Origin: Actinomycetes bacterium
GTDB taxonomy: Bacteria > Actinomycetota > Acidimicrobiia > Acidimicrobiales > RAAP-2
Direction: 5' to 3'
DNA length: 39,047 bases
Assembly: GCA_021794655.1 (NCBI GenBank)
Contig: JAJYQJ010000137.1
Location: 1-39,047, forward strand
The position numbers were made by a program, and so were the translations under genes. Of this stretch, positions 1 through 39,047 are shown piece by piece. How positions within the stretch are numbered: position 1 is the first letter of the stretch; every line of letters starts with the position of its first letter. The notes under the pieces were generated by a model that was not told the DNA's origin, made no database searches, and worked only from the letters and a program-made list of their open reading frames with translations.

Positions 1-1
1 T

Positions 2-1712
2 CCGTCGGCTACGACCTGCTATGCGGTTGGGATAAACATCTCGGGTGGGGGAGACGTTCTCGCTACAACGAACTCTGGGGCCACGTGGACCTCTCAGTCC
101 CTGCCCCCTGGGACCGGCAACCTCAACGCCATAGCGTGTCCGTCGACTACAACCTGCTACGCGGTTGGCGCAGGCATCCTTGCCACCACGAACTCTGGGG
201 GTACGTGGACTTCTCAGTCCGCGCCCTCTGGAACCAGTTACCTCAACGACATAGCGTGTCCGTCGACTATTACCTGCTATGTGGTTGGGTACAGCAGCTC
301 GAACGGCGGAGAGATCCTTGCCACGACGGACTCTGGGGCTACGTGGACGTCTCAGGCGGTGCCCTCTGGGACCGCCAATGTCGACTCCATAGCGTGCCCG
401 TCGAGCACGACTTGCTATGCGGTTGGGCGCAACATGTCGGCGACCGCAACGATCCTTGCCACGACGGACTCTGGGGCTACGTGGACTTCTCAGTCCGCGC
501 CCTCTGGAACCCGCGTTCTCTTTGACATAGCGTGTCCGTCGACTGGCACTTGCTACGCGGCCGGCAGGCTGAACAACCCTGGCGGCGGAGTGATCGTTGC
601 TACCACGAACTCTGGGGCTACGTGGACCTCTCAGTCCGCGCCCTCTGGGATCCTTAGCCTCTTTGGCGTAGCGTGCCCGTCGACTACCACCTGCTACGCG
701 GTTGGGATCAATAGCAGCTCGGGCACCAGCGTTGGAGTGATCCTTGCTACCACGAACTCTGGGGCAACGTGGACCTCTCAGTCCGTGCCCTCTGGGACGA
801 ACGGCTTCTATGGCATAGCGTGTCCGTCGACTACGACCTGCTATGCGGTTGGGTCCAACGGCCCGAATGCCGGGGACATCCTTGCCACCAATGACTCTGG
901 AGTTACGTGGACCTCTCAGTCCCTACCCTCTGGGACCGGTGGCCTCAACGCCATAGCGTGTCCTTCGACTACGACCTGCTACGCGGTTGGAGCCGGAGTG
1001 ATCCTTGCTACCACGAACTCTGGAACTACGTGGACCTCTCAGTCCCTACCCTCTGCGACAACTTACTTTATCGGCATAGCGTGTCCGTCGACTACCACGT
1101 GCTACGCGGTTGGGTCCAATAACACTACGGGTACCGGAGTGATCCTTGCCACCAAGGATTCTGGGGCTACGTGGACCTCCCAGGCCGTGCCCTCTGTGAC
1201 CATTAGCGTCAACGCCGTAGCGTGCCCATCGGCCACCACCTGCTACGCAGTAGGGCGTGGTGTAATCCTTGCCACCACGAACTCTGGGGCAACGTGGACC
1301 TCTCAGTCCGTGCCCTCTGGGACCGGTGGTTTCACTGGCATAGCGTGTCCGTCGACTGCCACGTGCTACACGGCTGGGAACGGCAGCTCAGGCGCAGAGA
1401 TCCTTGCCACCACGAACTCTGGGACTACGTGGAGTTCTCAGCCCATGCCCTCTGGGACCAGTCCTCTCTACTCGATATCGTGCCCGTCGACTAGCACTTG
1501 CTATGCAGTTGGACAGGAATTCAGCGGCAGCTCATACGTCGGAGTAGTGATCCTTGCAACCACGAACTCCGGGGCTACGTGGACCTCTCAGTCCCCCCCC
1601 AATCGGACTTATGCGCTCTTTGGTGTAGCGTGTCCGTCGACTACGACGTGCTACGCGGTGGGACAAGGAACTGGAGCAGTTGGCGGTCTTATCCTGACTA
1701 ATGCACCCAGCC
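2..1712 (+). repeat. Asp-box/CxxxxxC protein repeat array, about 12 units
   Basis: Direct repeats of about 115-150 bp with the DNA core 'ctctggggctacgtggacct' and the core 'atagcgtgtccgtcgacta'. Unit length varies only in the loop between the Val-Gly after the second Cys and the next Ile-Leu-Ala-Thr-Thr. Because the DNA repeats, other frames also stay open and give periodic false ORFs. Confidence 0.9.
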
Positions 1713-2560
1713 CAGGACCACCAGGCTGTTCTTCTACAAGGGTAGGCTCAGCTAACTTTCCGGGTGGCTACTGGCTAGCAACCGCTAACGGAGCCGTCTA
1801 CTCCTGTGGTGACGCTCCATTCTATGGATCACTTGTGACCCTTGGGATAACACCGTCTAAGCCAATCGTTGGAATAGCAGCTACACCAGATAACAAGGGC
1901 TACTGGTTAGTAGCCTCTGACGGTGGAGTCTTTGCCTTTGGTGACGCAGCGTTCTACGGATCCATGGGAGGAAAGCCACTGAATAAGCCAGTAGTTGGAA
2001 TGGCTGCAACCCCTCAGGGGGGCTACTACGAGGTCGCATCTGACGGTGGGCTGTTTGCATTTGGACCAGGGGCCAGCTTCTACGGATCCATGGGAGGAAA
2101 GCCCCTGAATAAGCCAGTAGTTGGAATGGCTGCAACCCCTCAGGGGGGCTACTACGAGGTCGCATCAGACGGAGGGATCTTCGCGTTTGGACCAGGGACC
2201 CCGTTCTTGGGCTCAATGGGTGGAAAGCCACTGAATAAGCCAGTAGTTGGAATGGCTGCAACCCCTCAGGGGGGCTACTACGAGGTCGCATCTGACGGTG
2301 GGATCTTCTCCTTTGGTACCCCGTTCCACGGCTCTACAGGGTGTCTCAGCTTGAACCAACCGATTGCCGGGATGGAGGTCTCAACAGATACGACAACTGT
2401 CGGGACTGGGACTGCGTGTGGGTTCACAACCCCACAGGCTCGAGGTGGCTACCAGTTCGTCGCCTCCGACGGTGGGGTGTTCAGCTTTGGAAACGCTGTC
2501 TTTGCCGGCTCTCTTGGTGGACAGGGCATAACCGACGTAGTTGGAATCGCCGGCTCCTAG
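2..2560 (+). CDS. Giant repetitive exported protein, 5'-truncated (Asp-box repeats plus GYWLVASDGG repeats)
   Basis: The frame is open from base 2 to the TAG at 2558-2560, so the start and any signal peptide lie before the window. The first two thirds holds 12 complete units of about 38-50 residues, each with an Asp-box-like core (T-[ND]-S-G-[AT]-T-W-T-S-Q) followed by A-C-P-S-x-x-T-C-Y-A-V-G. The paired cysteines in every unit suggest a disulphide, hence an extracytoplasmic location. The last third (about 1760-2560) has six units of the type GYWLVASDGGVFAFGDAAFYGS, common in Acidimicrobiia surface proteins. Both arrays probably form beta-propellers (inference). No catalytic motif was seen. 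A surface or adhesion role is possible but unproven. The next gene is convergent. Confidence 0.85.
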   Translation, partial: PSATTCYAVGINISGGGDVLATTNSGATWTSQSLPPGTGNLNAIACPSTTTCYAVGAGILATTNSGGTWTSQSAPSGTSYLNDIACPSTITCYVVGYSSSNGGEILATTDSGATWTSQAVPSGTANVDSIACPSSTTCYAVGRNMSATATILATTDSGATWTSQSAPSGTRVLFDIACPSTGTCYAAGRLNNPGGGVIVATTNSGATWTSQSAPSGILSLFGVACPSTTTCYAVGINSSSGTSVGVILATTNSGATWTSQSVPSGTNGFYGIACPSTTTCYAVGSNGPNAGDILATNDSGVTWTSQSLPSGTGGLNAIACPSTTTCYAVGAGVILATTNSGTTWTSQSLPSATTYFIGIACPSTTTCYAVGSNNTTGTGVILATKDSGATWTSQAVPSVTISVNAVACPSATTCYAVGRGVILATTNSGATWTSQSVPSGTGGFTGIACPSTATCYTAGNGSSGAEILATTNSGTTWSSQPMPSGTSPLYSISCPSTSTCYAVGQEFSGSSYVGVVILATTNSGATWTSQSPPNRTYALFGVACPSTTTCYAVGQGTGAVGGLILTNAPSPGPPGCSSTRVGSANFPGGYWLATANGAVYSCGDAPFYGSLVTLGITPSKPIVGIAATPDNKGYWLVASDGGVFAFGDAAFYGSMGGKPLNKPVVGMAATPQGGYYEVASDGGLFAFGPGASFYGSMGGKPLNKPVVGMAATPQGGYYEVASDGGIFAFGPGTPFLGSMGGKPLNKPVVGMAATPQGGYYEVASDGGIFSFGTPFHGSTGCLSLNQPIAGMEVSTDTTTVGTGTACGFTTPQARGGYQFVASDGGVFSFGNAVFAGSLGGQGITDVVGIAGS
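1958..2335 (+). repeat. Three near-identical 126-bp tandem repeats
   Basis: Copies start at 1958, 2084 and 2210, exactly 126 bp (42 codons) apart. The segment from 'gaataagccagtagttggaa' to 'gaggtcgcatc' is identical in all three at the DNA level; the rest of each unit differs. This suggests recent duplication or gene conversion inside the 3' propeller-like array. Confidence 0.9.
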
Positions 2561-2606
2561 CGCGACTATCCCTCCAAAGAAGCGCCACTCGGAGCGGTGG
2601 TTAGGC

Positions 2607-3653
2607 TCAGAGTTGGTTGAGTGCGTCTATGAGGACACGCAGGCGGGTGAAGTGGACCTTGTCGAAGCGCAGCGCGATCCGGGGGAGCTCTAGGTGGTCG
2701 TCGCTGCTCTTCTCGGGTGGAAGCGGGGACGTACGCCTGATGGCCCCCGAGATGACTATGTCGTTGAACCGCCTGTTGAGTTCGTCGAGCTCCCGGCGGC
2801 TCGGTGAGTGCTGGAGGCGAACGACGAGGAGGTCGCCGACCCAGCGACACGAGTGGTAGTTGCGGTAGAACCCGAGGATCTCCTCTAGTGCGTCCTTCGT
2901 CGACGTCACGATTCGAAAGAGCGAGAGATCTTCGGGGGAGATCCAACCGGAACGGATCGCTTCCTCGGAGATGAACCGCTTCCACGCGCTCCAGTACGTG
3001 CCGCCCGGGGTCTCGACCAAAACGATCGGGGCGGGCTCTGCCTTTCCGGTCTGCAAGAGCGTCAAGAGCTCGAAGCACTCGTCTTGGGTACCAAACCCCC
3101 CAGGGAGGACCGCGTAGCCGTGGGACTCTTTGATAAGCATCAGCTTCCGGGTGAAGAAGTAACGCATCTCGACGAGCTTTGGATCCTGCGCGATGAACGG
3201 ATTCGCCCCCTGCTCGTGGGGGAGTCGGATGTTCACTCCAAACGCGTGTTCTCGACCCGCCCCTTCGGTTCCCGCCGCCATGATCCCCGGGCCCGCTCCC
3301 GTGATCACCATCCAGCCCGAGCCGGCCAGGCCCGCCGCTATCTCGCGGGCGAGGACGTACACGGGATCGTCCGCCTTCGTGCGTGCGGAACCAAACATCG
3401 TGACCTTCCTCGTCTCGCGAAACGGCCTGAAGACGCGGAACGCTTCGACCATCTCGGCGAGGGCCGCGTCAGCGATCTTCAAGTCGCCGACGCTCACCCC
3501 CTCATGCCCGAGACTCCAGACCTCTTTGAGCATCGAGCGGATGAGTTTACCCTGGGTACCCGATAGATCTCGCCCGCCAACGAGGGCTCGAAAAGCAGTC
3601 TCTATGTCGCTCTCTGGAGGTTCGGGTAGCGGGGCGAGGGTGTCAGTCGTCAC
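2607..3653 (-). CDS. LOG-family (TIGR00730-like) nucleotide phosphoribohydrolase
   Basis: 348 aa. A Rossmann-like core begins at 'VTMFGSARTKADDPVY' (about residue 84) and carries GAGPGIM and the family signature PGGFGTQDE. LOG-family enzymes hydrolyse nucleoside 5'-monophosphates (cytokinin ribotides or ordinary NMPs) to base plus ribose 5-phosphate; the true substrate cannot be read here. About 75 N-terminal and 100 C-terminal residues extend beyond the short plant-type LOG core. The start is GTG (3651-3653), overlapping the fbiC stop as GTGA, so it is probably translationally coupled as the last gene of the tal-gnd-zwf-pgl-fbiC operon. Ribose 5-phosphate as product would fit that operon (inference). 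It is convergent with the repetitive protein gene. Confidence 0.8.
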   Translation of the reverse strand: MTTDTLAPLPEPPESDIETAFRALVGGRDLSGTQGKLIRSMLKEVWSLGHEGVSVGDLKIADAALAEMVEAFRVFRPFRETRKVTMFGSARTKADDPVYVLAREIAAGLAGSGWMVITGAGPGIMAAGTEGAGREHAFGVNIRLPHEQGANPFIAQDPKLVEMRYFFTRKLMLIKESHGYAVLPGGFGTQDECFELLTLLQTGKAEPAPIVLVETPGGTYWSAWKRFISEEAIRSGWISPEDLSLFRIVTSTKDALEEILGFYRNYHSCRWVGDLLVVRLQHSPSRRELDELNRRFNDIVISGAIRRTSPLPPEKSSDDHLELPRIALRFDKVHFTRLRVLIDALNQL

Positions 3654-5923
3654 CGCGCGACAACACCGAGGCGACCGCGGGTGGTCACTGCATCACGGCC
3701 GTAGAGGGTCGTCCGGCGGACGAGCGGGCGGCCGAGAGGGGCGACGAGCTCTTTGAGCGCGTCTAGTTCAAGAGACTGGCCGTGGCTCGCTCCAGCGGCA
3801 CGGGAGATGTTCTCGTCAATCAGCGTCCCACCTATGTCGTTCGCGCCGGCGCGGAGTACCGCACGGGCTCCTTCAACTCCCATCTTCACCCAGCTGACCT
3901 GAATGTTGTCGATGTAACCGTGGTACGCGATCCGCCCGATCGCGTGCATGAGGACCGCTTCTCGAAACGTCGGACCCCTCCGCGCTGTTCGCGCGAGATA
4001 GATGGGGGAGGCCATGTGTACGAACGGGAGGGGTACGAACTCGGTGAATCCACCGGTCTCTTTTTGCAAAGAGCGCGTAACGACGATGTGGCGGGCCCAG
4101 CTCGCGGGGTGCTCGATCGAGCCGAACATGATCGTCACGTTCGATCGAAGGCCGACGAGATGCGCCGTCCGATGTGCTTCGAGCCACTCGTCGGTCCTGA
4201 TCTTGTCCGGGCAGAGGACCTTGCGGACGTCGTCGTCGAGAATCTCCGCCGCGGTGCCAGGTAGCGTCTTTAGCCCGGCGTCCTTCAGCGTCGACAGGTA
4301 GTCGAACAAAGATACTCCGGAGCGTCGTGCGGCCTCTGTCACCTCGAGCGCGCTGAACGCGTGGATGTGGATCCGCTCAGATCCACGGCGCACGGCCTTG
4401 ATCACATCCAGGTAGTACTGCGCGTCAAACTTCGGGTGGATGCCCCCTTGGAGGCAGACCTCGCTAGCGCCGGCTCGTTCTGCCTCGACGGTGCGCCGGG
4501 TGATCTCGTCGAAGTCGAGCAGGTAAGGATCTCCCCTCAAGTTCAGCGAGCGCGGGCCTTTCGAGAACGCGCAGAACTTACAGCGGAACGTGCAGATGTT
4601 TGTGTAGTTGATGTTCCTATTAGCGACGTAGGTCACGTCGTCGCCCGACGTCTTTAATCGCAGTTCGTCCGCTAACTCGATCACCGCGCCGACCTCGGGT
4701 CCACGCGCACGAAACAGCGTCTCTATCTCGGCTTCTCCGGGTTCCTCGCCAGCCGAGACGCCGGCGAGGACCTCGCCGACCGCCCCCGAGGCCCTCCCTG
4801 TGAAGTGGATCTTAGGCGGCGCTAGAGCGGACCCAGAGCACCACTTCGAGTCCCTCGCGAGCCCTTCGGCGTCGCTCGCGTCCTTGACGGGAAAGACCAT
4901 CGCTTCATCCAACCAACGACCCTCGTCGGCCAGGAACGACGGGTAGATCGTGAGGCGGGGAGCGAGCGTGTGACCAGCGATCTCCACGTGCTCCCTCATC
5001 GCATCGAGCGACGGCCATGGTCGTTCGGGGTTGACGTGGTCCTCGGTAATCGGCGAGACGCCTCCGAGGTCGTCGATGCCAGCCGAGAGGAGCGCAGCCA
5101 ACTCGTCGGTTAGATTCGGCGGCGCTTGGACGTGTATCTCCGCGGGAAGAACGAGGCGCGCCATCGCGATGGACCAGAGATGCTCGCTAGGATCACATGC
5201 GGGATCGTCTGCCATCGCGGTCCCAGGCTTTGGGATGAAGTTCTGTACGATCACCTCCTGGACGTGCCCGTAGCGTTCGTGGGATCGTGCGATCGCCTCG
5301 AGTGCTCGGAGGCGATCGTCCCTCGTCTCCCCGATCCCGACGAGGATCCCCGTCGTAAAAGGAATCGAAAGCCTTCCGGCCGCGTCGAGCGTTTCAAGGC
5401 GGCGGGCCGGATCCTTGTCCGGTGCGAGCCGATGAGCGTTTAGAGTCGCGAGGCTCTCTATCATCATCCCCTGACTAGCGGTCACCGCCCGCAACGAGGT
5501 GAGCTCGTCTCGTGTGAGTGCGCCGGCGTTCGCGTGGGGGAGAAGACCGGTCTCTCCTGTGACGACCCGGCACGCCTCGACGAGGTACTCGATCGTCGAC
5601 GCGTACCCGTGTTCGGCGAGCCAGCTCCGCGCAGTTTCGTAGCGCAGCTCCGGGCGCTCGCCGAGGGTGAAGAGAGCCTCGTGGCAACCCAGGTCCGCTC
5701 CGGCGCGCGCTAGGCCGACGATCTCGTCGATACTCATGTACGGCGCCGCCAACCGCGCGGGTGCCTTCGCAAACGTGCAGTACCCACAGCGGTCACGGCA
5801 GAGCATCGTAAGGGGTATGAAGACCTTCGGCGAGTACGTGATCCTCGTCCCGTGGGCCAGATCTCGGATCGATGCTGCCCGCGCGGTCAGCTCTGTGAGT
5901 TCGCTTCCCTCGGTCCAGATCAT
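3650..5923 (-). CDS. fbiC: FO synthase, fused CofG-CofH (7,8-didemethyl-8-hydroxy-5-deazariboflavin synthase)
   Basis: 757 aa, two radical-SAM halves. The CofG half carries C42-x3-C46-x2-C49 (CRDRCGYC) and the CofH half C444-x3-C448-x2-C451 (CTFRCKFC); each should bind a [4Fe-4S] cluster and SAM. Known role of the family: joining tyrosine and 5-amino-6-ribitylaminouracil to make FO, the chromophore of coenzyme F420. The fused form is typical of actinobacteria, whereas archaea use two proteins. The start ATG directly abuts the pgl stop (TAG then ATG), with GGAG 9 nt upstream. Its stop overlaps the LOG-family start. No other F420 gene (fbiA, fbiB, fgd) lies in the window. Confidence 0.95.
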   Translation of the reverse strand: MIWTEGSELTELTARAASIRDLAHGTRITYSPKVFIPLTMLCRDRCGYCTFAKAPARLAAPYMSIDEIVGLARAGADLGCHEALFTLGERPELRYETARSWLAEHGYASTIEYLVEACRVVTGETGLLPHANAGALTRDELTSLRAVTASQGMMIESLATLNAHRLAPDKDPARRLETLDAAGRLSIPFTTGILVGIGETRDDRLRALEAIARSHERYGHVQEVIVQNFIPKPGTAMADDPACDPSEHLWSIAMARLVLPAEIHVQAPPNLTDELAALLSAGIDDLGGVSPITEDHVNPERPWPSLDAMREHVEIAGHTLAPRLTIYPSFLADEGRWLDEAMVFPVKDASDAEGLARDSKWCSGSALAPPKIHFTGRASGAVGEVLAGVSAGEEPGEAEIETLFRARGPEVGAVIELADELRLKTSGDDVTYVANRNINYTNICTFRCKFCAFSKGPRSLNLRGDPYLLDFDEITRRTVEAERAGASEVCLQGGIHPKFDAQYYLDVIKAVRRGSERIHIHAFSALEVTEAARRSGVSLFDYLSTLKDAGLKTLPGTAAEILDDDVRKVLCPDKIRTDEWLEAHRTAHLVGLRSNVTIMFGSIEHPASWARHIVVTRSLQKETGGFTEFVPLPFVHMASPIYLARTARRGPTFREAVLMHAIGRIAYHGYIDNIQVSWVKMGVEGARAVLRAGANDIGGTLIDENISRAAGASHGQSLELDALKELVAPLGRPLVRRTTLYGRDAVTTRGRLGVVAR

Positions 5924-6691
5924 CTATCGCGTCTCCTCACCTGAGCTCTGCCGTCCCACCTCGCCGAGCTCTTGCCCGAGCGCTTCGGCGTCGACGAGCC
6001 AACGAACATCGCCGGCGTGAACCCGGCTCGCAGGAGTGTCCTCGCCGTTCAGTACCGCTCGCATCGCCGCCGCCTTGGTGGAACCTGCGACGGTGAACAC
6101 CGCGAGGCATGACGAGTTGATCACCGGAAGCGTCAACGAGAGGCGCTCGTGGGGGTTCGTCCCCGTCTCATCTCTGGACGCGACGACGAGTTCATCATCT
6201 CGTGCGTTGAGCTGGGCGGAACCGGGGAAGAGCGACGCCGTGTGGCCGTCTTCTCCCATTCCAAGATGGATCACGTCGATTCCACCAGTTGCGAGTAGCT
6301 CCGAGATCTCCTTCGTATACGCATCAATGCACGCCGCTCGATCCGGGTCGGTGAGCATCGGGTGAAACGATCCGACGCGTTCAACACGGTCGATGAGCGC
6401 CTCTCTTACTAGCTGCTCGTTCGCGTCCGGACTCCCCGGGCTAACCCATCTCTCGTCACCCATGTAGATGTCGACGAGCTCCCAGGCAATCGCGACCGAG
6501 CCGTCCGCTACACGTTCATAGCACGCTCGAGCGGTAGGGCCGCCCGATAGAACGAGAGTGAACCGATCGTTGCAGCGGTTGACGAACGCGTCGTAGATAA
6601 CCGATACGAACGCGTCCGGTACGTCACTAACTGCAGTGATCTTAGGAGGCTTGAGGCGTTGCATCCCTTTACCGGTCGCCTCCGCGTTCAC
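5924..6691 (-). CDS. pgl: 6-phosphogluconolactonase
   Basis: 255 aa from the GTG at 6691. Family motifs are [15 protein letters not shown] and [16 protein letters not shown]. It hydrolyses 6-phosphogluconolactone to 6-phosphogluconate, the step between Zwf and Gnd. GTG is chosen because it overlaps the zwf stop as GTGA, as at neighbouring junctions, and GGAGG lies 11 nt upstream. The alternative ATG at 6664 (246 aa) has no well-spaced ribosome binding site. The open frame continues upstream to 7183, but that part is antisense-frame shadow inside zwf. Confidence 0.9.
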
Positions 6692-8186
6692 GGTGTAGGA
6701 GTCCTCCACGCGTCCCCCGATCGTTCCAGGAGTAGCTCTGCGATATGGGGTCCCCATGTGCCCGCGTTGTAGAAGTGGAGGCCCCCTCCTGGTTCCGACC
6801 ATGCCTGCAAGTACGGGTCGACGATTCGCCAGGCCTGCTGCACCTCGTCGCTTCGGATGAAAAGGGTCGCGTCCCCGTTCATCGCGTCGTGGAGAAGCCG
6901 AGGATAGCCGTCGGTTTCCTTCGTCTCCTGGAACGACGACGCGTACTCGAAGTTCATCGCGACGGACTGAACGCGAAACGCCTCGCCGGGAACCTTCGCT
7001 CCAAAATGAAGGCTGATCCCTTCCTGGGGTTGGATACGAAGCACCAGGGTGTTCGGCCTCAGCTGGCGACTCATCGCGCCGTCGAACGCTAGGAACGGGA
7101 CACTGTGAAACTGAAGAGCGACCTCGGTCACGCGGTGGGGGAGGCGCTTGCCGGTGCGCACGTAGATCGGAACGCCGGCCCACCGCCAGTTCTCGACTCT
7201 CAGGCGAAGTGCGACGTAGGTCTCCGTCTCGCTTTCGGGCGATACGCCTTCTTCTTGCCTGTATCCAGAGACCGCGACGTTATCGATCTCGCCTCCGAGG
7301 TACTGGGCGCGAACCGACTTGTCGACCGCCTCATCGGGAGTTGGGATGTCGACCGCGTTGAGCAGCTTCACCTTCTCGTCGCGGATGTGGCGCGCGTCCA
7401 TTCCGGTCGGGGGCTCCATCAGGGTCAACGCTAGGACCTGCATCACGTGGTTCTGAACGATGTCACGCAGCGCACCCGCCGTCTCGTAGAAGCCGCCGCG
7501 GTGCTCGACGCCGAGGCTCTCTGCGACCGTTATCTGCACCTGTTCGACGTAGCGCCTGTTCCAGATCGGTTCGAAGACGGCGTTCGCGAACCTAAGAGCG
7601 AGGACGTTCTGGACGGTCTCTTTGCCCATGTAGTGATCTATCCGGAAGATCTGGTCCTCATTAAACGCTTTGTGGACCGCCTCGTCGAGTGCGATCGCAC
7701 TCCCGAGGTCACGCCCGTAAGGCTTCTCGACGACGAGGCGTGCGAACTCCCCACCGTCGCCAGGGACGTTGCAGTTCTCCTTCGCGAGCGCCTCTGCGAC
7801 CATCGCGAACGCCTCTGGGACGGTAGCTAGATAGTAGAGACGGTTACCCGCCGTCTTGTAGTTCGCGTCCGCCTCCGCGAGGAGGACCTTCAAACGATCG
7901 AACGTCTCTTGGCTCGCGTACTCGCCGGCGACGTAGCGGAACCTCTCCACGAGAGCTCTCCACGTCGGTCCGGCGTTCGCTACGTCTGCCAACGCGGCCT
8001 GCCTGAACTGTTCGTCGTCCCAAACGGTCCGTGCCACTCCGATCACGGTAAAGTTCTCCGAGAGCCGGCCGTTATCGGCGAGGTTTGCGAGCGCCGGGAG
8101 GATCTTTCGTGACGTTAGATCACCCGACGCCCCGAAGAGGACCATCGCGAGCGGCGGGGTCCGCTCGGGAGGGGAGCCGTAGTGGT

Positions 8187-8190
<4 letters not shown>
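6688..8190 (-). CDS. zwf: Glucose-6-phosphate 1-dehydrogenase
   Basis: 500 aa, normal for the family. The Rossmann motif [10 protein letters not shown] starts at residue 20, EKPYG is at 155-159, and the active-site motif RIDHYMGKE starts at 183. It oxidises glucose 6-phosphate to 6-phosphogluconolactone with NAD(P)+. It is the classical enzyme, not the unrelated F420-dependent Fgd. The start GTG (8188-8190) overlaps the gnd stop as GTGA, and its own stop overlaps the pgl start the same way. Confidence 0.96.
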
Positions 8191-9163
<973 letters not shown>

Positions 9164-9167
<4 letters not shown>

Positions 9168-10282
9168 CGCTTACTCCTTTGTTCGTCCGACTTTGACTCT
9201 TTGAGCTTCGCCTTAAGTGTCGCCAAGAGGTCCGTAAAGGACTTCTCAAACGACGCGACACCTTGTGCCTCGAGCGTCGAGGCTACGTCGGAGAAGTCGA
9301 TTCCCGCCTCCGCAACCTCGTTCAATACTTTCTCGGCCCCAATGAGATCACTTTCGATGCTTCTCGTGACCGTCCCGTGATCGATGAACGCATCGAGGGT
9401 GGCGTCGGGCATCGTGTTGACGGTGTCTTTTCCGATCAGACTATCAACGTAGATCAAGTCGGGATATGCCGGGTTCTTCGTCGACGTAGACGCCCACAGC
9501 GGCCGTTGTCGGCGAGCCCCGAGCGCGACGAGCGCCTCCCACCTGGGACCGCTGAACGTTGACTTGAAGTGTTCGTAGGCCACCTTCGCCTGTGCGACCG
9601 CCGCCCGGCCGAGTAGTGCCCTTGGAGCGCCGATCTCGCTCAGGCGACGATCTATCTCGGTGTCGACCCTACTCACGAAGAACGACGCGACGCTCGAGAC
9701 CTTGGAGAGATCCGTCGCTCCGCTCGCCGCGTACTCTTCTAGCCCCGCGATGTACGCCTCAGCTACCGCGTCGTATCGGTCGATTCCAAATATCAACGTC
9801 ACGTTGATGCTGCGGCCTTCCGATATCATCTGCCGTATCGCTTCGAGCCCTTCGATCGTCGCGGGAATCTTGACGTAGAGGTTCGCCTCGCCGACGCGGT
9901 CGTGAAGGCCTCTCGCCGCCTCGATCGTTCCTTTCGCGTCGTGGGCGAGACTAGGGGAGACCTCGAGCGAGACGAACCCGTCGACGCCTTCGCTCTCGTC
10001 GTAGACCGGACGTAGGATCGAGAGTGCGTCGACGATGTCCTTGATCACGAGCTCCCAGTACGCCTCCTCTACCCCCATCGTCTCCGTCAGCGACTTGAAC
10101 TGCTCGTCGTAGTCGTGCTCACCCTCGATCGCCTTAGCAAAGATCGTCGGGTTCGACGTCACACCTCTCACCCCGCTCGCGACGAGTTCTGCAAGATGCC
10201 CGTTCGTAATCCAGTCCCGTCGAAGGTTGTCGAGCCACGGACTCTGTCCTGCGTTCTCGTACAGATCGTGTAGGCGGCTCAT
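9164..10282 (-). CDS. tal: Transaldolase
   Basis: 372 aa, the long form usual in actinobacteria. GVTSNPTIF is near the N-terminus, and the Schiff-base lysine is K138 in LYVKIPAT. It moves a dihydroxyacetone unit between sedoheptulose 7-phosphate and glyceraldehyde 3-phosphate. It is the first gene of the minus-strand operon, with AAGGAG 8 nt before the ATG. The promoter must lie in the divergent region 10283-10629. The partner transketolase is encoded separately at 17603-19618. Confidence 0.95.
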
Positions 10283-10629
10283 ATCGACGACTCCTTGGAT
10301 ATCTCGAACTTCTACGACTTTTCGCTTAACTTGTGCTAACGCTAGAGGCTAGCGGGTCGCCGCACGCACCCGCGTGCAGGAGCGGCGATCATCCTCGTCG
10401 ACGACGTGGACCGGCTCGTCGGGGACGGACGTCTTTAGGCCTGATCTCCATCTTCTGAACGCAATTTCAGTACAAATTCATTCTTTGGATGCAGACACGT
10501 CACGGTCGTGTTATCTGGGCTCCGTACCCTGCTTCGTGTACCAAGGTCACCGCACGAGTTAGTCGTCTCAACTCAACGTGTGGAGGCCGGTCTTATCGAG
10601 TCGAATGGTAGTCGAAAAGTAGGAGTTCC
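10283..10629. other. Divergent intergenic region between tal and the ABC ATPase gene
   Basis: 347 bp with no convincing gene. It must hold promoters for both divergent operons, but no clear -35/-10 pair was found. It contains two perfect inverted repeats (separate entry) and an A+T-rich patch around 10455-10500. A 62-codon open frame at 10374-10562 has no ribosome binding site and no protein-like composition. Confidence 0.6.
10340..10377. promoter_or_regulatory. Two adjacent inverted repeats, candidate operators
   Basis: CGCTAG-AGG-CTAGCG at 10340-10354 and GCACGC-ACCC-GCGTGC at 10362-10377, both with perfect 6-bp arms. They lie 58-95 bp upstream of the tal start and about 250 bp upstream of the ABC operon. 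Their position between divergent carbohydrate operons favours regulator binding over termination, since neither operon ends here. The regulator is unknown. Confidence 0.4.
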
Positions 10630-11838
10630 ATGGCACGTGTGCAGTTGAAGAACGCATCCAAACAGTACGGGAAGGGCCAACCCGCAGCGGTAGATGGTAT
10701 CGATATCGCTATCGACGAGGGTGAGTTCGTCGTCTTGCTCGGACCGTCCGGCTGCGGGAAGACGACCGCGCTACGGATGATCGCCGGCCTCGAGGCGCCG
10801 AGCGGCGGCGAGGTGTGGTTCGACGACCGCCTCGTCAACGCCGATCCTCCCGATCGCCGAAACGTCGGCATGGTCTTCCAGAACTACGCCCTCTATCCCC
10901 ACATGACGGTCGATCAGAACCTCTCGTTCGGCCTCAAGGCCGCGCGTACACCAAAGGCCGACGTTCGCCGCCGGGTTCGCGAGGTCGCTGATCTCCTCGG
11001 ACTCGACGGTTACCTTCAACGACGTCCAAAGGAGCTCTCCGGCGGCCAGCGCCAGCGCGTCGCGTTGGGTCGCTCCCTTATGCGCCGGCCGTCGGTCTTC
11101 TTGATGGATGAGCCGCTCTCGAACCTCGATGCGAACCTGCGCGAGCAGATGCGCATCGAGCTAGCCCGCCTACACGCTCGCCTCGGCATCACGACGGTAT
11201 ATGTGACCCACGACCAGAACGAGGCGCTAACGCTCGCCGACCGCGTCGTCGTCATGGAGGCTGGGACGATCCGCCAGTGCGACACACCGAGCGAGGTCTA
11301 CAACCATCCCGCAGACACCTTCGTCGCAGGGTTCATCGGCTCACCGGGGATGAACCTGTGGACCGCGTCCTGGGAGGACGACGGAGAGTCGGTGTGGCTC
11401 GGCGAGCGCGCGCTGCGCTTGCCACGCACCTTCCTCCCTGCCCTCGAGGAACTCGGCCGAACGGTCACCGTAGGGATCCGCCCCGAACATCTCGCGGTCT
11501 CAAGAACTCGATTCGACACCGAAGTTAACCCTGCGTTCGCCAATGGGATGGCCAATGGGGTGGCCCATGAGGTGAGCTGTGAAGTGAGCTGTGAAGTGAG
11601 CTGTGAAGTCGAGCTCCTCGAACAGCTCGGGAGCCACACCCAGCTCCATGCGCGAGTAACGCTATCGGAAGGGACGGCTGCCCGGCTCGTCGCGCGCCTC
11701 GACGTCGGGGTGGAGGCGGCCGTAGGGGAGCAGCTCTCGCTCACGGCACGGCCTCGAGCTGTACATCTATTCGACGCCGATACGACCAAACGAGTCGACC
11801 TCAATCCGCGCTACTTCGCGCCTCAACTCGTTCGATGA
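10630..11838 (+). CDS. ABC transporter ATP-binding protein, MalK/MsmK/UgpC type
   Basis: 402 aa. Walker A is GPSGCGKTT, the Q-loop is QNYALYPHM, the signature is LSGGQRQR, Walker B is VFLMDEPLSNLD, and the switch His is in VYVTHDQNEA. The C-terminal part (from about 240) is the OB/TOBE regulatory domain of carbohydrate importers. That domain contains an odd (V-S-C-E)x3 stretch at about 315-326 made by a 12-bp minisatellite. The start is ATG with GGAG 4 nt upstream; the stop overlaps the next permease as ATGA. It powers the importer encoded by the next three genes. Confidence 0.92.
   Translation: MARVQLKNASKQYGKGQPAAVDGIDIAIDEGEFVVLLGPSGCGKTTALRMIAGLEAPSGGEVWFDDRLVNADPPDRRNVGMVFQNYALYPHMTVDQNLSFGLKAARTPKADVRRRVREVADLLGLDGYLQRRPKELSGGQRQRVALGRSLMRRPSVFLMDEPLSNLDANLREQMRIELARLHARLGITTVYVTHDQNEALTLADRVVVMEAGTIRQCDTPSEVYNHPADTFVAGFIGSPGMNLWTASWEDDGESVWLGERALRLPRTFLPALEELGRTVTVGIRPEHLAVSRTRFDTEVNPAFANGMANGVAHEVSCEVSCEVSCEVELLEQLGSHTQLHARVTLSEGTAARLVARLDVGVEAAVGEQLSLTARPRAVHLFDADTTKRVDLNPRYFAPQLVR
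11542..11607 (+). repeat. Compound 12-bp minisatellite inside the ABC ATPase gene
   Basis: Two copies of AATGGG[AG]TGGCC (11542-11553, 11554-11565) are followed, after 6 bp, by three exact copies of GTGAGCTGTGAA (11572-11607). The unit of 4 codons keeps the reading frame. It adds low-complexity sequence to the regulatory domain. Confidence 0.85.
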
Positions 11839-12830
11839 CCCTACTCAGCCCGATTCGCGAGCGACCGATCGCCGTATCGGAAGACTCTGATCCAGCTCGA
11901 CCGCGGCGACGTCGTTGGGTGCCCGGCTGGGCACAACGGCTACACGACTCACTAGTCGCCTACGGCCTGATGTTCCCAGCTGTCGCCGTCTTCGTCTTGT
12001 TCTTCTACGTCCCTGCCGCGTATCTCCTCTATATCTCGTTCTTCCACTGGGGAATCCTATCGCCGGCGACCCATTTCGTCGGGTTCGCGAACTTCAAGAC
12101 GTTGTTCGCCCAGCCACTCTTCCTGCACTCGCTCGTCACCTCTGCGTACTACACCGCGGTGATGATCCCCGCGACGGTCCTACTCGCACTCGGCATCGCG
12201 CTCTTGTTGAAGGAAGGCTTCGCGAGGCGGCGCGGAGCGTTGTGGCGCGGCGCGGTCTTCTTGCCTCACGTTACCCCTGTCGTCGCGACCGCGATCATCT
12301 GGATCTGGATCTTCAACCCACACTTTGGCCTCGCGAACTTCGTCTTGACGAGTGTGAACCTGCCCGCGCTCGGTTGGCTCGAGAGCGTCCACTGGGCGCT
12401 ACCGGCAGTGATGATCGACAGCCTGTGGCACTCCCTCGGGCTCTACGTGATCATCTTCCTCGCCGGTCTATCGAGTGTCCCGAGCGACCTCATCGAGGTT
12501 GCCCGGCTCGACGGCGCGCCCCGTCACCAGATCTTTCGCCGGATCATCTGGCCGCTCATCTCGCCGACGACCTTCTTCGTCGTGCTGCTCGCGACCGTCA
12601 ACACCTGGCAGGCCTTCTCCCAGATTTTCGCAATGACCGGTGGGCCACACGGCGGCGCCGGCGGTCCCGCCTACGCGACAACAACCGACGCGCTTCTCGT
12701 CTACCAGACCGCGTTTGTCTACGTGCACTTCAGCTTGGCCGCGGCGATGAGCGTGATCCTATTTGGAATCATCATGACCCTGACCCTCGTCCAGAAGTGG
12801 ATCTCGGACCGTGTCGTCTTCTACCGATAG
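11835..12830 (+). CDS. Sugar ABC transporter permease (MalF/UgpA type)
   Basis: 331 aa, with about six hydrophobic membrane segments starting near residue 42. The cytoplasmic EAA loop, E-V-A-R-L-D-G-A-x8-R-I-x-W-P, contacts the ATPase. There is a basic N-terminal tail (RPRRRRW). It starts at an ATG overlapping the ATPase stop (ATGA). It pairs with the next permease. The substrate is probably a sugar or oligosaccharide (family inference). Confidence 0.92.
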   Translation: MTLLSPIRERPIAVSEDSDPARPRRRRWVPGWAQRLHDSLVAYGLMFPAVAVFVLFFYVPAAYLLYISFFHWGILSPATHFVGFANFKTLFAQPLFLHSLVTSAYYTAVMIPATVLLALGIALLLKEGFARRRGALWRGAVFLPHVTPVVATAIIWIWIFNPHFGLANFVLTSVNLPALGWLESVHWALPAVMIDSLWHSLGLYVIIFLAGLSSVPSDLIEVARLDGAPRHQIFRRIIWPLISPTTFFVVLLATVNTWQAFSQIFAMTGGPHGGAGGPAYATTTDALLVYQTAFVYVHFSLAAAMSVILFGIIMTLTLVQKWISDRVVFYR

Positions 12831-12840
12831 GAGAACGTTT

Positions 12841-13665
12841 ATGCATCCTCGTATTGGCCGGTTGGTTCACCAGATACTCGTGATGGTGGTCGCCGTTCTC
12901 TTCGCTTTCCCGCTCTACTGGGTCGTAGTCACCGCTTTCAACAGCCACGGCGGAGTCTTTTCGATTCCACCTCGGTTCGTTCCAGCGTTCCACACCGGGG
13001 CGTTCACCTACGTTCTCACCCACACGAGCTGGCTGCGCTACATGACGAACACCGTCTTCATCGCCACTGCCACCGTCGTCCTCGTCATCGTGACATCTGC
13101 GATGGCCGGATACGCACTAGCGGAACTACGGTTTCGAGGAAGCGGATTGTTATTCCTATTGACCGTCGGCGTGATGATGTTGCCGACCCAAGCCTTGCTC
13201 GTCCCACAGTACGCGGTCGCGATGCACCTGCATCTTCTCAACAGCTACACAGTCCAGATCCTCCCGTTCGCAGCGAGCACCTTTGGCGTCTTCTTGTTCC
13301 GCCAGTTCTTCAAGAGCCTGCCCCGTGAGTACTGGGAGGCGGCACGGATCGACGGGGTCGGACACCTCGCCTACATCCGCCGAGTCGCCCTACCACTCGC
13401 TCGACCGGCAGTCGTCACCGTCGCGCTCCTCACCTTCATCGTCTCGTGGAACCAGTTCCAATGGCCTCTCATCATGACGTCGTCACACGCCGTGCAACCG
13501 ATCGAGGTCGCACTCAGTCACTACATGCAGACCTTCGAGGCGAACTGGCGAAAGCTCACCTCTGCGGTACTCCTCGCGCTCGCTCCGATCGTCGTCCTCT
13601 TCGTGCTCCTCCAGCGACACATCGTCGATGGAGTCGCAGGCCGGGACAGCGGGGTGAACCGGTGA
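12841..13665 (+). CDS. Sugar ABC transporter permease (MalG/UgpE type)
   Basis: 274 aa from the ATG at 12841, preceded by GGAGA 6 nt upstream. The open frame reaches back to 12811, but that part overlaps the previous permease. There are about six membrane segments, and the EAA loop is E-A-A-R-I-D-G-V-G-H near residue 170. It is the second membrane subunit of the importer, 10 bp after the first permease. Confidence 0.92.
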   Translation: MHPRIGRLVHQILVMVVAVLFAFPLYWVVVTAFNSHGGVFSIPPRFVPAFHTGAFTYVLTHTSWLRYMTNTVFIATATVVLVIVTSAMAGYALAELRFRGSGLLFLLTVGVMMLPTQALLVPQYAVAMHLHLLNSYTVQILPFAASTFGVFLFRQFFKSLPREYWEAARIDGVGHLAYIRRVALPLARPAVVTVALLTFIVSWNQFQWPLIMTSSHAVQPIEVALSHYMQTFEANWRKLTSAVLLALAPIVVLFVLLQRHIVDGVAGRDSGVNR

Positions 13666-13760
13666 AGCCAACCCTGATGAAGCCAACGACCAACCAGGTA
13701 AGAAACCAATCAACCACCAACGAAACCCCGAAACCAACCACCAAACCAACTAGGCAAGGA
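13666..13760 (+). repeat. C/A-rich low-complexity leader before the binding-protein gene
   Basis: The permease/binding-protein gap is made of degenerate 'aaccaa/ccaacc' and 'gaagccaac' words, almost free of T. A weakly structured mRNA leader here could favour high expression of the binding protein (inference). AAGGAG at 13756-13761 is the likely ribosome binding site. Confidence 0.55.
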
Positions 13761-13772
13761 GAAGCAAGCACA

Positions 13773-15188
13773 ATGACGGAGATCCCCAACTCCATACACA
13801 CTTATCGTTCAAAGATCCGGCGACTAGTCGATCGAACGCAAGGAGCGAGCGCGACTACGACAAGTCGCGCGAAGCCGAGCCCAACCGGTAGGGCCGGGCC
13901 ACCTCCCCGCAAAAGGCTGGTCGCGGCGGCAGTCCTGTTGCTCGCGGCGGTCTTGCTGGCCGCATGTAGTTCACCACCGTCTGGGGCCGCGTCGGCTCAG
14001 AAAGCGAAGACGACGAGCTTTACCCTGTGGGAGTCCCACAACGGTGGCCCGGTCGGCGACGCGATGAGCGCCCTCGTCTCCAAGTTCAACGCGTCACAGT
14101 CGCAGGTGCACGTCTCGATCAACGTCACCAAAGCCTCGAAGAAGCTGCTCGCGGCGGTCGCCGCCGACAACGCCCCGGTTCTCGCCGAAATTAGCCACTA
14201 CGACGGCACCTACGTCAAGGGAGGTGCGCTGATGTCGTGGAACAGCCTGATCAAAGGGGACAAGGAGCTCTCCAAGAGCAACTTCGTGCCCGCTGTCTGG
14301 CATAACGGAGAGGTTGGCGGCCAGCACTACCGCTTACAGACCGACGTGAAAGTCTCGATCGTCAACTACAACAAGACGCTCTTTCAAAAGGCGGGGATCA
14401 CGGCGCCGCCCACCACCTGGGCCGAACTCGCTGCTGACGCCGCGAAGTTGAAGGCATCAGGTGTGATCCCGATCGGATGGAAAGACTCTTCAGCGCACAT
14501 CCTGCCGGCCTTCATGAGCAACGGCGGTACGATGTTGAAGGGAGGGAACTCTGTCGGCACCGCGGTCGATTTCAACACCCCAGCCGGTGTAACGACGTTC
14601 TCGTACTTTCACAACCTGTATTCGAGTGGTCAGCTGATCATCGGCCACGGGACGACGCTTCGCGAGGACTTCGCGGCCGGCAAGGTCGCTATGATCGACG
14701 GGACGTCGGCTGGCTATCAAAAGACTCTCGACGCGGTCGCAGGAGCGTTCCCAGTCGGAGCGTTCGCCGAACCAGCCGGATCGACGGGGCATGCCTACAA
14801 CATTGCCCAGGGGCTCGGTTTCGTCCTGCCAAAGACCGACACTCCCGCAGAGGCACAAGCAGCGCTCCGCTTCGTCAACTGGTGGTTCGAGCCGGCTCAG
14901 CAGGTCTACTGGGCCGAGCATACCGGCTACCCTCCCGAAACCCTAGCGGGTATCGCAGCTATGCCGAAGTCGTTCCTGGCGAGCCACCCCGGCGAGGCGG
15001 CGACGATCGAGGGCGTCTCCTCGCACTACACGGTTCCTCGCCCGGTGAGTGACAGCTACAAGGAGGTCCAGTCGGCTCTCGACACGACGTTCTTGGAGAT
15101 CGTCACGGGCAAGCAGCCGGTGCAGGGCGGGCTCGCCTCGCTCGACAAGACAGGTGACTCCTACATGAGCGGCGCAAGCGCACTCTAG
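13773..15188 (+). CDS. Extracellular sugar-binding lipoprotein (ABC family 1)
   Basis: 471 aa. A 47-residue hydrophilic N-terminal tail is followed by RKR, a hydrophobic segment and the lipobox L-L-A-A-C65, so it should be a membrane-anchored lipoprotein. The mature part has the family-1 fold cues: TLWESHNGGP near the start and TTWAELAADAAKLKASGV in the middle. It delivers substrate to the upstream permeases. ATG 13773 is chosen because the open frame further upstream (to 13446) lies inside the permease gene. AAGGAG is 11 nt upstream, a rather long spacing. Confidence 0.9.
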   Translation: MTEIPNSIHTYRSKIRRLVDRTQGASATTTSRAKPSPTGRAGPPPRKRLVAAAVLLLAAVLLAACSSPPSGAASAQKAKTTSFTLWESHNGGPVGDAMSALVSKFNASQSQVHVSINVTKASKKLLAAVAADNAPVLAEISHYDGTYVKGGALMSWNSLIKGDKELSKSNFVPAVWHNGEVGGQHYRLQTDVKVSIVNYNKTLFQKAGITAPPTTWAELAADAAKLKASGVIPIGWKDSSAHILPAFMSNGGTMLKGGNSVGTAVDFNTPAGVTTFSYFHNLYSSGQLIIGHGTTLREDFAAGKVAMIDGTSAGYQKTLDAVAGAFPVGAFAEPAGSTGHAYNIAQGLGFVLPKTDTPAEAQAALRFVNWWFEPAQQVYWAEHTGYPPETLAGIAAMPKSFLASHPGEAATIEGVSSHYTVPRPVSDSYKEVQSALDTTFLEIVTGKQPVQGGLASLDKTGDSYMSGASAL

Positions 15189-15190
15189 AG

Positions 15191-15946
15191 GTGGCGGTTC
15201 TCGCGACCCCAGACGACGTCGGGCGCTCCGCGAGACGCAGTTCTTGCGTCCCGTCGTCGTCAAGGGCTGAGGTGCTCGTGGTCGAGGACGACCACGGATT
15301 CGCCCAGATCCTACGCCGCCGGCTCACTGAAGAGGGCTTCGGTGTCCACGTGGCCTCAGACGGCGAAGCCGCTCTCGATCGTATCTCTCGAACCCGTTTC
15401 GACGTCGTCGTCCTCGACCTGCTCCTCCCCGGCGTCGACGGGTTCGAGGTCTGCCGTAGGCTCCGCGAGAACCAGCGCTGGGTGCCGGTGGTGATGGTGA
15501 CCGCTCTCGGAGGGATCGACGAGCGGATGCGCGGATTCGAACTCGGGGCGGAGGACTACCTCGTAAAACCCTTCGTCTTGGAAGAGCTCGTCGCACGGCT
15601 CCATGTCGTCTTGCGGCGCCACCAGGGACTCACCCAGGCGTTTTTGACCGCCGGAGATCTCCGGCTCGACTTGATGAGTCATCGAGCGTGGCGGGGTGAC
15701 GTCGCACTCGATCTAGCGCGGAGGGAGTTCGACTTACTCGAGCTACTCGTGCGCCACGCCGATATCGTCGTCACCCGCCAGACGATCCTGATCACCGTGT
15801 GGGGACGCGACGCCGCCGTCTCGAAGAACGTCGTAGACCAGTACGTAAACCACTTACGCAAAAAGGTGGACCGCCCCTTTGGTCGGGCGGACATCGAGAC
15901 CGTCTACGGGGTGGGGTGGCGACTGCGGACCGACGAAGCCCGGTGA
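15191..15946 (+). CDS. OmpR-family response regulator
   Basis: 251 aa from the GTG at 15191, 2 nt after the binding-protein stop. The receiver domain has VLVVEDD, phospho-acceptor D76 in VVLDLLLPG, the T in VMVTAL and the switch K in DYLVKPF. The C-terminal winged helix ends in the typical ETVYGVGWRLR. The roughly 27 residues before VLVVEDD are atypical, so a GTG at 15272 (224 aa) is an alternative start. Next to an ABC importer, it probably adjusts transporter or carbohydrate gene expression (inference). Confidence 0.9.
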   Translation: MAVLATPDDVGRSARRSSCVPSSSRAEVLVVEDDHGFAQILRRRLTEEGFGVHVASDGEAALDRISRTRFDVVVLDLLLPGVDGFEVCRRLRENQRWVPVVMVTALGGIDERMRGFELGAEDYLVKPFVLEELVARLHVVLRRHQGLTQAFLTAGDLRLDLMSHRAWRGDVALDLARREFDLLELLVRHADIVVTRQTILITVWGRDAAVSKNVVDQYVNHLRKKVDRPFGRADIETVYGVGWRLRTDEAR

Positions 15947-16025
15947 ATGGCGATTGGCCAATGGTGAATAGCGAACGGCGAATGGTGAATGGTGAATAGC
16001 GAACGGCGAATGGTGAATGGTGAAT
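15942..16025 (+). repeat. Heptanucleotide tandem array (12 x GGYGAAT-like) at the regulator-kinase junction
   Basis: Twelve consecutive 7-mers close to GGTGAAT/GGCGAAT/AGCGAAC fill the whole gap between the response-regulator stop and the kinase start. A 28-bp higher-order unit (AGCGAAC-GGCGAAT-GGTGAAT-GGTGAAT) occurs twice in tandem. Each GGTGAAT followed by GG contains TGAATG, a stop fused to a start. Both the regulator stop and the kinase start lie in such a TGAATGGCG word, so the array looks like an expansion of an original stop-start junction. Confidence 0.9.
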
Positions 16026-17505
16026 GGCGCTCCGCCTCCGCTTCGCGCTGGTGACGGCTGCACTCGTCGCAGTCGTCGTCGGTTGCGGGAGCGTCGCGTT
16101 CGCTCTCTCCATGTCCGCGAGCACGCGCTCGACTGTTGAATACGCTATGCGGGGGCGAGCGAGGAGGGTAGGCGAGGAACTTAGCGCCCACCTCCTGCCG
16201 CTGCCGGTTGGCACCGCCGGACGCACGCCGAGCTTCGACCAGAGTATGGTACAGGTCATCGCAGGGTCGGACGAGCTCGTTTACACTACGGCTGCAGCAG
16301 GTTCCTCCCCGCTCATCTCCGCTCGCCAGATCGCACACGCACGCACGACCCCGGTGTGGGTAGAGGAGCGCAGGACCGCCTGGGACGGTCCTCATCTTGT
16401 CCTAGCCGAGGCGGCAGGAGGAAGGACTACTCGAGCTCATAACGCGTACGTCGTCGTCGTAGGCGCGTCCCTCGATCAGCTCGTCGACACGACGCACCGC
16501 GTGGATCTCGTGCTCGAGCTCGCTGGGCCGCTCGCCGTTCTCGCGTGCGCAGCGGGGGCCTGGTTCCTCGCCGGCAGGGCTCTGAGGCCGGTGGACCTGC
16601 TCCGTCGTCAAGTGCAAGATATCTCGACGGGCGATCTACGGGGACGCCTCGTCGATCCAGGAACCCGGGACGAACTCGCGGCGCTCGCCGACACCTTTAA
16701 CGACCTTCTCGACCGCCTCAGTGAGTCTATCGATCACGAGCGCGAGTTCGTCGCGGCGGCGAGCCACGAGCTGCGAACCCCGCTCGCGGCGCTCAGCGCG
16801 GAGTTGGAGTTGGCCCTCCGTGGGACTTCGAACCGTGCGACTTCGAACCGTGCGGCGTCGAACAGTGCGGCGTCGAAGGCGAGAGACGTGGCGGAGGTTA
16901 CGGACGTTAAGGAGGTCACGGAGCGTCTCGCGAGCCGGGTAGCCGAGCTGGTGCGCCTAGCTGACGGCCTGCTCACTCTCGCACAAACCCAGGATCGCTC
17001 TGTGCTGATGCACGTCGAGCGACAGTTGCTCGAGCCGCTCGTCGCCGAGTCGCTAGCGAACTATCGAGCAGTGGCTGCTCGCAACGGAGTGACGATGGTT
17101 CTCGACGCGGAGCCGTCCGTCGTCGCAGCGGTAGACGCGATCTGTTTTCGCGAAGTCGTGGAGAATCTCGTCGACAACGCGGTCCGCTACAGTCCGAGCG
17201 GTGCGTTCGTCGACGTAGGGCTTTACCAGGTCGCCGGCACGGCGGTTCTGGAGGTGCGCGACAACGGGCCTGGGTTCCCGACCGCCTTCATTCCCCGAGC
17301 GTTCGAACGGTTCTCACGGGCCGACCCGTCGCGGTCACGAGATGAAGGTGGCGCGGGCCTCGGCCTCGCGATCGTTCAGACGATCGTCACGGCGCTTGGC
17401 GGGACTGTAACGCTTTCCAACAACACCCCCGGGCGAGGTGCACTCGTGACGGTCACGCTACCCGTCCCGGCCGGCGCGGCACACACAAGCCGCGATCCGC
17501 TCTAG
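16024..17505 (+). CDS. Sensor histidine kinase
   Basis: 493 aa. TM1 is at about 7-29, followed by an extracytoplasmic sensor of about 130 residues, TM2 at about 163-183 and HAMP at about 184-236. The DHp H-box is ASHELRTPLAAL with the phosphorylated H248. The ATPase domain has an N box (ENLVDNAVRYSPSG), DNGPGFP and GAGLGLAIV. ATG 16024 is fixed by an in-frame TGA immediately before it, in the heptamer array. The loop between the two DHp helices is lengthened by 15-bp repeats (16822-16877). It is the cognate partner of the preceding regulator. The ligand is unknown; a sugar or the binding protein is plausible from context. Confidence 0.92.
   Translation: MALRLRFALVTAALVAVVVGCGSVAFALSMSASTRSTVEYAMRGRARRVGEELSAHLLPLPVGTAGRTPSFDQSMVQVIAGSDELVYTTAAAGSSPLISARQIAHARTTPVWVEERRTAWDGPHLVLAEAAGGRTTRAHNAYVVVVGASLDQLVDTTHRVDLVLELAGPLAVLACAAGAWFLAGRALRPVDLLRRQVQDISTGDLRGRLVDPGTRDELAALADTFNDLLDRLSESIDHEREFVAAASHELRTPLAALSAELELALRGTSNRATSNRAASNSAASKARDVAEVTDVKEVTERLASRVAELVRLADGLLTLAQTQDRSVLMHVERQLLEPLVAESLANYRAVAARNGVTMVLDAEPSVVAAVDAICFREVVENLVDNAVRYSPSGAFVDVGLYQVAGTAVLEVRDNGPGFPTAFIPRAFERFSRADPSRSRDEGGAGLGLAIVQTIVTALGGTVTLSNNTPGRGALVTVTLPVPAGAAHTSRDPL
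16822..16877 (+). repeat. 15-bp minisatellite in the kinase DHp hairpin
   Basis: Units GGGACTTCGAACCGT, GCGACTTCGAACCGT and GCGGCGTCGAACAGT, then a partial fourth, encode repeated [GA]-[TA]-S-N-[RS]. The unit is 5 codons, so copy changes keep the frame. Confidence 0.85.
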
Positions 17506-17520
17506 ACCAGCGCGCCCTAC

Positions 17521-17592
17521 ACCGAAGGCGATCCCGAAGGCGATCCCGAAGGCGGTCCCGAAGGCGATACCGAAGGCGATACCGAAAGCGGT
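17521..17592. repeat. Six 12-bp repeats between convergent genes
   Basis: Six tandem copies of [AC]CCGAAGGCG[AG]T run from 17521 to 17592 between the kinase stop (17505) and the transketolase stop (17603). They are noncoding. No hairpin with a T tract was seen. Confidence 0.85.
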
Positions 17593-17602
17593 TGTCACCG
17601 GT

Positions 17603-19618
17603 TCACAAGAGACGCTCGGCTCTGTTCGCGACGGCCTCCGGCGTGAACCCGAAACTCTCCAAGACGACGTCACCTGGAGCCGACGCGCCGAAGGTGTCGA
17701 TAGCGACGAAGTCGTCCGCGTATCGCTCCCATCCAAAAGACACGGCGGCCTCGACGGAGAGGGTCGGGATACCGGGGAGGACGACGGAATCTCGGTAGCT
17801 GCGGTCTTGCTCCTCGAACCACTCCCAACACGGCAACGAGACGACACGGGCGCCCACCCCTCTGGCACTGAGGATCTCTCGCGCTCCAAGACAGACGTGG
17901 ACCTCGCTTCCGGTAGAGATGAGGACGACGTCTGGAGAGCCCCGATCTGGGTCTGCGAGCGTGTAGCCGCCCCGGGCGACGCCCTCAGAACAGCGCTCGG
18001 CGGTCTCGGCGAGCACCGGTACGTCCTGGCGGCTGAGGACGAGCGCGGCGGGGAGTTTTCGTTCGACGGCGAGCCGCCAGGCGATCGCGCATTCGTTCGC
18101 GTCTGCCGGCCGCACGACGTCGAGGCCGGGCATCGCCCTGAGCGACGCGAGGTGTTCGACGGGCTGGTGCGTCGGTCCGTCCTGGCCGAGTCCAACCGAG
18201 TCGTGCGTCCACGAGTAGATCACGTGGGCCTTGGAGAGAGCGGCGAGTCGAACGGCGGCACGCATGTAGTCGCTGAAGACGAAGAACGTCCCGCCGACCG
18301 GTAGGACGCCTCCGTGGTGGGCCATCGCGGTCATGATCGCACCCATCGCGTGCTCACGGATGCCGTAGTAGAGCTGGTTGCCGCCGGGAGTGACGGCAGA
18401 CTGGGCGTCCGATCCCTCGAGTTGGACACCGGTGTTGCCGGTCAGGTCCGCGGCCCCCGCAATGAGGCCTGGGAGGGAGGCGGCGGTCGAACGGATGCAG
18501 ACGTTGATCGCCTTTCTCGTCGCGAGTTCGCTACCGACCTCGAAATTCGGCGAGACGCTTCCGAAGTCCCCGAGCGGATCACCGCGCTGCGCGGCGTTCC
18601 ACGCCGGCGTCGTTCTCGGCGCGGCCTCGCGTTCCCATTTCGCTCGGAGAAGCTTTCCGCGCTCGACGCACGTGCGGTAGTGGCTTAGAACCTCGTCTGG
18701 AACCCAGAACTCCTCACGTTCTGGAAGGCCGAGTATCGCCTTCGTCGCTCGGATCTCATCTGGAGAAAACGGGTCGCCGTGAGCTTTGCTCGTATCGGTC
18801 AAGTCCGGCGACGGCCAGCCGATGTGACTCCTCAGCACTATCAAGGAAGGTTGGGAGTCAACCGCGATTGCGCGGCGTAACGCGGCCTCAATAACCCCGG
18901 TATCGTTCGCGACGTCGCCGATGTCTTGGACGTGCCAGCCGTACGCGGAGAATCGCTCGGGGACGTCGTCGCTGTAGGAAAGAGAGGTCGGCCCGTCGAT
19001 CGTGATGTGGTTGTCGTCGTAGACGTAGATCAAGCGACCCAGCTCGAGATGGCCTGCGAGGGAAGCTGCCTCGTGCGAGATCCCCTCCTCGAGGCAGCCG
19101 TCGCCCGCGACCACGAACGTATAGTGATCGCAGAGCTCGGGACCGAATCGTGAGCGCAAGAACCGTTCGGCGATCCCGAATCCGACGCCGTTCGCGACCC
19201 CTTGTCCGAGTGGGCCGGTCGTCACCTCGACGCCGGCGGTATGTCCAACCTCGGGGTGTCCGGGGGTTCGACTGCCGAACTGGCGGAACTCCTTTAAGTC
19301 CTGCAGCGTCAAGCCGTAGCCGGTCAAGTAGAGCATCGAGTACAACAAGATCGACGCATGACCACACGAGAGTACAAATCGATCCCTATCCGGCCACGTC
19401 GGTTCCGACGGGTCGTGGCGCATAACCTTGGTCCAAAGAACGTGTGCGAGTGGCGCGAGGGCCATCGCTGTTCCAGTGTGCCCCGAGTGCGCCGCCGCCG
19501 GAGCGTCCATCGCGAGACCTCGGACGACGTTTATGCAGAGCTCTTCGAGTCGGTCTGCCGCGGTGCTCGCGGGTCGCTCGTTAGGTGGCGGTTGTGGCTC
19601 GGAGCTGGACTCGTGCAT
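17603..19618 (-). CDS. tkt: Transketolase
   Basis: 671 aa, full length. The N-terminal thiamine-diphosphate domain has A-H-S-G-H-T-G and the metal/TPP motif GDGCLEEGISHEAASLAGHL with N in YVYDDNHITI. The middle pyrimidine-binding domain has YGIREHAMGAI and ends with the YSWTHDSVGLGQDGPTHQP block. It moves two-carbon units in the non-oxidative pentose phosphate pathway, complementing tal at 9164-10282. It is monocistronic as far as visible and divergent from the thioesterase gene; the 142-bp gap holds the promoter and the 13-bp repeats. Confidence 0.96.
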   Translation of the reverse strand: MHESSSEPQPPPNERPASTAADRLEELCINVVRGLAMDAPAAAHSGHTGTAMALAPLAHVLWTKVMRHDPSEPTWPDRDRFVLSCGHASILLYSMLYLTGYGLTLQDLKEFRQFGSRTPGHPEVGHTAGVEVTTGPLGQGVANGVGFGIAERFLRSRFGPELCDHYTFVVAGDGCLEEGISHEAASLAGHLELGRLIYVYDDNHITIDGPTSLSYSDDVPERFSAYGWHVQDIGDVANDTGVIEAALRRAIAVDSQPSLIVLRSHIGWPSPDLTDTSKAHGDPFSPDEIRATKAILGLPEREEFWVPDEVLSHYRTCVERGKLLRAKWEREAAPRTTPAWNAAQRGDPLGDFGSVSPNFEVGSELATRKAINVCIRSTAASLPGLIAGAADLTGNTGVQLEGSDAQSAVTPGGNQLYYGIREHAMGAIMTAMAHHGGVLPVGGTFFVFSDYMRAAVRLAALSKAHVIYSWTHDSVGLGQDGPTHQPVEHLASLRAMPGLDVVRPADANECAIAWRLAVERKLPAALVLSRQDVPVLAETAERCSEGVARGGYTLADPDRGSPDVVLISTGSEVHVCLGAREILSARGVGARVVSLPCWEWFEEQDRSYRDSVVLPGIPTLSVEAAVSFGWERYADDFVAIDTFGASAPGDVVLESFGFTPEAVANRAERLL

Positions 19619-19703
19619 CTTGGCAGTCTAGCTGGGCGGTCATCGCTTAGTCTCTTACCCCGAACGGTTTTATCTGGGCGTTCCCCGGGTTTCCGTGGGT
19701 AAC

Positions 19704-19742
19704 CCAGTTCTAATGCCCAGTTCGAACGTCCAGCACTAATGT
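19704..19742. repeat. Three 13-bp direct repeats in a divergent promoter region
   Basis: CCAGTTCTAATGC, CCAGTTCGAACGT and CCAGCACTAATGT are adjacent and in register, ending 18 bp before the thioesterase start and about 85 bp upstream of tkt. They may be regulator binding sites or a short slipped repeat; no regulator is known. Confidence 0.55.
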
Positions 19743-19760
19743 CGAGCTCCAGGAGGTCAA

Positions 19761-20183
19761 ATGAGTCTGCAGATCCCGCCGAACTGCGATCTCACGTTGG
19801 GGATCGTGTGTGTCGACAAATCGACCCCTGGGCGTTCTTCGTGGAGCGCTACTGTCGACGTGCGCTTCGCGAACCCGGCGGGGGTTCTCCAAGGTGGGTT
19901 CCTTGCGGCGTTCGCTGACTCGGCGATGGGGGCGGCGGCGGTCACCTACGCTCAGCGTGGAGGGAAACGAAAGATCTACGCGGCGAACGCGGAGATGAAG
20001 ATCAGCTTTCTCGCCCCCGTCGAGGTCGGCACAGCGCTGGTGTGTGAAGCCGAGGTAGTCTCGGGTAGCCATCGGGCCGCGTTCGTCGAGGCGAGCGTTG
20101 TCACGCGAGAGTTGAAGTTGGTCGCGAGGGCGAGCTCGACGTACTTGTTCAAAGAGCGGGGGAGTCTCCAGGAAGAGAGCTGA
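19761..20183 (+). CDS. PaaI-like hotdog-fold thioesterase
   Basis: 140 aa, the usual size. The motif NPAGVLQGGFLAAFADSAMG forms the hotdog helix and catalytic region typical of PaaI/YigI-type acyl-CoA thioesterases. It is followed by beta strands ending in ASSTYLF. It probably hydrolyses an aromatic or medium-chain acyl-CoA; the substrate is unknown. An excellent AGGAGG lies 4 nt before the ATG. It is divergent from tkt and convergent with the AbiE pair. Confidence 0.85.
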   Translation: MSLQIPPNCDLTLGIVCVDKSTPGRSSWSATVDVRFANPAGVLQGGFLAAFADSAMGAAAVTYAQRGGKRKIYAANAEMKISFLAPVEVGTALVCEAEVVSGSHRAAFVEASVVTRELKLVARASSTYLFKERGSLQEES

Positions 20184-20246
20184 ACAGCGAATACGCAGTA
20201 CTGGTTCTCCATCGTCGCTCACAGGTGTGACGCTCTCGGCCCTGAA

Positions 20247-20267
20247 GGACCGGGCTTGTCCCGGTCC
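20247..20267. terminator. Perfect 8-bp stem-loop between convergent genes
   Basis: GGACCGGG-CTTGT-CCCGGTCC lies 63 bp after the thioesterase stop and 19 bp after the abiEii stop on its strand. Its position suits a bidirectional terminator, but no T tract follows. It could instead be a remnant of a transposon-end hairpin. Confidence 0.45.
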
Positions 20268-20286
20268 GCCGTTTAGATGACGAGAC

Positions 20287-21075
20287 CTACGTCTCCAGCA
20301 AGCCCGCTCCTCGCAGGTTGCGACGCATAACCCGCACCACGTCATCGAACCGTGGTGGGTCCCCAAGGTGCTCGGTCATTTCGGTGGTCCATCGATCCAC
20401 ATAACGAGCGAGACGGTCTTCGAACCGTTCAGCGAAGGAGCCGGAATCGAGACCCTTCGCCCGAGTCTTCTCTTCGAAGAGCGCTCGGATCTCCGCGAGT
20501 GAGAGTCCCAAGTCCTCTGTCAGGCGAAAGAGGTCGTAGAGGTCGCGACACTGAACGCGCTGAATAACGCATCGGAGCTTTTCGGCGCCGATCTCCTCGA
20601 TCGGGTAGGCGCAGAAGAACACGGGTGCGGGCAGGTCCGGCCAGATATCGAACATGGTTCGTTGCGCGACTGACTCGACGTGCTCGTCGGTTGAAAGGTC
20701 GAGTTTGATCGCCCGAGGCTGGGTCGCGCCGAGTGGACCGACGTAGGCGAGGGCTGGCTTGTCTGTTTCGGTGAGTTGGAGCTGGGGGAGTCCGGCGTGC
20801 TCGCGAGCAGCGTCGAGCACCGTGGCGAGGGCAGCCAGCGCGGATGCCTCGGTCCCTCCGACCACGCTGAAGTCGAGGTCGGCCGAGTAGCGGTAGTCCT
20901 GGAGATAGACGAGCCGGAGCGCCGTGCCGCCCTTGAAGACAATCTGCCCTCCGTCGTCGGGCTGCGCGAGGTGGAGCTGCGCGACGACGTGGGCGAGGAC
21001 GTAGTCGCGCTCAACGACAACCGCGTCGACGCCGTCGTCGTTGGCGCGCCGAGCAATCGCGTGACGGGTTAACAC
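20287..21075 (-). CDS. AbiEii/AbiGii-type nucleotidyltransferase toxin
   Basis: 262 aa. It has the DNA-polymerase-beta-like NTase motifs of the AbiEii family: FKGGTALRLVYL followed by RYSADLDFS (metal-binding D-L-D), then IKLDLST, EEIGAEKL and the downstream RDLYDLFRL. In the AbiE type IV system this toxin stops growth and can abort phage infection. The GTG at 21073-21075 starts 2 nt after the antitoxin stop (TGA-CC-GTG), suggesting coupling. A TTG at 21123 in the same frame is less likely. It is the second gene of a two-gene unit. Confidence 0.85.
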   Translation of the reverse strand: MLTRHAIARRANDDGVDAVVVERDYVLAHVVAQLHLAQPDDGGQIVFKGGTALRLVYLQDYRYSADLDFSVVGGTEASALAALATVLDAAREHAGLPQLQLTETDKPALAYVGPLGATQPRAIKLDLSTDEHVESVAQRTMFDIWPDLPAPVFFCAYPIEEIGAEKLRCVIQRVQCRDLYDLFRLTEDLGLSLAEIRALFEEKTRAKGLDSGSFAERFEDRLARYVDRWTTEMTEHLGDPPRFDDVVRVMRRNLRGAGLLET

Positions 21076-21077
21076 GG

Positions 21078-21866
21078 TCAGTTCTCGATCACGGCCCGCA
21101 ACTCGTCCGCGGTGACGTTCCAAGCAACGCGGAACGCGTCGTCGATCCAGGCAACCTGTTCGTTGCTCGGGTCAAGCCGGATGATCTTCTGGCGAGATCC
21201 GACTGACGGCGCCAGGTCGAGCGAGAGGTCGAGTGCGCGCGCGAGCGAGGCGAGGCGTCGCTCTCCGGCGAGTCCTCTCGGACCGAAGACGCGCGCGAGC
21301 GGAGCGATGCGATGGGAGTCAACGTCGGTCGCGCTACTGGCGAGGGCTTCGGCGAGCCGCTCGATTCCGCCGGCGAGGTCGACGCGAACGGCGGTCTCGA
21401 CGAGTGCCCGCTCCAGTGTGGATCGCCAGGAGCGACCGATCGGTTCCGCTTCTATATCAATAGTCTGGGCCCGTTCGGTGACGACGCGCAGTGGTCGCTT
21501 ACTGATGCTCGGGACTCGAACTTGTGTCGTACAGGCGACGGTGATTGTGCGCACGGGATGGCTGAGCACTCCGAGTTCGCTGAGCGCGCTCAGGTACGCG
21601 ATCCGGTGCGGTCGGTTACCGAAGGTCGCCGCGACAGCGAGTGGCAGGGCGTCGGTCGTAGTCGAAGTATTAAGGGAGCCGAGGGGACGGATCGCATAGC
21701 GGCCTCGGGAGAGCCGGTCGACCAAGCCATCCACCTCTAACCGGTGGAGCACGTTAGCCGTTGCGGTTGGCGAACGGTCGAGGGTGGTTCGCGCATCCTC
21801 GAAGGTGAACTCCTCCCGTCCCTCGGCAACGAACGAGTCGATTAACTCAAGCGGGCGTGCCATCAT
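21078..21866 (-). CDS. AbiEi-type antitoxin / transcriptional autorepressor
   Basis: 262 aa. An N-terminal winged-helix region (about 5-65, with FTFEDARTTLDRSPTATANVL and GRYAIRPLG) is followed by an AbiEi-like C-terminal domain. Known AbiEi proteins neutralise AbiEii without binding it directly and repress their own promoter through the winged helix. ATG 21866 is chosen because CAGGAGATC precedes it closely; the next codon is also ATG. The open frame extends to 21899 through the palindrome. The family is inferred mainly from pairing with the clear AbiEii toxin. Confidence 0.75.
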   Translation of the reverse strand: MMARPLELIDSFVAEGREEFTFEDARTTLDRSPTATANVLHRLEVDGLVDRLSRGRYAIRPLGSLNTSTTTDALPLAVAATFGNRPHRIAYLSALSELGVLSHPVRTITVACTTQVRVPSISKRPLRVVTERAQTIDIEAEPIGRSWRSTLERALVETAVRVDLAGGIERLAEALASSATDVDSHRIAPLARVFGPRGLAGERRLASLARALDLSLDLAPSVGSRQKIIRLDPSNEQVAWIDDAFRVAWNVTADELRAVIEN

Positions 21867-21894
21867 GATCTCCTGCGCACCAAGATAGCAGTAA

Positions 21895-21911
21895 TTCACG
21901 AAATACGTGAA
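21895..21911. promoter_or_regulatory. Perfect inverted repeat upstream of the AbiE pair, candidate autoregulatory operator
   Basis: TTCACG-AAATA-CGTGAA lies 29 bp before the antitoxin start. Its position suits the operator of an autorepressing AbiEi. Confidence 0.55.
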
Positions 21912-22320
21912 CTAGGGCTATCTAAGTGCGACATTGCAGCGATGGCGAGCTCGGTTGGAGCTAAGCGCGGTATGGGTCTCCGCCACCACGGCCGGCGATA
22001 GGGGACGCGCCAAGATGCCCGAGTCGCTGGGGCGGTAGGGACAGGGTCGAAGGTGGGACGTGAGGATTTCGGTTCGTTCCGATCACCCATTTCGGTCCAA
22101 GCGGTTCTCCATGTAGCTGCAGTTGGCCGGTCCCCGGCTCGCGCAAGCATCGCACTGAGCGGGAACGATGCCGATCGTACTGCGCCAAGATGGAGAACCA
22201 GTTACGGAGTTCTTCGAAGTCAAAGTGTTCCACGACTAACTTGCACGAGGTATACCGTGCGAGCGAGGATAGCTGGACCGGAGAGCTGAACCTACATACC
22301 TACATAGGAAGGCAGGATCG
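21912..22320. other. 409-bp region without a supported gene
   Basis: It lies between the AbiE operator and the small membrane-protein operon. Open frames on the minus strand here (for example GTG 22233 down to 21961) lack ribosome binding sites and look proline- and arginine-rich by chance. The first 30 codons of that frame look mildly protein-like, so a decayed gene is possible. GCACGAGGTATACCGTGC (22243-22260) is an imperfect inverted repeat, and 'cctacatacctacata' near 22293-22308 is a short direct repeat. Confidence 0.4.
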
Positions 22321-22737
22321 ATGGGCGAGTCGAGGAAGACGACCGGGAAGAGGGCGAAGAAGGCGAAGGGGCTACGCGAGAGCGGCGGCGATGCGTTCGA
22401 GCTCGTCGTCGCGTACCTCAAGCAAGAGACGCTCGGACCGTTAAAGGAACTCGGGCGGTTCCTCGTCTTTGGGATCGTCGGGTCGATCGCGATCGCTGTC
22501 GGGTTGGTCTTGATGTTGGTCGGCGTCCTTCGTCTGTTACAGGGGGAGACCGGGTCGGCGCTCAACGGGAACTGGTCGTGGGTTCCGTACCTCGCAGTCG
22601 TCGTTATCGCTCTCGTTCTTATCGCAGTTGCCGGGTGGCGAGTCGCGCGAGGGCCGGCGAGGAGACGCTTGCCCGAGGGCGTCACCGCGAGCGGCGCTCT
22701 AGGGGGTATCGGAGCGATAGGAGGAGACCGGCCGTGA
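22321..22737 (+). CDS. Small membrane protein, phage-holin-like (Holin-X type)
   Basis: 138 aa. A basic N-terminus (KTTGKRAKKAKG) is followed by AYLKQETLGPLKELGRF and two membrane segments at about 47-72 and 87-107. This pattern matches actinobacterial holin-superfamily-like chromosomal proteins, usually not phage lysis proteins. It is the first of three small membrane-protein genes; its TGA overlaps the next GTG as GTGA. AGGA lies 3 nt before the ATG, which is close. Function unknown. Confidence 0.7.
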   Translation: MGESRKTTGKRAKKAKGLRESGGDAFELVVAYLKQETLGPLKELGRFLVFGIVGSIAIAVGLVLMLVGVLRLLQGETGSALNGNWSWVPYLAVVVIALVLIAVAGWRVARGPARRRLPEGVTASGALGGIGAIGGDRP

Positions 22738-22967
22738 CAAACGACGACAACGAGAAAGAGAGGCGCGGGTCTGGGAAGATCACCCGTGACGATATCGAGT
22801 CGGCGTTCGCGAACCTCGCGGGAGAAGGCGACGAGGCAGCGAAGAGGGCGGTCCCTGGTGTCGTGGTAGTCGCAGGTGCGATCGTCCTCGGTGCGGTTAC
22901 TCTCGCGTACCTTGCTGGACGGCGCCGCGGCAGGCGCAGGTCTTCACTAGTGATAAAGAGGGTCTGA
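22734..22967 (+). CDS. Small single-span membrane protein
   Basis: 77 aa from the GTG that overlaps the preceding stop (GTGA), with GGAGGAGACC just upstream. A polar N-terminal half (KITRDDIESAFANLAGEGDE) is followed by one hydrophobic span (about 42-62) and a very basic tail (RRRGRRR). It is probably anchored in the membrane with the soluble part outside or in contact with its neighbours; unknown function. Start codons further upstream lie within the previous gene. Confidence 0.7.
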   Translation: MTNDDNEKERRGSGKITRDDIESAFANLAGEGDEAAKRAVPGVVVVAGAIVLGAVTLAYLAGRRRGRRRSSLVIKRV

Positions 22968-22970
22968 GAG

Positions 22971-23177
22971 GTGGGAGGTTGGCTTCTTGGCCGCCTTGTG
23001 AAGGCCGGGTGGAGTCGTGGAGTCTCTGGAGAGCATTGGGCGTGGTTCGCGATCGCTCTCTTTGCGTACCTGCTAAGGAGGGCGTCGAGGCCAGAGGGTG
23101 GCTCGACGACGATCTCGCTCCGACGCGGAGAGACCGTCGTCGTCACCGGGTCGACCGGTGATCCCTCTGGGGGCTGA
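22971..23177 (+). CDS. Small hypothetical membrane protein
   Basis: 68 aa, GTG start 3 nt after the previous stop. Tryptophan-rich N-terminal half with one possible membrane segment (HWAWFAIALFAYLLRR), then a short beta-like tail (STTISLRRGETVVVTG). Third gene of the small membrane-protein set and overlapping the trmI start. Not recognised as any family. Confidence 0.6.
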   Translation: MGGWLLGRLVKAGWSRGVSGEHWAWFAIALFAYLLRRASRPEGGSTTISLRRGETVVVTGSTGDPSGG

Positions 23178-23952
23178 TCGCTCGTTGGTCGCGGGCGAGC
23201 GAGTCCTCCTCGTAGACCCGAAGAACCGGCGTTACCTGATACGCCTCGAACCCGGGGGGGTCTTTCATACCCATTCCGGCGTCGTTGCCCACGATGCGAT
23301 TATCGGTGAAGCGGAGGGGTGCACGGTGACGGGGTCGAGCGGGCGTGGGTTTCTCGTTCTTCGCCCAACCCTCTCCGACACGGTTCTAAAGATGCCCCGT
23401 GGCGCCCAAGTGATCTACCCAAAGGACCTCGCGGCGATGCTGATCACCGCGAACGTTTCGAGAGGCCGGCGAGTCCTCGAAGCCGGCGTCGGCTCCGGAG
23501 CCCTGTCGATAGCGCTCGTTCGAAGCGGCGCTTCCGTCGTCGGATACGAGATCCGCGAGGACTTCGCGGAGACGGCGAAGGCGAACGTTGCGGACGCCTG
23601 CGGGGACGACGCCGACTACGACGTCGTGATCAAAGATGTCACGTTAGGGATCGACGAACGCGATCTCGACTGTATTCTCTTGGACCTTCCCGAGCCGTGG
23701 AAGGTCGTCGAGCACGCGTCGATGGCACTTAAGGACGGCGGGATACTCGTCGCGTACCTTCCAACGATCAACCAGAGTGCGACCCTCAGATCCGCTCTCG
23801 ACAAGGGACCCTACTGCCTAGCCGAGACGTTCGAGACGCTGAGGCGCACCTGGCACATCGAGGCCCGCTCGGTTCGCCCGGACCACCGCATGGTCGCCCA
23901 CACCGGTTTCATAACGAGTGCGCGAAAGACCGCCGGAGCGAAGAAGAACTGA
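23158..23952 (+). CDS. trmI: tRNA (adenine-N1)-methyltransferase, TrmI type
   Basis: About 264 aa from GTG 23158; an upstream GTG at 23098 and a TTG at 23185 are alternatives, and none has a clear ribosome binding site. SAM-binding motif VLEAGVGSGALSIALVRSG, substrate motif LDLPEPWKVV and the N-terminal RGAQVIYPKDLAAML segment are typical of TrmI, which makes m1A58 in the tRNA T loop. Actinobacteria commonly place trmI beside the proteasome locus, as here. Convergent with the ferredoxin gene. Confidence 0.9.
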   Translation: MIPLGADRSLVAGERVLLVDPKNRRYLIRLEPGGVFHTHSGVVAHDAIIGEAEGCTVTGSSGRGFLVLRPTLSDTVLKMPRGAQVIYPKDLAAMLITANVSRGRRVLEAGVGSGALSIALVRSGASVVGYEIREDFAETAKANVADACGDDADYDVVIKDVTLGIDERDLDCILLDLPEPWKVVEHASMALKDGGILVAYLPTINQSATLRSALDKGPYCLAETFETLRRTWHIEARSVRPDHRMVAHTGFITSARKTAGAKKN

Positions 23953-23995
23953 CGCTGCAGATAACCGGCGCCAAAAAGAACTGCGGTGGCGGCAA

Positions 23996-24232
23996 CTAGT
24001 CCTTCTCTATGAATATGCACTCACCCGGGCACTCCTCTGCCGCTTCTTCGACGGCGTCTTCGAGGTCGTCGGGCACGAGTGCCATTCCAGCCGATCCCCC
24101 TGGCTCGTTCTTGACGGCGTCGCCCTCTTTCACGTAGGCGAGTCCGTCGTCGAGCAACGTGAAGACGGCCGGAGCTATCTCTTCGCAGAGACCGTCGCCT
24201 GTACAGAGATCTTGGTCGATCCAGACCTTCAT
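23996..24232 (-). CDS. Small ferredoxin, [3Fe-4S]/[4Fe-4S] type
   Basis: 78 aa from ATG 24232 with GGAAGG upstream. Cysteines C10, C16, C68 and C72 lie in CTGDGLC and CPGECIFIE. The C-x5-C spacing with an Asp between them is that of single-cluster [3Fe-4S] ferredoxins that serve cytochrome P450s and other redox enzymes. It is acidic, and cytosolic as there is no signal peptide. No redox partner is adjacent. It is divergent from the proteasome ATPase. Confidence 0.9.
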   Translation of the reverse strand: MKVWIDQDLCTGDGLCEEIAPAVFTLLDDGLAYVKEGDAVKNEPGGSAGMALVPDDLEDAVEEAAEECPGECIFIEKD

Positions 24233-24584
24233 CCTTGCCTTCCTCTTATGCTCGATTGTTGCACCCAGCCGGCCGCATCGGAGCGCTCGGGTCACTGCGG
24301 TCACACAGGGCGAGTCTAGTGCGAGGTAGCTTCGTCCGACCGGGTCGAATCACATTTTCGTTGCGCCGCCATGTTAGTACGAACCCGAGGCGAACTCGGA
24401 CATCCCAGAAAAGAGCCCAATTGCCTGCTCTAAGACGGCTCGCGGGTCGACGAAGAGAGGTGTGGCCTAATGGGTGGTCGGGGCAGATATGGTGGTGGGG
24501 AGGGGGCCTTGCGACCACGGTGTGGCGAGGTGCTCGCGGCCAAGGCGTGGTTCACGAGAGATCCGCCCTATGGAGGTGATTGCG
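24233..24584. other. Divergent intergenic region between ferredoxin and ARC
   Basis: 352 bp with promoters expected in both directions; none is convincing. 'TATGGT' near 24488-24493 is a possible -10 for the ARC transcript but lacks a good -35. The ARC frame is open back to 24474 but shows no protein-like sequence before 24585. Confidence 0.5.
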
Positions 24585-26348
24585 GTGCCGGATGGCGAAT
24601 ACGAAGGTGGATCAGATCAAGTGCTAAGAGGCGAGGACGATCTGACGGCGCGTCTCGCACACGCTGAAGAGGAAGTGAAATCCCTCAGACGGCGCCTTCA
24701 GGAGAGTCCGGGAAGGGTTCAGGCGCTAGAAGAGCGCCTCCTTGAGTCAAAGGGTCAGCTCGCTCACGCGGTGACCCAAAACGAAAAGCTGACCTACACG
24801 TTGCAACAAGCCAAAGAGCAACTCGCTGCCCTGAGGGAAGAGGTAGAGAAGCTGAGCCAGCCGCCGGCGGCCTACGGGACGTTTCTCGGGGTCAACGAAG
24901 ACGGTTCCGTCGACGTGTTCTCCGGGGGAAGAAAGATGCGCGTCGCGCTTCACCCAAACATCGACCCCGGGGTCGTCCGCAAAGGCGACGAGGTCGTTCT
25001 CAACGAGACGCTCAACGTCGTGTTGGTGAGAGACGGCGAGATGGCGGGTGAAGTCGTGACGATCAAAGAGCTTCTCGCCGGGCATTCCCGTGCGATCGTC
25101 TACGGGCGAGCGGACGAGGAGAAGGTCGTCGCGCTCTCCGACGGTCTACTCGGGGAGCACCTGCGCTCGGGAGACACCGTCTTGTTAGACACCCGCACGC
25201 AGCTACTGATCGAAAAGCTGCCGCGTCCAGAAGTCGAGGAGCTCGTTCTCGAAGAGGTCCCCGACATAACGTATGCCGACGTTGGGGGTCTCGACGCGCA
25301 GATCGAGGCGATAACTGACGCGGTCGAACTTCCGTACCTTCACCGCGAGCTCTTCTCGACGTACCGACTACCCGCGCCGAAGGGAATCTTGCTATATGGT
25401 CCCCCTGGGTGTGGCAAGACGCTGATCGCAAAAGCGGTCGCGAACTCGCTGGCGCGAAAGGTCGCGGAGGCGTCTGGAAATAAAGATATTCGTAGCTACT
25501 TCTTGAACATCAAGGGACCTGAGCTGTTGAACAAGTACGTCGGAGAGACCGAACGCCACATCCGCCTCGTCTTCCAACGCGCTCGCGAGAAGGCGGAGGA
25601 GGGCGTCCCGGTGATCGTGTTTTTCGACGAGATGGACTCGCTGTTTCGCACGAGGGGAACCGGGATCAGCTCCGACATGGAGTCGACGATCGTCCCGCAG
25701 CTCCTCGCTGAGATCGACGGGGTCGAGACGCTGCGCGACGTCATCGTCATCGGCGCGTCGAACCGCGAAGACCTGATAGATCCCGCAATTCTTCGTCCTG
25801 GACGTTTGGATGTGAAGATCAAGATAGAGCGGCCGGACGAGGACGCGGCGGCCCAGATCTTCTCCAGATACTTAACCCCTGAGCTACCTCTCGACTCAGA
25901 GGAGGTCGACCGCCTCGGTGGTGGTGACCCCCTCAAGGCGGCAACTGCGATCATCGAAACGACGGTCCAAGAGATGTTCCGTGCCGACGACGAGAACCGG
26001 TTCTTGGAGGTGACGTACCAAAACGGTGACAAAGAGGTCCTGTTCTATAGGGACTTTGCGTCGGGTGCGATGATTGAGAACATCGTCCGTCGGGCGAAGA
26101 AGCTCGCGATCAAGCGTGAGATATCGGGTGAAGGCCACGGTATTCGCTCGAGCGATCTGATCGAGTCGATCCGCCAGGAGTACAAGGAGAACGAAGACCT
26201 CCCGAATACGACGAACCCGGACGACTGGGCGAGAATTTCGGGAAAGAAGGGGGAGCGAATCGTGTACGTGCGGACCCTTCTCTCCGAGGATCAAGACTTG
26301 AAAGGTGGGAGGTCGATCGAGAGGGTCGGTACCGGACAGTACCTTTGA
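24585..26348 (+). CDS. arc: Proteasome-associated AAA+ ATPase (ARC/Mpa)
   Basis: 587 aa. The N-terminal coiled coil (about 16-92) binds Pup. Two OB-type domains (about 95-220) follow, then an AAA module with Walker A GPPGCGKT (272-279), Walker [11 protein letters not shown] and a CHRPGRLD-like ILRPGRLD. The C-terminus is GQYL, the motif that docks into and opens the 20S gate. The GTG at 24585 is chosen because GGAGG lies 8 nt upstream and the length matches ARC/Mpa (about 590-610 aa); an ATG at 24570 is the alternative. It unfolds pupylated proteins into the PrcAB core. Confidence 0.96.
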
Positions 26349-26362
26349 TCCAGAGAGCATCC

Positions 26363-26384
26363 GTGATTCAAACCGGTGATTCAA
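26363..26384. repeat. Two copies of GTGATTCAA before dop
   Basis: Exact 9-bp direct repeats at 26363-26371 and 26376-26384, 13 bp apart, in the 76-bp ARC-dop gap. They could be a regulator site; a TAGGGT (-10-like) follows at 26413-26418, 6 nt before the dop ATG. Confidence 0.4.
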
Positions 26385-26424
26385 GAGGTGTACTACGGCC
26401 GCTAAGACCGGGTAGGGTCGTGCT

Positions 26425-27915
26425 ATGGCGATTGCCAAGGTCTGTGGAATAGAAACCGAGTACGGGATCACGACTACTGGTGGCGACGGCAACCCGATAG
26501 CCGCGTCGTCTGTGCTCGTAAACGCGTACGCGTCGATCGAACAACGAAAGACGGGTTGGGACTTCGAAGACGAGGCGCCGGGCAACGATGCGAGAGGGTT
26601 CGCCCCCGAGGGGACGATGGCGCCACTCGTGGAGACGCACCTCGCGAACACCGTTCTCACAAACGGAGCGCGCTACTACGTCGACCACGCTCACCCGGAG
26701 TACTCGACGCCTGAGTGCTCCAACCCGCTCGAGTTGGTCGTCCACGACAAGGCGGGTGAAGAGGTCCTGCGCCGATCGATGGCCGCGGCCGGGATAACGC
26801 TGCCCAACGGGCCACGCGTCGTCGTGTACAAGAACAACTCCGACGGCAAGGGAAACACCTACGGCTGTCACGAGAACTACCTGATGGACCGCAGTGTTCC
26901 CTTCGGCGACATCGTAGTCGGAGTTGTTCCGCACTTCGTGACCCGCCAGATATTTACGGGTGCTGGAAAACTCGGAGTCGAGACCCAGGCCCTCGACTCC
27001 GATCAGGTCCACTTCCAGATCTCCCAACGGGCCGAGTTCTTCGAAGAGGTAGTCGGACTAGAAACCACTCTCAAACGCCCGATCGTCAATACGAGAGACG
27101 AGCCACACGCAGATCCGAAACGATTCCGGCGGCTCCATGTGATCGTTGGAGACGCGAATCTCTCCGAGCTTGCGACGTTTCTGAAGGTCGCGACGACCGC
27201 GGTCGTCCTCGCTATGGTCGAAGACCAGGTTACGCCCGCTCGTTGCCTTGCGCTCGCCGATCCCGTCCGGGCGATGCACCGAGTCTCAGCTGATCTTGGA
27301 CTGAACACGACGCTGGATATGGCAGACGGCTCGAAGGCGACTGCCCTCGAGGTCCAGTGGGAGATTTTCTCGATGGCGTCAAAGTACGCCTTGGAAGAAG
27401 GCCTCCACGCGATTGGAGATCCCGAGGTCTGCGCACTTGTCATGGATCGTTGGGAGTTCGTCCTACGCGGGCTCGAGTCCGACCCGCTCTCCTTGGTTAA
27501 CCACCTCGACTGGGTCGCAAAGCTTAGAATGATCGAGGCCTACCGGGATCGCCACGGCTGCTCTTGGTCGGACGGGAGATTGAGCGCTTTGGACCTCCAG
27601 TATCACGACCTGCGTCCAGAGAGATCACTCTACGCTCGGGTCGGAATGGAGACCCTCGTGGATCAGAGCGCGATCAGTGCAGCGGTAAGCGAACCTCCGC
27701 CTGGAACGAGGGCGTGGTTCCGAGGAAAATGCCTGGCACGCTGGTCAGATACGATAACTACGGCCAACTGGGACTCCCTAGTGTTCGACCTCGGCGACGA
27801 TCCACTGCGACGTGTACCTATGATGGACCCTCTGAAGGGGACAGCGGAGCTAGCCTCGGAACTCTTGGATGGAAGCACTAACCCCGCAGAGATGTTGAAA
27901 CGGTTAAGTTCGTGA
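26425..27915 (+). CDS. dop: Pup deamidase/depupylase
   Basis: 496 aa, glutamine-synthetase-like fold. GIETEYGI is at 8-15, the catalytic Asp D87 is in YYVDHAHPEYSTPEC, and the N-box is [19 protein letters not shown]. The region 16-60 is the roughly 40-residue Dop loop (with WDFEDEAPGNDARGF) missing in PafA, which separates the two paralogues. Dop deamidates the C-terminal Gln of Pup to Glu and also removes Pup from targets. It lies immediately upstream of pup. No strong ribosome binding site was seen, so it may start leaderless from TAGGGT. Confidence 0.97.
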   Translation: MAIAKVCGIETEYGITTTGGDGNPIAASSVLVNAYASIEQRKTGWDFEDEAPGNDARGFAPEGTMAPLVETHLANTVLTNGARYYVDHAHPEYSTPECSNPLELVVHDKAGEEVLRRSMAAAGITLPNGPRVVVYKNNSDGKGNTYGCHENYLMDRSVPFGDIVVGVVPHFVTRQIFTGAGKLGVETQALDSDQVHFQISQRAEFFEEVVGLETTLKRPIVNTRDEPHADPKRFRRLHVIVGDANLSELATFLKVATTAVVLAMVEDQVTPARCLALADPVRAMHRVSADLGLNTTLDMADGSKATALEVQWEIFSMASKYALEEGLHAIGDPEVCALVMDRWEFVLRGLESDPLSLVNHLDWVAKLRMIEAYRDRHGCSWSDGRLSALDLQYHDLRPERSLYARVGMETLVDQSAISAAVSEPPPGTRAWFRGKCLARWSDTITTANWDSLVFDLGDDPLRRVPMMDPLKGTAELASELLDGSTNPAEMLKRLSS

Positions 27916-27928
27916 AAGGAGGAAGAGC

Positions 27929-28126
27929 GTGCCAGAACGAGAGTTGAAGCGTAAGTCGCCGACGGAACGAAGCGACGCACCGGTTGTCGAAGACGCTCCG
28001 GTCACCTCCGAACGCGGAGAGAAGCTGAAAGCTGATCTCGACGATCTGCTCGACGAGATCGACGAGGTGCTCGAAGACAACGCTGAGGAGTTCGTCCGTA
28101 ACTACGTTCAAAAGGGCGGTCAGTAG
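27929..28126 (+). CDS. pup: Prokaryotic ubiquitin-like protein Pup
   Basis: 65 aa from a GTG with AAAGGAGGAAG upstream. It is highly acidic and mostly disordered, with a helical ARC-binding part (KLKADLDDLLDEIDEVLED) and the C-terminal G-G-Q65. Gln at the end means it must be deamidated by Dop before PafA ligates it to lysines. Confidence 0.98.
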   Translation: MPERELKRKSPTERSDAPVVEDAPVTSERGEKLKADLDDLLDEIDEVLEDNAEEFVRNYVQKGGQ

Positions 28127-28132
28127 CTAAAC

Positions 28133-28960
28133 GTGTCGCTCCCGCTATTTGCACCTACCGACGACCCCGGTCCGGACTTCGCGGCTTTGATGAGGCTCTC
28201 GGGAGGAGTTCTTCAACGCTCTAACCACGACTCGGCGAAGCCCGGAATTGCGATCCCGCACGCAACGACCGTCGTCGCGCTGCGCTACGGCGACGGCGTG
28301 ATCATGGCTGGGGACCGTCGCGCGACCGAAGGTCACGCGATAGCCCACAGAGCGATGGAGAAGGTGTTTCCGGCCGATCGTTGGTCCGCGGTTGCAATTG
28401 CGGGTGCGGCCGGCCCTGCGGTGGAGATGGTCCGGTTGTTCCAGGTCCAACTCGAACACTACGAGAAGGTCGAGGGAGTTTCGCTGAGCCTCGAAGGCAA
28501 GGCGAACCAACTAGCTCAGATGGTACGAGTGCATCTTCCCTTGGCGATGCAAGGCCTCGTCGTAGTACCGCTTTTTGCCGGATACGACCTCCATCGATCT
28601 ATTGGGCGTATCTACACCTACGACGTCACCGGCGGTCACTACGAGGAGGCGGACTTCCAAGCGACCGGCTCTGGCGGGCGTGACGCTCGCACAACGATGA
28701 AGCTTGGATTTCGCGAGGGACTCACGCTCGACCAGGGGTTGGAGCTCGCTATCGAAGCGCTCTACGAAGCGGCCGACGAAGACTCCGGCACGGGTGGTCC
28801 CGATCTGGTGCGTGGGATCTATCCAATCGTAGCTGCGGTCGACTCCAACGGATACTCGCGGATCGAAGATGAAGAGGTCGCCGAGAGGTTCGCGGCGCTC
28901 ATATCTCGAAAGCGCGAAGAGCGCACTGGGCAACATCGGGGAGGGGGTGAGCCAGGATGA
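28133..28960 (+). CDS. prcB: Proteasome beta subunit
   Basis: 275 aa from a GTG 6 nt after the pup stop. A 44-residue propeptide precedes the catalytic T45 in HATTVVALRYGDG. Family motifs are MAGDRRAT, GSGGRDA and the conserved SGTGGPDLVRGIYP. Autocatalytic removal of the propeptide exposes Thr. The residue before T45 is Ala, where mycobacterial PrcB has Gly. Its TGA overlaps prcA as ATGA. Confidence 0.97.
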   Translation: MSLPLFAPTDDPGPDFAALMRLSGGVLQRSNHDSAKPGIAIPHATTVVALRYGDGVIMAGDRRATEGHAIAHRAMEKVFPADRWSAVAIAGAAGPAVEMVRLFQVQLEHYEKVEGVSLSLEGKANQLAQMVRVHLPLAMQGLVVVPLFAGYDLHRSIGRIYTYDVTGGHYEEADFQATGSGGRDARTTMKLGFREGLTLDQGLELAIEALYEAADEDSGTGGPDLVRGIYPIVAAVDSNGYSRIEDEEVAERFAALISRKREERTGQHRGGGEPG

Positions 28961-29637
28961 CGATGCCCTACTACGTCGCGCCTGAACAGGTGATGAAAGA
29001 TAGGGCCGAGTACGCCCAAAAGGGCATCGCGCGTGGGCGTTCTCTGGTCGCGACGACCTATCGAGACGGACTCTTGGTAGTCGCAGAGAACCCTTCGCGC
29101 TCGTTGCACAAGATTAGTGAGATATACGATCGAATAGCGTTTGGGGGAGTCGGGAAGTATAACGAGTACGACCAGCTCCGTGTGGCGGGCGTGCGCCACG
29201 CTGACACGAAAGGTTTCACGTTCAGCCGAGAGGACGTCGACGCTCGTTCCCTCGCGAACCTCTACGCGCAGTTCCTCGGCAATGTCTTCACTCACGAGAT
29301 GAAACCGCTCGAAGTCGAGATTCTCGTCGCGGAACTTGGCTCTTATGATAGGCCCGACCAGCTCTACCATGTCGCGTACGAGGGAACGATCACAGATGAG
29401 GATAAGTTTGCCGTCCTCGGAGGTGACGCGGAGACGATCACCGCGCGAGTATCGGAGTCCTGGGAGGCTGGCTGGGACCTAGACGTTGCTGTTAAAAAGA
29501 TGGTGTCCGCTCTCAGTGGCTCCGATAGGTCACTATCGCCTCGGGACTTGGAGGCAGCGGTGTTGAGTAGGGGAAACGGCCGCCGGGCGTTTAGACGACT
29601 AGACGACGAAGAGTTGGAGAGGCTGCTAGCGCACTAG
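28957..29637 (+). CDS. prcA: Proteasome alpha subunit
   Basis: 226 aa. The N-terminus MPYYVAPEQVMKDRAEYAQK forms the gating segment, followed by GIARGRSLVATTY and AENPSRSLHKISEIYDRIAF. It lacks the long hydrophilic C-terminal tail of mycobacterial PrcA (about 248 aa). It forms the outer rings of the 20S core with PrcB; start and stop are coupled with prcB (ATGA). Confidence 0.96.
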   Translation: MTMPYYVAPEQVMKDRAEYAQKGIARGRSLVATTYRDGLLVVAENPSRSLHKISEIYDRIAFGGVGKYNEYDQLRVAGVRHADTKGFTFSREDVDARSLANLYAQFLGNVFTHEMKPLEVEILVAELGSYDRPDQLYHVAYEGTITDEDKFAVLGGDAETITARVSESWEAGWDLDVAVKKMVSALSGSDRSLSPRDLEAAVLSRGNGRRAFRRLDDEELERLLAH

Positions 29638-29664
29638 GGCCGATTTCGGGCTACGGTGGCCTTG

Positions 29665-31023
29665 ATGGAGCGTCGTATCTTCGGGATAGAAAACGAGTAC
29701 GGGGTTACCTTCACTCTTCGCGGCCAGCGCCGGTTGAGCCCAGATGAAGTCGCACGGTACCTGTTTCGCCGGGTTGTGAGCTGGGGACGATCCTCGAACG
29801 TCTTCTTGGAGAACGGAGCGCGGCTCTACCTCGACGTCGGCAGCCACCCCGAATACGCGACACCTGAGTGTGATCGTATCCACGACCTCGTCGTACACGA
29901 CAAGGCGGGAGAGTGGATCCTGTCCCAACTCGTCGCGGCGGCTCAAGCACGCCTGCGTGAAGAGGGGATCCGTGGTGAGGTCTACTTGTTCAAGAACAAT
30001 ACCGACTCAGCGGGCAACTCTTACGGCTGCCACGAGAACTACCTGACGGAGCGTAACGACGACTTTAACCGCTATACAGAGGTTCTAATCCCGTTTCTTG
30101 TGAGTCGCCAGATCTACGCGGGTGCTGGAAAGGTCCTCCACGGTGCTAGAGGCGCGACGTTTTCGATGAGCCAGCGAGCTGAACACATCTGGGAGGGTGT
30201 CTCGTCTGCGACGACTCGGAGCCGGCCGATCATCAACACGAGAGACGAGCCCCATGCGGACGCCGAACGTTTCAGGCGACTCCATGTGATAGTCGGAGAC
30301 TCAAACATGAGCGAGTACGCGACGTTCTTGAAGGTTGGTGCGACGAGCATCATCTTGACGATGCTCGAAGACTATGGGACGATCCTTCGCGACCTCACGC
30401 TCGAGAACCCGATTAGATCGATCCGCGAAGTGAGCCACGACATGACCTGCAAGCGCCGGATCCGCCTCGCGAACGGACGGGAGATGAGCGCGCTTGACAT
30501 CCAGTCCGAGTACCTCGAGCGTGCGATTCGTTTCAGGGATAGCCACGGACTCAGCGCGGAACAAGACCTGGCACTCGAGATGTGGCAACACTGTCTCAAA
30601 GGTCTAGAGTCCGATCCGTTGACGCTGTGGAGGGAGTGTGACTGGGTCGCAAAGTATAGGATCTTGGAGGAGGTCCGGAGCCGTCATGGTATCTCGTTGT
30701 CACACCCGAAGATCTCTATGGCTGACTTGATGTACCACGACGTCGATCGCACTCGAGGGCTCTACTACAAGCTACAGGCACGAGATGAACTCGATCGCAA
30801 CTGCACCGATGAAGAGATCGCAAGAGCGGTCGTCGAGCCCCCGAAGACGACGCGCGCTCGTCTTCGAGGTGCGTTTGTGAAACGTGCCAAAGAGCGCCAC
30901 AGGGACTTTACCGTTGACTGGGTCCACCTGAAACTCAACGATCAAGCTCAACGGACGTTGCTGTTGAAGGACCCGTTCAAGTTCAGAGACGAACGCGTCG
31001 AGAGGCTAATTGCGTCCCTTTGA
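29665..31023 (+). CDS. pafA: Pup-protein ligase
   Basis: 452 aa from the ATG at 29665, the same length as mycobacterial PafA; a GTG at 29656 would add three residues. It carries [10 protein letters not shown], catalytic D57 in [11 protein letters not shown], the [19 protein letters not shown] loop and [17 protein letters not shown]. It lacks the Dop loop. It phosphorylates the C-terminal Glu of Pup with ATP and forms the isopeptide bond to target lysines. No ribosome binding site was seen; TACGGT 7 nt upstream could be a -10 for a leaderless mRNA. Confidence 0.97.
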
Positions 31024-31184
31024 ACGTCGAGGGAGTTACACCACCTCGAGGGCGGCAGATGGGTATCAAGCCGGTATCGAACCTATGTCGATCCAGAACA
31101 CCTGCTTACAGTTAGGAACCTCACCGTAGGCCAGCGCTCTTGGCAACGAGTCGCGACGTCGCGTTGCGGGTAGACTTTCTATCG

Positions 31185-31607
31185 ATGTTGTCACTGAGTC
31201 CGCTCAAGCTCTTAATTGTCCTCGCGGTGGCGTTGGTGCTGCTCGGGCCGGATAAGGTGCCCCAGTTGGCTCGCCAACTCGGCGCAGCGTGGCGCGCGTT
31301 TAGAGAGTTCCACGAAAAGATCGAGAGCGACCTACGAAAAAGCGTTCCGGACTTACCCTCCACCGACGAACTCGTCCGCCTTGCTCGTTCACCTGTCTCG
31401 GTTCTGGACCGCCTAGCGAAGATGCCCGACACCAAGGTATCGGGGGCCCTCGATGCGGCATCGTCTCAGCGGATGGTTCCAGACACAACCGTCGAAGTTG
31501 AAACCGCTGAACAAGAGGCCGGCGTCGAGGCTAAACGCGGCGACGTCGACGTTGGGGCTGGATCGAGGACCGCGCTCGTTGTTCCAGACGACCCGAGCAT
31601 GAACTAG
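31185..31607 (+). CDS. tatA: Sec-independent translocase TatA/TatB-family protein
   Basis: 140 aa from ATG 31185. One N-terminal membrane span (LKLLIVLAVALVLLGPDKVPQLARQLG) carries the FG-like hinge 'LGPDK', then an amphipathic helix (AAWRAFREFHEKIESDLRK) and a long disordered acidic tail. The longer tail makes TatB possible. The frame is open upstream to 31140, but that part looks noncoding. TAGACT lies 8 nt before the ATG and no good ribosome binding site was seen. It is next to tatC. Confidence 0.85.
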   Translation: MLSLSPLKLLIVLAVALVLLGPDKVPQLARQLGAAWRAFREFHEKIESDLRKSVPDLPSTDELVRLARSPVSVLDRLAKMPDTKVSGALDAASSQRMVPDTTVEVETAEQEAGVEAKRGDVDVGAGSRTALVVPDDPSMN

Positions 31608-31640
31608 CCAAGTAACGACGCAACGACGTACGACGGCAAA

Positions 31641-32396
31641 ATGGATCTAAGTTTACGCAGACTGATTAGACGAGGGGACCGTCCGGGTCCGGACGCAATG
31701 ACGCTCAGCGAGCACCTTGGTGAACTACGCCGTCGTTTGGTGATCTGCGTAGCGGCCTACGTGATCGCGGCGACGGTCGCGGTATTTGTCTACGAGCCGA
31801 TCTTGCACTTCTTGTTGAAGCCACTGTGCAACATAAACGCAGGTCACTGCCAGCTTTATGTCACAAGCCCGCTGGACGGTCTTTCCCTACGGGTAAAGAT
31901 AAGTGTCTTTGGGGGACTCGTCTTCTCTTCTCCTGTGCTGTTCTGGCAGATCTGGAGGTTCGTGACGCCGGGCCTTCGTGCGTCCGAGAAGCGCTACGCG
32001 ATACCCTTTGTCATAGCGGCGTTCTTCTTGTTCATTTTCGGCTGTGCGGTCGCGTACATAAGCCTCCCCCACGCTTTGAGCTTTCTAAGCGCCGTCGGCG
32101 GGCCAAACCTGAAACAGATCTACGATCCGATACCGTATCTCGGACTGATCTTATTGATGATGACCCTGTTTGGCCTCACTTTCGAGTTTCCCGTCTTGTT
32201 GGTCGCTCTTCAACTTGCCCATGTCGTCACACCGGAGAAACTCCTGAAGTCGTGGCGTTGGGCGGTAATCCTTATCACGCTCGCTGCAGCTATCTTCACT
32301 CCGAGCTCCGACCCGTTCTCGATGCTCGCGCTCGCAGTCCCGCTAGTGTTCTTCTACTTCGTCTCGATCGGCCTCGGAAAGCTCTTTGGCAGGTGA
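31641..32396 (+). CDS. tatC: Sec-independent translocase TatC
   Basis: 251 aa, six membrane segments. N-terminal SEHLGELRRR with the conserved Glu recognises the twin-arginine signal; later it has P-L-C...Y-V-T-S-P-L-D, F-V-T-P-G-L...E-K-R and TPSSDPFSM near the end. It is the twin-arginine receptor in the membrane. It follows tatA by 33 bp. In mycobacteria tatA-tatC also sit next to the proteasome genes. Confidence 0.96.
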   Translation: MDLSLRRLIRRGDRPGPDAMTLSEHLGELRRRLVICVAAYVIAATVAVFVYEPILHFLLKPLCNINAGHCQLYVTSPLDGLSLRVKISVFGGLVFSSPVLFWQIWRFVTPGLRASEKRYAIPFVIAAFFLFIFGCAVAYISLPHALSFLSAVGGPNLKQIYDPIPYLGLILLMMTLFGLTFEFPVLLVALQLAHVVTPEKLLKSWRWAVILITLAAAIFTPSSDPFSMLALAVPLVFFYFVSIGLGKLFGR

Positions 32397-32415
32397 GACC
32401 AGGAAAAGAGGTCGG

Positions 32416-32430
32416 CAGGTTTCCCACCTG
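32416..32430. terminator. Short stem-loop after tatC
   Basis: CAGGT-TTCCC-ACCTG, perfect 5-bp stem 20 bp after the tatC stop. No T tract follows, so only a weak terminator or a chance hairpin. Confidence 0.25.
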
Positions 32431-32514
32431 AGCTCGGGGCGCTCAAGGCACGTCGTGCGGTTCAAAATGGATATCCGCGACTCACTGCCGGCGCGGTTCT
32501 AAGGTGAGTGGACC

Positions 32515-34155
32515 ATGTTTCCCTACGAACGAGAGTACTTCACGACCGAGGAACGCTCGATTCTGAGGCGTTATTTCACCAACGTCGATCAGCCTGTATT
32601 TGCCCTGGTCAATCTCCCAGAGGTCGTAAAAGGAGCTTTGTTCGCACGCTACTCGCGCTCGGCTAAGAACCTGCGCAGGCTGTTCCTTGACGAGTTCGTC
32701 GATGACCTCGACATCTCTGGGGACGCGACCGTGGACGCGACGGTCGGCCTCAAACGTGCCGAGGCACTCTACGAGCGTGTCTTCTTCGAGTATGGGGACG
32801 ACTCGGTCGCTCAGCTCGGCGGGGTCCACCTGGCCTGTGAACAGGCTTCAAACCTGTTGACGAAAGTCTTAGAACGCGGTCGGCTGATGTCCTATCTCGA
32901 GCAGTCGACCCGTTACATCGGTTACGACGCGCGCCTTGGAAACGGACACTATCGATACCATCGGCCGCCCGAGGTCCTCGACTCATCTCTCGGTGCCCGT
33001 TACGTCGGTGATATGGATAGGATGTTCGACGCATATGCTGAACTCCTGCCCAAGGTTCAAAGCTGGTGCGCGACACGTTATCCCCGGAACTCAGAGGACT
33101 CCGAGATCGCTCACCGTCAAGCTATACGAGCCAAGGCGTTGGACTCTTTGAGAGGTCTTCTGCCAGCTGGGTCGCTCTCAAACGTCGGAATCTATGGAAG
33201 CGGGCAGGCTTACGAACTACTGCTGCTCAGAATGCGCTCGAGTCCCTTGCCCGAAGCGAGAACGTACGCGGAGATGATGCTTTCCGAACTGCGAAAGGTT
33301 ATTCCCTCTTTCCTCCAGCGTGTCGACATCGAAGAGCGCGGTGGCATCTGGAGCGAGTATTTGGCGTCGACACGTGAGAGTACCGCTAAGTTGATTCAAC
33401 GCCTCTGGCCTGAGGAGCTTGAAACACGCGAAGATAGTTCCCACCAAGAGGTGACGCTCACCGACTTCGATCCAGACGGCGAAAACAAAGTCCTCGCGGC
33501 GGCCTGCTTTCGTGACTCAAGTCTTAGCGACTCAGACGCTATCGCTCGCGTCGAGCGGCTCTCTGCACAAGAGCGCGTGGAGCTCATGGAAGCTTACGTC
33601 GGTGATCGGTTGAATCGGCGCCACCGCCCTGGCCGTGCTTTTGAACGAACTGGGTATCGCTTTGAGATAGTCAGCGACTACGGGGCGTTTCGGGACCTTC
33701 AACGCCACCGGATGCTCACAGCCGAGTGGCAGGCGCTGACTCCGCGTCTTGGCTACGACGTCCCTGAGGCCGTGACGGAGTCTGGAAACGAGTCGAGCTA
33801 CGTAGCGGCCCTTCACGTATCCGAGGGCCTCTACGACGCGCTTGAGGGAGTCTTTCCGGTTCAAGCAGGCTACGCGGTCGCACTCGCGTTCAAGATCAGG
33901 TTCGCTCTCCAGATGAACGCTCGTGAAGCTCTTCATCTCATTGAGCTGCGGTCTTCTCCCCAAGGACACCCGACGTATCGTCGCATAGCCCAGGAGATGC
34001 ACCGTCAGATCGCCGAAACGGCCGGCCACAACGCGATCGCGGCCGCGATGCGCTACGTCGACCATAGCGATCCAGACCTTGAGCGGCTCGACTCGGAACG
34101 CAGAGCAGAGCAGCGACGGTCCGCTCGCGAGGGAAACAATTCGCTAACTTCGTGA
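32515..34155 (+). CDS. Double-length ThyX-like protein (tandem FAD-dependent thymidylate synthase domains)
   Basis: 546 aa, about twice a ThyX subunit. The ThyX signature is RHRxxSxNExSxRY. The N-half has R121-G-R-L-M-S-Y-L-E-Q-S-T-R133-Y, matching except H to G and N to L. The C-half has R397-H-R-M-L-T-A-E-W-Q-A-L-T-P-R, which keeps RHR and loses most of the rest. The N-half continues with a ThyX-like helical part ending near residue 270; the C-half ends with NAREALHLIELRSSPQGHP. Members of this type occur in Actinobacteria, but activity is unproven. It may be a noncanonical or structural ThyX. No thyA is in the window. Confidence 0.8.
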   Translation: MFPYEREYFTTEERSILRRYFTNVDQPVFALVNLPEVVKGALFARYSRSAKNLRRLFLDEFVDDLDISGDATVDATVGLKRAEALYERVFFEYGDDSVAQLGGVHLACEQASNLLTKVLERGRLMSYLEQSTRYIGYDARLGNGHYRYHRPPEVLDSSLGARYVGDMDRMFDAYAELLPKVQSWCATRYPRNSEDSEIAHRQAIRAKALDSLRGLLPAGSLSNVGIYGSGQAYELLLLRMRSSPLPEARTYAEMMLSELRKVIPSFLQRVDIEERGGIWSEYLASTRESTAKLIQRLWPEELETREDSSHQEVTLTDFDPDGENKVLAAACFRDSSLSDSDAIARVERLSAQERVELMEAYVGDRLNRRHRPGRAFERTGYRFEIVSDYGAFRDLQRHRMLTAEWQALTPRLGYDVPEAVTESGNESSYVAALHVSEGLYDALEGVFPVQAGYAVALAFKIRFALQMNAREALHLIELRSSPQGHPTYRRIAQEMHRQIAETAGHNAIAAAMRYVDHSDPDLERLDSERRAEQRRSAREGNNSLTS

Positions 34156-34182
34156 CCAGGACTGATCAACGTAGTTCCTGGT
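34155..34182 (+). terminator. Stem-loop right after the ThyX-like stop
   Basis: ACCAGGA-CT pairs with AG-TTCCTGGT (one bulged base), starting at the last base of the TGA stop. No T tract follows. A terminator or an mRNA 3'-end stabilising hairpin. Confidence 0.4.
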
Positions 34183-34236
34183 AGCACGGGCAGAATGCTG
34201 CTTGACGAGGGTACCCCTTTGATGCGTAATCTTCCC

Positions 34237-34430
34237 CTAGTCCCACAACGCCCCGACGGTAGGCCTTGAGTCTGGCCGTAGGGGGGGATGCTGTGAGAGG
34301 CGGAGAGAGGCCCAGGGGGTCAAGTAGAGAACAGCTCGTTTGCGAGCGTCGCAGAGAGCCGGCCCCAACGACCCCCGGGCCGAACCGCCTGGGACCCCCT
34401 GCTTGACCAGGGCTAACGGCAACTCGCAGA
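34237..34430 (+). ncRNA. Candidate structured RNA upstream of the DUF4193-like gene
   Basis: A 5' hairpin pairs CCCCGACGG (34251-34259) with CCGTAGGGG (34276-34284), with one G/A mismatch. A long-range stem pairs CAGGGGGTC (34313-34321) with GACCCCCTG (34393-34401). Inside it are GCTCG-TTTG-CGAGC and GGCCC/GGGCC hairpins. A possible promoter (TTGACG at 34202-34207, TAATCT at 34227-34232, 19-bp spacer) precedes it. It was compared by eye with tmRNA, RNase P and SRP RNA hallmarks and matches none. It could be a small RNA or a series of hairpins without function. Confidence 0.35.
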
Positions 34431-34471
34431 AATTTATCTCTGAGACAACGCGTAATTTCGTTACAAAATGC

Positions 34472-34499
34472 TTGACGTCGGCTCCTGAGCGTCTATGCT
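34472..34499 (+). promoter_or_regulatory. SigA-type promoter for the DUF4193-like gene
   Basis: TTGACG (34472-34477), 16-bp spacer, TATGCT (34494-34499). Transcription should start around 34506-34510, at or next to the ATG at 34510. This rules out the earlier in-frame ATG at 34495, which lies inside the -10 box. Confidence 0.7.
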
Positions 34500-34509
34500 C
34501 CCGCGGCAA

Positions 34510-34989
34510 ATGGCTACGCGAAAATCTACAGCACACGAAGAACTGCCCGACGCAGTAGTAGAAGACGACCTCGTTGACATCGACGACGTAGACGATGTCG
34601 ACGAGTTGGTCGACGAAGAGGACGCGCTCGGGATCGAGGACGTCTTGGACGACGAGATCTTGGTCGGGGCTACTCCAGATGAGGCAATCTTGATCCCAGA
34701 GCCCGCGGTTGCCCTAGAACGTAACACTGATGACTCAGAGGATGACGACGACGAAGACCCAGACGATGAGGACGTCGAGGCGAGCCTCGACGTAATACTG
34801 AAGGAACGTCTCGTAGTAGAAGATGAACCAGTTGACGACGAGGTATTAGATAGCGACGACAGAAGCGACACCTCTGAGAGGGTTCTTCCGAAGCAACCAG
34901 ACGAGTTTGTCTGCAGGTCATGTTTCTTGGTGAAGCATCCAAGCCAGCTGGCAGATAAGAAGCGGATGCTCTGTCGGGACTGTGTCTGA
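34510..34989 (+). CDS. DUF4193-like acidic protein with C-terminal zinc ribbon
   Basis: 159 aa from the ATG at 34510. A long run rich in Asp and Glu (about 20-115) is followed by the conserved end V-L-P-K-Q-P-D-E-F-V-C-R-S-C-F-L-V, then R-D-C, giving two CxxC pairs that probably bind zinc. DUF4193 proteins of other actinobacteria are about 100 aa, so the acidic part is longer here. The function is unknown. The preceding promoter predicts a leaderless mRNA, and no ribosome binding site is present. Confidence 0.75.
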   Translation: MATRKSTAHEELPDAVVEDDLVDIDDVDDVDELVDEEDALGIEDVLDDEILVGATPDEAILIPEPAVALERNTDDSEDDDDEDPDDEDVEASLDVILKERLVVEDEPVDDEVLDSDDRSDTSERVLPKQPDEFVCRSCFLVKHPSQLADKKRMLCRDCV

Positions 34990-35575
34990 CGTGGGCACAG
35001 ACACGAGTGAAAGACAACCTAGCGGGGCAAGACTTCTGCGGGCCGTAGCGGACTTGACCCTTTACGCTCCCGTTGGACTCGTCGTGTCGGTGATTGAGGA
35101 TATGCCAGAGCTCGTCGACAAAGGGAGGGGAGTTCTTGGACAGCGCTTGAACAACGCTCGTTTCGCAGGCAAGTTCGCCGTCGACCTTGGCACATCTAGG
35201 ATAAAGAGATCTCTCCGTAGCGATACTGGTTCACTAACACCCAGTAGTGTCGCTGCTTCAAACGAAGCGCGCTCTGATCCACTTAATGAAGATATGCCCA
35301 TCGAAACTGCGTCGGCGCAGGCGTCTAACCATGACGGTGAAGCCGCCCAGCGACACGCAACGAGAGATCACCCTGATCGTTACGCTGCGCTGGATCTGGC
35401 AATTCCTGGATATTCGGCCCTCTCTGCATCCCAGGTCGTTGCGCGCTTGGAGAATCTCGAAGTGAGCGATCTAAGAGCAATTCTCGCTTACGAGCTTGCG
35501 ACACGAGGCCGCAGGACGATAATAGGTCGCGCCGAACAACTCATCGAAGCGATCTCAAACGCCGAGGGACCCTGA
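34982..35575 (+). CDS. Hypothetical actinobacterial protein, helical, with C-terminal SAP-like motif
   Basis: 197 aa from a GTG overlapping the DUF4193-like gene by 8 bp. The N-terminal part has a hydrophobic or amphipathic segment (DLTLYAPVGLVVSVIEDMPEL), the middle is polar and probably disordered, and the C-terminus (YSALSASQVVARLENLEVSDL to GRRTIIGRAEQLI) is helical and resembles the C-terminal helices of lipid-droplet-associated-like actinobacterial proteins. Function is not assigned. Confidence 0.65.
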   Translation: MSDVGTDTSERQPSGARLLRAVADLTLYAPVGLVVSVIEDMPELVDKGRGVLGQRLNNARFAGKFAVDLGTSRIKRSLRSDTGSLTPSSVAASNEARSDPLNEDMPIETASAQASNHDGEAAQRHATRDHPDRYAALDLAIPGYSALSASQVVARLENLEVSDLRAILAYELATRGRRTIIGRAEQLIEAISNAEGP

Positions 35576-35585
35576 TATCTCTAAC

Positions 35586-36041
35586 GTGGAAACCGTTAGA
35601 GTGTTCGAGGCTAAAGACCTGCCCTACTGTGCACAGTTGGTCGCGTTAGCTCGCAGTGAAGCCGTGACGATCAGGGGAGGTAGCTCGCTCGCTGGTCTCG
35701 CGAGTGATCCAGTTGAGTTGGTTAACTCCTGGGCGTCAAGTGGGGGTCGGCTCACGACGTTGCTGGTTGGGCTGTTCCATGGCTCTTTAGTTGGACTCGC
35801 CGCAGGCACCATAGACCCCACCTCACACGAAGGCCGCGTCGAGATCTGCTATGTCGAGCAGGCAGCACGCGGCGTCGGTGTTGGTCGAGCTTTGATCGAA
35901 GCGCTACTCGCATGGTTCAAAGAGCAACGCTGCATCGTAGTCGACGCGCTCGCATTACCTGGAGATCGCGAGTCAAAACGACTCTTAGAAGCAGCTGGAT
36001 TCAAGACCCGGCTCTTGGTCCTGCGCGACGAGCTCGGTTGA
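35586..36041 (+). CDS. GNAT-family N-acetyltransferase
   Basis: 151 aa, GTG start. The acetyl-CoA loop is Q-A-A-R-G-V-G-V-G-R-A-L (motif A), followed by a helix and ALALPGDRESKRLLEAAGF, the motif B end of the fold. The substrate is unknown. It is close behind the previous gene and probably co-transcribed. Its last 41 bp overlap the 3' end of the convergent minus-strand gene. Confidence 0.85.
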   Translation: METVRVFEAKDLPYCAQLVALARSEAVTIRGGSSLAGLASDPVELVNSWASSGGRLTTLLVGLFHGSLVGLAAGTIDPTSHEGRVEICYVEQAARGVGVGRALIEALLAWFKEQRCIVVDALALPGDRESKRLLEAAGFKTRLLVLRDELG

Positions 36042-37233
36042 GCCCACCACTGACCTTTCCAGCCGATGGTGGAGGCGGTGGTGGCACGCGGACTCCGAGT
36101 AGGTGAGCAAGTGCCGGAACCGACCCAGCTGCGCTCAGGGCGCGTGTTTTCACTCCGTCTCCGGCGGGGATCCCCTTTGGCTTCACCGTCCTCTTGACCG
36201 GTGACGCTAGAACCGCCTCCAAGAGGCCGAACCAGTCTTCTTCGTGAAGCTCGCCCGTCATAGCCTCACCTGCGGCCGCCGCTAAGCGCACAGCGAGGTC
36301 CGAGGGACAGCGGGTCCCCGGTTCTGGCGGCCGGGCGGATACCTTGAGTGCCGCTAGGACGTCTCCTTCATCGAGAGCGGCGGTGACTTGAGATATCCAG
36401 CGATCACGAACTGCACCAACTTTCACCGCGAGCTCCTCTTGGAGGCTCTTCGCGATCGCCTTGCCTTCGTCGTCAAGGGTTACAACTCTCGACCCTGCGA
36501 CCAACGACCTCAGCTCTTTGATGCCCAAAGCTGAGTCGGTGGCAACAGAACTTGCCCGATCCTTCCACTCAGCGAGTCTTATAACTGGCTGGAGCTCTTC
36601 AGCCATCTCCAAGAGCGCATCTGCTGCAACCGGCGGTCGCCCGTTAGCCTTCTCCTGCGCGTTCTGCTCATCGATCGCTCGCCTAACCGAGGGCATTCCA
36701 CCCCGCAAGAGCTGTTCGGCGACCGGCAGTTGTTCGGGGGGCAACGTCGCTAGCACCGCATTTCGGTGCACCATCGAAGTCGGCCGTTTGAGGGCGCCGG
36801 CCAACTCGGTCCTGCCGCGTCGTACACGATCGGCTCTTTTTGGCTCTTGCCTTCTCCGACCCGCTTTAGCGTCGCTAGAATGACCCTTACCGTCACCGTC
36901 GGCGGCTCGTCGCTCAGATCTCTTCGATCCCGATTTCTGGCCTTTAGCGAGCGTCACGGTCACGCCGGGCTTCAGTCTCGATGGACCGAGCACCGCGATC
37001 CGTTCAGGTGCGTCGGAGGCGGGCTTCAAAGAGCCTACGGGCTCCAGCGCGACGATCTCGATTCCTTCGAGCCCAGACGCAACCTGGGCCCTGAAAATGG
37101 CGCCTGGTTGGCTCCCTGCGGGTACGAGCGAGGACTCCAGGGTTCCACGAGGCTCCCGGGCTCCAGCTGCCCTCCACGTCCAAGTAGAGTTCTCAGACGT
37201 ACTGGTTAGTTCGATCTCAAGGTGACGCGGCAT
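36001..37233 (-). CDS. Hypothetical protein, 410 aa, not recognised
   Basis: ATG at 37233. The N-terminal 105 residues are beta-rich (IELTSTSENSTWTWRAAGAREP onward), then comes a very basic linker of Lys/Arg (about 110-150), a helical domain with charged helices, and a proline run (VPPPPPPSAGK) near the end. A role in nucleic-acid or cell-wall contact is conceivable from the basic linker but unsupported. No family motif was found. It is divergent from htrA and overlaps the GNAT gene by 41 bp. Confidence 0.7.
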   Translation of the reverse strand: MPRHLEIELTSTSENSTWTWRAAGAREPRGTLESSLVPAGSQPGAIFRAQVASGLEGIEIVALEPVGSLKPASDAPERIAVLGPSRLKPGVTVTLAKGQKSGSKRSERRAADGDGKGHSSDAKAGRRRQEPKRADRVRRGRTELAGALKRPTSMVHRNAVLATLPPEQLPVAEQLLRGGMPSVRRAIDEQNAQEKANGRPPVAADALLEMAEELQPVIRLAEWKDRASSVATDSALGIKELRSLVAGSRVVTLDDEGKAIAKSLQEELAVKVGAVRDRWISQVTAALDEGDVLAALKVSARPPEPGTRCPSDLAVRLAAAAGEAMTGELHEEDWFGLLEAVLASPVKRTVKPKGIPAGDGVKTRALSAAGSVPALAHLLGVRVPPPPPPSAGKVSGGLNRARRAGPRAGS

Positions 37234-37313
37234 TTCGAGGATACGCTAGCGCGAGTTTGCCCAACCGTGAAACGCGCCCGGCCCCCGGAGGGTCCTCGCT
37301 TCTCCTAACATGT

Positions 37314-38801
37314 ATGAAAGGCGGTGCGCGCTGGCCCGAGACGAGCGAGAGGACGAAGATCGACGAGATGGAAAACGACCAAGAACCCCTTGATCCTGCG
37401 CAAAGTTCGCTAAGTCCGAACGTTCCACCGTGGCCCCTGTTGCCACCTGCTTCGACTCCACCACACGGGTGGGAGCCGACCGGCCAGACACCGAGTCCTC
37501 TGCTTGATCCAAACTCCGCTTTATACGACGCTCAACGATCGAACAACCCCTCGGTTGCGCCTACGCGAGGCGGTGGACGAAGGCTACTCATCACTGTCCT
37601 TGTGGCAGCCCTCGTCGGGGGAGTTGCGGGAGCTGGAGTTGCCGCGGGGTTGCATCGGCTCGATTCGAGTTCGACTGGCCTCACGATCCAAGAGAGTTCT
37701 GCTCCGCCAGGACCTGGCATCTTGAGCGGGAACATCTCGATTCCGGGCTTGGTCCACCAGGTGCTCCCCGCCGTCGTCTCGATCGCGGTTGTTTCGGGGA
37801 ACTTAGAGGACGAAGGTACCGGAATGATCGTATCTTCGAACGGGATGGTCGTGACGAACAATCACGTTATTGCTCTTGCAACATCGAATAGTTCTGCGAC
37901 AATTACGGTAACTGAGTCAGGCACCACAAAAGGACATCGTGCGACCTTAGTCGGGACCGACCCAACGAGCGACGTAGCACTTCTCAAGGTTTCAGGTGTT
38001 TCAGGGCTGCCCACCGTGACGTTTGGGAACTCCAACCGGGCGGTCGTAGGAGATGCGGTCGTCGCGATCGGTAATGCCCTAGGCCTTGCCGCTGGAACGC
38101 CGACTGTGACCCAAGGCATCGTCTCAGCCCTCGGGCGCACCGTCACTGCAACCGCGAGCGGCGCGGGGGTCTCTGAAACGCTCACGAACATGATTCAGAC
38201 AGACGCCGCGATAAATCCTGGCAACTCAGGGGGGCCCCTGCTGGACAGCTCTGGACAAGTCATAGGGATGAACACCGCTGTTGCGGGCACCACAGCTGGG
38301 GGAGTGAACTCTCAAAACATAGGATTTGCAATACCTTCGGCCAAGATAGAAGCGCTCCTTCCTGAACTTCAAAAGGGCGGGATTGCTGCTGCAGGAGGCG
38401 GCTATCTCGGCGTCGACATCACGACCCTCACGCCTCAACTCCGCCAGCAGTACGGCTTTACCCCAACGAGTGGAGCGGTGATCTTAGACGTTGTCCCGGG
38501 AACGCCCGCTTCAAACGCCGGCCTACAGCAAGGAGACGTTATTGTCGGGGTGGACTCGACAGCGATAACCTCAGCAGAGTCCCTACAGAGCGTGATAGGC
38601 AAGGACCGGCCGGGCCAGCGCGTCTCTGTCACTTACTACGTTGGCAACGAACGCCGCGTCGTCTCGATCACCTTGGCGCAGAAGCCCCAAACCACACTGC
38701 AACCGTCCCAACCCGTGATACCAACCATTCCAGGTCCACAAGGAGGCGGATCGAGCGTAGGTGGGGGACAGGGAAACAGCGGGCTACTGCCGATCGGGTG
38801 A
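37314..38801 (+). CDS. HtrA/DegP-like membrane-anchored serine protease
   Basis: 495 aa from ATG 37314; ATG 37368 is an alternative start. A proline-rich cytoplasmic tail (about 1-88) is followed by one membrane span (91-112), a trypsin-like domain with H184 (TNNHVI), D220 (TSDVALLKV) and S305 (NPGNSGGPL), then a PDZ domain (about 325-440) and a Gly/Pro-rich tail. This is the layout of actinobacterial HtrA/PepD proteases, which act on misfolded extracytoplasmic proteins. The short name is left blank because several paralogues exist. Confidence 0.92.
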   Translation: MKGGARWPETSERTKIDEMENDQEPLDPAQSSLSPNVPPWPLLPPASTPPHGWEPTGQTPSPLLDPNSALYDAQRSNNPSVAPTRGGGRRLLITVLVAALVGGVAGAGVAAGLHRLDSSSTGLTIQESSAPPGPGILSGNISIPGLVHQVLPAVVSIAVVSGNLEDEGTGMIVSSNGMVVTNNHVIALATSNSSATITVTESGTTKGHRATLVGTDPTSDVALLKVSGVSGLPTVTFGNSNRAVVGDAVVAIGNALGLAAGTPTVTQGIVSALGRTVTATASGAGVSETLTNMIQTDAAINPGNSGGPLLDSSGQVIGMNTAVAGTTAGGVNSQNIGFAIPSAKIEALLPELQKGGIAAAGGGYLGVDITTLTPQLRQQYGFTPTSGAVILDVVPGTPASNAGLQQGDVIVGVDSTAITSAESLQSVIGKDRPGQRVSVTYYVGNERRVVSITLAQKPQTTLQPSQPVIPTIPGPQGGGSSVGGGQGNSGLLPIG

Positions 38802-38889
38802 GCTCTTAGCTGAGCATTGAAGCAATCGCCGATAGAGTAGGGAACTTCGGCCCTAGCGGGCGGCGGCGTTTCGCTCCACGATAGCTACC

Positions 38890-39047
38890 GTGGCAATCTA
38901 CAGTGAGCTTCTTGAGGCCGTCATGGACAGCGAGGGCGACTCAGGGTCGCTGACTACCGGCGAGTTGCTCGCGCTCCTCATTGAGTCTCGAAGTTGCCTC
39001 GATGCGGGGACAGACGGGGGAGCCGCTGATGCAGTTGCCCGCGAGCT
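38890..39047 (+). CDS. Start of a hypothetical protein, cut by the window end
   Basis: From the GTG at 38890 the frame stays open to the end of the window (52 codons). The amino acids (AIYSELLEAVMDSEGD, then TTGELLALLIESR) look like a helical protein. An ATG at 38923 is an alternative start. No ribosome binding site was seen before GTG 38890. Confidence 0.45.
   Translation, partial: MAIYSELLEAVMDSEGDSGSLTTGELLALLIESRSCLDAGTDGGAADAVARE

Follow-up and report, generated by a model that had tools for sequence, protein, structure and literature searches.

Heptameric repeats are reported to be over-represented in many bacterial genomes, where polymerase slippage has been proposed as their cause and no function has been shown (PMC4692102). 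Among the heptameric simple sequence repeats (SSRs) described so far are GGGAATC in Xanthomonas and GGGGA(C/T)T in Nostoc, including an array of 26 units that separates pecE from pecF (PMC4692102). TAACTGA heptamers that precede start codons have been put forward as regulators of translation (PMC4679880), and in Haemophilus the transcription of hmw1A is tuned by the number of heptamers (PMC8262952).

The array considered here lies in a 39,047-nucleotide stretch of DNA (contig JAJYQJ010000137.1 of assembly GCA_021794655.1, Actinomycetes bacterium), the whole of which is referred to as the window, and it is a further instance beside these known bacterial heptameric repeats. It shares with the SSRs of Xanthomonas and Nostoc a 7-bp period, an intergenic and possibly within-operon position, degenerate units and the absence of a shown function; those repeats, however, are G-quadruplex formers present in many copies per genome, whereas the window holds a single array of another unit (PMC4692102). 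The TAACTGA repeats of Beggiatoaceae, Cyanobacteria and Bacteroidetes are comparable in being stop-codon heptamers, often placed just before a start codon and patchily distributed across phyla, but differ in their unit and in number, a single genome containing 169 sets of them where the window has one array (PMC4679880). Similarly, the ATCTTTC repeats of hmw1A and hmw2A in Haemophilus influenzae have a 7-bp period and precede a gene without entering its reading frame; they lie between promoters and their tuning by copy number is proven (PMC8262952), whereas the present array occupies a translational junction. A literature search on the unit sequence returned no paper visibly about bacterial repeats.

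The array and its flanking genes

The array separates the two genes of a two-component system, and the relevant features are as follows.

15191 to 15946, + strand: OmpR/PhoB-type response regulator of 251 amino acids (Pfam Response_reg and Trans_reg_C), with its TGA (15944-15946) inside unit 1
15942 to 16025, + strand: heptamer array of 12 RGYGAAY units (sequence, TRF, shuffles)
15942 to 15952, + strand: left edge GGTGAATGGCG, the regulator stop followed directly by ATG (sequence)
16012 to 16016, + strand: GGTGA, Shine-Dalgarno-like (SD-like), 7 nt upstream of the kinase ATG, complementary to UCACC at the 3' end of the 16S rRNA
16019 to 16029, + strand: right edge GGTGAATGGCG, an in-frame TGA abutting the kinase ATG (sequence)
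16024 to 17505, + strand: sensor histidine kinase of 493 amino acids (Pfam HAMP, HisKA and HATPase_c; N-terminus alignment)

Read directly from the sequence, 12 degenerate heptamers of consensus RGYGAAY fill positions 15942-16025, in the order GGTGAAT, GGCGATT, GGCCAAT, GGTGAAT, AGCGAAC, GGCGAAT, GGTGAAT, GGTGAAT, AGCGAAC, GGCGAAT, GGTGAAT, GGTGAAT, followed by a partial 13th unit, GGCG, that reaches 16029; this copy number is that of the assembly, a 155-contig draft of one genome. Three unit types fall under the consensus (GGTGAAT, GGCGAAT and AGCGAAC), and only units 2 and 3 depart from it. The hexamer TGAATG occurs four times in the 12 units (at 15944, 15986, 16014 and 16021), while units 4 and 8 continue as TGAATA. 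The sequence-only reading had described twelve heptamers, several with TGAATG, running from the regulator stop to the kinase start, with the same sequence at both edges, and both points hold: the 77 bp between the regulator TGA (15944-15946) and the kinase ATG (16024-16026) equal 11 × 7, and TGAATGGCG is present at 15944-15952 and again at 16021-16029, within an identical 11-bp GGTGAATGGCG that extends from 15942 to 15952 on the left and from 16019 to 16029 on the right.

At period 7, TRF reported 12.1 copies with 76% matches and a score of 93; period 28 scored better (3.0 copies, 91%, score 135) because units 4-7 are duplicated exactly, over 28 bp, as units 8-11. With three units as the pattern and at most two mismatches allowed, 11 matches were observed against about 0.01 expected by chance from dinucleotide shuffles of the window. 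The units are therefore tandem beyond chance by TRF, by direct reading and by shuffling, and their position in the spacer, together with the alignment of both protein ends with relatives, places them outside conserved coding sequence. The array is a real yet fairly ordinary bacterial microsatellite, an intergenic heptameric simple repeat. Its RNA showed no structure beyond chance (fold z +1.46), no inverted (reverse-complement) partner was found near it, and an Rfam search of the window gave no match.

The junction in relatives

Relatives of the kinase were obtained by a protein search in 61 genomes, which returned no genome of the same genus; the closest belong to the same family at 48% identity, and even the nearest relatives are distant, at 45-55% protein identity. 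The regulator gene lies upstream of the kinase at the relatives' loci as well, and the stop of the regulator and the start of the kinase are separated by gaps of 0, 6, 2, 1, 1 and -1 bases in the six best matches. In the closest of them (L007) the junction reads GCTCGT TAG GTG CCG ATC CGC, the window counterpart being GCCCGG TGA, then 77 bp, then ATG GCG CTC CGC. The C-terminus of the regulator matches that of L007 to the last residue in the alignment, and the kinase N-terminus (MALRLRFALV) aligns from residue 1 with the MPIRLRLALV of the relatives. Since the regulators end and the kinases begin at the same residues, the array is inserted exactly between stop and start. Judged by these sequences, the insertion is confined to the window lineage among those sampled. 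No relatives of the regulator were found in viral contigs, and plasmids gave weak matches only, whether the array or the regulator-kinase pair was compared.

RGYGAAY arrays elsewhere

The RGYGAAY class is represented by at least 118 stretches in GTDB genomes of many phyla. Viral contigs contain 90 such stretches, compared with 25 for a reversed and 27 for a shuffled control unit. Some Mesorhizobium genomes and one Anabaena genome contain many such arrays, with zero for the reversed pattern. Either exchange or repeated independent origins of a unit prone to slippage could explain this wide spread.

Unit number varies at a few of these loci. At a phage portal/protease-like junction with identical 250-bp flanks (L220 and L238), 24 units were counted on one contig and 25 on the other, a one-unit difference between metagenome contigs that may be an assembly effect; the homologous loci L052 and L155 have 12 and 8 units, and many further pairs with identical flanks have equal numbers.

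A preference of the class for junctions was considered and rejected: tight placement between co-directional genes was recorded for 12 of 176 assessable arrays and for 2 of 46 control arrays, which is no clear enrichment in a count biased by the simple ORF caller. As RGYGAAY arrays occur in many phyla and mostly off junctions, the unit itself is no dedicated junction device. The stop-start arrangement of the window nevertheless recurs, without defining the class, at L046, L070, L076, L091, L160 and L220. These six loci share with the window the unit class and the position at a stop-start junction of two genes, but belong to unrelated organisms and genes, and some of their arrays occur in inverted pairs. 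With neighbours judged by eye, the array lies between RNase Y-like and YmdB-like genes at L076, follows a LepA-like gene at L091 and is located at a portal/head-morphogenesis-like pair at L160.

At L046:1097-1547 and L089:7512-7955 two inverted RGYGAAY arrays, spaced about 420 bp from each other, flank a gene in an arrangement that looks like a small element. We take this gene to be 23S_rRNA_IVP-like, a four-helix bundle. A general link between the array and this gene was discarded, as the two are adjacent at few loci only (L046, L089 and L390). In four genomes of one Mesorhizobium-like genus (L391, L392, L393 and L394), arrays at the terminase-portal junction face inverted copies at the start of a portal-like gene; their units differ by genome, being AGCGAAT in two and 8-mers such as GGGCAGTA in the others. 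Both of the arrays submitted to folding gave long hairpins, which suggests that the arms change together.

Translation across the junction

The in-frame TGA of the last unit directly abuts the kinase ATG, the regulator stop lies within unit 1, and each of its three forward frames contains stops. Because the kinase frame is set by its own ATG, behind a TGA, and the regulator is already terminated in unit 1, a change in heptamer number cannot fuse, truncate, extend or shift either protein. The sequence-only reading had considered a phase-variation device possible, as each gain or loss would move the two genes in phase and spacing; the layout rules out on/off switching of the kinase by frame shift.

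Pairing with the anti-SD, computed with the universal 16S 3' end, gave a duplex energy of -7.4 kcal/mol at the ATG at 16024, the strongest match among the seven in-array ATGs, the remaining six ranging from -2.3 to -5.8 kcal/mol. In a sample from the source genome, 28% of predicted starts attained this level, compared with 12% of background positions. Mini-ORFs of 5-40 codons begin at the other in-array ATGs.

The kinase is probably translated from the ATG at 16024, a predicted start codon, through predicted use of the local GGTGA, with some termination-reinitiation over the 77-nt spacer. The array would be tolerated through a unit that brings along a stop, a start and bases resembling a ribosome-binding site (GGTGA-ATG): because the unit carries these signals, the regulator stop in unit 1 and the kinase start at TGA|ATG, with GGTGA 7 nt upstream, are kept at any copy number, which shows why such a unit can grow at a junction harmlessly. 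Any effect of copy number on kinase yield is expected to be graded, or there may be none, and a mild influence on coupling distance or on ribosome binding through GGTGA is possible. The most economical reading is that the spacer is tolerated, with initiation taking place locally and coupling perhaps weakened.

Origin of the array and alternative explanations

The best account of the array, to which we assign a probability of about 0.7, is that a tight stop-start junction was expanded in this lineage by copying of the original junction. The sequence-only reading had likewise proposed a copied original, and the tight gaps of the six best matches, the aligned protein ends and an edge GGTGAATGGCG of about 1.6 units give the array the appearance of a multiplied stop-start junction. 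The ancestor would have been a tight, translationally coupled regulator-kinase junction with CCCGGTGA directly followed by ATGGCGCTCCGC, whose exact bases, the relatives being distant, can only be inferred. The ancestral GGTGAATGGCG would comprise about 1.6 heptamer copies, one full unit and the start of the next, enough to seed slippage. Growth to 12 units may then have proceeded by replication slippage and, later, by the segmental duplication seen in the exact 28-bp block, with most units presumably diversifying through transitions. The observed layout and the near-empty junctions of the relatives carry the case for local expansion, slippage being its presumed mechanism. The locus mainly illustrates the origin of spacers between coupled genes, and offers a clean example, with array-free relatives, of a microsatellite arising at a tight stop-start junction.

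Since RGYGAAY arrays are common in phyla unrelated to this one, the junction might instead have been seeded by an incoming array through recombination. Import of a mobile or dispersed heptamer element would accord with the breadth of the class and with the many copies in several Mesorhizobium genomes and one Anabaena genome, where the reversed-pattern control gave none; we consider it improbable. The search for other (GGYGAAT)n arrays that the sequence-only reading had suggested found no second array in the 2.7 Mb draft of the source genome, and such arrays were likewise absent from the 295 other genomes of the class sample (296 in total), so that local birth is favoured over a dispersed element. 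Both array edges, moreover, merge with the junction GGTGAATGGCG, and the source genome yielded neither an inverted partner nor a 23S_rRNA_IVP gene, although the search for this family gave no match in control genomes either. A dispersed family of the STRR or TAACTGA type was excluded, one array in 2.7 Mb being unlike many scattered copies, and an inverted heptamer array element, with or without the 23S_rRNA_IVP gene, was set aside with no reverse-complement array nearby. The array could also be read as a set of sites bound by the regulator or by some other protein with affinity for DNA or RNA, since its regular repeats adjoin the regulator gene and a protein that binds the TAACTGA repeats of Beggiatoaceae has been suggested (PMC4679880). 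This is very unlikely, given that the source genome has no further copies and the relatives lack the array. Direct repeats recognised by OmpR/PhoB-type regulators are spaced about 11 bp apart, which a 7-bp period does not fit.

Selection of a population-variable heptamer number for setting the kinase-to-regulator ratio, by way of the spacing, the SD context or a relay of reinitiation at mini-ORFs, would make the array a contingency or tuning locus, a natural knob on the two-component system if copy number set kinase yield. Its position between stop and start is suggestive, as are the stop, start and SD-like bases in each GGTGAATG unit, the mini-ORFs of 5-40 codons that could hand ribosomes on and the differing RGYGAAY copy numbers at other loci; the 7-bp repeat number tunes hmw1A in Haemophilus influenzae, though at the promoter (PMC8262952). 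We nonetheless judge such a function unlikely, as the layout makes a frame effect impossible and the array is degenerate, with TGAATG just 4 times in 12 units. Slippage is generally rarer in impure repeats, and phase variation usually targets surface antigens, not regulator-kinase pairs. A broader and quite speculative proposal would have RGYGAAY as a translation-competent repeat that grows at operon junctions without breaking genes, acting as a copy-number-dependent termination-reinitiation relay that sets how much of one neighbouring product is made relative to the other, here the kinase relative to the regulator. Its premise is that the GGTGAATG unit combines SD-like GGTGA with a stop and a start, so that arrays can grow at operon junctions with both genes intact.

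Other repeats in the window

General repeat-proneness of the source genome was discarded as an explanation, its tandem-repeat density not being above that of all sampled relatives. The kinase gene has separate tandem arrays upstream, within and downstream. Four 15-bp repeats at 16818-16877, inside the gene, produce an insertion of about 21 residues just past the first helix of the HisKA domain, absent from six relatives in the alignment, and a 12-bp repeat, CCGAAGGCGATC, directly follows the kinase stop at 17522-17590 (5.8 copies, TRF score 110). Neighbouring 12-bp repeats, GCCAATGGGATG-like and TGAAGTGAGCTG, occur at 11539-11615. A degenerate long repeat of about 120-138 bp (10 copies by TRF) spans 176-1594 and probably forms part of a gene for a repetitive protein at the edge of the window.
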